DNA from: Streptacidiphilus pinicola | Lineage (GTDB): Bacteria; Actinomycetota; Actinomycetes; Streptomycetales; Streptomycetaceae | NCBI RefSeq assembly: GCF_003258295.1 | Contig: NZ_QKYN01000034.1 | Coordinates: forward strand, 1-64,000 | Direction: 5' to 3' | DNA length: 64,000 nt | Part shown: in pieces, positions 1 to 64,000 of the stretch | How positions within the stretch are numbered: the stretch's first letter is position 1 | Layout: each line of letters starts with the position of its first letter | Notes under the pieces: model-generated | Told to the model about the DNA's origin: nothing | What the model saw: only the letters and a program-made list of their open reading frames with translations | The model's database searches: none | Made by a program: the position numbers and the translations under genes

Positions 1-1271
1 GGGTCATCGCCGGCTACGGCATCGCGTACGCGGTGTTGCTGATCACCGGCGCCCGGCTGGGGGAGCGGCACGGCTTCACCCGGCTCTTCCTGGCGGGCCT
101 CGCGCTGTTCACCGCCGCCTCGCTGGCCTGCGGACTCGCGCCCTCGGTCGGCGCGCTGGTCGGCTTCCGGCTGCTCCAGGGCCTCGGTTCGGCGCTGATG
201 GTGCCGCAGGTGATGAGCCTGATCCAGCGCACCTTCACCGGGGCGTCCCGGGTGCGGGCCCTGGGCGTCTACTCGGCGGTGCTGGCCGTCGGCGGCGTGA
301 CCGGCCAGGTCGTGGGCGGCGCGCTGGTCAGCGCCGACCTGTTCGGCTGGGGCTGGCGCCCGGTCTTCCTGGTGAACGTCCCGATCGGGCTGGCGCTGCT
401 GCTCGTCGGGCACCGGCTGCTGCCGTCCGTCGCGGGGGAGCGGACGCGGCGGCTCGACCTCAAGGGTCTGGTGCTGCTGGCCGCCGCGATCGGCGCGCTG
501 GTGGTCCCGCTGGTGCTCGGCCACGACGAGGGCTGGCCGGTCTGGTGCTGGGCGCTGCTCGCGGCCGGTGCGGCGCTGTTCGTGCTGTTCGTGTTCGTCG
601 AGCGCGGCGTCGCCGCCCGGGGCGGCCACCCGCTGATCCACGCCCGGGTGCTGCGCAGCCCCGGCCTGGCCCCGTCGGCGGCCGCGCTCTTCCTGGTGAT
701 GACCGGTGTCGCCGGTTTCTCCTTCGCGCTCGCCCTGCACCTGCAGGCCGGACTCGGCGCGAGCGCGCTGCGCAGTGGCCTGACGGTGGCCCCGACCATG
801 CTGGGCTTCGGTGCGGCCGGACTGTGGTGGCGGCGCCTGCCGGAGCGTCTGCACCGCACGCTGCCGCTGTTCGCACTGGTGGTCGGAGCGCTCGGGTTCG
901 CGGTGGTGGGCCTGCTGGCCCGGGACGGCGGCGCCGTCTCCTGGACCCAGCGCGCCGCGCTGCTCCTGGTCGGGATCGCCGGCGGCTGCGCCTACAGCCC
1001 CCTGTTCGCCCGCGCGCTCGGTCGCGTCGAGCCGGAGCACGCGGCGGACGCCAGCGGCGTCATGGTCACCGTGCTCCAGCTGGGCCAGGTCGTCGGCGTC
1101 GCGGCCCTCGGCACGCTCTTCCTCTCCCGGGTCACCGCTTTCCACGGTTCGAGCCCCGTCGCGGGCCCGGCGGCGTCGGGATCGGCGCTGGCGGTGACGC
1201 TCGGCGCGGTGGCCGCGCTGATGCTGGGCGCGGCCGTGCTGGTCAGGGCGGTGCGCGGCGCCCTGGCGTGA
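1..1271 (+). CDS. MFS transporter, 3' part (5' end outside window)
   Basis: The reading frame is open from base 3 to the TGA at 1269-1271, so the gene begins upstream of the window. About 423 residues are visible. They are a run of hydrophobic helices with short loops, including an R-x-x-Q-G segment (FRLLQGLGSALMVPQVMSLI) typical of the 14-helix DHA2/EmrB-type drug:H+ antiporters. That motif belongs to helix 4, so roughly the first helix or two are missing. The likely role is efflux of a small molecule at the cytoplasmic membrane. The substrate cannot be read from the sequence. A GTG at 33 is an internal codon and not a credible start, because coding quality continues upstream. Confidence 0.85.
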   Translation, partial: VIAGYGIAYAVLLITGARLGERHGFTRLFLAGLALFTAASLACGLAPSVGALVGFRLLQGLGSALMVPQVMSLIQRTFTGASRVRALGVYSAVLAVGGVTGQVVGGALVSADLFGWGWRPVFLVNVPIGLALLLVGHRLLPSVAGERTRRLDLKGLVLLAAAIGALVVPLVLGHDEGWPVWCWALLAAGAALFVLFVFVERGVAARGGHPLIHARVLRSPGLAPSAAALFLVMTGVAGFSFALALHLQAGLGASALRSGLTVAPTMLGFGAAGLWWRRLPERLHRTLPLFALVVGALGFAVVGLLARDGGAVSWTQRAALLLVGIAGGCAYSPLFARALGRVEPEHAADASGVMVTVLQLGQVVGVAALGTLFLSRVTAFHGSSPVAGPAASGSALAVTLGAVAALMLGAAVLVRAVRGALA

Positions 1272-1281
1272 GCGAAACGGA

Positions 1282-1312
1282 TTGGTCGGCAGCCTCGTGG
1301 AACGTGTACAGT
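1282..1312 (+). promoter_or_regulatory. Possible promoter of the tRNA-Ala gene
   Basis: TTGGTC (1282-1287) and TACAGT (1307-1312) lie 19 nt apart, ending 25 nt before the tRNA. They resemble the housekeeping TTGACn/TAnnnT elements, but the spacing is longer than the usual 17-18. This is pattern matching only. Confidence 0.35.
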
Positions 1313-1337
1313 AAGGGCACGTCGCCACGAGGCGCGC

Positions 1338-1410
<73 letters not shown>

Positions 1411-1420
1411 CAGCAGGCTC

Positions 1421-1453
1421 GAGGGCCGGTATCCGGATCGGATACCGGCCCTC
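1421..1453 (+). terminator. Terminator of the tRNA-Ala gene
   Basis: A perfect 14-bp inverted repeat (1421-1434 with 1440-1453) with a 5-nt loop GGATC starts 11 nt after the tRNA. There is no clear T-run, which is usual for high-GC actinobacterial terminators. Confidence 0.85.
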
Positions 1454-1644
1454 CGGCATTTCCGGGGCCGGGCGGCGGACGTCGTAGGAACACACGTCCG
1501 ACCGTGACAACAACCCGATCTGATGAATAATCAGTCAATCATCGGAGCGATCGGCGGCAACCGTGCTCCGGAGGCTCTCTCGCTGCGCATCCTCCCCTCG
1601 ATCGCGTACCGACTCGGTGCGCAGACGAGAGAGGTGTTCCTGCC

Positions 1645-3636
1645 ATGCGTCCCACCAGGAGGCCCCTGGCGCTGACCGCGGCCCTGCTCTGTGCCGCGCT
1701 CACGGCCGCCGCCGCGCTCCCCGGCGGCGCCGCCGCCGCCGACCGCACCCGCCCGGACCGGGTCCCGCTGCCCGGCTCTGCCCCCGTCTGGACGGCCGCC
1801 CCCGCCGCCGACCAGGGGCTGGTGCCCCGCACGGCGAAGGTCGAGGCCCGCGTCTACCTCGCCGGCCGCGCCCGCCAGGCGCTCGCCGCCGAGGCGAAGG
1901 CCGTCTCCGATCCACGATCCAGCCGGTACCGCAATTTTCTGACGCCCGACCAGATCCGGGCGCGCTTCGCCCCGTCCCGGGCGCAGGTCGCCGCGGTCAC
2001 CTCCTGGCTGACCGGCGCCGGCTTCCGCGTCGTCCAGAGCAACAGCCACTACCTCACCGTCCAGGGCGACGCCCAGGCCGCGTCCCGTGCCTTCGGCGCG
2101 CACCTGCACGCGTACCGGAAGAACGGCCACGTCTACACCGCGCCCGACGGGCTCACCACCATCCCCGCCTCGGTCGCCGACGACGTGCTGGCCGTCACCG
2201 GCCTGGACTCCTCCCCGCACCAGGCCCACCACGGGGAGACCCTGCCCGGCCCTGCCAACGCCTTCGTCAACGCGCCGCCGACCTCCGCGTACTACGGCCA
2301 GCAGGCCGCGAGCACGCTGCCGAAGGCCTACGGCCGGGTGATGCCGTACGTGACCAAGGGCTACACCGGCAAGCAACTGCGCTCCGCCTACGGCGCGACC
2401 GCGACCGGCCTCACCGGCGCCGGCGTCAAGATCGCCGTGGTCGACGCCTACGACTCGCCGACCCTGGCCGGCGACCTGAACCAGTACGCGTCCGCGCACG
2501 GTGACGCGGCCTACAGCGACGGCCAGCTCACCCGCGTCGACGCGGCCACCTGGACCCACACCGCCGCCCCCAGCGCCGCCGCCCCCGACGGCTGCGGCGC
2601 CAGCGGCTGGTACGGCGAGCAGACGCTCGACCTGGAGGCCGTCCACGCCATGGCCCCCGCCGCGAACCTCACCTACGTCGGCGCGGCCTCCTGCGGCGAC
2701 GCCGACCTGATCGACGCGCTCAACAAGGTCAACGACGGGCATCTGGCCGACATCGTCAGCGACAGCTGGGGCGAACCGGAGCTCGCCAGCGACCCCGCGA
2801 TGGACCCGGTCTACGACAAGATCTTCATGACCGGCGCGGTCGAGGGCATCGGCTACTACTTCTCCAGCGGCGACGGCGGCGACGAGAAGGCGGCCACCGG
2901 CCGGACGCAGACCGACATGCCGGCCTCGCTGCCGTGGGTGACCGCGGTCGGCGGCACGGCCCTGGCGGTCGGCGCGAACGACCAGTACCTCTTCGAGACC
3001 GGCTGGGGCACGGACAAGGCTCCGCTGGCGGCTTCCGGCACCTCCTGGTCCACCCTCCCCGGCGCGTTCACCGCCGGCGCGGGCGGCGGCACCAGCTCGC
3101 GCGTCGCCCAGCCCTCGTACCAGAGCTCCGTGGTGCCGGGCACGCTCGCGAACGTCTTCGGCAAGCCGCACCGCGTGGTCCCGGACATCGCGGCCGTCGC
3201 CGACTCCAGCACCGGCTTCCTCGTCGGCCAGACGCAGACCTTCCCCAACGGCAGCGTCGCCTACAGCGAGTACCGCGTCGGCGGCACCAGCCTCGCCGCG
3301 CCGGTGATCGCGGGCATCCAGGCCCTGGCCCAGCAGGAGGCCGGCGGCCCGCTCGGCTTCGCCAACCCGGCCATCTACGGCCGCTACGGCACGCAGGCGC
3401 TGCATGACGTCACGGACTTCCCGTACGGCAAGAAGGTCCAGCTGGCGGTCGTCCGCGTCGACTACCGCAACAACGTCGACGCCACCGCGGGCACGGTCAC
3501 CACGCTGCGCGCCCTCGGCCACGACTCGTCGCTCCACGCGACCCAGGGCTACGACGACGTCACGGGCGTCGGCTCGCCCGCCCCGGGCTACATCCCGTCC
3601 TACGGCCCGAACGGCGGCGCCCTGACGGCCCGCTAG
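1645..3636 (+). CDS. Secreted S53 family (sedolisin/kumamolisin-like) serine-carboxyl peptidase
   Basis: 663 residues. A Sec-type signal (RR, hydrophobic core, Ala-rich region to about residue 32) is followed by a pro-domain of the kumamolisin-activation type (about 40-190). The catalytic domain runs from about 240 to 655. The Glu-Asp-Ser triad is readable: E325 and D329 in GEQTLDLE, and S549 in GGTSLAAP. The oxyanion aspartate is probably D373 in SDSWG. Family members are acid-active endopeptidases that self-process after secretion. The start ATG has a GAGAGAGG-like ribosome site just upstream. The gene stands alone between two terminators. The bases 1455-1644 upstream show no other gene. 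Confidence 0.93.
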   Translation: MRPTRRPLALTAALLCAALTAAAALPGGAAAADRTRPDRVPLPGSAPVWTAAPAADQGLVPRTAKVEARVYLAGRARQALAAEAKAVSDPRSSRYRNFLTPDQIRARFAPSRAQVAAVTSWLTGAGFRVVQSNSHYLTVQGDAQAASRAFGAHLHAYRKNGHVYTAPDGLTTIPASVADDVLAVTGLDSSPHQAHHGETLPGPANAFVNAPPTSAYYGQQAASTLPKAYGRVMPYVTKGYTGKQLRSAYGATATGLTGAGVKIAVVDAYDSPTLAGDLNQYASAHGDAAYSDGQLTRVDAATWTHTAAPSAAAPDGCGASGWYGEQTLDLEAVHAMAPAANLTYVGAASCGDADLIDALNKVNDGHLADIVSDSWGEPELASDPAMDPVYDKIFMTGAVEGIGYYFSSGDGGDEKAATGRTQTDMPASLPWVTAVGGTALAVGANDQYLFETGWGTDKAPLAASGTSWSTLPGAFTAGAGGGTSSRVAQPSYQSSVVPGTLANVFGKPHRVVPDIAAVADSSTGFLVGQTQTFPNGSVAYSEYRVGGTSLAAPVIAGIQALAQQEAGGPLGFANPAIYGRYGTQALHDVTDFPYGKKVQLAVVRVDYRNNVDATAGTVTTLRALGHDSSLHATQGYDDVTGVGSPAPGYIPSYGPNGGALTAR

Positions 3637-3659
3637 GGCCGTTCAGCGGCGCGAGGCTC

Positions 3660-3714
3660 GCTCCCGCAGGCAGTCGCACCTCCCGCCCTCAGGGAGTGCG
3701 ACTCCTGCGGGAGC
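3660..3714 (+). terminator. Long hairpin terminator after the S53 peptidase
   Basis: GCTCCCGCAG (3660-3669) pairs with CTGCGGGAGC (3705-3714). Inside it AGTCGCAC (3672-3679) pairs with GTGCGACT (3696-3703), and CCC/GGG close the loop. About 21 bp are formed with one bulged base. It sits 24 nt after the stop codon and isolates the peptidase from the leuS leader. Confidence 0.8.
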
Positions 3715-3731
3715 CCGGAGTGCCCGCCTGC

Positions 3732-3737
3732 TACCCT
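3732..3737 (+). promoter_or_regulatory. Possible -10 element of the leuS leader transcript
   Basis: TACCCT fits TAnnnT and ends 6 nt before the leader-peptide ATG, so transcription would begin at or next to that ATG (a leaderless message). No convincing -35 hexamer is visible 17-18 nt upstream. Confidence 0.35.
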
Positions 3738-3743
3738 TGCGGC

Positions 3744-3782
3744 ATGCGAACCGCGCGCCTGCTCCTTAGCCGGCCGCGCTGA
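3744..3782 (+). CDS. Putative leuS leader peptide (12 residues, three consecutive Leu codons)
   Basis: This short frame reads [12 protein letters not shown] and stops. It is too short for normal gene finding. Codons 6-8 are CTG CTC CTT, three leucines in a row, in the leader of the leucyl-tRNA synthetase gene. An intrinsic terminator lies 46 nt after its stop codon. A run of codons for the cognate amino acid followed by mutually exclusive hairpins is the hallmark of ribosome-mediated attenuation. Stalling when leucyl-tRNA is scarce would favour read-through into leuS. No ribosome-binding site is obvious, but a possible -10 box ends 6 nt upstream, so the message may be leaderless. Translation is inferred. 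Confidence 0.65.
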
Positions 3783-3860
3783 CACGGACCGGCCTGTTCG
3801 AAGAGACGTTGGCCGGAGTCAGCGTGGCGACCCCTCATGGACGAGGGGTCTTTTCGTTTT
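3773..3860 (+). terminator. Attenuator hairpins and terminator in front of leuS
   Basis: The terminator stem GACCCCTC (3829-3836) and GAGGGGTC (3843-3850) has a 6-nt loop, followed by TTTTCGTTTT (3851-3860), an unusually good T-tract for this genome. Upstream, GCCGCGCTGAC (3773-3783, overlapping the leader stop codon) can pair with GTCAGCGTGGC (3818-3828, directly abutting the terminator) with one G-U pair. Between them CCGGCC (3789-3794) pairs with GGCCGG (3811-3816). The arrangement resembles an attenuator, although I could not identify a strong antiterminator by eye. Confidence 0.7.
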
Positions 3861-3909
3861 CCGGCGCAAAAGCACCCTTCCGAGCTGGCACCCCTGGAGT
3901 CTGAGGACG

Positions 3910-6789
3910 ATGAGCGAGAGCACCTCCGAGGCGGCTGCGGCCGCTCCGTACCGGTACACCCACGCCCTGGCGGCGCAGATCGAGGCCCGTTGGCAGGACC
4001 GTTGGGAGAAGGACGGCGTCTTCGCCGCCCCGAACCCGGTCGGGCCGCTGGCCGAGGCCGGCGACAGCGGCGCAGCCTCTCAGCCGCACGCGTTCATCAT
4101 GGACATGTTTCCGTACCCGTCGGGCGCCGGCCTGCACGTGGGGCACCCGCTGGGGTACATCGCGACCGACGTGTACGCCCGTCACCTGCGGATGACCGGC
4201 CACAACGTGCTGCACACGATGGGCTTCGACGCCTTCGGCCTGCCGGCCGAGCAGTACGCGGTGCAGACCGGCACGCACCCGCGGGTGACCACCGAGGCGA
4301 ACATCGCCAAGTACCGGGAGCAGCTGCGCAGCCTGGGCCTGGGCCACGACCTGCGGCGCTCGATCTCCACGATCGACCCGTCGTACTACAAGTGGACCCA
4401 GTGGATCTTCCTGCAGATCTTCAACTCCTGGTACGACCCGGAGGCGCAGGCCGCCCGCCCGATCACCGAGCTGATCGAGAAGTTCGAGTCCGGCGCGGTG
4501 GCCACCCCGGACGGCCGGGCCTGGTCCGCGCTGACCCCCGCCGAGCGCGACGAGCTGCTGGGCGAGTACCGCCTGGCCTTCGTCAAGCAGGCCCCGGTCA
4601 ACTGGTGCCCGGGTCTGGGCACCGTGCTGGCCAACGAGGAGGTCACCGCCGACGGCCGGTCCGAGCGCGGCAACTTCCCCGTCTTCAAGGCCAATCTGCG
4701 CCAGTGGATGATGCGGATCACCGCCTACGCGGACCGTCTGATCGACGACCTGGACCTGCTGGACTGGCCCGACGCCATCAAGCTGCAGCAGCGCAACTGG
4801 ATCGGCCGCTCCGAGGGCGCCAAGGTCGACTTCAAGGTGCACGGCAGCGAGGGCGACGCCGCCATCACCGTCTTCACCACCCGCCCGGACACCCTGTTCG
4901 GCGCCACCTACATGGTGCTGGCGCCCGAGCACGAGCTGGTCGAGTCGATCGTCCCGGCCGCCTGGCCGTCCACGGATCTGCCCGCCGAGTGGACCGGCGG
5001 CTACGCCACGCCCACCGAGGCCGTGGCCGAGTACCGCCGTCAGGCCGCCGCCAAGTCGGACGTGGAGCGCCAGGCCGACGCCAAGACCAAGACCGGCGTC
5101 TTCACCGGCTCCTACGCGGTCAACCCGGTCAGCGGCGAGCTGGTCCCGGTCTTCATCGCCGACTACGTGCTGATGGGCTACGGCACCGGCGCGATCATGG
5201 CCGTCCCGGCGCACGACAGCCGCGACTTCGCCTTCGCGCGCGCGTTCCGGCTGCCGATGCGTTGCGTCGTCCAGCCGTCCGACGACCGCGGCACCGACCC
5301 GTCGACGTGGGACGACTCGTTCGACTCCTACGACGCCGCCATCGTCAACTCGGCCAACGACTTCGTCTCGCTGGACGGCCTGGGCGTCGTCGACGCCAAG
5401 AAGGCCATCACCGACTGGCTGGCCGCCCAGGGCATCGGCGCGGGCACCGTCAACTACAAGCTGCGCGACTGGCTGTTCAGCCGTCAGCGGTACTGGGGCG
5501 AGCCGTTCCCGATCGTCTACGACGAGGACGGCGTCGCGCACCCGCTGCCCGCCTCGATGCTGCCGGTCGAGCTGCCCGAGATCGAGGACTACTCGCCGCG
5601 CACCTTCGACCCGGACGACGCCGACACCCAGCCCGAGACGCCGCTGTCGCGCGCCGAGGAGTGGGTCAACGTCACCCTGGACCTGGGCGACGGGCCGAAG
5701 CAGTACCGCCGTGAGACCAACACCATGCCCAACTGGGCCGGTTCGTGCTGGTACGAGCTGCGCTACGTGGACCCGGAGGACGACACCGAGGTCGTCAACC
5801 CGGTCAACGAGGCCTACTGGATGGGCCCGACCGAGGTGAAGAAGGCCGGCGGCGCCGACCTGTACGTCGGTGGCGCCGAGCACGCCGTGCTGCACCTGCT
5901 GTACGCGCGCTTCTGGCACAAGGTGCTCTTCGACCTGGGTCACGTCAGCTCCTGCGAGCCGTTCCACAAGCTGTTCAACCAGGGCATGATCCAGGCCTAC
6001 GTCTACCGCGACGAGCGCGGCTTCCCGGTCCCGGCCGCGGAGACCGAGGAGCGCGACGGCGTCTGGTACTTCGAGGGCAAGCCGGTCAGCCGCGAGATCG
6101 GCAAGATCGGCAAGTCGCTGAAGAACGTGGTGGCGCCGGAGGAGGTCACCGGCGAGTACAGCGTGGACACGCTGCGCCTGTACGAGATGGCGATGGGCCC
6201 GCTGGACGTCTCGCGTCCCTGGGACACCCGCGCCGTCGTCGGCTCCTTCCGCTTCCTGCAGCGGCTGTGGCGCACCGTCGTCGACGAGGAGACCGGCGAG
6301 GTCGTCGTCACCGACGAGACGCCGGACGAGGAGACGCTGCGCGCGCTGAACCGGGCGATCGACGGCGTCCGGACCGACATGGCGAACCTGCGCTTCAACA
6401 CGGCGGTCGCCAAGGCCACCGAGCTGAACAACTTCCTGGTCAAGCGGGGCTCCACGCCGCGCGTGGTCGCGGAGCAGGCGGTGCTGCTGGTCGCCCCGCT
6501 GGCCCCGCACATCGCCGAGGAGCTGTGGGAGAAGCTGGGCCACCAGGAGTCGCTGACCCACGCCCAGCTGCCGGAGGCCGACCCGGCCTACCTGGTCGAG
6601 GACTCGGTGACCTGCGTCGTCCAGATCAAGGGCAAGGTCCGCGCCCGCCTGGAGGTGCCGCCGGCCATCGGCGACGCCGAGCTGGAGAAGCTGGCGCTGG
6701 CCGATCCGGCGATCGTGGCCGCGCTGGGCGGGGCCGAGGTGCGCAAGGTGATCGTCCGCGCGCCGAAGCTGGTCAACATCGTCATCTGA
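3910..6789 (+). CDS. leuS: Leucyl-tRNA synthetase
   Basis: 959 residues, full length for the bacterial class Ia enzyme that charges tRNA-Leu in the cytoplasm. The HIGH-type ATP motif is HVGHPLGY from H76. The Zn/CP1 editing region fills roughly residues 230-440. The KMSKS equivalent is KIGKS at 732-736, within [12 protein letters not shown]. The anticodon-binding domain and C-terminal domain follow. The start ATG is preceded by CTGAGGA. It is preceded by a leucine-codon leader and terminator, implying control by leucyl-tRNA supply. A 12-bp hairpin ends the transcript. Confidence 0.98.
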
Positions 6790-6824
6790 TCCGGTGCGGG
6801 CTCGGCTTTCTTTGAAACCGTGAG

Positions 6825-6858
6825 ACCGGAAGGGACGGGTCCGCCTGTCCCTTCCGGT
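6825..6858 (+). terminator. Terminator after leuS
   Basis: ACCGGAAGGGAC (6825-6836) and GTCCCTTCCGGT (6847-6858) form a perfect 12-bp stem with a 10-nt loop, 36 nt after the leuS stop codon. It also argues that translation of the next gene begins downstream of it, at 6883. Confidence 0.85.
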
Positions 6859-6882
6859 CTTCCGGCAGGTAACCTCCAGGCC

Positions 6883-7722
6883 ATGTCCGTCGCCATCCTC
6901 ACCGACTCCACCGCGTACCTTCCGGAGGAGGCGGTGGCCCGCTACGGGATCTCGGTCGTCCCGCTCAGCGTGGTCATCGGCGGCGAGGCCCTCGCCGAGG
7001 GCACCGAGATCTCCCCGGCCGAGGTGGCCGCCGCGCTGCAGCGCAGGACGCCGGTCACCACCTCGCGGCCGAACCCGGAGGCGTTCGCCTCGGCGTACCG
7101 CGCGGCGGCCGAGGCCGGCGCGACCGAGGTCGTCTCGCTGCACCTGTCCGCCGCGCTCTCCGGCACCTACGAGGCGGCCCTGCTGGCCGCCGAGGAGGCG
7201 CCGCTGCCGGTCCGCGTGGTCGACACCCGGATGGTCGGCATGGCGCTCGGCTATTGCGTCCTGGCCGCCGCCGAGACCGCCCGCACCGGCGGCACCGCCG
7301 ACCAGGCCGTCGAGGCCGCCACCGCCCGCGCCAAGGGCACCGCGGGCCTCTTCTACGTCGACACCCTGGAGTACCTCCGCCGCGGCGGCCGGATCGGCGC
7401 CGCCCGCGCGATGCTCGGCTCGGCGCTCGCGGTCAAACCGCTACTGCACCTGGCGGACGGTCAGATCCAGCCGCTGGAGAAGGTCCGCACCGCAAGCCGG
7501 GCCATCGCCCGTCTGGAGGAGCTCGCGGTGGCGCACGCGGGCGCGCACGAGGTGGACCTGGCGGTCCATCACCTCGCCGCCCCCGACCGCGCCCAGGCCC
7601 TGGCCGAGCGGCTGCGCGAGCAGGTGCCGCGGGTGGGCGAGCTGGTCGTCTCCGAGGTCGGCGCGGTCATCGGCGCGCACGTGGGCCCCGGGCTGCTGGC
7701 CGTGGTCGTCTCGCCGCGCTGA
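6883..7722 (+). CDS. DegV family fatty-acid-binding protein
   Basis: 279 residues. The N-terminus MSVAILTDSTAYLP is the conserved DegV opening (lipid carboxylate binding near the DST motif). It is followed by the second conserved block TTSRPNPEAFASAYRAA and later YVDTLEYLRRGGRIG. DegV/FakB-type proteins bind a single fatty acid in the cytosol, in some bacteria presenting it to a fatty-acid kinase. No kinase partner (FakA) is visible nearby. I chose the ATG at 6883 over the upstream GTG at 6820 because the earlier start would translate the leuS terminator and adds residues unlike the family. Confidence 0.92.
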   Translation: MSVAILTDSTAYLPEEAVARYGISVVPLSVVIGGEALAEGTEISPAEVAAALQRRTPVTTSRPNPEAFASAYRAAAEAGATEVVSLHLSAALSGTYEAALLAAEEAPLPVRVVDTRMVGMALGYCVLAAAETARTGGTADQAVEAATARAKGTAGLFYVDTLEYLRRGGRIGAARAMLGSALAVKPLLHLADGQIQPLEKVRTASRAIARLEELAVAHAGAHEVDLAVHHLAAPDRAQALAERLREQVPRVGELVVSEVGAVIGAHVGPGLLAVVVSPR

Positions 7723-7842
7723 GCCGCCGTCGCGTCGGTCCGCCCGGTCCGTGTACGACGTGGGTTGACCGCCGTCCCGGTGGGCATCCTCCGGGCAGGT
7801 GGGTCCCGTGGGGTAAGCGGGACGCACGGGAGGAGGCAAGCC

Positions 7843-8187
7843 ATGGCGTTCGCCTGCCCTGGCTGCGGAATGGCCGAACAGGTCGTCAAACTCGACCACT
7901 ACTACCTGGCCCTGCCGGACGGCAGCGCGCTGAAGTCCTCGTTCGCGCCGCCCGCGACCCGTGCGGCGAGCTACGGGGTGCCGCTCGTGGTCGCGGCGGC
8001 GGGGGCGTTCTTCGTGATCGACGACGCCCGGGTGCTGGGCCTGCTGCTCCTGCTCACCGCGGGGGTCGTCGCGTTCGTGGTCTCGCGGGGCGTCGACGAG
8101 GCCCGCAGGGCGCGCGCGAGCTGGGAACGGCAGATGTTCTGCCGCCACTGCGCGATCTGCTTCCTGCCGGAGACGGGGCCGGAGTAA
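7843..8187 (+). CDS. Small putative zinc-ribbon membrane protein
   Basis: 114 residues from an ATG with a strong GGAGGAGG ribosome site. The protein starts MAFACPGCGMAEQV and ends with CRHCAICFLPETGPE, so a CPGC pair at the front and a CxxCxxC-like cluster at the back could bind metal. Two adjacent hydrophobic segments (about 45-62 and 66-84) suggest a hairpin in the membrane that brings both Cys clusters to the same side. No function is known to me. An upstream in-frame start (7765) is less likely because it lacks a ribosome site. Confidence 0.75.
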   Translation: MAFACPGCGMAEQVVKLDHYYLALPDGSALKSSFAPPATRAASYGVPLVVAAAGAFFVIDDARVLGLLLLLTAGVVAFVVSRGVDEARRARASWERQMFCRHCAICFLPETGPE

Positions 8188-8205
8188 CCCCTGCGGGTGA
8201 GCCGG

Positions 8206-8231
8206 TTTTCCACAGGGCCGGGTTGTCCACA
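8206..8231. promoter_or_regulatory. Two DnaA-box-like 9-mers
   Basis: TTTTCCACA (8206-8214) and TTGTCCACA (8223-8231) are same-orientation matches to the Streptomyces DnaA box TTGTCCACA, 17 bp apart start to start. They lie in the gap before comEA. This is not an origin: there is no dnaA/dnaN context and there are only two boxes. Confidence 0.5.
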
Positions 8232-8284
8232 GACCGTCCGTTCGCCTGGGACGCGTGTGCGGGTCGGCTCCTAACGTCGGGCGC

Positions 8285-9181
8285 ATGCGAACCGCCTTCA
8301 CCCCTGCGGCCCGGGCCCGTCGCGAGGCGACGACGGCCCTGGTGCGCCACCGCGTCGACACCCTCTTCGGCCCCCAGGAGCGTTTCCGACCGGCCGCCAC
8401 CACCGCGACCACCGCGGCGGCGGTGTCCACGGCCGTCCTGCCCGAGATCACCGCCGCGTTGCCGGTGGCCACGCTGCCCGCCGCCGCGCCCGATCCGCCG
8501 CCGGGGCGTCCGGCCTTCGCCTCCTCCCTCGGGCTCGCGCTGAGGGAGCGCTGGGACCTCGACCGGCGGGCGCTGCTCGGGCTCGCCGTGCTGCTCGTGC
8601 TGGCGCTGGGTTACGGCGTCCAGCACTTCTGGGCCGGCCGGCCCGAGGCCGTCGCCGTCCCCGCCCCGGCCGTGGAGGGGACGGCCGCGGTGGGCACCGG
8701 GTCGCCCTCGCCGGGCTCCTCCGGCGGTGCGTCGTCGGCGGGCGGTCCCGCGCCGGGCAGCACGGCCATCGCCGCGCTCGTCGTCGACGTCTCCGGCAAG
8801 GTGCGCAACCCCGGCCTGCGGACGCTACCGCCCGGCTCCCGGGTCCAGGACGCCCTCAACGCGGCCGGGGGGCCGCTCCCTGGCACGGATCTGACAGGGC
8901 TCAACCTGGCCCGCAAGGTCAACGACGGCGAGGAGATCATCGTCGGCGGCCCGCCCCCGGGCGGCCCGGCCGGCGCGGCCCACGCCTCCGGCCCGCTCAG
9001 CCTCAGCTCGGCCACCGCGGCCCAGCTCGACGCCCTGCCGGGCATCGGCCCGGTGCTCGCCCAGCGCATCATCGCCTTCCGCGAGCAGCACGGCGGCTTC
9101 CAGTCCGTCGACCAGCTCCGCCAGGTCCCGGGCTTCGGCGAACGCCGCCTGCAGGACCTCCGCGCCCAGCTCCGGCCATGA
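8285..9181 (+). CDS. comEA: ComEA family DNA-binding competence protein
   Basis: 298 residues. An N-terminal cytoplasmic stretch of about 95 residues precedes one transmembrane helix (LLGLAVLLVLALGYGV, about 100-116). A Ser/Gly/Pro linker, an SLBB domain (about 160-218, VVDVSGKVRNPGL) and two C-terminal helix-hairpin-helix motifs (about 237-296, LDALPGIGPVLAQRI and VPGFGERRLQDL) follow. In competent bacteria ComEA binds double-stranded DNA outside the membrane and passes it to ComEC. Its role in streptomycetes is not established. The stop overlaps the comEC start (ATGA at 9178-9181), implying translational coupling. Start ATG 8285 was chosen as the first codon of good coding character. Confidence 0.9.
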   Translation: MRTAFTPAARARREATTALVRHRVDTLFGPQERFRPAATTATTAAAVSTAVLPEITAALPVATLPAAAPDPPPGRPAFASSLGLALRERWDLDRRALLGLAVLLVLALGYGVQHFWAGRPEAVAVPAPAVEGTAAVGTGSPSPGSSGGASSAGGPAPGSTAIAALVVDVSGKVRNPGLRTLPPGSRVQDALNAAGGPLPGTDLTGLNLARKVNDGEEIIVGGPPPGGPAGAAHASGPLSLSSATAAQLDALPGIGPVLAQRIIAFREQHGGFQSVDQLRQVPGFGERRLQDLRAQLRP

Positions 9182-11592
9182 CGGCGCCGGACGCCGCGCC
9201 GCCCGGCGCGGCCCGTCCCGGCGGCGCGGAGGCGAGGCCGTTGGACGTGCGGTTGGTCGGGCCCGCGGCCCTGGTGTGGGGGCTCAGCGCCGCGCTGGTG
9301 TCGCTGCGGGGCGCGTACAGCGGGTGGGTGCTGGGCGGCGCCGCCGTCTGCGCGGTCGTCGGGCTGGGGCTGCTGCTGGGCCGCGTGCGACCGCGGCTCC
9401 TCGCGGCCTTGGTGCTCAGCGCCGCCGCGGCGGCGCTCAGCACCGGGCTGGCCGGGGTGGCGCTCAGCCGTGGCCCCGTCCCGGCGCTGGCCCGCTCCGG
9501 CCGTCCGGCCGAGCTGCGGCTCACCGTCACGACGGATCCGCAACGCCGCGCCACCGACGGGACCACGGTGCTGCGCGCCGTCGTCGACGGCGTCGCGGGG
9601 ACGGCGACCAGCTCGCCGGTCCGGGTGGTGGTGCGCGGCCCGGCGGCGGGGGAGTGGCTGCGGCTGCTGCCCTCGACGCGGGTCGCCCTGACCGCCCGCG
9701 CCCGTCCCGTCGGCCCCGACGGCCCGCCGGGCGTCGTCGCGACGCTGCTGACGACGGATCAGCCCCGGCTGCTCGCGCCGCCCGACGCGTTCCAGCGCGC
9801 GGCGGGCGCGCTCCGGGCCGGCCTGCGTCGCGCGGTCGCACCACTGCCCGAGGACGAGCGGGCGCTGCTGCCCGGCCTGGTCGACGGCGACACCAGCGCC
9901 ATGACGCCCGAGCTCGACGAGGCCTTCGTCGCCACCGACCTCACCCACCTGACGGCGGTGAGCGGCTCCAACCTGTCGATCATGATGGTGCTGCTGATCG
10001 GCCGCGCCTCCCGCGCCCGCACCCCGGAGCGCGGCGGCCTCGCCGCCCGCCTCGGGCTGCCGCTGCGCGGCGCCGCCGTGGCCGGCGCGCTGCTGACCGG
10101 GGCGTTCGTGGTGCTGTGCCGGCCGGACCCGAGCGTGCTGCGGGCCGCCGCCACCGGCCTGGTGATGCTGCTCGGCCTGGCCACCGGGCGCCGCGGCAGT
10201 CCGCTGCCCGCCCTCGCGGGCGCAACACTGGTGCTGATCCTCGCGGACCCGGCGCTGTCCCTCTCCTACGGGTTCGCCCTCTCCGCGCTCGCCACCGCCG
10301 GGCTGGTCACCGTCGGGCCGCGCTGGTCCGAGGCGCTGCGCGCGCACGGCTGGCCCCACCGCCTCGCCGAGGCGGTCGCCGCCGCGGCCGCGGCCCAGGC
10401 CTGGTGCGGGCCGCTGCTGGTGCTCCGTTCGGGCCGGCTCTCGCTCGTCGCGATCCCCTGCAACCTGCTCGCGGAGCTCTGTGTCGCCCCCGCCACGGTG
10501 CTCGGCTTCGCCGCGCTCGCGGTCGCGCCGCTGTGGCTGACGGGCGCGCAGTGGATCGCCCGGGTCGCCGCCGTCCCGGTCTGGGCGCTCATCCAGGTCG
10601 CCCGCCTCGGCTCGGCGCTGCCCGGCGCGGAGATCGACTGGCCCGTCGGCTGGCTCGGTGCCGTCCTGCTCATCACCGTCACCTGCGCGCTCGTCGCCGC
10701 CGCGGCCTGGCTGCGGCGTCCCCTGATGGCCGTCTTCCTGACGCTCTGTCTGCTGCTGGTGCTGCTACGGCCCCCGCCGCTCGCCCGGCTCGCCACGGGC
10801 TGGCCGCCCGTCGGCTGGCGGCTCGTCGCCTGCGACGTGGGCCAGGGGGACGCCCTGGTGCTGTCGCCCGGCGGAGACCCGGCCACCGCGATCCTCGTCG
10901 ACGCGGGCCCCGACCCCCACGCCGTCGACGGCTGCCTGCGCGCCCTCGGCGTCACCACGCTCCCGCTGGTGATCCTCACCCACGACCATGCCGACCACGT
11001 CGAGGGCCTGCCCGGCGTCCTGCACGACCGCCACGTCGGCGCGGTGGAGACCACCACGGTCGACGACCCGCCCACCGAGTACGCCCGGGTCCGCCGCTGG
11101 ACCGCCGAGGCGGGCGTGCCGCTGATCCGCGCCACCCGCGGCGAGCAGCGGGCGCTGGGGGCGCTGCGATGGGAGGTGCTGTGGCCGCCGGACCCCGCCG
11201 GAGACCACGTCCCGCCCGGACCGAACAACGCCTCGGTGGCGCTGCTGGTCACCCTGCCGGGCCTGCGGATCGCCCTGCTGGGCGATCTGGAGCCGCCCGC
11301 CCAGCAGCGGCTGCTCGCCGCGCTGACCTCGCTGCCGGGCCCGCATGGCGTCGACGTGCTCAAGGTGGCGCACCACGGCTCCGCCAAACAGGACCCGGCG
11401 CTGATCACCGCGCTCCGGCCGCGCCTCGCGCTGATCTCCGTCGGCCAGGGCAACCGGTACGGCCATCCGGCCCCCACCACGCTCCGGCTGCTCCGCTCGC
11501 TCGGCACCACCGTGGTCCGCACCGACCAGCAGGGGGACCTGGCGGTCCTCACCCCCGACGGAGCACTCGCCGTCGCGGTGCGCCGGGGCTAG
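9178..11592 (+). CDS. comEC: ComEC/Rec2 family DNA-uptake channel protein
   Basis: 804 residues. There are N-terminal hydrophobic helices and an extracytoplasmic OB-like region (about 90-210). The multi-helix Competence domain covers about 230-530, with the conserved HLTAVSGSNLS. The C-terminal metallo-beta-lactamase domain (about 550-800) has metal ligands in THDHADH (H602, H604, D606, H607) and KVAHHGS. ComEC imports single-stranded DNA in competent species, and the beta-lactamase domain is thought to act as a nuclease. It forms an operon with comEA and probably with the next small gene. Confidence 0.93.
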   Translation: MTAPDAAPPGAARPGGAEARPLDVRLVGPAALVWGLSAALVSLRGAYSGWVLGGAAVCAVVGLGLLLGRVRPRLLAALVLSAAAAALSTGLAGVALSRGPVPALARSGRPAELRLTVTTDPQRRATDGTTVLRAVVDGVAGTATSSPVRVVVRGPAAGEWLRLLPSTRVALTARARPVGPDGPPGVVATLLTTDQPRLLAPPDAFQRAAGALRAGLRRAVAPLPEDERALLPGLVDGDTSAMTPELDEAFVATDLTHLTAVSGSNLSIMMVLLIGRASRARTPERGGLAARLGLPLRGAAVAGALLTGAFVVLCRPDPSVLRAAATGLVMLLGLATGRRGSPLPALAGATLVLILADPALSLSYGFALSALATAGLVTVGPRWSEALRAHGWPHRLAEAVAAAAAAQAWCGPLLVLRSGRLSLVAIPCNLLAELCVAPATVLGFAALAVAPLWLTGAQWIARVAAVPVWALIQVARLGSALPGAEIDWPVGWLGAVLLITVTCALVAAAAWLRRPLMAVFLTLCLLLVLLRPPPLARLATGWPPVGWRLVACDVGQGDALVLSPGGDPATAILVDAGPDPHAVDGCLRALGVTTLPLVILTHDHADHVEGLPGVLHDRHVGAVETTTVDDPPTEYARVRRWTAEAGVPLIRATRGEQRALGALRWEVLWPPDPAGDHVPPGPNNASVALLVTLPGLRIALLGDLEPPAQQRLLAALTSLPGPHGVDVLKVAHHGSAKQDPALITALRPRLALISVGQGNRYGHPAPTTLRLLRSLGTTVVRTDQQGDLAVLTPDGALAVAVRRG

Positions 11593-11606
11593 TCGATAAT
11601 GGCCGG

Positions 11607-11870
11607 GTGACCACGACGAGTGACCAGATCGACCACTACGTGCTGGTGCTTCCCGACCGCGACGCGGCGGAGGCACTGTCGGCGCAGCTCACCGCGGCGC
11701 ACCCCGGCCTCCCGGAGCCGGAGCTCCACCGCGAGGCCCTGGCCGGCGAGGACGACGCGGAGGACGCCCAGTGGCTCGTCGTCCTCGACCCGCCGCTCCC
11801 GATCACCCTCTCCGTCGCCGACCTGCGGGACCTCGTGGCCGAGTACGACGGCTGGCTGGAGGACTTCTAG
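11607..11870 (+). CDS. Small conserved protein between comEC and holA
   Basis: 87 residues from a GTG 14 nt after the comEC stop: VTTTSDQIDHYVLVLPDRD and onward. It is acidic, with no signal or membrane segment. It has a beta-alpha-beta flavour with conserved-looking stretches HYVLVLPD and WLVVLDPPLPI. The tail SVADLRDLVAEYDGWLEDF is amphipathic. I do not recognise a named family. The close spacing suggests co-transcription with comEA-comEC. Confidence 0.75.
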   Translation: MTTTSDQIDHYVLVLPDRDAAEALSAQLTAAHPGLPEPELHREALAGEDDAEDAQWLVVLDPPLPITLSVADLRDLVAEYDGWLEDF

Positions 11871-11964
11871 GCCGCACCGGACCGCAGCTGATCGGCGTCT
11901 GGGGCGGCGGCTGTCCGGTTGCCCCGTCCGTCGCTGTCACTCCCGGCGGATAGGGTGGTTCGCG

Positions 11965-12945
11965 ATGGCCAGGAAACCCTCCGAAGACCTGCTCTCCCCG
12001 CTGACCCTGATCGTCGGGCAGGAGGAGCTGCTGCTCGATCGTGCCGTCGCGCAGACCGTCGCCGCGGCCCGCGCGGACGACCCGGACACCGACGTGCGCG
12101 ACCTCGCCCCTGGCACACTCCAGCCCGGCATGCTGAGCGAGCTGACGAGCCCTTCGCTCTTCTCCGAGCGCAAGGTCATCGTCGTGCGCGCGGCGCAGGA
12201 CGCCGGAGCGGACGTGGTCAAGGAGCTCAAGGCCTACATCGAGGACCCGGCCCCCGATGTCCTGCTGCTCCTCGTCCACGCCGGCGGCGCCAAGGGAAAG
12301 GCGCTGCTGGAGGCGGGCAAGAAGGCGGGCGCGCGCGAGGTGGCCTGCCCCAAGCTGACCAAGCCCGCGGAGAAGCTCGCCTTCGTCCGGGCGGAGTTCC
12401 GCGGTGCCGGCCGCTCCGCCAGCGAGGACGCCTGCCGGGCCCTGCTGGACGCCGTGGGCGGCGATCTCCGCGAGCTCGCGAGTGCGGCGAGCCAGCTCGC
12501 CGCGGACACCGAGGGCACGATCGACGAGACCGTCGTCGCCCGCTACTACACCGGCCGCGCCGAGTCGACGGGCTTCCAGGTCGCCGACCTCGCGGTCACC
12601 GGCCGCACCGCCGACGCGCTGGGCCAGCTGCGCTGGGCGCTGGCCGTGGGGGAGAAGCCCACCGGCATCGTCTTCGCGCTCGCCTCCGGCGTCCGCGCGA
12701 TCGGCCGCGTCGCGACCGCGGACCGGTCGCTCCGTCCGGCGGATCTCGCCCGCGAGCTCGGCATGCCGCCGTGGAAGATCGACCGCGTCCGCCAGCAGCT
12801 CCGCGGCTGGACCGGCGACGGCGTCGCGACCGCGCTCCGCGCCATCGCTGACGCGGACGCCGCGGTCAAGGGCGGCAGCGGCGACCCGGCGTACGCGCTG
12901 GAACAGTGTGTGGTGGCTGTGTCTCAGGCGGCCCGAGCGAGGTAG
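11965..12945 (+). CDS. holA: DNA polymerase III subunit delta
   Basis: 326 residues, normal for HolA, the clamp-loader subunit that opens the beta sliding clamp. The AAA+-like N-terminal domain shows PLTLIVGQEELLLDRAV, the degenerate P-loop region of delta. Further conserved stretches are LFSERKVIVVRAAQ and the middle domain KLAFVRAEFRGAG. The C-terminal collar domain includes VGEKPTGIVFALASGVRAI. It sits between comEC and convergent rpsT, a common actinobacterial arrangement. A terminator hairpin starts 10 nt after its stop. Confidence 0.93.
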   Translation: MARKPSEDLLSPLTLIVGQEELLLDRAVAQTVAAARADDPDTDVRDLAPGTLQPGMLSELTSPSLFSERKVIVVRAAQDAGADVVKELKAYIEDPAPDVLLLLVHAGGAKGKALLEAGKKAGAREVACPKLTKPAEKLAFVRAEFRGAGRSASEDACRALLDAVGGDLRELASAASQLAADTEGTIDETVVARYYTGRAESTGFQVADLAVTGRTADALGQLRWALAVGEKPTGIVFALASGVRAIGRVATADRSLRPADLARELGMPPWKIDRVRQQLRGWTGDGVATALRAIADADAAVKGGSGDPAYALEQCVVAVSQAARAR

Positions 12946-12955
12946 TGCAACAACA

Positions 12956-12996
12956 GAAAGGCCCCGCCTTCCCCGAAGGGAGTGGCGGAGCCTTTC
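12956..12996. terminator. Bidirectional terminator between holA and rpsT
   Basis: GAAAGGCCCCGCC (12956-12968) faces GGCGGAGCCTTTC (12984-12996) with a single mismatch and an inner TTCCCC/GGGAG hairpin. It lies between convergent genes. The rest of the gap to 13120 shows no gene. Confidence 0.75.
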
Positions 12997-13120
12997 CGTC
13001 AGCTTCAGCTACTGCAGCCCACCCGCGTGGCGAACGCAGGCCGCGTGGGCTGCTGGGTTGTGCGGCTCGACCGGGGCGTTTGAGAGGGAACGCGGCCCGG
13101 CGAGCGGTCGATCAAGGAGT

Positions 13121-13387
13121 TCAGCCCTTGAGCGCGTCAACCTTGGTGGCCAGCGCGGACTTCTTGTTCGCGGCCTGGTTCTTGTGGATGACGCCCTTGC
13201 TGACGGCCTTGTCCAGCTCACGGGACGCGACACGGGCCAGCTCGTCGGCCTTCGCGAAGTCGCCGGCCTCGACGGCCTCACGGGTCTTGCGGATGGCCGT
13301 CTTCAGGGAGGACTTGACAGCCTTGTTGCGCTGACGAGCCTTCTCGTTGGTCTTGATGCGCTTGATCTGGGACTTGATGTTCGCCAC
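13121..13387 (-). CDS. rpsT: 30S ribosomal protein S20
   Basis: 88 residues, rich in Lys/Ala and almost wholly helical: [20 protein letters not shown] at the front and [12 protein letters not shown] at the end. This is the standard S20 length and sequence. It binds 16S rRNA in the small subunit. It is monocistronic and on the opposite strand to its neighbours, as in other streptomycetes. The upstream gap 13388-13493 should hold its promoter. TAACCT on the minus strand is a possible -10, without a clear -35. Confidence 0.98.
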
Positions 13388-13493
13388 GAATGAGCCTCAG
13401 TCTGAGTTGATTCTTCTGGGATCGCGTCGGCGCCGAGCCAGGTTAGAGGGCATGGCACAGCACAGACACGGTGGTCCACGATACCAGACGGCC

Positions 13494-13793
13494 TCACACC
13501 GCCGACTCGCCGAAGTGTTCGACCAGCGGGAAGGGGTCGTAGAAGTGGTGCAGCAGCTCACGCCACCGCTCGTACTCCGCGGACCTGCGGAATCCCTCGG
13601 TGTGGTGCTCCAGCGTCTCCCACTCCACCAGCAGCAGGAAGCGTGACTCGCGGCCCGGGTCCACGCAGCGGCGCAGCTGCACCGAGCGGAAACCCGGCTG
13701 GCAGGCGATCAGCGGACGGGCCTGGGTGAACGCGGCGAGGAAGCTCTCCTCCTGGCCGGGGCGGACGTCGAGCAGCGCGGACTCCATGATCAT
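13494..13793 (-). CDS. Antibiotic biosynthesis monooxygenase (ABM) domain protein
   Basis: 99 residues. A single ferredoxin-like ABM domain: [19 protein letters not shown] at the front, [24 protein letters not shown] in the middle, and [18 protein letters not shown] at the end. Proteins of this fold include small quinol monooxygenases and haem-degrading enzymes, as well as members with no known substrate. No substrate can be assigned. Two start codons (ATG ATC ATG) are possible, and the outer one is given. It lies upstream of rpsT on the same strand. Confidence 0.85.
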
Positions 13794-13824
13794 GGGCCAG
13801 GATTCTGCACCAGCGCTGGGCCAT

Positions 13825-13854
13825 GGGACGATGGGTGGGAAAAACCCACGTCCC
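13825..13854. repeat. Inverted repeat in the 5' region of lepA
   Basis: GGGACG (13825-13830) pairs with CGTCCC (13849-13854), and TGGG pairs with CCCA around an A-rich loop. It lies 27 nt upstream of the lepA GTG and could be an mRNA hairpin or an operator. Its function is unknown. Confidence 0.35.
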
Positions 13855-13880
13855 GGCCGATCAGAAGAACTGGATCCTTA

Positions 13881-15755
13881 GTGTCCGCCATGCCGTCCAA
13901 CGTTCCGGAGCCCAGCAACACCGACCCGGCGCTGATCCGCAACTTCTGCATCATCGCCCATATCGACCACGGCAAGTCGACCCTTGCCGACCGGATGCTG
14001 CAGATCACCGGTGTGGTCGACCCCCGGCAGATGCGTGCGCAGTACCTGGACCGGATGGACATCGAGCGCGAGCGCGGCATCACCATCAAGTCGCAGGCCG
14101 TGCGGCTGCCCTGGGCGCCGCAGACCGGCCCCGGCGTCGGCAGCACGCACATCCTGAACATGATCGACACTCCGGGCCACGTGGACTTCACCTACGAGGT
14201 CTCCCGCTCGCTGGCCGCCTGCGAGGGCACCCTCCTCGTGGTCGACGCCGCGCAGGGCATCGAGGCGCAGACCCTCGCCAACCTGTACCTGGCGCTGGAG
14301 AACGACCTCACGATCATCCCGGTGCTCAACAAGATCGACCTCCCCGCCGCGCAGCCGGACAAGTACGCGGAGGAGATCGCGCACATCATCGGCTGCGAGC
14401 CGAGCGACGTGCTGCGCGCCAGCGCGAAGACCGGTCTCGGTGTCGAGGACATCCTGGACGCGGTCGTCGAGAAGATCCCGGCCCCGGTCGGCGTCAAGGA
14501 CGCCCCGCCGCGCGCGATGATCTTCGACTCGGTCTACGACCCCTACCGCGGCGTGGTCACCTACGTCCGTGTCGTCGACGGTCAGCTGAACAAGCGTGAG
14601 CGCATCGCGATGATGTCGACCGGCGCGACCCACGAGCTGCTGGAGATCGGCGTCATCTCGCCGGAGCCCAAGCCGTCCCAGGGGCTCGGCGTCGGCGAGG
14701 TGGGTTACCTGATCACCGGTGTGAAGGACGTCCGCCAGTCCCGCGTCGGTGACACCATCACCTCGATGCACAAGGGCGCCACCGACCCGCTGGGCGGCTA
14801 CAAGGACCCGAGGCCGATGGTCTTCTCGGGCCTGTACCCGCTGGACGGCTCGGACTACCCGCTGCTGCGCGACGCCCTGGACAAGCTGCGCCTGAACGAC
14901 GCCGCGCTGGTCTACGAGCCGGAGACCTCGGTCGCGCTCGGCTTCGGTTACCGCTGTGGCTTCCTCGGCCTGCTGCACCTGGAGATCATCCGGGAGCGCC
15001 TGGAGCGCGAGTTCAACCTCGACCTGATCTCCACCGCCCCGAACGTGGTCTACCGGGTGATCATGGAGGACGGCACGGAGCACACCGTCACCAACCCGAG
15101 CGAGTTCCCGACCGGCAAGATCTCCGAGGTCTACGAGCCGATCGTGCGCGGCACCATCCTCGCCCCGAACGAGTTCGTCGGCGCGATCATGGAGCTGTGC
15201 CAGGCCCGCCGCGGTTCGCTGCAGGGCATGGACTACCTCTCCGAGGACCGCGTCGAGATCCGCTACAACCTGCCGCTGGCCGAGATCGTCTTCGACTTCT
15301 TCGACCAGCTGAAGTCCAAGACCCGCGGCTACGCCTCGCTCGACTACGAGCCCATCGGCGAGCAGAGCGCCAACCTGGTCCGCGTGGACATCCTGCTCCA
15401 GGGTGAGCAGGTGGACGCCTTCTCCGCGATCGTCCACCGCGACAAGGCCTACAACTACGGCGTGATGATGGCCGGCAAGCTGCAGAAGCTGATCCCGCGC
15501 CAGCAGTTCGAGGTGCCGATCCAGGCGGCCATCGGCTCGCGCGTCATCGCCCGAGAGACCGTCCGCGCGATGCGCAAGGACGTCCTCGCCAAGTGCTACG
15601 GCGGTGACATCTCCCGTAAGCGGAAGCTGCTGGAGAAGCAGAAGGAAGGCAAGAAGCGCATGAAGATGGTCGGCCGCGTGGAGGTCCCGCAGGAGGCCTT
15701 CATCGCCGCGCTGTCGACCGACGAGGGCGCGGCCGCAGCGGACAAGAAGAAGTAG
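13881..15755 (+). CDS. lepA: Elongation factor 4 (back-translocating GTPase)
   Basis: 624 residues, full length. The G1 motif AHIDHGKST is near residues 26-34. G2 is in [14 protein letters not shown]3 is DTPGH, G4 is NKID, and G5 is SAKTG. EF-G-like domains II, III and V follow, then the LepA-specific C-terminal domain ending in [20 protein letters not shown]. It rescues stalled ribosomes or assists 30S maturation at the membrane/cytosol. The GTG at 13881 and an ATG at 13890 are both possible starts. Confidence 0.98.
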
Positions 15756-15771
15756 CCGCAGCCGCAGCGAA

Positions 15772-15810
15772 GGTGAGGCCCCCGCAGGTGATACCTGCGG
15801 GGGCCTCACC
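15772..15810 (+). terminator. Strong terminator after lepA
   Basis: A perfect 18-bp stem (15772-15789 with 15793-15810) with a 3-nt loop, followed by TTTG, 16 nt after the lepA stop codon. Confidence 0.92.
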
Positions 15811-15910
15811 TTTGTCCGTAGTTTCACGTGATTGCGGTAATCTCCCGGGTGCCGAACGGGGGGTCGAACGTTCGGGGCGGACGGAAACTGACGGGGGACG
15901 GGGACAGGAC

Positions 15911-17794
15911 ATGACGCAGCAGGACGGCTTCTCGGATCCCAGAATGTTCGGCTCGGTCGGCCTGGACCGCCTCGGTGCGAAGCCGCTGCGCCCGACCGAC
16001 CCGCGACGGGTCGGTCCCTATACCAACATCGCCGTCCTCGGTGGCGGTGGCATGGGTCGCATCTACCTGGGCCGCGCGGCCGACGGACCGTCAGAGCTCG
16101 CCGCCGTCAAGGTGATCCGGCCCGAGTACGCGGAGGACGAGGGATTCCGGCGCCGCTTCGAGCGCGAGTCCGCGGCGCTCGCCCGCGTCCGTGGCGAGCA
16201 GGCCGCGGTGCTGCTCGGCAGCGGTTACGACGGCGACCTGCTGTGGATGGCCACCGAGTACATCCCCGGACCCAGCCTCTCGGAGGCCGTCACGGGCTCC
16301 GGACCGCTCGGGGCGACCGGCGCCTGGCGGCTCGCGCTCGAACTCGCCCAGGCCATCGCGGCGATGGAGCGGGTCGGCGTGGTCCACCGCGACATCAAGC
16401 CGTCCAACGTCATCCTCGGCCCGGCCGGCTGCCGGGTCATCGACTTCGGCATCTCGCAGGCCGCGGACACCAGCGCCATCACCACCACCGGCCAACAGGT
16501 CGGCACGCCCGCCTACATGTCGCCGGAGCAGGTCCGCGGCCAGGCGGTCGCGACCTCCTCCGACCTGTTCGCCCTCGGCTCCGTCCTCGCCTACGCGGTC
16601 ACCGGTACCGGCCCGTTCGGCGACGGCACCACCGTGGACGTGCTGCACCGCGTCGCCTTCGAGGAGCCGAAGCCGGAGGTGCTGGACCGGGTCGAGGAGG
16701 TCGACCCGCAGCTGGCCGAACTGGTCCGCGCCTGCCTCAACAAGGACGCGTCCGCTCGCCCGACCGCGCCCGACGTCGCCGAGCGGGCCGTGCTGCGGCA
16801 GGTCGCCGCGCCGTGGTCGCCGGAGCTGGGCGCGGCCATCATGGCCCGGGTCGAGGTGGCCCTCGCCGTGCGGGCGCTGCCGCTGCCCACTCTGGAGACG
16901 CCGCCCGCGCCGATGGCCGACGGCGGCACGATGATGCTCGGCCGCAGCGCCGGTCCCGCCGGGACGGCCGCGACGCCCACCCAGACGTCGATGTCCACGC
17001 CGACCCCGCAGCCGCCGTACATGCCGCAGACGCCCCCGACGGCCCACGTGCCGATGCAGGGGCCTGTCCGGCCGACTCCGCCGACCGTTCCCGTCTTCCC
17101 TCAGCAGGCCGTGCAGCAGCCCGCCTATGTCTCGATCACCCCGGACGTCGCGGCCGCGCAGCCCGAGGAACGGCGTCGTGGCGGTCGCGGCGTGTTGCTG
17201 GCCGTCGCCGCGGTCGTCGCCGTGGCCGCGCTCGCCGGCACGGCGATCGCCCTCACCGGTGGCTCCAAGCCCGGCTCCCACACCAGCGCGCAGCAGGGCA
17301 GCGGCAGCGTGGACGCCGCCTCGGGCACGCCGAGCGCGAGCGCCTCCTCGGCGGCGGCGTCCGCGACGGGCGTCGCCTCGGCCCCCGCGACCACCGCGGC
17401 GGCCCGTCCGGGCACGTCCACGACCCCCGGCGCGCAGCCCCACGGCGGTGCGACGACCCCGGGCGCCGCCCAGACCACCCCGGCCGGCTCCCAGACGACG
17501 CCCTCCGCCCCGCACTCCTCGGCTCCGCCGCCGCCGACCACGCCGGGTTGGGAGAAGGCGTGCCCGTTCTACACATCCGGCACCACCCTGACCGTTGAGA
17601 ACCAGAACAACGTGCGGGTCACGGAGGTCCAGTGCCTGCTGCAGTACCACGGCTACAGCGTTGGCAGCTCCGGTGTGGACGGGCAGTTCGGGCCGGAAAC
17701 GCTCGCGGCGGTCAAGAGCTTCCAGTCCGCCCACGGGCTGCAGAACGACGGCCAGGTTGGTCCGTTGACGTGGGGAGCGCTTCGTACCGGCTGA
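15911..17794 (+). CDS. Transmembrane Ser/Thr protein kinase with C-terminal peptidoglycan-binding domain
   Basis: 627 residues. The kinase domain (about 36-300) has a glycine loop GGGGMGRIYLGRA, catalytic lysine K67 (AAVKVI), HRDIKPSN (D161), DFGIS (D178) and a SPE activation-segment end. A Pro/Thr-rich juxtamembrane stretch leads to one transmembrane helix (about 427-449). An outer Ser/Ala/Thr/Pro linker follows, and the last 65 or so residues form a PG_binding_1 domain (VTEVQCLLQYHGY, GQFGPETLAAVKSFQ). It replaces the PASTA repeats of PknB-like kinases and suggests cell-wall sensing. The start ATG 15911 is preceded by GGGACAGG. It is monocistronic. Confidence 0.93.
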   Translation: MTQQDGFSDPRMFGSVGLDRLGAKPLRPTDPRRVGPYTNIAVLGGGGMGRIYLGRAADGPSELAAVKVIRPEYAEDEGFRRRFERESAALARVRGEQAAVLLGSGYDGDLLWMATEYIPGPSLSEAVTGSGPLGATGAWRLALELAQAIAAMERVGVVHRDIKPSNVILGPAGCRVIDFGISQAADTSAITTTGQQVGTPAYMSPEQVRGQAVATSSDLFALGSVLAYAVTGTGPFGDGTTVDVLHRVAFEEPKPEVLDRVEEVDPQLAELVRACLNKDASARPTAPDVAERAVLRQVAAPWSPELGAAIMARVEVALAVRALPLPTLETPPAPMADGGTMMLGRSAGPAGTAATPTQTSMSTPTPQPPYMPQTPPTAHVPMQGPVRPTPPTVPVFPQQAVQQPAYVSITPDVAAAQPEERRRGGRGVLLAVAAVVAVAALAGTAIALTGGSKPGSHTSAQQGSGSVDAASGTPSASASSAAASATGVASAPATTAAARPGTSTTPGAQPHGGATTPGAAQTTPAGSQTTPSAPHSSAPPPPTTPGWEKACPFYTSGTTLTVENQNNVRVTEVQCLLQYHGYSVGSSGVDGQFGPETLAAVKSFQSAHGLQNDGQVGPLTWGALRTG

Positions 17795-17797
17795 GGT

Positions 17798-18385
17798 CTA
17801 GCGCGGCTTTCGGCCCGACAGCGCGAGCGCCCGTTCGAACGCGGGGGCGTCGGCGGCCACCGGCAGTGCCTCGGCGAAGCCGTCGTACTGGCGGAACATC
17901 TCCGCCCACTGCTCGACCTGCGCCAGCACCGCCGCGGCGGTCGCCTCGTCCAGGGCGTAGGTCTGACCGGAGCCCTGCGCGGCCTCCCAGCCGTGGAGGG
18001 TGAACTCGAGCAGGACCATGCCGGCGATCGCCGACGCGGGGACGGCCGAGTCGCCCATCGGCATGTCCCGCTCCCACACGGCCGGGTCCGACCACGCCGC
18101 GAGCGCCTTGTCGACCTGCTGCGCGTACGCCTCCGCCCAGCCCGGCTCGGCGGTGAAGTCGCGCTCGTACCACTCCGCGGGCACGGCGCCGCCCTCCGCG
18201 CGGAGCGCGAAGTTGTGGGCGGTCCACAGGATCAGGTGGTTCACGACCGCGCGCAGGTCCCACTCGGCCGACGGCGTCGCCGCGCCCAGCGCGGCCGGGT
18301 CGACGCCGCGCACGACGCGGACGGTCTCGGTGGCGGCCGCACGGAGCGGGCCGTACAGGTCGGGAAGTTCGGGCTTGTCGTTCAT
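17798..18385 (-). CDS. TIGR03086-type DinB-like metal-binding protein
   Basis: 195 residues. It is a four-helix DinB-fold protein with the opening DLYGPLRAAATETVRVVRGVD and conserved WDLRAVVNHLILWTAHN, whose His is a probable metal ligand. A second block is LEFTLHGWEAAQ, with His-Gly-Trp as another ligand site. Relatives are often labelled TIGR03086 or mycothiol-dependent maleylpyruvate-isomerase-like. The reaction is unknown. The internal ATG 18385 was chosen because the longer frame overlaps the divergent regulator and lacks family similarity. It is divergent from the AraC gene, with 67 nt between starts. Confidence 0.85.
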   Translation of the reverse strand: MNDKPELPDLYGPLRAAATETVRVVRGVDPAALGAATPSAEWDLRAVVNHLILWTAHNFALRAEGGAVPAEWYERDFTAEPGWAEAYAQQVDKALAAWSDPAVWERDMPMGDSAVPASAIAGMVLLEFTLHGWEAAQGSGQTYALDEATAAAVLAQVEQWAEMFRQYDGFAEALPVAADAPAFERALALSGRKPR

Positions 18386-18452
18386 GGTCACGACGGTACG
18401 GGCGGCGCGGGGTGAGGTCTTGAAGAAACGCGACACGCATAGGGTGACGGAC

Positions 18453-19286
18453 ATGGCGGAGCGGGAGTCGGGCGTGGGACCGCGCGGTGTGCTGCACCCG
18501 GAACAGGGCGCGAGCCGGTTCACGGTCACGACCGCGCCGCCGGGTCCGGCGCTCGCGCCGTACGTGGAGTACCACTGGATCGTCCGCTGGGACGTGACCG
18601 GGCAGCCCCCGTACGAGTCGCGGGTGCTGTCGCACCCGAACGTGCACCTGGTCTTCGAGCCCGCCGGGCCGCTGCTCTACGGCGTGATCCGCGGCGTCTA
18701 CACCAGGCGGCTGGTCGACGCGGGGCAGGTGCACGGCGTCAGGTTCCTGCCTGGCGGCTTCCGGGTGTTCGCCCCGGGCCCGGTCCAGGAGCTCACCGAC
18801 CAGGTCCTCCCGGCCGCGCGGTTCTTCGGCGAGGAGGCCGACGCGCTCTGCCCGCGGGTCCTCGCCTGCCCGGAGACGGACGCGATGGTCGCGCTCGTCG
18901 AGGGCTTTCTCGCGGAGCGCCTGCCGGCCGAGCCGGATCCTTCCCCAGCCCTCGGCCGGGGGTACCCCCATGCGGCGCAGGTCGCGGCGGTCGTGCGGGA
19001 GATGACGTCCGACCACACCCTGGTCCGGGTGGAGCAGGTCGCCGAGCGCTTCGAGCTCTCCGTGCGGACGCTGCAGCGCCTGTTCGCCGAGTATGTGGGC
19101 GTCTCGCCGAAGGCGGTGCTGCGCCGCGCTCGTCTGCACGAGGCGGCGCAGCGCGCCGACCACGGTTCGGTCGACTGGGCGGCTCTCGCCGCCGACCTCG
19201 GCTACAGCGACCAGGCCCATCTGACCCGCGACTTCACCGCGGTCGTGGGCGTGTCCCCGTCCCGCTACGCGCGGGGCGAGCGCTGA
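18453..19286 (+). CDS. AraC family transcriptional regulator
   Basis: 277 residues. The N-terminal half is a DUF6597-like sensor (WIVRWDVTGQPPYESRVLSHP, VHLVFEP). The C-terminal 95 residues carry two helix-turn-helix motifs typical of AraC/XylS (VEQVAERFELSVRTLQRLFAEYVGVSPK and WAALAADLGYSDQAHLTRDF). It probably controls the divergent DinB-like gene. Odd: residues about 163-172 (DPSPALGRGYPHA) are encoded by a palindromic CCCCAGCC...GGGG-GTACCCCCA element of the kind scattered between Streptomyces genes, so the interdomain linker seems to have grown by repeat insertion without breaking the frame. Confidence 0.9.
   Translation: MAERESGVGPRGVLHPEQGASRFTVTTAPPGPALAPYVEYHWIVRWDVTGQPPYESRVLSHPNVHLVFEPAGPLLYGVIRGVYTRRLVDAGQVHGVRFLPGGFRVFAPGPVQELTDQVLPAARFFGEEADALCPRVLACPETDAMVALVEGFLAERLPAEPDPSPALGRGYPHAAQVAAVVREMTSDHTLVRVEQVAERFELSVRTLQRLFAEYVGVSPKAVLRRARLHEAAQRADHGSVDWAALAADLGYSDQAHLTRDFTAVVGVSPSRYARGER
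18941..18971. repeat. Short palindromic GTACCCCCA element inside the AraC gene
   Basis: CCCC-A-GCC-CTC-GGC-C-GGGG (18943-18961) is followed by GTACCCCCA. From general knowledge, near-identical C-rich palindromes ending GTACCCCCA are common in Streptomyces intergenic DNA. Here one lies in frame between the two domains of the regulator. Confidence 0.5.
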
Positions 19287-19385
19287 TCAGGCCGCTCCGG
19301 CCGACGGGCGCGCGTGGATGACGAGTTCCAGGCCGCCGCGGACCTGATCGCCGCGGTGCGCGAGGCCGTCGGCCCACCCGTGGTT

Positions 19386-20246
19386 TCAGCCCAGCGCGAG
19401 CGCCTGGACCCTCGTGATGTCGCCGTTGAACTTGTCGTGGTCGCCGACGTACGGGCCGGAGTCGGTGTACTGCCACATCGTGTAGTAGCCCCAGCCCGCC
19501 GGCAGCGTGCCGGGGGAGCCGTTGTAGTTGGCGATCCAGAGCGGGTCGTTGGCCGCGAACCCGCCGTAGTTGCCGGTGCACTGGCTCCACCAGGAGGTGG
19601 CGGTGTAGATCACCGCCCAGCGGCTGGTGCGGTAGTGGTACTCGTTGATGAAGCTCGCGATCCAGTTGACCATCCCGCTCTGGGACAGGCCGTAGCAGGA
19701 GGCCCCGTAGGGGTTCCACTCGATGTCGAGCACGCCGGGCAGCGTCTTGCCGTCCTTGGACCAGCCCCCGCCGTGGTTGACGAAGTAGTCCGCCTGGGCG
19801 GCGCCGGAGGTCGTGTCCGGGGTGGCGAAGTGGTAGGCGGCCCGGATCATGCCGACGTTGTAGGGCCCGTTGTACTGCTGGGCGAAGTCCGGGTTGGTGT
19901 AGTAGGTCCCCTCGGTGGCCTTGGTGTAGGCCCACCGGACGCCGCTGTTCCACAGCGTGGTCCAGTCGACGTTGCCCTGGTAGCTGGAGACGTCCACGCC
20001 CTCGGTCTGGGTGACCAGCGGCAGCGCCGGGCCGAGGCCGCCGCCTCCGTGCGCGCGCACGCCGATGCCCATGTAGGCGTCGCCGCGCGGGAGTTTGGCC
20101 GATGCGGCCGCCTGGGCCGCCTGGGCGGACGTGGCGTCGCGGGAGGTTGCCTGGGCGGGGGCGACCGGGATCGCGGCCGCCAGGCCGAGCGCCGTGAGCA
20201 GGGTCGCGGCGGTGGTGAGTCTGCGGGGGAGAGATCGGGAGTTCAT
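19386..20246 (-). CDS. Secreted GH25 lysozyme (N-acetylmuramidase)
   Basis: 286 residues. A signal peptide (SLPRRLTTAATLLTALGLAA, cut near APAQA about residue 32) is followed by a linker and the GH25 domain (about 82-286). Active-site acids are D85 in GVDVSSYQGNVDW, and D174 and E176 in LDIEW. GH25 enzymes cut MurNAc-GlcNAc bonds in peptidoglycan. Roles could be wall turnover, spore development or attack on other cells. The ATG at 20246 has a GGAGG ribosome site (minus strand) at good spacing, so the longer frame to 20339 is rejected. After its TGA the same frame stays open for 31 more codons. Confidence 0.94.
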   Translation of the reverse strand: MNSRSLPRRLTTAATLLTALGLAAAIPVAPAQATSRDATSAQAAQAAASAKLPRGDAYMGIGVRAHGGGGLGPALPLVTQTEGVDVSSYQGNVDWTTLWNSGVRWAYTKATEGTYYTNPDFAQQYNGPYNVGMIRAAYHFATPDTTSGAAQADYFVNHGGGWSKDGKTLPGVLDIEWNPYGASCYGLSQSGMVNWIASFINEYHYRTSRWAVIYTATSWWSQCTGNYGGFAANDPLWIANYNGSPGTLPAGWGYYTMWQYTDSGPYVGDHDKFNGDITRVQALALG

Positions 20247-20456
20247 TGCGTCGCGCCTCCGTGTTGTCCTCGTGCTGGACGGCAAAGGGCTTGCGAGAAC
20301 GCTGAACTGACGGCTGCACACCCGGGTTGTCACAGCCATGCCACAGGAATGCTACGCATGTAGACCCGAATCGCGAAAGAGCTTGCAGGCAATTGCGACG
20401 AAGTCCTGCACGACCGGATCGTCGTCGCTTCCGGGCGGCCGATCTAGCCTGAGCGG

Positions 20457-20630
20457 ATGCCGACCGATCAGGACCCGCCGCGCAACCCGCTGCTCGATCC
20501 GCGACTGGCCGGGGCCGGTGGACTGCTGGTCACGGCGGCGGCAGTGGCGTTCCTGCTGACGCAGGCCACACACCACGACCCGACACCCGCTCCGACGACG
20601 CCGAGCGCGTCGGTGACCGCGCGGAGGTAG
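20457..20630 (+). CDS. Small single-pass membrane protein (57 residues)
   Basis: MPTDQDPPRNPLLDPRLAG at the front, one hydrophobic helix (GLLVTAAAVAFLLTQA, about residues 22-38), then a Thr/Pro/Ala tail. No family is recognised. The high-GC third positions and a terminator 8 nt after the stop support it as real. It is divergent from the lysozyme gene and convergent with the ABC exporter. No strong ribosome site is seen. Confidence 0.55.
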   Translation: MPTDQDPPRNPLLDPRLAGAGGLLVTAAAVAFLLTQATHHDPTPAPTTPSASVTARR

Positions 20631-20637
20631 CCGGAAC

Positions 20638-20677
20638 GGCCGGTGGCCGCTCCCCGGGCGGGGAGCGGCCACCGGCC
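20638..20677. terminator. Bidirectional terminator between the small membrane gene and the ABC exporter
   Basis: A perfect 18-bp stem (20638-20655 with 20660-20677) with loop GGGC lies between the stop codons of convergent genes. Confidence 0.9.
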
Positions 20678-20691
20678 TTCGGAGGCGAGGG

Positions 20692-22653
20692 TCAGTCGAC
20701 CTCCGCCACCGCCTGGGCGAACTGCGCCTTGTAGAGGCGGGCGTAGGCGCCGTCCTGCTCCAGCAGGGAGGCGTGGTCGCCCTGTTCGACGATCGCGCCG
20801 TTCTCCATCACCAGGATGGTGTCCGCGTCGCGGATCGTGGAGAGGCGGTGCGCGATGACGAAGGCGGTGCGGCCCGCGCGCAGCTTGGCCATCGCGCGCT
20901 GGATCAGCACCTCGGTGCGGGTGTCGACGGAGCTGGTCGCCTCGTCCAGGACGAGGATCGTCGGCTCGGCGAGGAACGCCCGCGCGATGGTGATCAGCTG
21001 CTTCTCGCCCGCGCTGACGCCGGTGCCCTCGTCGTCGATGACGGTGTCGTAGCCGTCCGGCAGGGTGCGCACGAAGCGGTCGACGTGGGCGGCCTTCGCC
21101 GCCGCGACGATCTGCTCGCGCGTCGCCCCCTCCGAGCCGTAGGCGATGTTGTCCGCGATGGAGCCGCCGAACAGCCAGGTGTCCTGCAACACCATGCCGA
21201 TGTGGCCGCGCAGCTCCTCGCGGTTCATCGCCGCGACGTCGACGCCGTCCAGCGTGATCCGGCCCGCCGTCGGCTCGTAGAACCGCATCAGCAGGTTGAC
21301 CAGGGTGGTCTTGCCGGCGCCGGTCGGGCCGACGATGGCGACCGTGTGGCCGGGGTCGGCCAGCAGCGAGAGGTCCTCGATGAGGGGCTTCTCCGGGTCG
21401 TAGCGGAAGGCCACGTGCTCGAACTCGACCTGCCCGCGCACGATCTCGGGACGCTCCGGCGCGGCCGGCTCGGGCGACTGCTCGTCCGCGTCCAGCAGTT
21501 CGAAGACGCGCTCGGCCGAGGCGACGCCGGACTGCACCAGGTTGGCCATGGCCGCGACCTGGGTCAGCGGCTGGCTGAACTGCCGCGAGTACTGGATGAA
21601 CGCCTGCACGTCACCGATCGACAGCGCGCCCGAAGCGACCCGCAGGCCACCCACGACCGCCACGATGACGTAGTTCAGGTTGCCGATGAACATCATCGAC
21701 GGCTGGATCAGGCCGGAGATGAACTGCGCCTTGAAGCTGGCCTGGTAGAGCTTCTCGTTCTCGGCGTCGAACTGCTCCGCGGCCTCCTTCTGGTGGCCGA
21801 AGACCTTGACCAGGGAGTGGCCGGTGTACATCTCCTCGATGTGCGCGTTCAGCTTGCCCGTGGACTTCCACTGCTGGACGAAGTTCGGCTGCGCCCGCTT
21901 GCCGACCTTGGCCGCCAGCACCGCCGAGGCGGGGATGGAGACCAGCGCGATCAGGGCCAGCAGCCAGGAGATCCAGAACATCATGGTCAGCACGCCGACG
22001 ACCATCAGCAGCGAGCTGATGATCTGCGACATGGTCTGCTGCAGCGACTGCGCGATGTTGTCGATGTCGTTGGTGACCCGGCTCAGCACCTCGCCGCGCG
22101 GCTGCTTGTCGTAGTAGCTGAGCGGCAGTCGGGCCAGTTTGTCCTCGACGTCCGCGCGCAGCCGGTTCGCGGCGCGCTGGACGGCCACGTTGGCCAGGCG
22201 CGCCTGGATGATCCCGCACAGGCCCGCGACCAGGTAGATCAGGGCGACCCAGAGCAGCACGGTGCCGACCGCGCCGAAGTCGATGCCCTTGCCGGGGGTG
22301 AAGTGGACCGAGGACAGCATCTGCTGCTGCTGGTGGTTCAGGTGCGCGTTGAGCGCGGCCGGGTCGGTGCCCGCCGGGATCTTCTTGCCGAAGACCCCGC
22401 CGAGGATCAGGTCGGTCGCGTGGCCGAGCACCTTGGGGCCGACCACCGAGAGCGCGACGCTGACCATGGCCAGCGCCAGCACCCCGATGATGAGCGGGCG
22501 TTCGGGCCGCAGCCGGCCCAGCACGCGCTTGCCCGAGGCCTTGAAGTTCAACGACTTCTCGGCCGGCTGGGCGCCCATCCAGCGGCCCGGACCCGCCCCC
22601 GCGCCCGGACGGCGGCTTGCCGCCGCCTTGGCTTCGTCGCCGCCGGAGCTCAT
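20692..22653 (-). CDS. ABC exporter half-transporter, catalytically consensus subunit
   Basis: 653 residues. An N-terminal extension of about 50 residues precedes a six-helix membrane domain with a roughly 40-residue loop insertion near 95-130 (DPAALNAHLNHQQQQML). The nucleotide-binding domain (about 405-645) has Walker A GPTGAGKTT near residue 440, a signature VSAGEKQ (in place of LSGGQ), and Walker B ILVLDEATSSVD with the catalytic Glu. Start ATGA overlaps the stop of the gene upstream, so the two are co-translated and probably form a heterodimer exporting drugs, lipids or peptides. A terminator lies after the stop. Confidence 0.93.
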   Translation of the reverse strand: MSSGGDEAKAAASRRPGAGAGPGRWMGAQPAEKSLNFKASGKRVLGRLRPERPLIIGVLALAMVSVALSVVGPKVLGHATDLILGGVFGKKIPAGTDPAALNAHLNHQQQQMLSSVHFTPGKGIDFGAVGTVLLWVALIYLVAGLCGIIQARLANVAVQRAANRLRADVEDKLARLPLSYYDKQPRGEVLSRVTNDIDNIAQSLQQTMSQIISSLLMVVGVLTMMFWISWLLALIALVSIPASAVLAAKVGKRAQPNFVQQWKSTGKLNAHIEEMYTGHSLVKVFGHQKEAAEQFDAENEKLYQASFKAQFISGLIQPSMMFIGNLNYVIVAVVGGLRVASGALSIGDVQAFIQYSRQFSQPLTQVAAMANLVQSGVASAERVFELLDADEQSPEPAAPERPEIVRGQVEFEHVAFRYDPEKPLIEDLSLLADPGHTVAIVGPTGAGKTTLVNLLMRFYEPTAGRITLDGVDVAAMNREELRGHIGMVLQDTWLFGGSIADNIAYGSEGATREQIVAAAKAAHVDRFVRTLPDGYDTVIDDEGTGVSAGEKQLITIARAFLAEPTILVLDEATSSVDTRTEVLIQRAMAKLRAGRTAFVIAHRLSTIRDADTILVMENGAIVEQGDHASLLEQDGAYARLYKAQFAQAVAEVD

Positions 22654-24383
22654 GCCGCCTCCTCCTCGGTCAGCTGAGACAGCACGATCTCTCGGTACGT
22701 CTCGTTCACGTCCATCAGTTCACGGTGCGTGCCCTCGCCGACGACCTGGCCCGCGTCGAGGACGATGATGCGGTCGGCGTTGCGGATCGTGGAGACCCGC
22801 TGCGCCACGATGACCACCGTCGAGTCGCGCGTCTCGCGCCCGAGCGCGGCGCGCAGCCGGGCGTCGGTCGCGTAGTCGAGCGCGGAGAAGGAGTCGTCGA
22901 AGAGGTAGACCTCCGGCTTGCGCACCAGCGCGCGGGCGATGGCCAGACGCTGGCGCTGGCCGCCGGAGACGTTGGTGCCGCCCTGCGCGATCGGCGCGTC
23001 CAGGCCCTCGGCGAGTTCGGAGACGAAGTCCTTGGCCTGCGCGGTCTCCAGGGCCGCCCACAGCTCCTCGTCCGTCGCGTCCGGGTTTCCGTAGCGAAGG
23101 TTGGAGGCGACGGTGCCGGTGAACAGGTAGGGCTTCTGCGGGACCAGGCCGATCGACTTGGCGAGCACCGACTCGTCCAGCTCGCGCACGTCCACGCCGT
23201 CGACGAGCACCGAACCGTCGGTGACGTCGGAGAGCCGCGGGATCAGGTTGACCAGGGTGGTCTTGCCGGATCCGGTTGAGCCGATGATCGCGGTGGTCTC
23301 GCCGGGCCGGGCGGTGAAGGAGACGTCCCGCAGCACGGCCGCCTCGGCGCCCGGGTAGCGGAACTCGGCGCCGCGCAGCTCCAGGAAGCCGCGGGCGGAG
23401 AGCTCGCGGACCGGGCTGGCCGGCGGGACGACGGTGGTCTCGGTGTCGAGCACCTCCATGACGCGTTCGGCGCAGACCTCGGCGCGCGGCACCATCATGA
23501 ACATGAAGGTGGCCATCATGACCGACATCAGGATCTGCATCAGGTAGCTGAGGAACGCCGTCAGTGCGCCGATCTGCATGCCGCCGCTGTCGATCCGGTG
23601 CGCGCCGAACCACATGACGGCCACGCTGGAGAGGTTCACCACCAGCATGACCAGCGGGAACATCAGCGCCATCAGCCGGCCCACGCGCAGGCCGACGTCG
23701 GTCAGGTCGTCGTTGGCGCCGCGGAAGCGGGTGCGCTCGTGGGTGTCCTTGACGAAGGCGCGGATCACGCGCAGGCCGCTGATCTGCTCGCGCAGCACGC
23801 GGTTGACGGTGTCGATGCGCTCCTGCATGGAGCGGAAGAGCGGCCGCATCCGGCTGACCGTGAAGCCGATGATCACGCCGAGGATCGGCACGATGACGAT
23901 CAGCAGGCTGGAGAGCGGCACGTCCTGGTTGAGCGCCAGGATGATGCCGCCGACGCACATGATCGGCGCGGAGACCATCAGCGTGAAGGTCATCAGCACC
24001 AGCATCTGCACCTGCTGGACGTCGTTGGTGCTGCGGGTGATCAGCGAGGGGGCGCCGAATTGGCCGACCTCGCGCACGGAGAACGACTGGACCCGGTTGA
24101 AGACCGAGGCCCGGATGTCCCGGCCCAGCGCCATCGCGGTCCGGGCGCCGAAGTAGACGGCCCCGACGGAACAGATCACCTGAGCCAGCGAGACGCCGAT
24201 CATGATCCCGCCGGTGGACAGGATGTAGCCGGAGTCGCCCTTGATGACGCCGTTGTCGATGATGTCGGCGTTGAGGGTGGGAAGGTAGAGGGTCGCGATC
24301 GTCTGGACCAGCTGGAGCAGGACCAGCAGGGCGATCGGCCTGGAGTACGGCCCCAGGTGGGCGCGCAGGAGTCGGATCAGCAC
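22650..24383 (-). CDS. ABC exporter half-transporter, subunit with a degenerate ATPase site
   Basis: 577 residues. It has six transmembrane helices (about 15-300) and an ATPase domain with Walker A GSTGSGKTT, a canonical signature VSGGQRQRLAIARAL, and Walker B VYLFDDSFSALD. The catalytic glutamate after Walker B is an aspartate, as in the non-hydrolysing site of asymmetric exporters such as TM287/288, LmrCD and BmrCD. With its partner it should give one active and one degenerate ATP site. It is first in a two-gene operon. The substrate is unknown. Confidence 0.93.
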   Translation of the reverse strand: MLIRLLRAHLGPYSRPIALLVLLQLVQTIATLYLPTLNADIIDNGVIKGDSGYILSTGGIMIGVSLAQVICSVGAVYFGARTAMALGRDIRASVFNRVQSFSVREVGQFGAPSLITRSTNDVQQVQMLVLMTFTLMVSAPIMCVGGIILALNQDVPLSSLLIVIVPILGVIIGFTVSRMRPLFRSMQERIDTVNRVLREQISGLRVIRAFVKDTHERTRFRGANDDLTDVGLRVGRLMALMFPLVMLVVNLSSVAVMWFGAHRIDSGGMQIGALTAFLSYLMQILMSVMMATFMFMMVPRAEVCAERVMEVLDTETTVVPPASPVRELSARGFLELRGAEFRYPGAEAAVLRDVSFTARPGETTAIIGSTGSGKTTLVNLIPRLSDVTDGSVLVDGVDVRELDESVLAKSIGLVPQKPYLFTGTVASNLRYGNPDATDEELWAALETAQAKDFVSELAEGLDAPIAQGGTNVSGGQRQRLAIARALVRKPEVYLFDDSFSALDYATDARLRAALGRETRDSTVVIVAQRVSTIRNADRIIVLDAGQVVGEGTHRELMDVNETYREIVLSQLTEEEAA

Positions 24384-24742
24384 AACGGATCTCTCAGGAG
24401 GAGATGAGCTGGTGGGTGGAGGTTGTGAAGGTATCTGCGTACACCGTACCCGGTTGCGCGGGCGCGGGCCATTGATTTAGCGGGGCGCCATGGTACGAAG
24501 CTTACCTGCCGCCCGGCAAGCCAGCGGGGCGCGGTCAATTCACCCCCTTACGCCCGAGGCCCGAACGTCCTAATCTGATCGTTGCCCGCTGGTTACTCGT
24601 GAGTTAAACAGTGGGTCTGAAGTGACGCCCGCAGTCTGCCCCCTTCGCAGACGGCCACCGTCCACCCCCAGTCAGCCCCGCCGTCCGCACCGCATGAGCC
24701 CCCGGCCGCCCCACACCGGCCGAGCGGGCACCGGAGGTAGTC
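24384..24742. other. Divergent intergenic region, ABC exporter / acyl-CoA synthetase
   Basis: 359 bp with no gene I can support. It has below-average GC and must hold both promoters. The minus strand directly before the exporter carries TCCTCCTGAGAG as a ribosome-site complement. The only clear motif is the imperfect palindrome at 24593-24607. No tRNA or riboswitch fold was recognised. Confidence 0.6.
24593..24607. promoter_or_regulatory. Candidate operator TTACTC-GT-GAGTTAA upstream of the acyl-CoA synthetase
   Basis: An imperfect dyad TTACTCGTGAGTTAA stands out as AT-rich in this genome, 136 bp before the acyl-CoA synthetase start. Inverted TTACTN-type sites are seen for TetR-type lipid regulators in actinobacteria, but the regulator cannot be named. 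Confidence 0.4.
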
Positions 24743-26659
24743 GTGAGCTTGAAGCCCCTCGTCGCCGAGCCCCTGCTGGACAACCGCCCCGAATCCGTGG
24801 CGCAGCTCTTCCTCGCCCGTGTGGCGGCCACGCCGGACCGGGTGGCCTACCGCTACCCCGTGCCGGTCGACGAGCACGCCGCCGACGGTGCCCCGGGCGC
24901 GGAGCAGTGGCGCTCGATGACCTGGTCGCAGGCGGCCGAGCGGGTGGGCGGCATCGCGGCCGGCCTGATGAGCCTCGACATCGTGCCCGAGGAGCGGGTC
25001 GGCATCTCCTGCTCGACCCGGATCGAGTGGATCCTGATCGACCTCGGCATCATGTGCGCCGGCGCGGCCGTCACCGCCGTCTACCCGAGCACCAACGGCG
25101 AGGAGACCGCGTTCATCCTCTCCGACTCGGGCAGCCGCGCGCTCTTCGTCGAGGACGACAAGCAGCTGGCCAAGGTGCTCGGCGTGCTGGACCAGACCCC
25201 GGAGGTCCGGGTGATCGTCACCGTCGACGGCAGCAAGCCGGAGCCGGGCGCGGAGCCCGCCGGTGTCGAGGTGCTCTCGCTCGCCGAGCTGGAGGAGCGC
25301 GGCGTCGCCTACCTCAAGGAGCACGCCGACGCCGTCACCTCGACCGTCGCAGCGCTCCAGCGCGAGCAGTTGGCCACCCTGATCTACACCTCCGGCACCA
25401 CCGGCCGCCCCAAGGGCGTCCGCCTGGTCCACGACTGCTGGGCCTACCAGGCCGCGGCGCAGTCCTCGCTCGGCCTGACCGACGACACCGACGTGCAGTA
25501 CCTGTGGCTGCCGCTGTCGCACGTCTTCGGCAAGACGCTGACCTCCGGTCACATCCAGCAGGGCTCGGTCATCGCCGTCGACGGCCGGATCGACAAGATC
25601 ATCACCAACCTGCCGCTGGTCCAGCCGACCTACATGGCGGCCGCGCCGCGCATCTTCGAGAAGGTCTACAACGGCATCGCCGGCAAGGCCCGGGCCGAGG
25701 GCGGCGCCAAGTACAAGATCTTCATGTGGGCGGCGGGCGTCGCCCGCCAGTACGCCGAGACGGCGCAGAAGAACGAGATCCGGACCGGCTCGCGCACCGT
25801 CCCCTTCCCGCTGCAGGCCAAGCACGCGGTGGCGGACAAGCTCGTCTACGCCAAGATCCGCGCGGCGTTCGGCGGGCAGCTGCGGGCCTGCGTCTCCGGC
25901 TCGGCCGCGCTCGCCCCGGACATCAACTACTTCTTCTCCGGCGTCGGCGTGCACATCCTGGAGGGCTACGGCCTCAGCGAGACCAGCGCCGGCTCCACGG
26001 TCAACCCGGGCGAGAGCTACCGCGTCGGGACGGTGGGCCGCCCGCTGCCCGGCACCGAGGTCCGCATCGCCGAGGACGGCGAGATCCTGCTGCGCGGCCC
26101 CGGCGTCATGCGCGGCTACCACAACCAGCCGGAGAAGACCGCCGAGGTGCTGGAGGCCGACGGCTGGTTCCACACCGGCGACATCGGCGAGCTGGACAAG
26201 GACGGCTTCCTGCGGATCACCGACCGCAAGAAGGACATGTTCAAGACCTCCGGCGGCAAGTACGTCGCCCCGAGCGAGGTCGAGGGCCGGTTCAAGGCGG
26301 TCTGCCCGTTCGTCAGCAACATCATGGTCATCGGCAACGGCCGCAACTTCTGCGCCGCGCTGATCACCCTGGACGAGCCGGCGATCATGCAGTGGGCGTC
26401 CACCAACGGTCAGGCGGGCAAGTCCTACGCCGAGGTCTGCGTCTCGTCCGAGACGCACCAGCTGATCTCCGGCTTCGTGGACCAGCTCAACGGTGGGCTG
26501 CAGCGCTGGCAGACGATCAAGAAGTTCACCGTCCTGCCGCGCGACCTCGACATCGAGCACGGCGAGCTCACCCCGAGCCTGAAGGTCAAGCGCCCGGTCG
26601 TGGAGCGCGAGAACGCCGAGCTGATCGAGGCGATGTACGCGGGCTCCCGCGAGGCCTGA
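24743..26659 (+). CDS. Long-chain acyl-CoA synthetase (AMP-dependent)
   Basis: 638 residues. AMP-binding superfamily: P-loop motif YTSGTTGRPKG from Y215, the core motif EGYGLSETSAG, the GDIGELDKDGFLRITDRKKD hinge, and a C-terminal lysine region. It is of the FAA1/FadD15 type, which activates long-chain fatty acids to acyl-CoA with ATP for beta-oxidation or lipid synthesis at the inner face of the membrane. The GTG start has GGAGGT 8 nt upstream. It is probably transcribed alone, with hemW 43 nt downstream. An AT-rich palindrome upstream may be its operator. Confidence 0.94.
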   Translation: MSLKPLVAEPLLDNRPESVAQLFLARVAATPDRVAYRYPVPVDEHAADGAPGAEQWRSMTWSQAAERVGGIAAGLMSLDIVPEERVGISCSTRIEWILIDLGIMCAGAAVTAVYPSTNGEETAFILSDSGSRALFVEDDKQLAKVLGVLDQTPEVRVIVTVDGSKPEPGAEPAGVEVLSLAELEERGVAYLKEHADAVTSTVAALQREQLATLIYTSGTTGRPKGVRLVHDCWAYQAAAQSSLGLTDDTDVQYLWLPLSHVFGKTLTSGHIQQGSVIAVDGRIDKIITNLPLVQPTYMAAAPRIFEKVYNGIAGKARAEGGAKYKIFMWAAGVARQYAETAQKNEIRTGSRTVPFPLQAKHAVADKLVYAKIRAAFGGQLRACVSGSAALAPDINYFFSGVGVHILEGYGLSETSAGSTVNPGESYRVGTVGRPLPGTEVRIAEDGEILLRGPGVMRGYHNQPEKTAEVLEADGWFHTGDIGELDKDGFLRITDRKKDMFKTSGGKYVAPSEVEGRFKAVCPFVSNIMVIGNGRNFCAALITLDEPAIMQWASTNGQAGKSYAEVCVSSETHQLISGFVDQLNGGLQRWQTIKKFTVLPRDLDIEHGELTPSLKVKRPVVERENAELIEAMYAGSREA

Positions 26660-26702
26660 CCTTTTTTGGGGGGAGGGGAGGGCGTAACGGACAATAGGCC
26701 GT

Positions 26703-27932
26703 ATGCCCTCCGCTCTGCCCGACGGCGAAGCCGTCCCCGTCGACGGTGCGCTGCCCGAGACCGCCCTCGCCGGGCTCGGTACGCGCCCCTTCGGCTTCTA
26801 CGTCCACGTGCCCTACTGCGCCACCCGCTGCGGGTACTGCGACTTCAACACCTACACCGCGACCGAGCTGCGCTCCTCCGGCGCGGTCGCGTCGCAGGAC
26901 ACCTACGCCGACCACCTCGTCGCGGAGATCCGGCTGGCCCGGCGCATCCTGGGCGACACCGACGTGCCCGTCGAGACGGTGTTCCTCGGCGGCGGCACGC
27001 CGACCCTGCTGCCCGCGCGTGACCTGGTGCGGATGCTCGGCGCGATCCGCGACGAGTTCGGGCTGGCGCCCGGCGCCGAGGTGACCACGGAGGCCAACCC
27101 GGAGTCCGTCGACCCGGCCTACCTGAGCGAGCTGCGCGAGGGCGGCTTCACCCGCCTCAGCTTCGGCATGCAGAGCGTGCGCCCGCACGTGCTCCAGCTG
27201 CTGGACCGGCACCACACCCCCGGCCGTCCGCAGGCCTGCGTCGCCGAGGCCCGCGCCGCGGGCTTCGAGCACGTCAACCTCGACCTGATCTACGGCACCC
27301 CCGGCGAGTCCGACGACGACTGGCGCGCCTCGCTGGACGCCGCGCTCACGGCCGAGCCTGACCACGTCAGCGCCTACGCGCTGATCGTCGAGGAGGGCAC
27401 CAAGCTCGCCGCCCGGATCCGCCGCGGCGAGATCCCGATGACGGACGACGACGTCCACGCCGACCGCTACCTCATCACGGAGGAGCTTCTCGGCGCCGCG
27501 GGGATGGAGTGGTACGAGGTCTCCAACTGGGCGACGACGCCCGAGGCGCGCTGCCGCCACAACGAGCTCTACTGGACCGGCGCGGACTGGTGGGGCGCCG
27601 GCCCCGGTGCGCACAGCCATGTCGGCGGGGTCCGCTGGTGGAACCGCAAGCACCCAGCCGCCTACGCGCAGGCGCTGGAGGCGGGGCAGACCCCGGCGCA
27701 GGGCCGTGAGCGGCTGGCGGACGAGGACCGCCGCGTCGAGCGGATCCTGCTGGAGCTCCGGCTCTCCGACGGCTGCCCGCTGGACCTGCTGCGCGATGCG
27801 GGCCGCAAGGCCGCCGAGCAGGCGCTCGCGGGCGGGCTGCTGGAGGCGGAGCCGTTCGCCGCCGGCCGGGCCGTGCTGACGCTGCGCGGGCGACTGCTCG
27901 CCGACGCGGTCGTCCGGGACCTCGTGGACTGA
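26703..27932 (+). CDS. hemW: Radical SAM haem chaperone HemW
   Basis: 409 residues. The radical-SAM cluster motif is YCATRCGYCDF (C39, C43, C46). Then come ETVFLGGGTPTLL, TTEANPESV, RLSFGMQSV and NLDLIYGTPGES, the HemN/HemW signature. The C-terminal HemN_C domain follows. Related proteins were once called coproporphyrinogen III oxidase-like, but HemW lacks the extra HemN residues and delivers haem to apoproteins. The N-terminal extension of about 30 residues is usual in actinobacteria. Confidence 0.92.
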   Translation: MPSALPDGEAVPVDGALPETALAGLGTRPFGFYVHVPYCATRCGYCDFNTYTATELRSSGAVASQDTYADHLVAEIRLARRILGDTDVPVETVFLGGGTPTLLPARDLVRMLGAIRDEFGLAPGAEVTTEANPESVDPAYLSELREGGFTRLSFGMQSVRPHVLQLLDRHHTPGRPQACVAEARAAGFEHVNLDLIYGTPGESDDDWRASLDAALTAEPDHVSAYALIVEEGTKLAARIRRGEIPMTDDDVHADRYLITEELLGAAGMEWYEVSNWATTPEARCRHNELYWTGADWWGAGPGAHSHVGGVRWWNRKHPAAYAQALEAGQTPAQGRERLADEDRRVERILLELRLSDGCPLDLLRDAGRKAAEQALAGGLLEAEPFAAGRAVLTLRGRLLADAVVRDLVD

Positions 27933-27956
27933 CGCGGACGCGGTAGCGTCGGCGGC

Positions 27957-28355
27957 GTGACCGCACTCGACCCGAGCGTCCTGACGGCGCTGACCCGCGC
28001 CGACTACGTCAGCCTCACCACCTACCGCAAGGACGGCACGCCGGTGGCGACCCCGGTCTGGGGCGTCGTCGACGACGGCCGGCTCTACGTGTGGACGGAG
28101 GCCGGCAGCTGGAAGGTCAAGCGGCTGCGCCGCGACCCGCGCGTCACGGTGGTGCCCTGCGACGTGCGCGGCCGGATCGCCCCGGACGCCCCCGAGGCCA
28201 CGGGCACCGGGCGCCTGCTCGACGCCGAGGGCACCGAGAAGGTGCGCCGTCTGATGGGTCGCAAGTACCTGATGTTCCGTCTGGGCGACACCTGGTCCAA
28301 CCTGACGGGCCGTCGGCGCAGGCACCCCATCGCCACCGTGGAGATCAGCTTCTGA
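27957..28355 (+). CDS. PPOX-class (pyridoxamine-oxidase-like) F420/flavin-binding protein
   Basis: 132 residues. A split beta-barrel protein: DYVSLTTYRKDGTPVATPVWGVVDDGRLYVWT, then KVKRLRRDPRVTVVPCD, RRLMGRKY and a tail ending IATVEISF. It matches the TIGR03666-type F420-binding PPOX group. It could be a deazaflavin-dependent reductase, but the substrate is unknown. The GTG start lies 24 nt after hemW, so it may be co-transcribed. Confidence 0.87.
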   Translation: MTALDPSVLTALTRADYVSLTTYRKDGTPVATPVWGVVDDGRLYVWTEAGSWKVKRLRRDPRVTVVPCDVRGRIAPDAPEATGTGRLLDAEGTEKVRRLMGRKYLMFRLGDTWSNLTGRRRRHPIATVEISF

Positions 28356-28432
28356 CCTTCCCCGCTTCGCCTGCCCTCACGGCCCGTTGATAGGCTCGCG
28401 CCTCCCTGTCGGGGCGGACGTGAGGAGGGCGG

Positions 28433-28978
28433 GTGACGGGCTGGGATCCGGCGGTCGAGCACGCCTACCACGCCTTCTTCGAGCGACACCACGCCGAACT
28501 CTCGCGACTCGCCTACCTGTTGACGGGTGAACCGGACGCCGCCGACGACCTGGCGGCGGACGCGCTGGTCGAGGTCTGGCGCCACTGGGACCGCGTCAGC
28601 GCCGCCGACTCCCCGGCGGCCTACGCCCGCGGCGTCCTCGCCAACCTGTGCCGCAACCGCCTGCGCCGCCTCGGACGCGAGCGCAGGGGCTGGCGCACGC
28701 TGTGGGATGAGAACGCTCACATCGCGCGCGGCGCCGACGTCCCCGCCGTCGTGGACGTGCGCAGCGCACTCCGGCGGCTGCCGTACCGGCGCCGCGCCTG
28801 CGTCGTGCTGCGTTACGCCTTCGACCTGTCCGAGCGGGAGACCGCGCGGGCGCTCGGGATCAGCGTCGGTACCGTGAAGAGCCAGACGTCCAGGGGCGCG
28901 GCCCAGCTGGCCGCACTCCTGCGCGGGGTGGACGGGGACGCGGACACGTGGCTGACGACGGTGGGGGAGGGGCGGTGA
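28433..28978 (+). CDS. SigE-family (ECF) RNA polymerase sigma factor
   Basis: 181 residues. Region 2 is at about 15-85 (FFERHHAELSRLAYLLTGEPDAADDLAADALVEVW) and region 4 at about 105-160 (LRRLPYRRRACVVLRYAFDLSERETARALGISVGTVKSQTSRG). It belongs to the TIGR02983 SigE-like ECF group, widespread in Streptomyces. It redirects RNA polymerase to a stress or envelope regulon. The stop overlaps the next gene's start (GTGA at 28975-28978), marking a sigma plus membrane partner pair. Confidence 0.92.
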   Translation: MTGWDPAVEHAYHAFFERHHAELSRLAYLLTGEPDAADDLAADALVEVWRHWDRVSAADSPAAYARGVLANLCRNRLRRLGRERRGWRTLWDENAHIARGADVPAVVDVRSALRRLPYRRRACVVLRYAFDLSERETARALGISVGTVKSQTSRGAAQLAALLRGVDGDADTWLTTVGEGR

Positions 28979-29619
28979 CGGAGCACCTGCGCGACGCGCT
29001 GCACGCCGAGGCCGCGCGCCACCGGCCGGACCGGGACGCCATCCTGGCCCGCGTCGCCGCCGGTCAGGACCCGGAGCGCCGCTCCCGGGCGCGAACCCGG
29101 CGCACCCCGCCGCGGTCGGCCGGTCTGGCGGCGGCGGGCGCGCTGCTCCTCGTCGCGACGGTGACCGGTACCTGGACGGCGCTCGGCCGCCACACCACCG
29201 CCACGTCGGTGGCAGCCCCCTCGGTCTCCTCCCGTCAGCAGGGGTTCCTCTGGTCGGACGGCTCCGTCGCCCCGGGCAGCGACGACTCCCGGGCGCAGAG
29301 CGAGGTCACGCTCACGACCAGGTACACCGTCAGCGCCCTCGACGTGCGGCTCCGCATCGCGCTGACGCCGGGTCTCGCCGCCACGGGACAGCGGTCCTCC
29401 GCGCAGGGCCTGGCCGTCACCGTCACCCGGCAGGGCGGCTTCCTGCTCTACGAGTGGACCCTCGGGCCGGGCACGACCCTCCCGCCGGGCACCTACACCT
29501 TCACGGCCCGGTACGACCACGCCCCCGGCCGCCGCGACGCGGGCCGGGACGACTACGCCGCGACGGCGACCGGCCACGGCCGACCGGTGTCCGTCCAAGG
29601 GGACTTCCACGGTCACTGA
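28975..29619 (+). CDS. Single-pass membrane protein, probable partner of the ECF sigma factor
   Basis: 214 residues from a GTG overlapping the sigma stop. A basic, helical cytoplasmic N-terminus (about 1-42) precedes one transmembrane helix (LAAAGALLLVATVTGTWTAL). An outer domain of about 155 residues follows, with a beta-rich look (SEVTLTTRYTVSALDVRLRI; GTYTFTARYDHAPGRRD). There is no zinc-anti-sigma HxxxCxxC motif, so it is not a classical ZAS anti-sigma. Position and topology still suggest it controls the sigma. Its end overlaps the convergent response regulator by 7 nt. Confidence 0.78.
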   Translation: MTEHLRDALHAEAARHRPDRDAILARVAAGQDPERRSRARTRRTPPRSAGLAAAGALLLVATVTGTWTALGRHTTATSVAAPSVSSRQQGFLWSDGSVAPGSDDSRAQSEVTLTTRYTVSALDVRLRIALTPGLAATGQRSSAQGLAVTVTRQGGFLLYEWTLGPGTTLPPGTYTFTARYDHAPGRRDAGRDDYAATATGHGRPVSVQGDFHGH

Positions 29620-30302
29620 TGCGGGCGCAGCAGCCCCCGGTGGAAGGCCTCGGTCACCGCTGCCGCCCGGTCGGAGACGCCGAGCTTGGCGTAGACGTTC
29701 AGCAGGTGCGACTTGACCGTCGCCTCGGTGATGAAGAGCCGGGCCGCCGCCTCCCGGTTGGTCGCGCCGGAGGAGACCAGCTGCAGGACCTCCAGCTCCC
29801 GCTGGCTCAGCGGCCCGGCGTCGGCCGGGGACGACGGCGACGGTGCGGCGGAGGCGGACGCGGGCCTGCGGACACGCTGCATCAGCAGGGCGGCCACGGA
29901 GGAGGCCAGGACGGACTCGCCGCGGGCGGTCGCCCGGACCGCGCGCAGGAGTTCGTCGCGCGGCGCGTCCTTGAGCAGGTAGCCGGAGGCGCCGGCCTCG
30001 ATCGCGGGCAGCACGTGCGCGTCGGTGTCGTACGTCGTCAGCACCAGCACCCGTGCGGCGCCGCCCCGGCGGACCAGCTCACGGATGGCCGTGACGCCGT
30101 CGGTGCCCGGCATCTGCAGGTCCATCAGGATCACGTCGGGTGCCAGCGTCTCGGCCAGCCGCAGCGCCTCGGCGCCGTCCGCGGCCTCGCCGACGACCTC
30201 GAACCCCGGCTCACGGGCGAAGAGCCCGGCCAGCCCGTCCCGGACCACCGGGTGGTCGTCGGCGACGACCAGCCTGATCGCGCGCCCGCCCGCCCCGCTC
30301 AT
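29613..30302 (-). CDS. NarL/LuxR-family response regulator
   Basis: 229 residues. The receiver domain (about 8-125) has VVADDHPVVRDGL, the phospho-acceptor Asp in DVILMDLQMPG, T in VLVLTTYD and K in YLLKDAP. A linker rich in Ala/Ser/Pro is followed by a LuxR helix-turn-helix (LSQREVLQLV-like, LFITEATVKSHLLNVYAKLGV). The ATG overlaps the kinase stop (ATGA). It pairs with the adjacent kinase. A divergent pectinase gene beyond the operon is a possible target. Confidence 0.95.
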   Translation of the reverse strand: MSGAGGRAIRLVVADDHPVVRDGLAGLFAREPGFEVVGEAADGAEALRLAETLAPDVILMDLQMPGTDGVTAIRELVRRGGAARVLVLTTYDTDAHVLPAIEAGASGYLLKDAPRDELLRAVRATARGESVLASSVAALLMQRVRRPASASAAPSPSSPADAGPLSQRELEVLQLVSSGATNREAAARLFITEATVKSHLLNVYAKLGVSDRAAAVTEAFHRGLLRPHQ

Positions 30303-31561
30303 GCGTCCTCCTCCGTCGAACCGACCGGTACCCGGGCCGAGAGGCCGGTGCCGGAGCCCGGTTCGGACTCGATCTGCAGGGTGCCCGCCACGGACTCGAT
30401 GCGCTCCCGCATCCCGACCAGCCCGAACCCGCCGTCCCGACGCGGACCGGCGGCGGCCGCCCGCGCGGGGTCGAAGCCCGCGCCGTCGTCGACCACGTCC
30501 AGCGCCACCTCGGCCTCCAGGTACGACAGGGTCAGCGCGACCCGGGAGGCGCGGGCGTGCTTGGCCACGTTGGCCAGCGCCTCCTGGGCGGTGCGCAGCA
30601 GGGCCAGCTCCGTCTCGGGGGGCAGCGGCCGGGCGGTGCCCGTCGTGGAGAGGCGGACCGGTGTGCCGTGCAGGGCGGTCCAGCGGTCGGCGACGCCGGC
30701 CAGCGCCTCGCCGAGCACCGCCGTGCGCAGCGGCTCGGGGCGCAGCGCGTGCACCGAACGCCGGGCCTCGGTCAGGCTCTCCTGCGCCAGCCGTCCGGCC
30801 GCGTCCACATGCCGGTGCCAGGCGGCGGCGTCGGCGTCCGGACCGTCGGCCGCGTGCTCGGCGGCGCGCAGTTGGGCGATGATGCCGGTGAAGCCCTGCG
30901 CGAGCGTGTCGTGGATCTCCCGCGCCATCCGGCGCCGTTCGTCCTGCACCCCCGCCTCCCGGGCCCGGGCCAGCAGTTGCTCGTGCAGGGCGGCGTTCTC
31001 CGCGAGGCTCACCTCCAGCCGCCGGTTGGCCTCCTGGATCTCGGCCAGGGCCAGCTCCCGTTCCTGCTGGTAGCGGGCGCTGCGCCGGGCGTAGAAGGCG
31101 AACCCGCACATCGGCAGGATGTTCACGAGCAGGATGGCCGCGTACTCCGTGGCGCCCACCGCGGTGCTCCTGTCCACCCCGTAGGACTGGGCGGTTCCGG
31201 CGACCGCGGCGACCACGCCCACCGCGACGGGCTCCCAGGGCCACGGGATCAGCCGGAAGGCGAAGACGTAGCAGGCTGGGGTGAAGAAGCCGAACCACGA
31301 GTCGCGGACCACCAGGACGGCGGTGATCGCCATCAGGACGACGAAGAAGACCGCCATCGTCCGGGGCCGGTCCCGCCACTCGGGGTGGAGCGTGAAGACC
31401 ACCAGGATCCACGCCGCCGTCAGTGCGCACAGCGCCAGGTCGACGGCGAGGGAGACGCCGGCGAAACCCTTGTTGGAGGCCGTCACCAGGGCCAGGAAAC
31501 CAAGGAGGGGGTAGGGCAGGACGGTCGCCCACACGGGCCACCGCCGCGTGGGATCGTCCAC
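30299..31561 (-). CDS. Sensor histidine kinase (HisKA_3 type)
   Basis: About 420 residues. Five or six transmembrane segments fill the first 150 residues, followed by a coiled-coil (EIQEANRRLEVSLAENAAL). The dimerisation box RRMAREIHDTLAQGFTGI carries the phospho-His. A HATPase domain shows the N box (EALANVAKHARAS) and G box (VDDGAGFDP, GLVGMRERIE). It is a DesK/NarX-type kinase. I prefer the GTG at 31561, which has AAGGAGG at good spacing, to the ATG at 31651. No extracellular sensor domain is evident, so it may sense the membrane itself. Confidence 0.9.
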   Translation of the reverse strand: MDDPTRRWPVWATVLPYPLLGFLALVTASNKGFAGVSLAVDLALCALTAAWILVVFTLHPEWRDRPRTMAVFFVVLMAITAVLVVRDSWFGFFTPACYVFAFRLIPWPWEPVAVGVVAAVAGTAQSYGVDRSTAVGATEYAAILLVNILPMCGFAFYARRSARYQQERELALAEIQEANRRLEVSLAENAALHEQLLARAREAGVQDERRRMAREIHDTLAQGFTGIIAQLRAAEHAADGPDADAAAWHRHVDAAGRLAQESLTEARRSVHALRPEPLRTAVLGEALAGVADRWTALHGTPVRLSTTGTARPLPPETELALLRTAQEALANVAKHARASRVALTLSYLEAEVALDVVDDGAGFDPARAAAAGPRRDGGFGLVGMRERIESVAGTLQIESEPGSGTGLSARVPVGSTEEDA

Positions 31562-31657
31562 GCCCTCCTCCTTCCCGTCTCGTGGTCGCCACCCTATCGG
31601 CGCGACGTGCACCTGACCCGGCATCACCCGCTCACCGTCGTCCGCCGTCATCCGCCG

Positions 31658-32071
31658 TCATCCGGCGGCGAAGACGCCGCGCAGGTGCCGGCCGTTCGCG
31701 ATGGCCACGACGCCCAGCAACAGCACGCCGCACAGGGCCTGTTCGACCCGCATCCAGACGGGCAGGAAACCGGGCAGGGAGGCGATGACCGCGATGGCGA
31801 CGAGCATCAGCGCCGAGGTGATCCGCAGCCGGCGGAAGGCCCCGCGGTGGCCGCGCGCGCTGCGCACCACGAAGGAGAGCATCAGCAGCGAGGCCAGCGC
31901 GACAATCCCGCCGCGGATCCAGACGGTCGAGGTGACCAGAGCGGTGTGCCCGCGCAGCAGGTAGGCGACGCCGAGCGTCGCCACGCTGAGCCCGGCGTAG
32001 GCGGTGACGAGAGTCCGCAGGCTGCGGAACGCGGCCTGGCTGCGCGGGTGGGTGATGGCTTGGGTGGTCAT
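31658..32071 (-). CDS. Small four-helix membrane protein upstream of the two-component pair
   Basis: 137 residues. Four predicted transmembrane helices (about 27-45, 54-72, 85-103, 108-126) with basic loops such as RSARGHRGAFRRLR. No family is recognised. The start ATG has GAAAGGAC upstream. It is 96 nt before the kinase on the same strand, so the three may form one operon, and it could modulate the kinase. The start was trimmed from the long frame to 32317 because that extension has no membrane or family features. Confidence 0.75.
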   Translation of the reverse strand: MTTQAITHPRSQAAFRSLRTLVTAYAGLSVATLGVAYLLRGHTALVTSTVWIRGGIVALASLLMLSFVVRSARGHRGAFRRLRITSALMLVAIAVIASLPGFLPVWMRVEQALCGVLLLGVVAIANGRHLRGVFAAG

Positions 32072-32169
32072 GGGACCAGTCCTTTCAGGGGGCTGCTCGG
32101 GCTTCTTTCGGCTCCCTTCCAGAGTCGTGAGAACGGCCCTCGCCCACATCGACCGATCCACCGGGTGCA

Positions 32170-32223
32170 CGGCTGAATCCGCCGCCCCACCGAACGGCTG
32201 ATCCGTCTCCACCGATCGGCTGA
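32170..32223. promoter_or_regulatory. Three CGGCTGA direct repeats in the divergent promoter
   Basis: CGGCTGA occurs at 32170-32176, 32195-32201 and 32217-32223. The last two are part of a 14-nt repeat, CACCGAACGGCTGA (32188-32201) and CACCGATCGGCTGA (32210-32223), 22 bp apart (two helical turns). They lie between the membrane-protein/kinase operon and the pectinase gene and look like operator sites. The remaining 261-bp gap shows no gene. Confidence 0.5.
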
Positions 32224-32332
32224 GTGGACCGCCTCCGAAAGAACTTCCGCGCGCCGGGCAACCTTTCCGCCGCGCCGGACCACCAAGAGTCGTCCCTGCC
32301 CGTCGAGCAGTACCCACCAGAGGATTGACCCG

Positions 32333-34819
32333 GTGTCACAGACCGCACGACCGTCCGCCCACCGCCGCTCCCGGCCGGCCCGCCGCCTGCTCGGGGCCGC
32401 GGCGGCCCTGACCGTAGCGGCGTCCGGAATCGCCGCGATACCGCTGTTCGCCGACGCGAGCACCGCGTCCCCCGCCGCGCACGCGCCCCGCACGCTGACC
32501 GTCGCCGCCGACGGCGGCGCACAGTACCGGACCGTGCAGGCGGCCGTGGACGCCGCCGCGGCCGGGGACACGATCAGCATCGCCAAGGGCGGCTACCACG
32601 AGACGGTGACCGTCCCGGCGAGCAAGACCGGGCTCACCCTGGTGGGCGCGACCGGCCGCGCCGCCGACGTGGTGATCAGCTACGGCAACGCCTCCGGCAC
32701 CCCCGAGCCCGGCGGCTCGACCCACGGCACCCTCGGCAGCGCGACCGCCACCTTCGCCGCGCCCGGAATGACCGTGAAGAACCTCACCATCGTCAACTCC
32801 TTCTCCAGGGCCGCGAATCCGGGAATCAAGAACACGCAGGCCGTCGCGCTCGCCGCCGAGGGCGACCGGCAGGTGTACGAGGGCGACCGCATCCTGGGCC
32901 ACCAGGACACGCTGCTGGCCTGGTCGCCGAACCCCACCGCGCAGACGCGGCAGTACTTCCGCGACGACGACATCAGCGGCGACGTCGACTTCCTCTTCGG
33001 CAACGCGACCGCGGTCTTCGACCACGACACGCTCGACGCGCGGGACGACGGCGCGGCGGCGGGCGGCGTCAATGGCGTGCTGACGGCGGCGAACACCGAG
33101 GCGTCGAAGAAGTACGGCTTCCTGATCACCGACAGCACGGTGGTCAGCAGCGCCAAGGCCGGGACATACTGGCTGGGCCGGCCGTGGCATCCGACGGCCA
33201 CGGCCGTGGCCCAGGTGGTGGTCCGGAACACCGTGCTGCCGGCGGCCGTGAAGGGTGCCGCGCCGTGGACGGACATGAGCGGCTTCTCGTGGCGCTCGGC
33301 ACGCTTCGACTCCTACGCGAACACCGGCCCGGGCGCTGCCGTGACCGCTGACAGTCCGCAGTTGACCGCCGGTCAGGCCGCGCAGTACACCACCGGGGCC
33401 TACCTCGCGGGAACCGACGGCTGGAACCCCGCCGCGACCGCCCCGAGCACCGCGCCGGCCGGGACCCTCGCCACCGGCGACGCCCGGCAGGTGAGCGAGC
33501 CGAGGGTGCCGACGACCGTCTGCGCGACCGTCACCGCCACCCTCGCGATGCCGAACCGCGTCGCGTCGGGGAGCGCCGAGGCGACCCCGCCGGACACCGG
33601 CCGGATCCAGCGGGCGCTCGACTCGTGCGCGCAGACCGGGTCCGGCACCGTCGCGGTGAAGCTGGCGGCCGCCTCCTCCCGGACGGCGTTCCTGAGCGGC
33701 CCGCTGACCGTCCACCGCGGCGAGGTGCTGCTGCTGGACCCGACCGTCACCCTCTTCGGCTCCCGCAACCCGGCGAACTACCAGGTCAGCGGCAAGCCGG
33801 CCTGCGGCACGCTCGCCTCCTCGTCGGGTGGCTGCGCGCCGCTGGTCACCGTCGCGGGCGCGAACGCGGGCATCGAGGCCGTGCGCGCGGCGAGCGGCAC
33901 CCAGGGCCGGATCGACGGCCGCGGCGACGAGACGATCCTGGGCAAGGGCACGAGCTGGTGGGGTCTGGCCACCGCCGCGCAGAAGGCGGGTGAGAACCAG
34001 AACAACCCGCGCCTGATCCAGGCCAACAACTCCGACAACTTCACCCTCTACGACGTGGACCTGGTCGACTCGCCCAACTTCCACGTGGTCTACAACGGCG
34101 GCGACGGCTTCACCGCCTGGGGTGTCCGGATCAAGACCCCGGCCACCGCCCGCAACACCGACGGCATCGACCCGGCCGGCGCCACGAACGTGACCGTCGC
34201 CGACAGCTGGATCATGGACGGGGACGACGGCGTCGCCATCAAGGGCGGCAGCGCCGCGAGCCGGAACATCACCATCGAGAACGACCACTTCTACGGCACG
34301 CACGGCATCTCGATCGGCAGCGAGACCAACAGTGGCGTCAGCAACGTCCTGGTCCGCGACAACACGGTCACCGGCACCGACGCCTACGGCAACGTCAGCG
34401 GCAGCAGCAGCGGCATCCGGATCAAGTCCTCGCCCGCCAACGGCGGCAAGGTGAGCGACGTCAGCTACCTCGACACCTGTGTCACCGCCGTGCGCGCCCC
34501 GATGGTCTTCGACACGCACTACTCGGGCGGCTCCGGCTCCTTCGTCCCCTGGTTCACCGGCATCACCGTCGAGGGCTTCCGCGCGACCGCCTCGACCTCC
34601 GGCGCGAAGTCGACCTTCGTCGGGTTGGACGCGAGTCACCCGCTCGGTCTCGCGCTGCTCGACGTCGCCTCGGACGCCACCGCGAACACCGCCGCCTACG
34701 CGGCGATCACGGCCCGCGACGACAACCTCGAGCCGTCCGGCACCGGCGTGACCGTCACGGGCGTCAGCGGGAGCGGCTCCGTGCCCTCCTGCTCGTTCCC
34801 CGCCTTCCCCGCCCTGTGA
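32333..34819 (+). CDS. Secreted bifunctional pectinesterase (CE8) - polygalacturonase (GH28) fusion
   Basis: 828 residues. A signal peptide (RRLLGAAAALTVAASGIAA, to about residue 48) is followed by a CE8 domain (about 53-365) with GGYHETV, QDT (Q191, D192), GDVDFLFGNA (D219) and LGRPW (R283). A Pro/Ala/Thr linker precedes a GH28 beta-helix (about 393-825) with NTDGID (D610), DGDDG (D631, D632), GTHG (H657) and RIK (R696, K698). CE8 removes methyl esters from pectin, and GH28 then cuts the exposed polygalacturonate. All catalytic residues known for both families are present. The start is a GTG with AGAGGA upstream. It points to growth on plant material. Confidence 0.93.
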   Translation: MSQTARPSAHRRSRPARRLLGAAAALTVAASGIAAIPLFADASTASPAAHAPRTLTVAADGGAQYRTVQAAVDAAAAGDTISIAKGGYHETVTVPASKTGLTLVGATGRAADVVISYGNASGTPEPGGSTHGTLGSATATFAAPGMTVKNLTIVNSFSRAANPGIKNTQAVALAAEGDRQVYEGDRILGHQDTLLAWSPNPTAQTRQYFRDDDISGDVDFLFGNATAVFDHDTLDARDDGAAAGGVNGVLTAANTEASKKYGFLITDSTVVSSAKAGTYWLGRPWHPTATAVAQVVVRNTVLPAAVKGAAPWTDMSGFSWRSARFDSYANTGPGAAVTADSPQLTAGQAAQYTTGAYLAGTDGWNPAATAPSTAPAGTLATGDARQVSEPRVPTTVCATVTATLAMPNRVASGSAEATPPDTGRIQRALDSCAQTGSGTVAVKLAAASSRTAFLSGPLTVHRGEVLLLDPTVTLFGSRNPANYQVSGKPACGTLASSSGGCAPLVTVAGANAGIEAVRAASGTQGRIDGRGDETILGKGTSWWGLATAAQKAGENQNNPRLIQANNSDNFTLYDVDLVDSPNFHVVYNGGDGFTAWGVRIKTPATARNTDGIDPAGATNVTVADSWIMDGDDGVAIKGGSAASRNITIENDHFYGTHGISIGSETNSGVSNVLVRDNTVTGTDAYGNVSGSSSGIRIKSSPANGGKVSDVSYLDTCVTAVRAPMVFDTHYSGGSGSFVPWFTGITVEGFRATASTSGAKSTFVGLDASHPLGLALLDVASDATANTAAYAAITARDDNLEPSGTGVTVTGVSGSGSVPSCSFPAFPAL

Positions 34820-34822
34820 CCG

Positions 34823-35653
34823 CTACTCGGGCTGGGTGACGAAGTCGATCAGCTCCTCGACCCGGCCCAGCAGGGCCGGGTCGAGGTCCCGGTACGAGCG
34901 CACCGAGCCGAGGATGCGCTTCCACGCCGCCGGGGTGTCCAGCGGCCACCCCAGCCGGGCGCAGACGCCCGTCTTCCAGTCCTCCCCGCGCGGCACCTCC
35001 GGCCACGCGGCGATGCCCACGGAGGCGGGCTTCACCGCCGCCCAGACGTCGATGTACGGGTGCCCGACCACCAGCACGTGATCGCCCGTCACCTGCGCGG
35101 CGATCCGCGCCTCCTTGGTGCCCGGCAGCAGGTGGTCCACCAGCACGCCGAGCCGCCGCCCCGGCTCCGGGGCGAACTCCGCGACGATCGCGGGCAGGTC
35201 GTCGACGCCCTCCAGGTACTCCACGACCACCCCCTCGATCCGCAGGTCGTCGCCCCAGACCCGCTCGACCAGCTCGGCGTCGTGCCGGCCCTCGACGTAG
35301 ATCCGGCTCGGCAGCGCGACCCGGGCCTTCACGCCCTGCACCGCGTTCGACCCGGACGCCGTCCGTCCCGGCCCCTGCCGGGCGACGCCCGCGGCCGGTT
35401 GCGGGCGGACCAGGGTCACCGGCTTGCCGTCCACCAGGAACCCGCGCGGCGTCAGCGGGAAGACCCGCAGCTTGCCGTGCCGGTCCTCCAGGGTGACGGT
35501 GAAGCCCTCCGCGGTCTTCTCGCAGCGCACGACCGCGCCGCAGAAGCCCGTCGTGGCCTCCTCCACCACCAGGTCCCGCTCGGCGGGCAGCTCCGGCACG
35601 GTGGAGGGGCGCTTCCAGGGCGGCGTCAGGTCCACGGCGTCGTATCGGCTCAC
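34823..35653 (-). CDS. DUF3097 family protein
   Basis: 276 residues. A conserved actinobacterial protein: SRYDAVDLTPPWKRP at the start, SRIYVEGRHDAELVERVWGDDLR in the middle (a TOPRIM-like acidic pattern E-G-x-x-D), then GVVVEYLEGVDDLP, VLVDHLLPGTKEAR and HVLVVGHPYIDVWAA. The TOPRIM-like segment may suggest nucleic-acid action, but the function is unknown. The GTG start 35653 fits the family opening. It is convergent with the pectinase, with only 3 nt between stops. Confidence 0.87.
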   Translation of the reverse strand: MSRYDAVDLTPPWKRPSTVPELPAERDLVVEEATTGFCGAVVRCEKTAEGFTVTLEDRHGKLRVFPLTPRGFLVDGKPVTLVRPQPAAGVARQGPGRTASGSNAVQGVKARVALPSRIYVEGRHDAELVERVWGDDLRIEGVVVEYLEGVDDLPAIVAEFAPEPGRRLGVLVDHLLPGTKEARIAAQVTGDHVLVVGHPYIDVWAAVKPASVGIAAWPEVPRGEDWKTGVCARLGWPLDTPAAWKRILGSVRSYRDLDPALLGRVEELIDFVTQPE

Positions 35654-35725
35654 CCGTCGATCATCGCAGAGGGGAGCGCGGGCGTGGGAACGCCCGCGCG
35701 TGTGCTGATTCGCCATCATGGACGG

Positions 35726-36691
35726 GTGGCCGCACCGTATGCCGAAACGACGCTCGAACCGCTCCGGGGCCCGCTCACGGGCTACTGCTACCGGATGCTC
35801 GGCGCCTCCGCCGAGGTCGACGACGCCGTCCAGGAGACGCTGCTGCGCGCCCACCGGAACCTGCACCGCCACGACGCGACCCGGGCCAGCCTCTCCACCT
35901 GGGTGCACGGCATCGCCACCAACGTCTGCCTCGACCTGCTGCGCGGCGCCCGCCGCCGGGCCCTGCCGTGGGACCTCGGCCCGGCGTCCACCACCGGCGA
36001 GCTCGGCGCACCGCTGCCGCCCGCGCAGTGGATCGAACCGCTGGCCGACTCACGCCTGCCGCAGGTGGCCGACCCGGCCGAGCTGGCGGTGCGCCGCGAG
36101 TCGGTCCGCCTCGCCTTCGTCACCGCGCTGCAGTGGCTGCCGCCGCGGCAGCGGGCAGCGCTGGTGCTGCGCGACGTCCTCGCCTTCTCGGCGGCCGAGA
36201 CCGCGCAGATCCTCGACTGCTCCCCGGCCGCCGCCAACAGCGCGCTCCAGCGCGCCCGCGCCACCCTGGCGGAGCACCGCCCCGCGCCCGCCGACGCCGC
36301 CGACCCCGAGGGCCCGGAGACGCAGGCGCTGCTGCGCGCCTACGTGGACGCCTTCGAGTCCCACGACGTGGACCGGCTGATCGCGCTGCTCGCCGACGAC
36401 GTGCGCTCCGGCATGCCGCCGTTCCTGTGGTGGCTGCACGGCCCGGCGCGCATCGGCGCGGCCATGGAGGCGGGTGCGGAGTACTGCGCCGAGGACCGCA
36501 TGCTGCTCGGCGCGAGCGCGAACGGCAGCCCCACCATCGGCCAGTACCGGCCGGACCCGGACGGGGTGCTGCGGCCCTTCGCGCTGCTGGTGCTGGAGCT
36601 GCGCGACGGCCGGGTGGGCGAGATCGTCACCTACCTCGGCTGGGGCGACCGCTTCGCGGAGTTCGGCCTGCCGCCGAAGGTCTCCCGATGA
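35726..36691 (+). CDS. Sigma-70 factor with C-terminal SnoaL-like domain (TIGR02960 type)
   Basis: 321 residues. Sigma region 2 (about 8-75; GYCYRMLGASAEVDDAVQETLLRAHR) and region 4 (about 130-185; LPPRQRAALVLRDVLAFSAAETAQIL) are followed by a SnoaL/NTF2-like domain (about 200-320; LLRAYVDAFESHDVDRLIALLADDV). Sigma factors of this shape have no separate anti-sigma, and the fused domain tunes activity. A GTG at 35702 is an alternative start. It is divergent from the DUF3097 gene. Its stop overlaps an ATG opening a 13-codon frame. Confidence 0.9.
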   Translation: MAAPYAETTLEPLRGPLTGYCYRMLGASAEVDDAVQETLLRAHRNLHRHDATRASLSTWVHGIATNVCLDLLRGARRRALPWDLGPASTTGELGAPLPPAQWIEPLADSRLPQVADPAELAVRRESVRLAFVTALQWLPPRQRAALVLRDVLAFSAAETAQILDCSPAAANSALQRARATLAEHRPAPADAADPEGPETQALLRAYVDAFESHDVDRLIALLADDVRSGMPPFLWWLHGPARIGAAMEAGAEYCAEDRMLLGASANGSPTIGQYRPDPDGVLRPFALLVLELRDGRVGEIVTYLGWGDRFAEFGLPPKVSR

Positions 36692-36759
36692 CCGATGAGT
36701 TTCCGGGCTCCGCGTCGTACCAGGAGTGACACCACTCCGACGGACGCGAAGGCACGACC

Positions 36760-37401
36760 ATGGACACCCAGCTGCAGACCGAGACCTACGCCGAACGCGA
36801 GCGGCTCGCCTCGCTCCTCGCCGACCTGACCCCCGAGCAGTGGGACACGCCCTCGCTCTGCACGGGATGGCGGGTGCGCGAGGTGGTCGCCCACATCACG
36901 TTCCCGTTCCGGACCAAGCCGCTGCGCTTCTTCACGGGGCTGGCGGCCGCGCGCTTCTCCATCAACCGCTTCTCGGACACCGCCGCCCGGCGCGACGCCT
37001 CCCGCATGTCCGCGGACGAGCTGCTGCGCTCGCTGCGCGACAACGTCCGCCACCCCTGGCAGCCCCCGGGCGGCGGTCAGGCCGGGGCCCTCAGCCACGA
37101 CGTGATCCACGGCCTGGACCTGACCGAACCCCTCGGCCTCCCGCCGGCCCCGCCGGAGCGCATCGCCACCGTCCTCGCCAACGCGAGCGGGAGCGCCCGC
37201 GCCCTCGCCTTCTTCGGCGTCGACCTCGGCGGCGTCACCCTCCGCGCTCAGGACGCCGACATCGCCTTCGGCACGGGGGACACCGTCCTCGACCTCCCGG
37301 CCAAGGACCTGCTCCTGACCATCACCGGCCGCCGCCCATTGCCCGCCGCGGCGAAGGCGACTACAGCCCCGGGGCGCCCCACACCGGGAACCAGCGGCTG
37401 A
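36760..37401 (+). CDS. Maleylpyruvate isomerase-family mycothiol-dependent enzyme
   Basis: 213 residues. TIGR03083-type DinB fold: DLTPEQWDTPSLCTGWRVREVVAHI (first metal His), then HDVIHGLDL (second His pair), and a C-terminal SCP2-like segment DIAFGTGDTVLDLPAKDLLLTITGRR. Members use mycothiol, the actinobacterial thiol, as cofactor. The substrate is unknown. It lies 68 nt downstream of the SnoaL-tailed sigma factor and may be under its control. The last 41 nt overlap the convergent pspAB gene. Confidence 0.87.
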   Translation: MDTQLQTETYAERERLASLLADLTPEQWDTPSLCTGWRVREVVAHITFPFRTKPLRFFTGLAAARFSINRFSDTAARRDASRMSADELLRSLRDNVRHPWQPPGGGQAGALSHDVIHGLDLTEPLGLPPAPPERIATVLANASGSARALAFFGVDLGGVTLRAQDADIAFGTGDTVLDLPAKDLLLTITGRRPLPAAAKATTAPGRPTPGTSG

Positions 37402-37942
37402 GCTCCTGCTCGATGCGGAGGTCGTTGGCCAGCATGGCCTTGATCTGCAGCTCCAGCGGGTTGTCCCGCTTCTCGCCCGGCAGTGGGGCGAAGGGGTAGA
37501 AGCTGCCGCGCTTGTAGAGGTAGACCAGGGCCAGCTTGCGGTGCTGCGCGTCGGTGAAGTTGACCAGCGTGCACAGCAGCTGCGGGCCGAAGCCCTGGGA
37601 CTCCAGGCCGGAGTTGACCGCGTGGACGTCGTTGACGAGCGAGACGATGTCGTCCGGCGACTGCCGCGCGGTGATCCAGCTGTAGCCGTAGGAGTCCCGC
37701 TGGGTCACCTCGATCGCTTGGCCGCCGCGGCCGGTGTCCGCGTCGAGCAGCGCCTGGATGTCCTGCTGGACCTGGGCGAACGCGCCGCCCTCGGCCGCGG
37801 CGAAGCAGACGGAGCCGACGCCGGTCGGCTTGAAGCCCGCGGCGGCCTCCAGGGTGATCGCGGCCGAGGGGAGGCCGAAGAGCTGGTCGAGGTCGGGCTT
37901 GACCGGCTTGGTCCGGCCCAGCAGGGCGTCCAGGAAACCCAT
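37361..37942 (-). CDS. pspAB: PspA-associated protein PspAB
   Basis: 193 residues. It opens MGFLDALLGRTKPVKPDLDQLF, then FKPTGVGSVCFAAAEGGAF, WITARQSPDDIVSLVNDVHAVN, and ends RIEQELSRWFPVWGAPGL. I recognise this as the PspAB family, found next to htpX in actinobacteria and linked to envelope stress. It is cytosolic, with no membrane helix. It is probably co-transcribed with htpX, 54 nt upstream. Its 3' end overlaps the convergent gene by 41 nt. Confidence 0.87.
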   Translation of the reverse strand: MGFLDALLGRTKPVKPDLDQLFGLPSAAITLEAAAGFKPTGVGSVCFAAAEGGAFAQVQQDIQALLDADTGRGGQAIEVTQRDSYGYSWITARQSPDDIVSLVNDVHAVNSGLESQGFGPQLLCTLVNFTDAQHRKLALVYLYKRGSFYPFAPLPGEKRDNPLELQIKAMLANDLRIEQELSRWFPVWGAPGL

Positions 37943-37996
37943 CGCTACGTGTGTCCTCTCAGCTCTTCGCTATGTGCTGCAGTTCTAGCGCAATGC

Positions 37997-38917
37997 TCAG
38001 CTCTTGCCGAGCTCTGCGGAGATCTTGCCGAGCTGCTCCAGGCGCTGCTCCAGCGAGGGGTGCGTGGAGAAGGCGTTCGTCGCGATCTCACGGGCCGACA
38101 GGGCCGGGGCGAAGTAGAAGGCGTTGTACGGCTGCGCCTTGCGCAGATCCTGTGAGGGGATCGCGCCGATGTCGCCGGTCACCTTGGTCAGGGCCGAGGC
38201 CAGCGCCGAGGGGCGGCCGGTCAGCAGCGCGGCCGAGCGGTCCGCCGACAGCTCGCGGTAGCGCGAGAGCAGCCGGGTCAGCAGGAAGCTGATCGCGTAC
38301 ACGACGGCGCTCACGGCGATGACGATCAGCGCGGCGACGGCGGTGTTGTCGTTGTCCCGGTTGTCGCGGTCGTTGAAGCCGCCGAACATGCCGAACTGCA
38401 GGCCGACGCGGGTGATGATGCCGGCCATCACGCCGAGGAAGCCGGCGATCGTCATCACCGCGACGTCGCGGTGCGCGACGTGGGAGAGCTCGTGGGCGAG
38501 CACGCCCTCCAGCTCCTCCGGCTCGAGCCGGCGCAGCAGACCGGTGGTGACGCAGACCACGGCGTTCTTCTCGTTGCGGCCCGTGGCGAAGGCGTTCGGC
38601 ATGTCGGTGTCGGCCACGGCGACCCGCGGCTTGGGCATGTCGGCCAGGGCGCAGAGGCGGTCGACGGTGCCGTGCAGCTCGGGGAACTCCTCGGGCGAGA
38701 CCTCACGGGCGCCCATGCTGAATGCGGCGATCTTGTCGCTGAACCAGAACTGCGCGACGAACAGCCCACCGGCGAGGATGACGACGATCGGCCATGCCCC
38801 GCGCAACAGCACCAGCAGCAGACCGACGAAGGCCACGAAGAGCAGACCGATCAAGAACATCGTGATCAGCATGCGCGTGGTCAGCCCGCGGTCCGGCGCG
38901 AATCGAGTCCTGGACAT
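37997..38917 (-). CDS. htpX: Zinc metalloprotease HtpX
   Basis: 306 residues. Two N-terminal transmembrane helices (about 18-56) precede the M48 domain with zinc motif [12 protein letters not shown] and the third ligand Glu in [13 protein letters not shown]. Two more helices lie between them. HtpX degrades misfolded membrane proteins. The ATG at 38917 has an AGGAGG site on the minus strand. It is divergent from hrcA and next to pspAB, so it falls in a quality-control cluster. Confidence 0.95.
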
Positions 38918-39024
38918 GAGGTCCCTCCTGGGGCGGTGGACTGCCGATGCAATTCTGCCTGTCGCCCTCGGTATGTGGTACGTCTGACGAGGTCCAGACG
39001 TTCCGGTCGTGGACCGTCGCGCTT

Positions 39025-39030
39025 TACACT
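39025..39030 (+). promoter_or_regulatory. Possible -10 of the hrcA-dnaJ promoter
   Basis: TACACT (TAnnnT) lies 16 nt before the CIRCE element. TTCCGG at 39001-39006, 18 nt upstream, is a weak -35 match. Confidence 0.4.
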
Positions 39031-39045
39031 GACAGCTGACGGAGG

Positions 39046-39072
39046 CTGGCACTCGAATGTCCAGAGTGCCAG
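39046..39072. promoter_or_regulatory. CIRCE operator upstream of hrcA
   Basis: CTGGCACTC (39046-39054), a 9-nt spacer, and GAGTGCCAG (39064-39072) form a perfect 9-9-9 inverted repeat matching the CIRCE layout TTAGCACTC-N9-GAGTGCTAA. It ends 46 nt before the hrcA start and predicts autorepression by HrcA. Confidence 0.93.
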
Positions 39073-39118
39073 AGCCGAGGTAGGGACAGGATCAAGGTCC
39101 GGCTGGAGGTGCGTGCCC

Positions 39119-40150
39119 GTGCGTGAGGAGCGTCAGCTCGACGACCGCAAGCTCGCGGTGCTGCGCGCCATCGTGCAGGACTACGTCGGCACCGAGGAGC
39201 CGGTCGGCTCGAAGGCCCTGGTCGAACGGCACAACCTGGGCGTCTCCTCGGCGACCGTGCGCAACGACATGGCCGTGCTCGAGGACGAGGGGTTCATCCA
39301 CCAGCCGCACACCAGTGCCGGGCGGGTCCCCACGGACAAGGGCTACCGCCTCTTCGTGGACCGGTTGACCGAGGTCAAGCCGCTGTCGGTGGCCGAGCGT
39401 CGCGCCATCACCAACTTCCTGGACCAGTCCGTCGACCTCGACGACGTGGTGGCCCGCACGGTCCGGCTGCTCGCGCAGCTGACCCGTCAGGTCGCCGTCG
39501 TCCAGTACCCGTCGCTGACCCGGTCCACGGTCCGGCACGTCGAGCTGGTCGCGCTGAGCCCGACGCGGGTGATGCTGGTGCTGATCACCGACACCGGCCG
39601 GGTCGAGCAGCGCCTGGTCGACTGCCCGGCGCCGGTCGGCGAGGCGACCCTCGGCGAGCTGCGCAGCCGCCTCAACGCGGGCGCCGGAGGCCGCCGCTTC
39701 GCGGAGGTGCCGCGTCTGTTGCAGGACCTGCCCGAAAGTTTCACACCCCAGGACCGCCCCGCCGTCTCGACCGTGCTGTCCACGCTGTTCGAGGCCCTGG
39801 TGGAGCAGACCGAGGAGCGCGTCGTTCTCGGCGGCACCGCCAACCTGACCCGGTTCCCGCACGACTTCCCGCTCACCATCGCCCCCGTGCTGGAGGCGCT
39901 GGAGGAACAGGTTGTGCTGCTGCGACTACTGGGTGAGACCGCGGACCCCGGCGTGATGGTCAGAATCGGTCACGAGAACGCCTACGAGGGCCTCAATTCC
40001 ACCTCGGTGGTCTCGGTGGGCTACGGTTCGGGCGACGAGACCGTCGCCAAACTCGGCGTGGTCGGCCCGACTCGCATGGACTACCCGGGAACCATGGCCG
40101 CCGTCCGGGCGGTTGCCCGGTACGTGGGCCAGATCCTGGCAGCGTCCTAG
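39119..40150 (+). CDS. hrcA: Heat-inducible transcription repressor HrcA
   Basis: 343 residues. A winged-helix N-terminal domain ([57 protein letters not shown]) and a GAF-like dimerisation domain. It represses chaperone genes by binding CIRCE, and GroE assists its folding. A CIRCE site is directly upstream. The GTG at 39119 has GGAGGT 8 nt before it. A GTG at 39113 would be too close to that site. It is first in the hrcA-dnaJ operon. Confidence 0.96.
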
Positions 40151-40246
40151 GCGGCAGCGACGACGCGACGACCGACGCAGCAGGGACCGACCACACCGGC
40201 CCGACGACCGGCACGAGCCTCAGACGGAAACTAGCGGAGCATTTTG

Positions 40247-41389
40247 GTGGCCACGGACTACTACGCGGTACTCGGCGTCCGACGGGACGCGAGTCAGGAC
40301 GAGATCAAGAAGGCTTTCCGCCGTCTGGCGCGCGAGCTGCACCCTGACGTCAACCCGGACCCGAAGACGCAGGAGCGGTTCAAGGAGATCAACGCCGCGT
40401 ACGAGGTCCTCTCCGACCCGAACAAGCGGCAGGTCTACGACCTCGGCGGCGACCCGCTGTCCGCGACGGGCGCGGGAGCCGGCGCGGGCGGCTTCGGCCA
40501 GGGCGCGGGCTTCGGCTTCAGCGACATCATGGACGCCTTCTTCGGCGCGTCCGGCGGTCAGCGCGGCCCGCGTTCACGGACCCGCCGGGGCCAGGACGCC
40601 ATGATCCGGATCGACATCGATCTGGAGGAGGCGGCCTTCGGCACGACCAAGGACATCCAGGTCGACACCGCGGTCCGCTGCAACACCTGCAACGGTGAGG
40701 GCGCGGCCCCGGGCACCTCGGCCCAGACCTGCGACATGTGCCGCGGCCGCGGCGAGATCTCCCAGGTGACCCGCTCGTTCCTGGGCCAGGTCATGACCTC
40801 GCGGCCGTGTCCGCAGTGTCAGGGCTTCGGCACGGTCGTCCCGACGCCCTGCCCCGAGTGCGCGGGCGACGGTCGCGTGCGCGCGCGCCGGACGCTGACG
40901 GTCAAGATCCCGGCGGGTGTCGACACCGGCACGCGCATCCAGCTCGCCGGCGAGGGCGAGATCGGCCCGGGCGGCGGCCAGGCGGGCGACCTCTACGTCG
41001 AGATCTCGGAGAACCCGCACGCGATCTTCCAGCGTCGGGGCGACGACCTGCACTGCACGGTGACCCTGCCGATGACGGCGGCGTCGCTCGGCACGAAGGT
41101 TCCGTTGGAGACGCTGGACGGTATGGCGGAGATCGACATCCGCCCTGGGACCCAGTCGGGCCAGTCCATCCCCCTGCACGGGCGCGGCATCACGCACCTG
41201 CGGGGCGGCGGCCGAGGTGACCTGATCGTCCACGTCGAGGTCCTGACGCCCAGCAAGCTGGACGCGGAACAGGAGAACCTGCTCCGGCAGCTGGCCAAGC
41301 TGCGCGGCGAGGAGCGCCCGTCCGGGCAGTTCGCGCCCGGGCAGCAGGGGCTGTTCTCGCGCCTCAAGGACGCGTTCAACGGGCGTTAG
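40247..41389 (+). CDS. dnaJ: Chaperone protein DnaJ (DnaJ2)
   Basis: 380 residues. J domain with HPD at 32-34, a Gly-rich segment, four CxxCxGxG zinc motifs ([32 protein letters not shown]), then the two beta-barrel C-terminal domains. It is the co-chaperone that stimulates DnaK ATPase. The GTG at 40247 gives the standard opening. A TTG one codon earlier is rejected. It is co-transcribed with hrcA, and hence under CIRCE control rather than with dnaK. Confidence 0.96.
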
Positions 41390-41395
41390 CCACTG

Positions 41396-41496
41396 AGGGG
41401 CGCGGGGAACTGCGCGACAAGCCACTGATGGGGTGGGTCGCCGCACGCGCAGGGCCATCCGCATAGGGTGGTTCTCGCGCAGTTCCCCGCGCCCCT
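41396..41496. repeat. 21-bp inverted repeat with GGGGCGCGGGG arms
   Basis: A perfect 21-nt arm at 41396-41416 is matched by its reverse complement at 41476-41496 around a 59-nt centre. The arm begins AGGGGCGCGGGG and ends AACTGCGCG. It fills the dnaJ-rsmE gap. It can act as a terminator of dnaJ and belongs to a repeat family (see 45562 and 61503). Confidence 0.8.
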
Positions 41497-41528
41497 GACA
41501 TGTGCCCTTCCGAAGGTAGAGCAAGCAA

Positions 41529-42278
41529 GTGACCGCTCCGGTGTTTCTCATCCCCCCTGACCGAATCGTGACCGCGCGGGTCGGGGCCGTGGTGCGGCTG
41601 GACGGCGCCGAGGGGCGGCACGCCGTCTCCGTGAAGCGGATGAACCCCGGTGAGGAGGTCGTGCTCACCGACGGTGAGGGGGCCGGGCTGCGCGGGGCCG
41701 TCGCCGCCGTCGAGGGGAAGGACGTCCTCGACGTCACCGTCGCCGAGCTGCTCTCCGAGCCTGAGCCGGACGTCCGCATCGTCGTGGTGCAGGCGCTGCC
41801 GAAGGGTGACCGCGGGGAGCTCGCGGTGGAGTTGATGACCGAGGTCGGGGTGGACGAGATCGTGCCCTGGCAGGCGTCCCGCTGCATCACGCAGTGGAAG
41901 GGCGAGCGCGGCGAGAAGGCCCTCGGGAAGTGGCGCGCGACAGCGCGCGAGGCGGGGAAGCAGTCGCGCCGGCTGCGGTTCCCCGTCGTGCACGGGGCGA
42001 TGAGCACCCGTCAGGTCGCGACGCTGCTCGCCTCGGCCACCCTCCCGGGCGTCCTGCACGAGGAGGGCGCGGCCCGGCTCGCCTCCGCCGACCTGCCCTC
42101 GTCCGGCTCCGTCGTCCTGGTCGTCGGCCCGGAGGGCGGGGTCTCCCCGGACGAGATGGACACCTTCACCACCGCCGGCGCCGGCGCCTACCTTCTCGGC
42201 CCCTCGGTCCTGCGCACCTCCACCGCCGGCATCGCCGCCGCCTCGCTGCTGCTCGGCCGTAGCGGCCGCTGGAACTGA
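41529..42278 (+). CDS. rsmE: 16S rRNA (uracil-1498-N3)-methyltransferase
   Basis: 249 residues. An N-terminal PUA-like domain (VRLDGAEGRHAVSVKRMNPGEEVVLTDG) and a SPOUT knot domain (VVVQALPKGDRGELAVELMTEVGVDEI; SSGSVVLVVGPEGGVSPDEM; LLGPSVLRTSTAGIAA). It methylates U1498 of 16S rRNA with SAM. The GTG start is 32 nt after the inverted repeat. Its usual position is next to dnaJ and the HIT gene. Here the large tricorn gene sits between rsmE and the HIT gene. Confidence 0.95.
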   Translation: MTAPVFLIPPDRIVTARVGAVVRLDGAEGRHAVSVKRMNPGEEVVLTDGEGAGLRGAVAAVEGKDVLDVTVAELLSEPEPDVRIVVVQALPKGDRGELAVELMTEVGVDEIVPWQASRCITQWKGERGEKALGKWRATAREAGKQSRRLRFPVVHGAMSTRQVATLLASATLPGVLHEEGAARLASADLPSSGSVVLVVGPEGGVSPDEMDTFTTAGAGAYLLGPSVLRTSTAGIAAASLLLGRSGRWN

Positions 42279-42344
42279 GTTCGGTCTGGTTCGCTCACGG
42301 AAAAAGATCTCGTATCCCGGACGTCCGCTGGGTAGCGTGCGCCC

Positions 42345-45300
42345 GTGACAGAGACCCAGGCGCAGACCCAGAAGCAGACACCCGACAGCGACGGCTACTT
42401 CCGGTACCCCGACATCCACGGCGACCTCGTCGCCTTCGTGGCCGAGGACGACGTGTGGGTCGCCCCCGTCGCCGGGGGGCGGGCGTGGCGGGTGAGTGCG
42501 GATCAGGTGCCGGTGAGCAGGCCGAGGTTCTCACCGGACGGCACCCTGCTGGCGTGGGCGTCGACGCGGGACGGCGCGCCCGAGGTGCATGTCGCGCCGG
42601 TCGAGGGCGGGCCCGCGCGGCGGTTGACGTACTGGGGGAACGCCAACACCACCGTGCTGGGCTGGACCGCCGACGGCGAGGTGCTCGCCGCGAGCGCGCA
42701 GGGTCGCCGGTCCCGGGCGCATGTGTGGGCGCACGCCGTCCCGCTGGACGGCGGGCCCGCCCGCACGCTGCCCTACGGGCGGCTCAGCGGGCTCGCCCTG
42801 CAGCAGGACGGGGACGGCGTGCTGCTGGCCTCCGCCACCGCCGGGCGCGAGGCCGCGCACTGGAAGCGCTACCGCGGCGGCACGGCGAGCAAGCTCTGGA
42901 TCGGCAGCGAGGACGGCGAGTTCGCCCGCCTCCACGCCGAGCTGGACGGACAGCTCGACTCCCCGATGTGGCTGGGCGAGCGCGTCGCCTTCCTCTCCGA
43001 CCACGACGGCGTCGCCCGCCTCTGGTCCAGCCTCCCGGACGGCTCCGACCTGCGGACCCACGGCGGGCACGACTTCTACGCCCGCAACGCCGCCACCGAC
43101 GGCCACCGCGTCGTCTACCACGCGGGCGGCGACCTGTGGTTGGTCGACTCGCTCGACGAGGGTGTCGCGCCGCGCCCGCTGGACGTACGGCTCGGCGGAC
43201 CGCGCAGCGGGCGGCAGCCGCATCCGGTCGCCGCGGGGGCGCACCTGGGCGAGGTCGCCGTCGACGCGGACGGACGGTCCAGCGTGGTCGAGGTACGCGG
43301 CACCCTGCACCGGGTGACCCATCGCGACGGCCCGGTCCGCGCGCTGGCCGCGACGCCGGGCGTGCGGCACCGCCTGCCGGTCGCGCTGCCTGACGGTGCG
43401 TCGGCGTGGGTGACGGACGCCGAGGGCGAGGACGCGCTGGAGTTCTCCGACGGCCGCCGCGTGCTCGCCGGCCGCCTCGGCCGGGTCGAGGAGCTGGCGG
43501 CCTCGCCCGACGGCCGCCTGCTGGCGGTCGCCGACCGCACCGGCCGGGTGCTGCTGATCGAGACAGCCGACACCGCGGACGCGCCGCGGGAGCTGGACCG
43601 CAGCGAGTACGGCGCCGCCGGCGGGCTCGTCTTCTCGCCCGACTCGCGGTGGCTCGCCTGGTCGCACCAGGTGTTCTGCGAGGGGATGCTGACGCAGATC
43701 CGGCTCGCCGACACCGGGACCGGCCAGATCGTCGAGGCGACGCCGCGGCGCTTCCGCGACTGGTCGCCCGCGTTCACGCAGGACGGCCGCCACCTGGCGT
43801 TCCTCTCCGCGCGCGACTTCGACCCGGTCTACGACGAGCACGTCTTCGACCTGTCCTTCCCCGCCGCCTCCCGGCCCTACCTGCTGACCCTCACCGCCGA
43901 GGCGCTCTCGCCGTTCGGCCCGCTGCTGGAGGGCCGCCCGGTCGGCCGCGCGGGCGACGCGAAGCCCGCCGGGGACGAGGCCGAGCCGACCCCGGCGACC
44001 GAGGTGGAGCTCGCGGGCCTGGAGGCCCGCGTGCTGGCCTTCCCCGTCCCCGCCGGACGCTACGGCAGCCTGCACGCCGTCAAGGGCGGCGTCGCCTGGC
44101 TGCGCCACCCGCTCGTCGGCAACCTGGGCAACGGCCGCGCCACCCCGGAGACCCAGCCGGAGCGCAGCGCGCTGGAGCACTACGACCTGACCGCGCGTCG
44201 GCTCACCGTGCTCGTCGACGCGCTCGACGACTACGCGGTCTCCGGCGACGGCAGCCGCGTCGTGGTCCGCGACGGCCGTACGCTGACGGTGCTGCCCGCC
44301 GACAGCCGCGTCGACAAGGACGACCGGGACTCCCGCGTCGAGGTGGACCTCTCCCGGGTCCGGGTGACCGTCGAACCCGCCGCCGAGTGGCGGCAGATGT
44401 TCGACGAGACCGCCCGCCTGATGCGTGACAACTTCTGGCGCGCCGACCTGGGAGGCATGGACTGGGACGGCGTCCAGGCCCGCTACCGGCCGCTGGTCGA
44501 GCGCCTGGGCAGTCACGGCGACCTCGTCGACCTGCTCTGGGAGCTCCAGGGCGAGCCCGGCACCTCCCACGCCTACGTCACCCCGCGGGCGTCCGGCCCG
44601 GAGGCGGCCCGCCGTCAGGGCTTCCTCGGCGCGGACCTGGCCCGCGACGAGCAGGGCCTCTGGCGGATCACCGCCGTGCTGCCCGGTGAGTCCTCCGACC
44701 CGCAAGCCCGCTCGCCGCTGGCCGCGCCGGGCGTCGCGGTCCGCGCCGGCGACGCGCTGGTGGCCGTGGACGGCCGCCCCGTCGAGGCCCTCACCGGCCC
44801 CGCGCCGCTGCTGGTCGGCACGGCCGGCAAGCCCGTCGAGCTGACCGTCGCCCCGGCGGACGGCGGCGCGGAGCGCACCGTCGTCGTGGTGCCGCTGGCC
44901 GACGAGTCGTCACTGCGCTACCACGTGTGGGTCGCCGACCGCCGGGCCCACGTCCACGCGGCGTCCGGCGGCCGCCTCGGCTACCTGCACGTCCCGGACA
45001 TGGTCAGCAACGGCTGGGCGCAGCTCCACCGCGATCTGCGCACCGAGGTGCTGAACGAGGGCCTGGTCGTCGACGTCCGCGAGAACCGCGGCGGGCACAC
45101 CTCGCAGCTGGTCATCGAGAAGCTGAACCGCCGCGTCATCGGCTGGGACCTGGAGCGGGACTCCGTCCCGATGAGCTACCCCATGGACGCCCCGCGCGGC
45201 CCGCTGGTCGCCGTCACGGACGAGTTCGCCGGCTCCGACGGCGACATCGTCGGCGGCGCGTTCCAGGCCCTGCGCCTCGGCCCCGTGGTCGGCGCGCGCA

Positions 45301-45563
45301 GCTGGGGCGGCGTGATCGGCATCGACATGCGGTACAGCCTCGTCGACGGCACCGCGGTCACCCAACCGCGCTATGCCACCTGGATGGAGGGCTACGGCTG
45401 GGGCCTGGAGAACCACGGCGTGGACCCGGACGTCCCCGTCCCCTGCACCCCGGCCGACTGGGTGGCCGGCCGCGACCCCCAACTCGACGAGGCGATCAGG
45501 CTGGCCCTCGCCGCGCTGGCCACCACCCCGGCCGCGACCCCGCCCTCGCTCCCGGAGCTGTAG
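42345..45563 (+). CDS. Tricorn protease homologue (S41B)
   Basis: 1072 residues. N-terminal six- and seven-blade beta-propellers (about 15-670; repeated FSPDGTLLAWAS, SPDSRWLAWSHQ), a helical C1 domain, a PDZ domain (about 760-850) and the C2 S41 core. The catalytic residues match archaeal tricorn in position: S741-H742 in SHAYV, nucleophile S964 and D965 in GSDGD, E1022 in ENHGVD. It degrades peptides released by the proteasome, forming a large cytosolic assembly. The GTG start is 66 nt after rsmE. The stop codon overlaps a half-copy of the GGGGCGCGGGG repeat. Confidence 0.92.
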   Translation: MTETQAQTQKQTPDSDGYFRYPDIHGDLVAFVAEDDVWVAPVAGGRAWRVSADQVPVSRPRFSPDGTLLAWASTRDGAPEVHVAPVEGGPARRLTYWGNANTTVLGWTADGEVLAASAQGRRSRAHVWAHAVPLDGGPARTLPYGRLSGLALQQDGDGVLLASATAGREAAHWKRYRGGTASKLWIGSEDGEFARLHAELDGQLDSPMWLGERVAFLSDHDGVARLWSSLPDGSDLRTHGGHDFYARNAATDGHRVVYHAGGDLWLVDSLDEGVAPRPLDVRLGGPRSGRQPHPVAAGAHLGEVAVDADGRSSVVEVRGTLHRVTHRDGPVRALAATPGVRHRLPVALPDGASAWVTDAEGEDALEFSDGRRVLAGRLGRVEELAASPDGRLLAVADRTGRVLLIETADTADAPRELDRSEYGAAGGLVFSPDSRWLAWSHQVFCEGMLTQIRLADTGTGQIVEATPRRFRDWSPAFTQDGRHLAFLSARDFDPVYDEHVFDLSFPAASRPYLLTLTAEALSPFGPLLEGRPVGRAGDAKPAGDEAEPTPATEVELAGLEARVLAFPVPAGRYGSLHAVKGGVAWLRHPLVGNLGNGRATPETQPERSALEHYDLTARRLTVLVDALDDYAVSGDGSRVVVRDGRTLTVLPADSRVDKDDRDSRVEVDLSRVRVTVEPAAEWRQMFDETARLMRDNFWRADLGGMDWDGVQARYRPLVERLGSHGDLVDLLWELQGEPGTSHAYVTPRASGPEAARRQGFLGADLARDEQGLWRITAVLPGESSDPQARSPLAAPGVAVRAGDALVAVDGRPVEALTGPAPLLVGTAGKPVELTVAPADGGAERTVVVVPLADESSLRYHVWVADRRAHVHAASGGRLGYLHVPDMVSNGWAQLHRDLRTEVLNEGLVVDVRENRGGHTSQLVIEKLNRRVIGWDLERDSVPMSYPMDAPRGPLVAVTDEFAGSDGDIVGGAFQALRLGPVVGARSWGGVIGIDMRYSLVDGTAVTQPRYATWMEGYGWGLENHGVDPDVPVPCTPADWVAGRDPQLDEAIRLALAALATTPAATPPSLPEL

Positions 45564-45593
45564 TTCCCCGCACCCCTGATGGCTGAGGCCATC
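45562..45593. repeat. Half-copy of the GGGGCGCGGGG element plus a small hairpin
   Basis: AGTTCCCCGCACCCCT (45562-45577) differs at one base from the arm at 41481-41496. It is followed directly by a 6-bp hairpin GATGGC/GCCATC (45578-45593), a possible weak terminator of the tricorn gene. Confidence 0.55.
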
Positions 45594-45633
45594 GGTACCA
45601 TTCCGTACGAGAACCCCGATGTAGGAGCGTGTG

Positions 45634-45999
45634 ATGGCCGGCGAGGCCCAGGTGGACTGCGTGTTCTGCAAGATCGTGGCCGGGGAGATCCCCTCCACCA
45701 AGGTGCGTGAGACCGAGCACACGCTCGCGTTCCGCGACATCAACCCGCAGATGCCCACGCATGTGCTCGTCGTGCCGAAGGCGCACTACCCGAACGCCGC
45801 CGCGCTCGCCGAAGCGGACCCGCGGCTCGCGGGGGCCGTGCTCGCGGAGGCGGGGCGGGTGGCGGAGGAGGAGAAGGTCGTCGACAGCGGCTACCGGCTG
45901 ATCTTCAACACCGGCGCCGGCGCCGGGCAGACGGTGTTCCACGCCCACGTGCACGTGCTCGGCGGCGGGAACGGCGAGCTGCACGAGAAGCTGGTCTGA
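45634..45999 (+). CDS. HIT family (HINT-like) nucleotide-binding protein
   Basis: 121 residues. The opening [17 protein letters not shown] and the histidine triad HAHVHVLGG near the end define the HINT branch, small purine-nucleotide phosphoramidases. An ATG at 45634 has GGAG 8 nt upstream. A GTG just before it is an alternative. Four nt separate it from the RNase Z start, implying co-translation. Confidence 0.94.
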
Positions 46000-46004
46000 C
46001 GGCG

Positions 46005-46922
46005 GTGTCGGCGCGCGAGCTGGTCGTGCTGGGCACGGCCAGCCAGGTTCCCACCAGGCATCGCAACCACAACGGCTATCTGCTGCGGTGGGACGGCGAG
46101 GGCCTGCTCTTCGACCCGGGTGAGGGCACCCAGCGGCAGATGCTGCACGCCGGGGTGAGCGCGCACGACATCACCCGGATCTGCGTCACGCACTTCCACG
46201 GGGACCATTGCCTCGGCCTGCCGGGGGTGATCCAACGGATCAACCTCGACAAGGTGCCGTATCCGGTGCCCGTGCACTACCCGGCCTCGGGCGAGCCGTT
46301 CTTCGAGCGGCTGCGGCACGCCAGCGCGTTCTACGAGCAGGTGGAGCTGCGGCCCGAGCCGGTCTCCGGCGAGGGCGGTCCGCTCAAGGCCACCGGGAAC
46401 GAGAGGTCTCCGTTCACGCTGGAGGCCGCGCGCCTGTCGCACCCGGTCGAGTCCTACGGCTACCGCCTGGTCGAGCCGGACGGCCGGCGGATCCTGCCGG
46501 AGAAGCTGCGCGCGCTCGGCATCACCGGCCCGGACGTGGGCCGGCTGCAGCGCGAGGGACGCCTCGGGGACGTCACCCTGAGCGACGTCAGTGAGACGCG
46601 GCGCGGCCAGCGGGCCGCGTTCATCATGGACACCCGGCTGTGCGAGGGCGTCCACGCGCTCGCCGAGGGGGCGGACCTGCTGGTCATCGAGGCCACCTTC
46701 CTCGACGCGGACGCGCACCTCGCGGAGGAGCACGGGCATCTCACCGCCGCGCAGGCCGCCCGGGTCGCAGCGCAGGCGGGCGTGCGTACCCTCGTGCTGA
46801 CGCATTTCTCGCAGCGTTATCCCGACCTCGGAGGGCATCTCGACGAGGCCGAGCGCCACTTCGACGGCGAGATCGTGGTCGCGGCCGACCTGATGCGCAT
46901 CCCGGTCCCGTTGCGGGGATAG
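46005..46922 (+). CDS. rnz: Ribonuclease Z
   Basis: 305 residues. A metallo-beta-lactamase nuclease with metal motif THFHGDH (H63, H65, D67, H68), an IMDTR active-site loop and late ligand His in [10 protein letters not shown]. It trims the 3' ends of tRNA precursors, needed for tRNAs such as the window's Ala tRNA that lack encoded CCA. GTG start. It forms an operon with the HIT gene. Confidence 0.94.
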
Positions 46923-46985
46923 CGGGCAGCGAAATGAACAGCGGAATAAAAGACTGGCGAATCCCTGCTGACCGGCGCAGCATCG

Positions 46986-47016
46986 TTGTCCCCGGCCGTA
47001 TCGTCCGTCGTACCCT
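46986..47016 (+). promoter_or_regulatory. Possible promoter of the phoH operon
   Basis: TTGTCC (46986-46991) and TACCCT (47011-47016) are 19 nt apart, ending 61 nt before phoH. This is sequence resemblance only. Confidence 0.3.
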
Positions 47017-47077
47017 TTTCTTGGATCCAGACGGACACGACAGAGAAATGGGATGAGGCAGGCCTCAGCGCCGACCT

Positions 47078-48121
47078 ATGACTTCTCAAACGCAGACCCA
47101 GTCGCCCCAGTCGCAGACCCAAGCGCGCATCGTCATCCCGGAGAAGCACCCGATGGTGACGGTGCTCGGTACCGGGGACTCACTCCTCCGCGTGATCGAG
47201 AACGCCTTCCCCTCCGTCGACATCCACGCCCGCGGCAACGAGGTCACCGCGACCGGTGACCCCCGCGAGACCGCGCTGGTGCAGCGTGTGTTCGACGAGA
47301 TGATGCTGGTGCTCCGGACCGGTCAGCCGCTGACCGAGGACACCGTGGAGCGCTCGATCGCGATGCTGCGCAAGGCTGCCGAGGATCCGAACAGCCCGGA
47401 GGCGCACGAGAGCCCCTCGTCCGTCTTCACCGCGAACATCCTCTCCAACCGCGGCCGCTCGATCCGTCCCAAGACGCTGAACCAGCAGACCTACGTGGAC
47501 GCGATCGACCGCCACACCATCGTCTTCGGCATCGGCCCGGCCGGTACCGGCAAGACGTACCTGGCCATGGCCAAGGCCGTGCAGGCGCTGCAGGCCAAGC
47601 AGGTCAACCGGATCATCCTGACCCGTCCGGCCGTCGAGGCCGGCGAGCGGCTCGGCTTCCTGCCCGGCACGCTCTACGAGAAGATCGACCCGTACCTGCG
47701 CCCGCTCTACGACGCGCTGCACGACATGATCGACCCGGACTCGATCCCGCGCCTGATGGTCGCCGGGACGATCGAGGTGGCGCCGCTCGCCTACATGCGC
47801 GGCCGCACCCTCAACGACGCGTTCATCATCCTCGACGAGGCGCAGAACACCAGCGCCGAGCAGATGAAGATGTTCCTGACCCGGCTCGGCTTCAACTCCA
47901 AGATCGTGGTCACCGGCGACATCACGCAGATCGACCTGCCCGGCGGCACGGTCAGCGGCCTGCGCGTGGTCCAGGACATCCTGGACGGGGTGGAGGACAT
48001 CCACTTCTCCCGGCTGACCAGCGCGGACGTGGTCCGGCACAAGCTGGTGGGCCGGATCGTCGACGCCTACAGCCGCTACGACGCGAACCCCGCGCCGAAG
48101 CCGAACTCCCACCGCAACTGA
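47078..48121 (+). CDS. PhoH family ATPase
   Basis: 347 residues. An N-terminal KH-like region ([31 protein letters not shown]) and a P-loop ATPase domain with Walker A GPAGTGKT from residue 153 and Walker [11 protein letters not shown]. PhoH-like proteins (YbeZ in E. coli) are RNA-linked ATPases working with YbeY in rRNA maturation. Here ybeY lies 43 nt downstream, the classic pair. A Gln/Thr/Ser-rich first 18 residues is typical of the actinobacterial form. Confidence 0.94.
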
Positions 48122-48164
48122 GCGACAGAACCAACCGACCAGGAAGCCGAGAACCGCACTCGCC

Positions 48165-48653
48165 ATGGCGATCGACATCAACAACGAATCCGGTACGGAC
48201 GTCGACGAGGAGGCGCTCCTCGACGTCGCGCGCTTCGCGCTGGACCGGATGCGCATCCACCCGCTCTCCGAGCTCTCCGTCATCGTCGTGGACGAGGAGG
48301 CCATGGCGGCGCTGCACGTGCAGTGGATGGACGAGCCCGGCCCCACGGATGTGATGTCGTTCCCGATGGACGAGCTGCGTCCCGGCAAGGAGGACGAGGA
48401 GCCCCCGCAGGGCCTCCTCGGCGACATCGTGCTGTGCCCCGAGGTCGCGGCCAAGCAGGGCGCGGCCAACGGCCATTCCATGGACGCCGAGCTGCAGTTG
48501 CTCACCGTCCACGGCGTGCTGCACGTCCTCGGCTACGACCACGAGGACCCGGAGGAGGAGCGCGAGATGTTCGGGCTGCAGAAGCGCATCCTGGACGACT
48601 GGCGCGCCGCCCGCGGCGAGACCGGTCCGTCGCCGGCCCCCACCACCCGCTGA
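48165..48653 (+). CDS. ybeY: Endoribonuclease YbeY
   Basis: 162 residues. Opens [20 protein letters not shown] and has the zinc motif [17 protein letters not shown] with His ligands H116, H120 and H126. It acts in 16S rRNA 3'-end maturation and ribosome quality control. It is between phoH and the CNNM/CorC gene, with close spacing on both sides, in one operon. Confidence 0.95.
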
Positions 48654-48681
48654 GCGAGCAGAAGAAGAAAACGCCACCGAG

Positions 48682-50040
48682 ATGAGCGGCAGTAGTACCA
48701 GCTTCAGCACCTCCTTCCTGATCGGGGCGGTGCTGCTCGTCATCTGCGCGTGGCTCGCCGCCTGCGCCGAGGCGGGGATCTCGCGGGTCTCCCGCTTCCG
48801 CGCCGAGGAGGCCGCGCGCAACGGCCGCCGCGGCGGGGAGCGTCTGCTGACCCTCGCCAACGACCCGACGCGCTACCTCAACCTGGCGACGCTGATCCGT
48901 GTCACCTGCGAGATGGCGGCGACGGTCCTGGTCACCGTCGTGTGCGTGCGCTTCTTCCCGCACACCTGGCAGGCGGTGCTGGTCGCCATCGCCGCGATGG
49001 TGCTGGTCTCCTTCGTCGCGGTCGGCGTCTCGCCGCGCACGATCGGGCGTCAGCACCCGCTGAACTCCGCGACGGCCGCCTCCTACGTGCTGCTGCCGCT
49101 GGCCAGGGTCATGGGCCCGGTGCCGCGCCTGCTGATCCTGCTCGGCAACGCGCTCACCCCGGGCAAGGGCTTCCGCGAGGGCCCCTTCGCCTCCGAGGCG
49201 GAGCTGCGCGCCCTGGTGGACCTGGCCGAGAAGGACGACCTGATCGAGGACGACGAGCGCCGCATGGTGCACTCCGTCTTCGAGCTCGGCGACACCATCG
49301 TCCGCGAGGTGATGGTGCCGCGCACCGACCTGGTGATGATCGAGCGCGGCAAGTCGGTGCGGCAGACCCTCACGCTGGCGCTGCGCTCCGGCTTCTCCCG
49401 GATCCCGGTGGTCGGCGAGAACGAGGACGACGTCGTCGGTATCGCGTACCTGAAGGACCTGGTCCGGCGCACCCACGCCAACCGCGACGCCGAGTCCGAG
49501 CCGGTCGGCTCGGTGATGCGCCCGGCCACCTTCGTCCCCGACAGCAAACCGGCGGCCGACCTGCTGCGGGAGATGCAGCGGGACCGGATCCACGTCGCCG
49601 TCGTCATCGACGAGTACGGCGGCACGGCCGGGCTGGTGACGATCGAGGACATCCTGGAGGAGATCGTCGGCGAGATCACCGACGAGTACGACCGGGAGAC
49701 CCCCGCCGTCGAGCCGCTGCCGGACGGCTCCTACCGGATCACCGCCCGGCTCCCGGTGGAGGAGCTCGGCGATCTCTTCGGCCTGGAGCTCGAGGACGAG
49801 GACGTCGAGACCGTCGGCGGCCTGCTGGCCAAGGCCCTCGGCCGCGTCCCGATCCCCGGCTCCGACGCCGTGGTGCCGCTGCCGGACGACGAGGACCTGC
49901 CGATCGCCGCGATCCGCCTCACCGCGGAGAGCACGGCGGGCCGCCGCAACCGGATCGGGACGCTGCTGGCGTCCCCGGTCCCGCGCGTCAGCGCCGCCGC
50001 TCCGCGCGAGGCGGAGGAGCCGCGCGCGGAGTCGGCGTGA
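48682..50040 (+). CDS. CNNM/CorC-type membrane transporter (hemolysin family)
   Basis: 452 residues. A DUF21 membrane domain with four helices (about 1-160), an intracellular pair of CBS domains (about 190-330; VMVPRTDLVMIE, AVVIDEYGGTAGLVTIEDILEEIVGEI) and a CorC_HlyC domain (about 345-430; GSYRITARLPVEELGDLFGLE). These proteins handle Mg2+ or Na+/Mg2+ exchange. It is last in the phoH-ybeY operon. Downstream the conserved order breaks off. Confidence 0.93.
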   Translation: MSGSSTSFSTSFLIGAVLLVICAWLAACAEAGISRVSRFRAEEAARNGRRGGERLLTLANDPTRYLNLATLIRVTCEMAATVLVTVVCVRFFPHTWQAVLVAIAAMVLVSFVAVGVSPRTIGRQHPLNSATAASYVLLPLARVMGPVPRLLILLGNALTPGKGFREGPFASEAELRALVDLAEKDDLIEDDERRMVHSVFELGDTIVREVMVPRTDLVMIERGKSVRQTLTLALRSGFSRIPVVGENEDDVVGIAYLKDLVRRTHANRDAESEPVGSVMRPATFVPDSKPAADLLREMQRDRIHVAVVIDEYGGTAGLVTIEDILEEIVGEITDEYDRETPAVEPLPDGSYRITARLPVEELGDLFGLELEDEDVETVGGLLAKALGRVPIPGSDAVVPLPDDEDLPIAAIRLTAESTAGRRNRIGTLLASPVPRVSAAAPREAEEPRAESA

Positions 50041-50052
50041 CCCTTCCTCGGC

Positions 50053-50490
50053 TCAGGGGTGCATCCGCGCACCCTTGATCACCTTGTCGACGGCGTTGCG
50101 CGCGCCGTACACGGCCAGTCCGACGATGTCGAGGTCGTCGCCGCGCACGGCGCGGACGGCGGCGCGGTTGTGGGCGTCGTTGCCGGTGGCGAACAGGTCC
50201 GAGGTGAAGACCGCGCGCGGCAGCGAGCGGGCGAGGGCCTTGGCGTGGGCGGCGGTGAGCGTCTCCTTGGAGCCCTCGAAGACCAGCACGGGCTGCCGGA
50301 ACATCCGCAGGTAGGCGTTGCCGTCCGCGTCCTCGTACGGCTCGCCGACGACCTCCGGCGCCTCCGTGCCGAGGCCGCTGACGAGGAACGCCGTGACGTT
50401 GAGGCGCTGCCAGGTCTGCAGGTCCTCGCGGAGCAGCACGGCGATCTTGGTGTCGAAGCGGACGGGGGCGGTGGTCTGGTCATCGCTCAT
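50053..50490 (-). CDS. DUF2000 family protein
   Basis: 145 residues. It opens TAPVRFDTKIAVLLREDLQTWQRLNVTAFLVSG, with a core LRMFRQPVLVFEG and KALARSLPRAVFTSDLFATG, ending DIVGLAVYGARNAVDKVIKGARMHP. The family resembles the peptidyl-tRNA hydrolase II fold, but no activity is known. The internal ATG 50490 is preferred. It is divergent from an AraC gene, with 49 nt between starts, so it is a likely target of that regulator. Confidence 0.85.
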   Translation of the reverse strand: MSDDQTTAPVRFDTKIAVLLREDLQTWQRLNVTAFLVSGLGTEAPEVVGEPYEDADGNAYLRMFRQPVLVFEGSKETLTAAHAKALARSLPRAVFTSDLFATGNDAHNRAAVRAVRGDDLDIVGLAVYGARNAVDKVIKGARMHP

Positions 50491-50500
50491 GGAGTGAGAC

Positions 50501-50519
50501 TGCCGCGTCAGGCGCGGCA
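50501..50519. promoter_or_regulatory. Palindromic operator candidate between DUF2000 and AraC genes
   Basis: TGCCGCG (50501-50507) and CGCGGCA (50513-50519) form a 7-bp dyad with a 5-nt centre. They lie in a 49-bp divergent promoter. Confidence 0.45.
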
Positions 50520-50539
50520 CGGTCTTGTACGTTCTTTGC

Positions 50540-53602
<3,063 letters not shown>

Positions 53603-53823
53603 GGGTGGGTGCCGTCAGCATCGCGCGGAGACGGCCGCCAGATCGGCCAGGAAGGCCGCGTTGCCGGGACGGGGACCGAGCTGCCCCAGCCGCTGCCCAC
53701 GCCGGTCCGCCTGGAGCGGATCGATCTCGCGCTCAGCCTGATCGGCACCGCACTGGCCGTTGCCATAAGCCGCCCCGGAGGCGCTTCGTTAGTCTGGAGC
53801 CACACCACAAGGCAGGGGAGACT

Positions 53824-54702
53824 GTGGACGTTCGTACGAATACCGCCGAGGTCCGACGCCGTGCCGACCTGCGTGAGTTCCTGATGAGCCGACGCGCCCG
53901 GGTCAGCCCCGGCGACGCCGGGCTGCCCGACGGCGGCGCGCGGCGCCGGACGCCGGGCCTGCGCCGCGAGGAGGTGGCGGTGCTCGCCGGGGTGGGCGTC
54001 AGCTGGTACCAGTGGCTGGAGCAGGGCCGCGACATCACCGTCTCCGGCCAGGTGCTCGACTCCGTCTCGCGGGTGCTGAAGCTGGACGAGCCGGAGCGGC
54101 GTCACCTCTACGTGCTGGCCGGCCTCAATCCGCCGCTGCTCGCCGTCCCGCCGGTGCAGGCCCCGGTGAGCGAGTCGATCCAGCGGCTCATCGACTCGTG
54201 GATGCCGCTCCCGGCCAACGTGATCGACCGCTACTGGAACAACGTCGCCTACAACACCGCCGCCACGGCCGTCTTCGACTTCGACGAGCGCTGCAGCAAC
54301 TGCCTCTTCTCCTTCTTCCACAACACCCTCTACCGTGACCGCCACGTCGGTTGGGACCACGACGCGTCGCTGGTCGTGGCCGAGTACCGGGCCGCGGCGG
54401 CGGAGTTCCCCGGCGACGAGGGCTTCGCGGCGATCGTGGACGAGCTGAGCGCCACCAGCGAGCTCTTCGCCGAGCTCTGGGCCCGCGGCGACGTCCGGCC
54501 GCCCGGCACCCGGCCCAAGCACGTCGAGCACCCGCTCGTGGGCGAGCTGCGGTTCGAGAGCACGCAGCTGCGCATCCCGGACCGCCCCGACCTGACCGTC
54601 GTCCTGCACAACGCCGCGCCGGGCACGGACACCATGCGCAAGCTGGAGTGGCTCGCCTCCCCGGAGGGCCGCCGCTCCACGTTCCGTCCCATCGCCGGCT
54701 GA
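53824..54702 (+). CDS. XRE-family regulator with MmyB-like ligand-binding domain
   Basis: 292 residues from a GTG with GGGGAG upstream. An N-terminal helix-turn-helix (about 10-90; RRRTPGLRREEVAVLAGVGVSWYQWLEQGRDI) is followed by the MltR/MmyB domain (about 100-285; WMPLPANVIDRYWNNVAYNTAA, FSFFHNTLYRDRHVGWDHDA, HPLVGELRFESTQLRIPDRPDLTVVLHNA). Such regulators are thought to bind a fatty-acid-like ligand and often sit divergent to an SDR they control, exactly as here. The target SDR is broken. Confidence 0.92.
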   Translation: MDVRTNTAEVRRRADLREFLMSRRARVSPGDAGLPDGGARRRTPGLRREEVAVLAGVGVSWYQWLEQGRDITVSGQVLDSVSRVLKLDEPERRHLYVLAGLNPPLLAVPPVQAPVSESIQRLIDSWMPLPANVIDRYWNNVAYNTAATAVFDFDERCSNCLFSFFHNTLYRDRHVGWDHDASLVVAEYRAAAAEFPGDEGFAAIVDELSATSELFAELWARGDVRPPGTRPKHVEHPLVGELRFESTQLRIPDRPDLTVVLHNAAPGTDTMRKLEWLASPEGRRSTFRPIAG

Positions 54703-54739
54703 TCCGTGCGCGCCGCAGCGTGCTGCGGCCGATCCGTGC
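54701..54739. promoter_or_regulatory. Pair of GATCCGTGC repeats upstream of the first M20 gene
   Basis: GATCCGTGC at 54701-54709 and 54731-54739, 30 bp apart, ending 27 nt before the amidohydrolase start. The same pair at the same spacing occurs at 58664-58702. The first copy overlaps the stop codon of the XRE gene. Confidence 0.6.
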
Positions 54740-54766
54740 AGGGGCGAGCGCGCGGGAGGGGCCGGG

Positions 54767-56014
54767 ATGAGCATGGGAGCGTTCCCGCTCACCGCCCCCT
54801 CCGAGGAGACGCCGATGTCGCCCACTCTTGCCGAGTCCGCTGTGGAGTTGTTGCCGGAGTTGGTCGCGTTGCGGCGGTCGATTCACGAGGAGCCGGAGAT
54901 CGGTCTGGAGTTGCCGTTGACGCAGGCCAAGGTGGTGGCGGCGTTGGAGGGGCTGGGGTTGGAGGTCTCGCTCGGTGAGAAGTTGAGCAGTGTGACGGCG
55001 GTGTTGCGGGGTGGGCGTCCTGGGCCTGCGGTGTTGTTGCGTGGTGATATGGACGCGTTGCCGGTGCAGGAGACGAGTGGGTTGCCGTTCGCGTCGCGGA
55101 TCGCGGGGGCGATGCATGCGTGTGGGCATGATCTGCATGTGGCGGGGTTGGTGGGTGCGGCGCGGTTGCTGGCGGAGCGTCGGGAGGAGCTGGCCGGGTC
55201 GGTCGTGTTCATGTTCCAGCCCGGCGAGGAGGGCTGCGGCGGCGCCCAACTGATGGTCGACGAGGGCGTCCTGGAGGCCGCCGGTACGAAGGCCGTCGCC
55301 GCCTACGCCCTGCACGTCGCCGCCGCGCTGCTGCCGGCCGGCTGGGTCGCCTCCCGTCCCGGTCCGGTGATGGCCGCCTCCGACACCCTGCAGGTCACCT
55401 TCCGCGGCCGCGGCGGCCACGGCTCCATGCCGCACGCCGCGCTCGACCCGCTGCCCGCCGCGTGCGAGGCGGTCACCGCGCTGCAGACCATGGTCACCCG
55501 GCGCTTCGACGCCTTCGACCCGGTGGTCGTCACCGTCGGCACCTTCCACGCGGGCAGCGTGGAGAACGTCATCGCGGAGACCGCCACCTTCGGGGCGACC
55601 ATCCGTTCCTTCTCCGTCGAGGCCCGGGAGAAGGTCGCGCAGGAGGCGCTCCGCGTCGTCCGCGGGATCGGCGAGGCGCACGGCCTCACCGTGGAGGCGG
55701 AGATCGTCGGCGGCTACCCCGTGACGGTCAACGACCCGGTCGAGTCCGCGTACGCCGCGGGCGTCGTCACCGAGGTCCTGGGAGCGGGCCGCTACGTCGA
55801 GATGCCGCACGCCGTGGCCGGCTCCGAGGACTTCGGCGTGCTCGACAAGCTCGTCCCCTCCGCGTACCTGATGCTCGGCGCGACCCCGCCGGACCGCGAC
55901 CCCTCCACCGCGCCGTACAACCACGCGCCCGAGGCCGCCTTCGAGGACTCGGTCCTGGGCGACGCCGCAGCGCTGCTCGCGGGCCTCGCCCTCGCCCGCT
56001 TGGCCAGGGCCTAG
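54767..56014 (+). CDS. M20 family (M20D) amidohydrolase, copy A
   Basis: 415 residues. Metal and catalytic motifs: GDMDALP, MHACGHDLH (C119, H121), QPGEEG (E154, E155), GRGGHGSMPH, AGSEDFG, NHAPE. The M20D group includes hippurate and IAA-amino-acid hydrolases, which cut N-acyl amino acids in the cytosol. The reaction here is not proven. Bases 54822-55245 are about 99% identical to copy B and are rich in TTG codons, unlike the rest. The ATG at 54767 has GGGAGGG upstream. An ATG at 54815 would align with copy B's start. GATCCGTGC repeats lie in front. Confidence 0.9.
   Translation: MSMGAFPLTAPSEETPMSPTLAESAVELLPELVALRRSIHEEPEIGLELPLTQAKVVAALEGLGLEVSLGEKLSSVTAVLRGGRPGPAVLLRGDMDALPVQETSGLPFASRIAGAMHACGHDLHVAGLVGAARLLAERREELAGSVVFMFQPGEEGCGGAQLMVDEGVLEAAGTKAVAAYALHVAAALLPAGWVASRPGPVMAASDTLQVTFRGRGGHGSMPHAALDPLPAACEAVTALQTMVTRRFDAFDPVVVTVGTFHAGSVENVIAETATFGATIRSFSVEAREKVAQEALRVVRGIGEAHGLTVEAEIVGGYPVTVNDPVESAYAAGVVTEVLGAGRYVEMPHAVAGSEDFGVLDKLVPSAYLMLGATPPDRDPSTAPYNHAPEAAFEDSVLGDAAALLAGLALARLARA
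54822..55245. repeat. 424-nt block shared with the second M20 gene (copy A)
   Basis: Compared base by base with 60298-60721 (constant offset 5476), I count four differences and no gaps. The block has about 16 TTG leucine codons plus GGT, CGT and CAT codons, in contrast to the CTG/GGC/CAC usage on both sides. Identity falls sharply at 55246. Confidence 0.9.
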
Positions 56015-56017
56015 GGC

Positions 56018-56905
56018 CTAGTCCTCCAGGCGGACGGCGCGGCGGATGGTGACGTCACCGAGCTTGGTGCCGGCGCGCAGCTCGACCCTGTCGACCGGCT
56101 CATCGGCCTCGGGGGCGGCGGCGGCGCCGAGCTCGTTGTAGACGCGGCCGACCCCGGTGCTCAGCTCCAGCCACGCCGCGGTGCCCTCGCGGACGCCGAC
56201 CTCGACGCTGCCGTTCTTGGAGGTCGCGGAGACCTTGCCGCGGACGACCTCGCCGATCCGGACCACGCCGTTGGAGCTGGCGGCGGTGATGTCGGAGAGG
56301 GCACGGTCGACGGTGACGGCTCCGTTGGAGCACTTGACCGTCGCCGGCCCGGTGATGGCACCGATGTGCACCTTGCCGTTGTCGTTGGAGACGTCGGCGG
56401 TGCCGTCCAGCGTGCCCAGCTGGATGTCGCCGGAGCCGCTGTGCACCTGCGTCGGGCCGCTGACGCTCGTGACGGAGATCTGGCCGACGCCGCCGCGGAC
56501 GTTGAGCGGGCCGGTCTCGGTGAGCCGGACGCAGCCGAGTCCGGTCTTGAGCTGGACGGTGCCCAGCGCGCCGTCGGCGTGGAAGTCGCCGAGGTCGGCC
56601 TCGCCGCGCACCTCGGAGTCGGTGGGCAGCGCGATCACCACGTCGATGGACTCCGGTCGCTTGCTGCTCCATTCGACGAAGCGCTTCAGCGGCTTCCTGG
56701 AGACGATGTTGAGCGTGCGCGTGGTCTCGTCGTACTCGACGCGGGTGTTCTCGACGGCCTTGGCGTCGGCGGGCTTGCCCGGGTCGCTCGGCTTGATCTC
56801 GACGACCGTGTCGGTCCGGTCGGAGACGGAGAAGCGGACGTCGGCGACGTAGAGGTCGAGCACGACGGAGATCGGCGACGGGGTGGCGAACTTCGACTCG
56901 GACAT
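56018..56905 (-). CDS. DUF4097-type beta-strand repeat protein
   Basis: 295 residues. It begins SKFATPSPISVVLDLYVADVRF, then shows repeated short beta strands of the pattern G-x-V-x-V (LGTVQLKTGLGCVRLTETGPLNVRGGVGQISVTSVSGPTQVHSGSG and the like), typical of a right-handed beta-solenoid. There is no signal or membrane segment, so it is cytosolic. The function is unknown. It lies 70 nt downstream of an RHH regulator on the same strand, probably co-transcribed and regulated by it. Stops of this gene and copy A are 3 nt apart. Confidence 0.85.
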   Translation of the reverse strand: MSESKFATPSPISVVLDLYVADVRFSVSDRTDTVVEIKPSDPGKPADAKAVENTRVEYDETTRTLNIVSRKPLKRFVEWSSKRPESIDVVIALPTDSEVRGEADLGDFHADGALGTVQLKTGLGCVRLTETGPLNVRGGVGQISVTSVSGPTQVHSGSGDIQLGTLDGTADVSNDNGKVHIGAITGPATVKCSNGAVTVDRALSDITAASSNGVVRIGEVVRGKVSATSKNGSVEVGVREGTAAWLELSTGVGRVYNELGAAAAPEADEPVDRVELRAGTKLGDVTIRRAVRLED

Positions 56906-56975
56906 CTCGGGTTCCTTAGGCAGGCGAGGACAGGACGCCCTCGGACGGTGCTCGGTGCTCAGCTGTGCGCGGTGC

Positions 56976-57506
56976 TCAGCGGGCCCAGCCGGTGTAGCGC
57001 TGGCCGATCGTCAGATCGGGCTTCTGCGCGGGCGCGGGCCGGGCGGAGCTGCGGCCTTCGGCGGCGAGGCCGGCCGCTGCCGCGCGGACGATCCAGGCGT
57101 TGACGGAGAGTCCGCCGGAGGAGGCGGCGTCCTCGATCAGGGCCTTGAGGTTGGCGGGCAGCCGCAGGTTGATCCGGACCATGGCGGCGTCGTCGCCCTC
57201 GGCGAAGGGCAGCCGGACATCCATCGGCGCGGGGGCGGCCTCGGCGACCGGCGCGGCGGGCGCGGGCGGCGGCGTCACCGCGAAGCCGGCGGACCCGCCC
57301 CGCAGCCGGACGTCCACGGAGCCGGGCGCGAGCTCGGCGGAGATCTCCTCGGCGGCGGCCGAGAGTGCCTCCAGCAGGGTGAGCCGGACCGCGGCGTCCA
57401 GCGGCTGCAGCAGCCGGCCGGCCAGCGCGCGGGCCTCCTCGCCGCCGACCTCGGCCGCGGTGGTCAGCTCGCGGCGGAGCTGGTCGACATAAGGGGTGAG
57501 TTCCAT
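56976..57506 (-). CDS. Ribbon-helix-helix (HicB/Arc-like) regulatory protein
   Basis: 176 residues. An N-terminal helical segment (LTPYVDQLRRELTTAAEVGGEEARALAGRLLQPLDAAVRLTLLEAL) and a Pro/Ala linker precede an RHH domain (about 110-150; MVRINLRLPANLKALIEDAASSGGLSVNAWIVRAAAAGL). It is often labelled HicB-family antitoxin, but no HicA toxin is adjacent. It is more likely a repressor of itself and the DUF4097 gene. TGGCACCA repeats lie in its promoter. The start ATG at 57506. Confidence 0.82.
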   Translation of the reverse strand: MELTPYVDQLRRELTTAAEVGGEEARALAGRLLQPLDAAVRLTLLEALSAAAEEISAELAPGSVDVRLRGGSAGFAVTPPPAPAAPVAEAAPAPMDVRLPFAEGDDAAMVRINLRLPANLKALIEDAASSGGLSVNAWIVRAAAAGLAAEGRSSARPAPAQKPDLTIGQRYTGWAR

Positions 57507-57516
57507 GGCTCTAATG

Positions 57517-57562
57517 TGGCACCACTTTGGCACCAATGCAAGTGGCTCTGGCTCACTTTGGC
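57517..57562. promoter_or_regulatory. Tandem TGGCACCA / ACTTTGGC repeats before the RHH gene
   Basis: TGGCACCA at 57517-57524 and 57528-57535 is spaced 11 bp, one helical turn. The overlapping ACTTTGGC (57524-57531) recurs at 57555-57562. TGG-NN-CCA half sites one turn apart are the usual layout for cooperative RHH dimers, so self-repression is likely. The sites begin 11 nt upstream of the start codon. Confidence 0.55.
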
Positions 57563-57610
57563 GTAAGAGCAGCTCAGGCCCGGTCAGTGCGGTCAGGCCG
57601 GGTTGTGCGG

Positions 57611-58645
57611 TCAGGCCAGGCTCAGGTTCTGCCACGGGTCCAACGGCACGTGGCCGATCCGGCGGCCCTCCGCGTCGAGGAGATGGCCGACCAGCTTCGT
57701 GGTCCGCAGGATCACCTGGCGCGCCGTCACCCGTGCCGCTGGGAACAGCGAACCCAGCTGCGCCTCGATCCGCCGCCCGTCCGCGACCTGATGCGTCATC
57801 ACCGCCACCACCACGTTCGCCGTCGCACCCGCCACCACCCCGCACATCCGCACCGCGGGGAGCTCGACCAGCCAGTGCGTCGCCGCGTCCAGCTCGCGGA
57901 CCGGGACGTCGAGCCAGAGCCAGGTGCTGACCGAGTGCCCGTTCAGCCGCGGTGAGGCGTCGCAGCGCAGCACCAGGCGGCCGCTGCGGCGCAGCTCCTC
58001 GACCCGGCGGCGCACCGTCGTCGCCGGCAGGCCGGTGCGCTCGGCGAGTTCGGCGAACGGCATGCGGCCGTCCGCCCCCAGCGCCTGCAGCAGGGCCCGG
58101 TCGTCGAGCGCCCGTCGCAGCGCGCCGCCGCGCGCCGGGACCGTCTCGACGGACGGGCCGAGCCCCGCGCCGATCGCCTCCTGCTGGGAGCGGTCCAGCG
58201 CGCCCTCCCGCCAGCGGCTGCCCTCGCGCAGGGTGCGCTCGACGAACGCCGTGCGGGTGCGCAGCACCCCGGGCACCTTTCCGATGCGGTCCAGCACGTA
58301 GGCGGTGACCTGGCCCGGCTCCAGCGCGGCGACGGTCAGCATGACGTCGGCCTCGCCCGTGACGACCTCGACCGTCGGTGTCTGCGGGTCGGCCGCCAGC
58401 GTCTGCGCGACCGCCAGCACGGCGTCGGCCCGGCAGTCCACCGCGACCAGTGCGGTCAGACCGACGCCCATCCGCTCCGCGGAGGGGTAGCTGGTGACCC
58501 ACGCGTCGCCGTCCGACGTCAGCCGTGCCCAGCGGCGCGAGAGCGTCGCCGGATCCACGCCCAGCGGGCCGGCGAGCCGGGACCAGGGCGCGCGGGGGGC
58601 CACACGCAGCGCGTCCACGAGGGCGAGATCCAGTTCGTCGATCAC
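57611..58645 (-). CDS. Two-module Lrp/AsnC family transcriptional regulator
   Basis: 344 residues, twice the usual length. The first module (about 1-150) has a helix-turn-helix (IDELDLALVDALRVAPRAPWSRLAGPLGVDPATLSRR) and a RAM-like domain. The second (about 175-330) has a helix-turn-helix (DDRALLQALGADGRMPFAELAERTGLPATTVRRRVEEL) and a second ligand domain. Such tandem forms are known in Streptomyces and may act as pseudo-tetramers. It is divergent from an MFS exporter, with GATCCGTGC repeats between them. Confidence 0.9.
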   Translation of the reverse strand: MIDELDLALVDALRVAPRAPWSRLAGPLGVDPATLSRRWARLTSDGDAWVTSYPSAERMGVGLTALVAVDCRADAVLAVAQTLAADPQTPTVEVVTGEADVMLTVAALEPGQVTAYVLDRIGKVPGVLRTRTAFVERTLREGSRWREGALDRSQQEAIGAGLGPSVETVPARGGALRRALDDRALLQALGADGRMPFAELAERTGLPATTVRRRVEELRRSGRLVLRCDASPRLNGHSVSTWLWLDVPVRELDAATHWLVELPAVRMCGVVAGATANVVVAVMTHQVADGRRIEAQLGSLFPAARVTARQVILRTTKLVGHLLDAEGRRIGHVPLDPWQNLSLA

Positions 58646-58663
58646 GCGACGCCCTCCTTGGCC

Positions 58664-58702
58664 GATCCGTGCGCGCGGGGGCGCGCTCTTGCCGATCCGT
58701 GC
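58664..58702. promoter_or_regulatory. Pair of GATCCGTGC repeats between lrp and the MFS gene
   Basis: GATCCGTGC at 58664-58672 and 58694-58702 (30 bp apart), each within GCCGATCCGTGC. Both pairs share GATCCGTGCGCGC on the left copy. They lie 19 nt from the lrp start and 137 nt before the MFS gene. They are probably Lrp binding sites. Confidence 0.6.
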
Positions 58703-58838
58703 GGCGGCGGCCCGACGCGGCCCAGGTTAGCGATCCTTTCGCCCACTCGGGCCTTTCGCCCGCGTGAGCGGCTGCGTTTCCCTGCTCGTGCACTTCTCGT
58801 GCACTCCCGCTGCCTTCCCTGGAACAGAAGGGCCGCCC

Positions 58839-60254
58839 ATGCCCCGTCCCCCCGCCGCCCGGCCGCTGACCGGAGCGGGCGCCCTGGTCGGTCTGCTCGT
58901 CCTCGTCGAGTTCTTCAGCGGCACCATCCAGGGCTCCTTCCCGGTGCTGCTGCCGGATCTCGCCCGGTCACTGCACTTCGACGCGGGCGCACAGGCGCTG
59001 GTGCTCGGGGTGAACTTCCTCGTCGCCGGCGTGACCGTGCCGCTCGGCTCGCGCCTGGGTGACCTGCTGGGCCACCGCCGCCTGTTGCTGGTCACGCTCG
59101 CGCTGACCAGCCTCGGGTTCGCGCTCTCGGCGACCGCGACCGCGCTGCCGCTGCTGCTCGTCGGACAGGCCCTGGCCGGGGTGCTCGCCTGCTGGCTGCC
59201 GCTGGAGTTCGCGCTGCTGCGCGACCAGTTGGGCGAGGAGCGCGGCGGACGCGCCGTCGGCCTGCTGGTCGGCGCGTTGACGCTGGGGACCGTCGCGGGC
59301 GCCGTCGTTCGCCCCGGGCTGTGGATCCTCGCCGCGCTGCCCGCCGTCTCCCTCACGGCGGTGTGGGTGTTCGCGCCGGAGTCCGTGACCCGGGCCGTCG
59401 GACGCTTCGACCGGCGCGGCGCGGCCCTGCTCGCGACCGGCCTCGGGCTGCTCTTCGGTGGCCTCGGCACCGCCGGCAAGTCCGGCGGCGTGTCGCTGAC
59501 GGCCGGCCTGCTGCTCGGCGCGGCCGCCATGCTCGCGCTCTTCGTCCGGCAGGAACTACGCTGCCCCACCCCGACGGTGGACGTGCGGATGCTGGCGCGC
59601 CGCCCCACCGCCCCCGTCTTCGGCCTCAGCCTGCTGCTCGGCTTCGCCCTCTACGGCGCCCAGTCGCCCACCCTCTCCTTCCAGGCCGCCAAGCCCGCCG
59701 AGGACGGCTACGGCCTCGGCGCGGACTCGCGGCTGCTCGGCCTGCTCTCGCTGCCCGCCGTCCTCGGCGCGATGCTCGGCGCGCTCGTCGCCGACCGCCT
59801 GGCCCGCCGTTTCGGCGCCCGCGCCCTGCTGGCCTTCGGCTTCGCCATGAGCGCCCTCGGCTACGCGGTGATCGCCGCGAGCCACGGCAGCGCCGCCGCC
59901 TTCGTCGCCCCCAACGCGGTGGCCGGCTTCGGCGCGGGCCTCGGCCTCAGCCTGCTGCCGGGCCTGCTGATGCGCCGTCTGCCCGCGGACCGGACGGGCA
60001 TCGGCACAGGCGTCTACAACACCCTGAAGACGCTCGCGGGCGCGGCGGCGGGCGCCGTCGGCGCTGCCGTCCTGGACGCGGTGCTGCTGCGCCCCGGCGT
60101 CCCCTCGGCGGCCGCCTACGTCACGATCTGGACCGCCTGTGCCCTGCTCTGCGCCCTCGGCGTGCCCGTCGCCCTGGCCCTGCGTGCGACTCCTGACGGC
60201 GCGACTCCTGACACCAGAGAGGGCATGCGGCTAGCCTCGGAACAGCCGGTGTGA
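58839..60254 (+). CDS. MFS transporter next to the Lrp regulator
   Basis: 471 residues, 14 predicted helices; LLVLVEFFSGTIQGSFPVLLPDL in the first, GSRLGDLLGHRRLLLV as motif A. It lacks the DHA2 D-x-x-I-x-N motif, so the substrate may differ from drugs. Regulation by the divergent Lrp is likely. It is 33 nt upstream of M20 copy B, so the pair may export what the amidohydrolase produces or import its substrate. The ATG at 58839 was chosen over the frame opening at 58764. Confidence 0.87.
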   Translation: MPRPPAARPLTGAGALVGLLVLVEFFSGTIQGSFPVLLPDLARSLHFDAGAQALVLGVNFLVAGVTVPLGSRLGDLLGHRRLLLVTLALTSLGFALSATATALPLLLVGQALAGVLACWLPLEFALLRDQLGEERGGRAVGLLVGALTLGTVAGAVVRPGLWILAALPAVSLTAVWVFAPESVTRAVGRFDRRGAALLATGLGLLFGGLGTAGKSGGVSLTAGLLLGAAAMLALFVRQELRCPTPTVDVRMLARRPTAPVFGLSLLLGFALYGAQSPTLSFQAAKPAEDGYGLGADSRLLGLLSLPAVLGAMLGALVADRLARRFGARALLAFGFAMSALGYAVIAASHGSAAAFVAPNAVAGFGAGLGLSLLPGLLMRRLPADRTGIGTGVYNTLKTLAGAAAGAVGAAVLDAVLLRPGVPSAAAYVTIWTACALLCALGVPVALALRATPDGATPDTREGMRLASEQPV

Positions 60255-60287
60255 TCATCGCCTACGCGCCTTACAGGAGGCCTGTTC

Positions 60288-61490
60288 ATGGTTGCAGCCA
60301 CTCTTGCCGAGTCCGCTGTGCAGTTGTTGCCGGAGTTGGTCGCGTTGCGGCGGTCGATTCACGAGGAGCCGGAGATCGGTCTGGAGTTGCCGTTGACGCA
60401 GGCCAAGGTGGTGGCGGCGTTGGAGGGGCTGGGGTTGGAGGTCTCGCTCGGTGAGAAGTTGAGCAGTGTGACGGCGGTGTTGCGGGGTGGGCGTCCTGGG
60501 CCTGCGGTGTTGTTGCGTGGTGATATGGATGCGTTGCCGGTGCAGGAGACGAGTGGGTTGCCGTTCGCGTCGCGGATCGCGGGGGCGATGCACGCGTGTG
60601 GGCATGATCTGCATGTGGCGGGGTTGGTGGGTGCGGCGCGGTTGCTGGTGGAGCGTCGGGAGGAGCTGGCCGGGTCGGTCGTGTTCATGTTCCAGCCCGG
60701 CGAGGAGGGCTGCGGCGGCGCGAAGGTCATGATCGACGAGGGCCTGCTGGATGCCGCCGGCGTCGAGGTCGTCGCCGCCTACGGCATCCACGTCACCAGC
60801 GGCCTGCTGCCCGGCGGTGTCGTCTCCGGCCGCCCCGGCCCGGCGATGGCCGCCGCCGACACCCTCCACGTCACCCTGCGCGGCCGTGGCGGCCACGGCT
60901 CCGCCCCGCACGCCGCGCTCGACCCGATCCCGGCCCTGTGCGAGGCGGTCACCGCGCTGCAGACCATGGTCACCCGGCGCTTCGACGCCTTCGACCCGGT
61001 CGTGGTGACGGTCGGCCACATCCACGGCGGCACGATCAACAACGTCATCCCCGACGACGCCTCCTTCGAGGCCACCATCCGCTCCTTCTCGGCGGAGGCG
61101 CGCGCCCGCGCGGAGCAGGAGACGCTGCGCGTCGTGCGCGGCGTCGCCGCGGCCCACGGCCTGGAGATCGACGCGCGCTACGAGCGCCTCTACCCGGTCA
61201 CCCGCAACGACGAGACGGAGGCCGCGTTCGCGGCCGCCACCGCCCGCGACCTCCTCGGCGAGGACCGCTTCCGCCCCATGCCCCAGCCCCTGGCCGGCGC
61301 GGAGGACTTCTCCTACGTCTGCGAGCGCGTCCCCTCGGCCTACTTCTTCCTCGGCGCCTGCGCCCCCGACCGCGACCCGGCCACCGCCCCGTACAACCAC
61401 AGCCCGGAGGCCTACTTCGACGACTCCGTCCTCGCGGACGGCGCGTCGCTCCTCGCGGAGCTGGCGATCCGGCGCCTGGCACGCGGGTGA
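60288..61490 (+). CDS. M20 family (M20D) amidohydrolase, copy B
   Basis: 400 residues. The same motifs as copy A (GDMDALP, MHACGHDLH, QPGEEG, GRGGHGSAPH, AGAEDF, NHSPE). It has an AGGAGG site 8-9 nt before the ATG. The first third is nearly identical in DNA to copy A and TTG-rich. Beyond 60721 the proteins differ widely, apart from a 63-nt identical patch (60938-61000). It is probably an operon with the MFS gene. The reaction is likely hydrolysis of an N-acyl amino acid, with the substrate unknown. Confidence 0.9.
   Translation: MVAATLAESAVQLLPELVALRRSIHEEPEIGLELPLTQAKVVAALEGLGLEVSLGEKLSSVTAVLRGGRPGPAVLLRGDMDALPVQETSGLPFASRIAGAMHACGHDLHVAGLVGAARLLVERREELAGSVVFMFQPGEEGCGGAKVMIDEGLLDAAGVEVVAAYGIHVTSGLLPGGVVSGRPGPAMAAADTLHVTLRGRGGHGSAPHAALDPIPALCEAVTALQTMVTRRFDAFDPVVVTVGHIHGGTINNVIPDDASFEATIRSFSAEARARAEQETLRVVRGVAAAHGLEIDARYERLYPVTRNDETEAAFAAATARDLLGEDRFRPMPQPLAGAEDFSYVCERVPSAYFFLGACAPDRDPATAPYNHSPEAYFDDSVLADGASLLAELAIRRLARG
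60298..60721. repeat. 424-nt block shared with the first M20 gene (copy B)
   Basis: Counterpart of 54822-55245. Only four base differences in 424 nt (at B positions about 60321, 60530, 60592 and 60649). Flanking DNA is unrelated upstream. Confidence 0.9.
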
Positions 61491-61502
61491 GTTGCTCTAC
61501 CT

Positions 61503-61563
61503 AGGGGCGCGGGGCTCTGCTGACCACGCGGCGGAGCCGCAATCAGCAGAGCCCCGCGCCCCT
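61503..61563. repeat. 21-bp inverted repeat with GGGGCGCGGGG arms, second copy
   Basis: A perfect 21-nt arm (61503-61523) and its complement (61543-61563) enclose a 19-nt centre with its own GCGG/CCGC hairpin. The outer 12 bases match those at 41396, and the inner ones differ (CTCTGCTGA against AACTGCGCG). It sits between convergent genes and should terminate both. Confidence 0.85.
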
Positions 61564-61567
61564 CAGG

Positions 61568-62437
61568 TCAGTGGCTGAGCGCCGTTATCACCTTGCGGAC
61601 CTGCGCGAGCGGTTCCGGACCGCACGCCCGCAACACCACCGTCCCCGCACCCGCGTCACCGAGCGCGCGGAGTGACGCCGCAGCGTCGTTCGCCGAGCCT
61701 CCCGCGGCGAACGTCTCGGTGACATCCCGCCCGAGCCACTGGGCGTGGCCCGCGACGGCCTCCCGCAGGGCCGGCGCCGCGGCCTCGCCCACGCCGAGGA
61801 ACGTGAAGACCGTGACGGTGTGGTCCGCCCCCGCGCCGCCGCGTTCCGCGGCCGCGCGGACCGCGTGGAGATCCGCCGGGCCGTGGCCCTCGGCCACGAG
61901 CGTGCCCTGGGCGGCGCGTCCGGCCAGTTCGAGGGACTTGGGAGAGACGACGCCCGCGATCACCGGCGGCACCGCGCCCTTGGCCGGTGGGTGCACCAAC
62001 TCCACCCCGTCGAGCCGCAGTTCGCGACCGTCCAAGGTGACCCGCTCGCCGCGCAGCAGGGCGCGGACCGCGGTCAGGGTCTCCTCCAGGAGCGCCAGCG
62101 GCGACCGCGGGGCGACGCCGACCTGGCGCATCCACTCCCGCACTCCGTGGCCGATCCCCGCGACCAGGCGGCCCGGGTGGACCCGGGCCAGCGTGGCGAT
62201 CTCCATCGCCAGCAGCGCGGGGCTGCGCAGCGGCGCCGGGGCGATCCCGAGGCCGACCCGGAGCCGCTCGGTCGCGCCGAGGGCGACCGCCGCCGCCGAG
62301 ATCCCGCCGTTCCAGCCGAGGTCCTCGACGACCCACAGGTCGTCGACCCCGAGCGCCTCCACCTCGCGCGCGAACGCGGGCAGCCCGGCGGGGTCCCAGG
62401 AGCGGTCGTACATGACACCGATACGAAGAGCCGTCAT
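61568..62437 (-). CDS. LLM-class flavin/F420-dependent oxidoreductase
   Basis: 289 residues. A luciferase-like TIM barrel: IGVMYDRSWDPAGLPAFAREVEALGVDDLWVVEDLG, then TERLRVGLGIAPAPLRSPALLAMEIATLARVHPGRLVAGIGHG. Relatives use FMN or F420 for redox of diverse metabolites. The substrate is not readable. The ATG at 62437 was chosen because the longer frame adds unrelated residues. The start codon overlaps that of a divergent GNAT relic. Confidence 0.88.
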   Translation of the reverse strand: MTALRIGVMYDRSWDPAGLPAFAREVEALGVDDLWVVEDLGWNGGISAAAVALGATERLRVGLGIAPAPLRSPALLAMEIATLARVHPGRLVAGIGHGVREWMRQVGVAPRSPLALLEETLTAVRALLRGERVTLDGRELRLDGVELVHPPAKGAVPPVIAGVVSPKSLELAGRAAQGTLVAEGHGPADLHAVRAAAERGGAGADHTVTVFTFLGVGEAAAPALREAVAGHAQWLGRDVTETFAAGGSANDAAASLRALGDAGAGTVVLRACGPEPLAQVRKVITALSH

Positions 62438-62764
62438 GAGCGGCCAAGGTAGCGCCCGGACGGGCGCGCTGCGCGGCGCTCGGAGCCGGCTGACCGGCTC
62501 GCTCGACGCGGGAGCGATGTTCGCGGCCACGGTGGACGAGGAGATCCTCGGGGTCGGGTCGGTGACGCCGCAACCGCACTGGTCCGGCGGCCGGGACGCC
62601 TACGGGCTTGAGCTGGTCGCCCCGCACGCGGCTCGGCGCGGGATCGGCCGGGCGCTGGTGGAGACAGCCCGCGCCTCTACGCTGCCCTCGGCTTCGCCGA
62701 GGAGGAGGTGCGGCACACCCTGCCGCTCGGGGACCGGGGAGCCGTTCCGGGGACCGCACCGTGA
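62436..62764 (+). pseudogene. GNAT acetyltransferase relic
   Basis: The frame from ATG 62436 gives SLDAGAMFAATVDEEILGVGSVTPQPHWSGG, LELVAPHAARRGIGRALVETARA (the acetyl-CoA R/Q-x-x-G-x-G/A motif), then turns to nonsense near 62670. In another frame the GNAT ending resumes: RLYAALGFAEEEVRHTLPLG, stop at 62762-62764. About 30 residues between these parts are missing. The gene has thus lost a segment and shifted frame. Confidence 0.72.
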
Positions 62765-62807
62765 ACACGACTGATCATGACGGCGCGGCAGACCTTATCC
62801 TCGTGCC

Positions 62808-63164
62808 ATGAGCGAGCAGCCCGTCGAGCTTGACGCCGAAGACAAGAAGATCATCACCCTCGCCCGGTCGGCCCGCGCCCGCAACGGCGTCGCCGAGGGC
62901 GCCGCGGTCCGCGACGAGACCGGCCGCACCTACGTCGCCGCGACCGTCTCCCTTCCGTCCCTGCACCTCAGCGCGCTGCAGACGGCCGTCGCCATGGCCG
63001 TGGCCAGCGGCGCGAAGAGCCTGGAGGCGGCCGCCGTCGTCAGCGATGCCAACCACCTCGCCGACCCCGACCTCGCTGCCGCCCGCGACCTCGGCGGCTC
63101 CGGCACCCCGGTCTACCTGGCCGGCACGGACGCGGTTGTCCGCGACACCGTCGTCGTGGAGTAG
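62808..63164 (+). CDS. Cytidine-deaminase-fold protein lacking zinc ligands
   Basis: 118 residues. It keeps the cytidine-deaminase fold pattern: DKKIITLARSARARNGVAEGAAVRDETGRTYVAATV, then LHLSALQTAVAMAVASGA. In active enzymes the latter helix starts with C/H-A-E and a P-C-x-x-C follows later. Here the positions read L-S-A-L-Q-T-A and the PCxxC is replaced by DPDLAAARDLGG, so no zinc site is left. In Streptomyces a gene of this type usually follows the CNNM/CorC gene before era. Its role is unknown and possibly non-enzymatic. Confidence 0.8.
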   Translation: MSEQPVELDAEDKKIITLARSARARNGVAEGAAVRDETGRTYVAATVSLPSLHLSALQTAVAMAVASGAKSLEAAAVVSDANHLADPDLAAARDLGGSGTPVYLAGTDAVVRDTVVVE

Positions 63165-63243
63165 GGCGGCGGTCTCTTGCCAACGCCCCGGGCCCGACTA
63201 GGGTCGGGGCGTCGGCCGTGGAGCGACGTGGGGGAGCGGGCAA

Positions 63244-63405
63244 ATGATGAAGGGCATCGCGTTCATCTGTGGCGTGCTGTTCGTGCTCATGGGCATGGGC
63301 CACTGGCAGCAGGACCAGAACCCGTGGTGGCTCACGGCCTCGATCATCGTGGCGCTGTTCACGGTGGTGGGGGGTGTGGGGTCGCTGTTCAAGAAGGGCA
63401 AGTGA
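63244..63405 (+). CDS. Small two-helix membrane protein (53 residues)
   Basis: MMKGIAFICGVLFVLMGMG and TASIIVALFTVVGGVGSLF form two membrane helices around a HWQQDQNPWW loop, ending KKGK. GGGGGAG upstream fits a ribosome site. No family is known to me. Confidence 0.72.
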   Translation: MMKGIAFICGVLFVLMGMGHWQQDQNPWWLTASIIVALFTVVGGVGSLFKKGK

Positions 63406-63494
63406 GCCTGCGCTCCCACGTTCGGGTGAGTGATGGGCCCAACCCGCTGGGTACGCTGAACAGCACGACGAGGATCCGCGGCATGGGAGCAACG

Positions 63495-64000
63495 ATGACC
63501 GTCGCACCGCCGAACACCCCGACCTGGCCGGTCCCGCCCGAGGACGGCTGGACTGCGGGCGATCTCGACAGGCTCCCGGACCTGCCTCCCCACACGGAGC
63601 TTCTCGACGGGAACCTCGTCTTCATGAGTCCGCAGCGCAACTTTCACATCTACGCGATCAGGTTGCTCGAATACGGCCTCCTGGCCGCCCGTCCTCCGGA
63701 GCTCGCAGTTATCCGCGAAATGACGGTCACGCTGGGCAAGCGCGACCGGCCGGAGCCGGATCTCATGATCGTGCCCAAGGCGGCCGTCATCGACGACCAG
63801 CAGTCCGACTACCGGCCGGAGGACGTCCTGCTCGCGGTGGAGGTCGTCTCGCCGGACTCGGTCGAGCGCGACCGCGACGTCAAGCCGCGCAAGTACGCGG
63901 GCGCTGGTTTCCCGCACTACTGGCGGGTCGAGAACGAGAAGGGCGAGCTCGCGGTGCACGTCTTCGAGCGGGAGGAGGCGACGGGAAGCTACGCGCCGCA
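63495..64000 (+). CDS. Uma2 family endonuclease-like protein, 5' part
   Basis: The frame is open to the window end, about 168 residues visible. DUF820/Uma2 restriction-like fold: LPDLPPHTELLDGNLVFMSPQRNFH, then EMTVTLGKRDRPEPDLMIV (Asp) and LLAVEVVSPDSVERDRDVKPRKYAGAGFPHYWRV, giving the PD-(D/E)xK-like D ... E-x-V. Streptomycetes hold many copies whose purpose is unclear. The ATG at 63495 has GGAG 5 nt upstream. An ATG at 63483 is also in frame. Confidence 0.9.
   Translation, partial: MTVAPPNTPTWPVPPEDGWTAGDLDRLPDLPPHTELLDGNLVFMSPQRNFHIYAIRLLEYGLLAARPPELAVIREMTVTLGKRDRPEPDLMIVPKAAVIDDQQSDYRPEDVLLAVEVVSPDSVERDRDVKPRKYAGAGFPHYWRVENEKGELAVHVFEREEATGSYAP

Follow-up and report, generated by a model that had tools for sequence, protein, structure and literature searches.

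A leucine leader with an abutting stem and terminator before leuS in Streptacidiphilus pinicola and across a wide range of Actinomycetes

The leucyl-tRNA synthetase gene leuS of Streptacidiphilus pinicola is preceded by a short leucine leader frame, leuL, and by two adjacent RNA hairpins, a stem (stem A) and an intrinsic terminator. In the window, by which we mean the whole 64,000-nucleotide stretch of DNA that was analysed (NZ_QKYN01000034.1, positions 1 to 64,000), and across its homologues, stem A is tied at one end to the leucine codons and at the other to the terminator, and the loop of the stem and the end of the peptide are free. We predict from these sequences, with a probability of roughly two in three, that the leuS leader is a ribosome-dependent attenuator that follows shortage of charged tRNA-Leu. 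The wide range of the leuS leader and the abutting layout of its stem and terminator are new here; among titles and abstract beginnings in the open-access literature, we recognised no other paper that extends the leuS leader past Streptomyces.

The leuS leader of the window and its proposed action

The features of the element are as follows, in order along the window.

3732..3737, + strand: -10-like box TACCCT, read from the sequence, ending 6 nt 5' of the leader ATG
3744..3782, + strand: leuL leader frame of 12 codons, with its ATG at 3744-3746 and its TGA stop codon at 3780-3782
3759..3767, + strand: control codons CTG (3759-3761), CTC (3762-3764) and CTT (3765-3767)
3773..3783, + strand: 5' arm of stem A, GCCGCGCTGAC, spanning the last leader codons, the stop codon and one base
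3818..3828, + strand: 3' arm of stem A, GTCAGCGTGGC, directly meeting the terminator
3829..3860, + strand: intrinsic terminator, with an 8-bp stem GACCCCTC (3829-3836) / GAGGGGTC (3843-3850) and a T-rich tract (3851-3860)
3910..6789, + strand: leuS open reading frame (NCBIfam TIGR00396), leucyl-tRNA synthetase of 959 aa, the gene predicted to be controlled

A sequence-only reading of this DNA had proposed a 12-codon leader with CTG CTC CTT and a terminator with a T-tract at 3829-3860; the first is exact in the sequence, and the second can be read directly, with 49 nt between its end at 3860 and the leuS ATG at 3910. The product of leuS scored 883 bits against TIGR00396 (leuS_bact), for which the cut-off is 548.4. 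Stem A consists of 11 pairs, one of them G-U, and its first base lies 5 nt past the last leucine codon. The same reading had called the stems competing, and this part fell: stem A directly adjoins the terminator, with 0 nt separating the two and no overlap, and a folding test described below was negative in 155 of 166 elements.

The position of TACCCT would imply a leuL transcript that begins at or beside the leader ATG and is therefore leaderless. The earlier proposal of a -10 box placed for such a start was borne out among the homologues, in 167 of 168 of which a TANNNT box ends 6 or 7 nt 5' of the leader start, as against 13 of 3213 random positions; for 108 elements the box had itself helped to pick the start codon. 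The position of the box fits a leaderless leuL, and the leaderless transcript itself is reported in S. lividans only, in the accessible part of PMC8079986. Further upstream, between the leuL promoter and the end of the preceding gene (1645-3636), which gave no NCBIfam match, lies a long inverted repeat (3661-3713) that has no T-run and perhaps signals the 3' end of that gene.

Ribosomes are generally known to initiate on leaderless messages, and we assume a ribosome footprint that reaches to +11 nt. In this strain, we infer, the transcript would begin with the leader ATG, and this leaderless message would be taken up by a 70S ribosome. If Leu-tRNA were ample, the ribosome would pass CTG-CTC-CTT to the stop codon and cover the 5' arm of stem A; with that arm covered, the terminator would form freely and transcription would end at ~3855. 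If Leu-tRNA were scarce, the ribosome would stall on the leucine run, and stem A, 5 nt past the run, could fold once its 3' arm is transcribed. The stem would take no terminator bases and would end at the terminator's first base pair. Between them, stem A and the ribosome halted at its base would leave no room for the terminator to close within the exit channel of the polymerase, which would then read through into leuS. Judging from the spacing, the attenuator probably works by steric exclusion between abutting helices.

The window element is the orthologue of the published Streptomyces leuS element. In the portions of the two reports that are accessible, classical attenuators before leuS were predicted in 2005 for S. 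avermitilis and S. coelicolor (PMC1262725), and in 2021 leuS of S. lividans was reported to be preceded by LeuL2 (MRAVRLLLSEPR), a leader that is itself leaderless and has a hairpin and a run of uridines after it (PMC8079986). Attenuation of leuS, which the sequence-only reading had thought unfamiliar in actinobacteria, had thus already been predicted in Streptomyces. The two share the gene, the position, the 12-codon leader with LLL before S-x-P-R-stop, the hairpin and the terminator with its U-run, and in some relatives the leuS leader is exactly MRAVRLLLSEPR. The published element, described for S. coelicolor, S. avermitilis and S. lividans and termed classical in the accessible text of PMC1262725, differs from the elements described here in their wider range, their fixed abutting geometry and their lack of overlap.

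We rejected a T-box reading of the leuS leader, in which a specifier hairpin or antiterminator matching the Rfam T-box is absent. Rfam at its gathering threshold returned a single tRNA from the whole window, elsewhere than leuL, and a search of 3600-4000 at E up to 5 returned no T-box, with mir-1301 and sR43 far below their gathering scores.

Range of the leader

A leuL leader with stem and terminator precedes leuS in 14/14 genomes searched in the genus. Within the Streptomycetaceae, the leader stands at the main leuS in all 93 genomes examined, which were drawn from 150 family genomes with leuS (the locus L029, at the edge of its contig, is counted) and represent all 17 genera. A second leuS copy in one genome (G099, locus L055) has no leader. 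For the other families of the class, we applied the leader pattern to the 40 leuS loci that matched best, and 16 carried a leader; among the loci without one, several, by reading, begin leuS straight after a -10-like box.

In order to search more widely, we reduced a set of 109 elements to 54 on the basis of similarity and length and built from these a covariance model, whose E-values are rough by the tool's own statement. At E 0.001 the model matched 156 of 394 genomes of the class, its training sequences among them; 40 of the matched genomes belong to the family, and the other 116, out of 354 outside it, fall in 26 further families. Sixty of the outside matches were fetched, loci chosen by a model that already contains the abutting layout. 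In 59, tblastn found leuS just downstream, and the remaining locus ends with its contig. The LeuS matches behind outside leaders form two groups, with ~35-42% and 62-72% identity to the window LeuS; the leader therefore accompanies quite different synthetases.

Several individual loci deserve description. One genome (G341) has two copies of the element (L217 and L218) before leuS genes of different types, with 40.8% and 72.1% identity to that of the window. Searching with the core pattern alone, we found one form of the leader core in 39 stretches, with carriers that include Jiangella, Actinopolymorpha, Kineosporia, Amycolatopsis antarctica, Goodfellowiella and Actinocrinis. The core pattern also occurs in a record titled as a Chloroflexi MAG (L253, 470-493), which may reflect misbinning or transfer. 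In one leuS upstream region (L105, from genome G172 of family f24) the GTG start and the ...CCGCGCTGA end are kept without the leucine run; this is apparently a decayed leader.

Within the own genome of 8.4 Mb, the model at E up to 1 matched the leuS leader (96.2 bits), weakly the leuA leader MRSGLLLLSCRGEGPS (27.8 bits), and nothing else. The leuA leader (L148 1501-1551; C173 match 71538-71636) lies on the same contig beyond the window, ~68 kb from leuL, and like leuL it is a leucine-run leader. The LEU element of leuA has been proposed, in the accessible part of PMC1262725, to form a pseudoknot that reaches the leuA ribosome-binding site. No terminator is seen by eye at the leuA leader of this genome, whereas leuL has one, which sets leuL apart from the LEU element.

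Spacing and covariation of stem A

We parsed 168 elements, 109 found from leuS and 59 from the model, of which 93 belong to the family and 75 to 23 other families. The geometry was counted in 166, leaving out L122 and L186, in which the T rule of the script recognised no terminator; L187, whose locus starts inside the leader, had been removed before counting. Four linker outliers in which the script took another helix or terminator (L011, L012, L220 and L238) were counted as misses. The distance from the end of the last leucine codon to the first pair of stem A was 5 nt in 150/166, and the distance from the 3' end of stem A to the terminator was 0-2 nt in 157/166. Elements found without the model were highly regular (5-nt spacing in 103/108, 0-2 nt abutment in 105/108), those found by the model less so (47/58 and 52/58), and a separate script that anchors the stem on the leader end gave abutment in 104/109. 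The loop of stem A, on the other hand, ranges from 3 to 100 nt, and the stop codon lies anywhere from -25 to +2 nt relative to the stem. Thus the leucine codons, and not the stop codon or the end of the peptide, set the register. An arrest peptide is unlikely; elements that keep the RNA stem can have other residues in place of the C-terminal P-R or lack it altogether (LLLT-stop, LLLTGPHRPSRR).

Stem A is under pairing constraint. Across 54 aligned sequences, 97.1% of cells in the stem are paired, compared with 21-58% when the partner is slid by 1-3 columns. Compensatory change in a conserved stem next to a conserved leucine run, which the sequence-only reading had named as a check, is present: 4 of the 11 pairs changed on both sides, with 14 double-change cells against a mean of 2.7 in shuffled alignments. 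One of five measures, the number of further pair types, was not above the shuffles (9 versus 7.7, with 83 of 500 shuffles reaching 9). In the 150 regularly spaced elements there are 43 distinct arm pairs, among which pairs 4-11 vary (CG to TA, GC to AT, TA to CG or GC), and foot pairs 1-3 are near invariant (42-43 of 43).

These data bear on a reading that we consider rather less likely than not, in which stem A serves only to hold the stalled ribosome close to the terminator, and it is the bulk of the ribosome that blocks the hairpin. That both spacings are fixed while the loop length is free would suit such a tether. For a footprint of +11 nt, as assumed, a ribosome that stalls while the last CTT occupies the A site would mask the lowest ~4 bp of stem A; this weakens abutment by the stem alone, whereas the tether tolerates the loss of the lowest stem pairs. 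However, the three foot pairs are the most invariant of the stem, which suggests that they must be formed.

Folding tests, related leaders and alternatives

In the textbook account, ribosome-mediated attenuation is a choice between hairpins that overlap. Were the leuS leader a classical attenuator of this kind, an alternative pairing that has escaped recognition would sequester a terminator arm upon stalling. We folded the transcript as it stands before the 3' arm of the terminator exists, masking as ribosome-bound the nucleotides from -18 to +11 relative to the A site, and compared a ribosome at the stall with one at the stop codon. In five of eight E. coli leaders (thrL, pheL, pheM, trpL and leuL) stalling raised the pairing of the terminator 5' arm by >0.2; in hisL, ilvL and ivbL pairing did not increase in this way, and for ilvL the choice of terminator seems mistaken. 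In 6/8 E. coli leaders, the strongest helix in the neighbourhood of the terminator overlapped it, by 6-17 nt. Like leuL of the window, the five responding leaders combine a leader peptide of cognate codons with an intrinsic terminator, and pheM likewise precedes a synthetase operon. In contrast to these, the leuS set showed no such response: 11/166 elements rose by >0.2, 42/166 fell by >0.2, and the mean difference was -0.07. Overlap between stem A and the terminator was found in 4/166 elements, by 1-2 nt, and is absent from the window.

Thus, the folding result leaves the classical picture unsupported, and we do not class the element as trp-type. We regard a classical mechanism as unlikely. 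In its favour are the 11 elements that rise upon stalling, the three of eight E. coli attenuators that the test misses, a 3-nt overlap in the C. glutamicum ilvBNC attenuator (accessible part of PMC11857589), and the description of the leuS element as a classical attenuator with an antiterminator hairpin (accessible part of PMC1262725). Two candidate pairings were rejected. A hairpin GGAGUC/GACCCC, considered as a hidden antiterminator, fits the window and, by eye, does not fit other genera. By eye, the leucine run (CUCCUU) might pair with the 3' arm of the terminator or with the ribosome-binding site of leuS, but such pairing is inconsistent between genera.

Under equilibrium folding of the full leader with a ribosome mask, six of the seven leuS elements displayed had a terminator probability of >0.8 whatever the ribosome state, the seventh (L044) ranging from 0.39 to 0.98 with that state. 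E. coli trpL and leuL gave at least 0.98 in every state. The two known attenuators thus behave as the leuS elements do, and equilibrium folding cannot discriminate between them, which is why folding before the 3' arm was used instead.

A closer parallel is found in the "fast" attenuator of C. glutamicum ilvBNC, as described in the accessible part of PMC11857589. There, too, transcription starts beside the leader start codon, CUU is among the control codons, and the hairpins are adjacent. They share a boundary trinucleotide, GCC, and mutations in that region raise expression seven- to eight-fold, which makes the hairpin boundary a plausible control point. Unlike those of ilvBNC, the leuS hairpins share no base in 162/166 elements or in the window, and the controlled gene encodes a tRNA synthetase.

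The ilvB leaders of Streptomyces and other actinomycetes (MRTRILVLGxRVG and relatives) resemble leuL in that a stem drawn from the leader end abuts the terminator. In the own genome, the leader MRTRILVLGGRVG is followed by a stem from the leader end, 1 nt, and then ACCCCTCG...CGAGGGGT with a T-run. We scanned 43 ilvB loci (the 30 best matches of the class search and 13 more from the genus search), requiring an Ile/Leu/Val-rich reading frame and a terminator. With a TANNNT box also required, the scan found nothing in the 43 loci; without the box it parsed 41, and two loci, L318 and L337 (the second ilvB of the own genome), gave no parse. Stem and terminator were separated by -1 to 2 nt in 41/41, the terminator core was mostly CCCCTC/GAGGGG, and the codon before the stem was CTT in 26/41. 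The ilvB leaders differ from leuL in their Ile/Val/Leu control codons, in the biosynthetic gene that follows, and in a looser spacing from the last codon (-2 to 8 nt).

We tentatively propose, at rather less than even odds, that leuS and ilvB share an actinomycete attenuator design in which antitermination comes about by abutment and not by alternative pairing. The stem, joined in leuS by a ribosome that would stall at a constant distance of 5 nt upstream, would exclude closure of the terminator by adjacency. If abutting hairpins suffice, terminators could be controlled without constraint on their sequence, and searches for overlapping stems would miss such attenuators. An abutment model may also bear on puzzling results of codon changes in the Streptomyces ilvB leader. 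In S. coelicolor, mutations in the control codons of that leader left regulation unchanged (accessible part of PMC1262725), which speaks against the attenuator that we predict. This last result would accord with a further reading, which we consider improbable, that leader and terminator are real and do not respond to leucine, acting as a constitutive brake or as a terminator insulated from transcription upstream. Against this, the leucine run, CTT and the register from leucine codons to stem are kept in 23 families outside the Streptomycetaceae, beyond what a plain brake would need. If the leader is the attenuator that we predict, leuL gives a handle on the control of leucyl-tRNA synthetase in a large bacterial class.

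Other leaders were sought in the own genome. At neither of its trpE-like loci was a leader with a double Trp found, nor at the better locus one with two Trp at all. In one trpS copy (L293, reverse complement ~1305-1346), TATGCT precedes a putative leaderless leader, MQLSSCRCWWRSS, and the hairpins after it lack a U-run.

The choice of leucine codons is itself uneven. CTT makes up 20 of 1736 leucine codons in 35 long open reading frames of the window, picked by codon-position GC, and is the last leucine codon of the leader in 157/168 homologues (156 by script, L186 by eye); CTC takes its place in the other 11 (10 by script, L122 by eye). The proposal that this rare codon sharpens the sensing gains support from its conservation, and CTT may well serve in that way. 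In the window leuS, 75 of 76 leucine codons are CTG. Over ~690 codons of leuS from 32 genomes including this one, a count that leaves out L012 (in-frame stop) and L029, CTG accounts for 1521 of 1578 leucine codons. The leuS gene may thus be spared from the codons that its own sensor uses.
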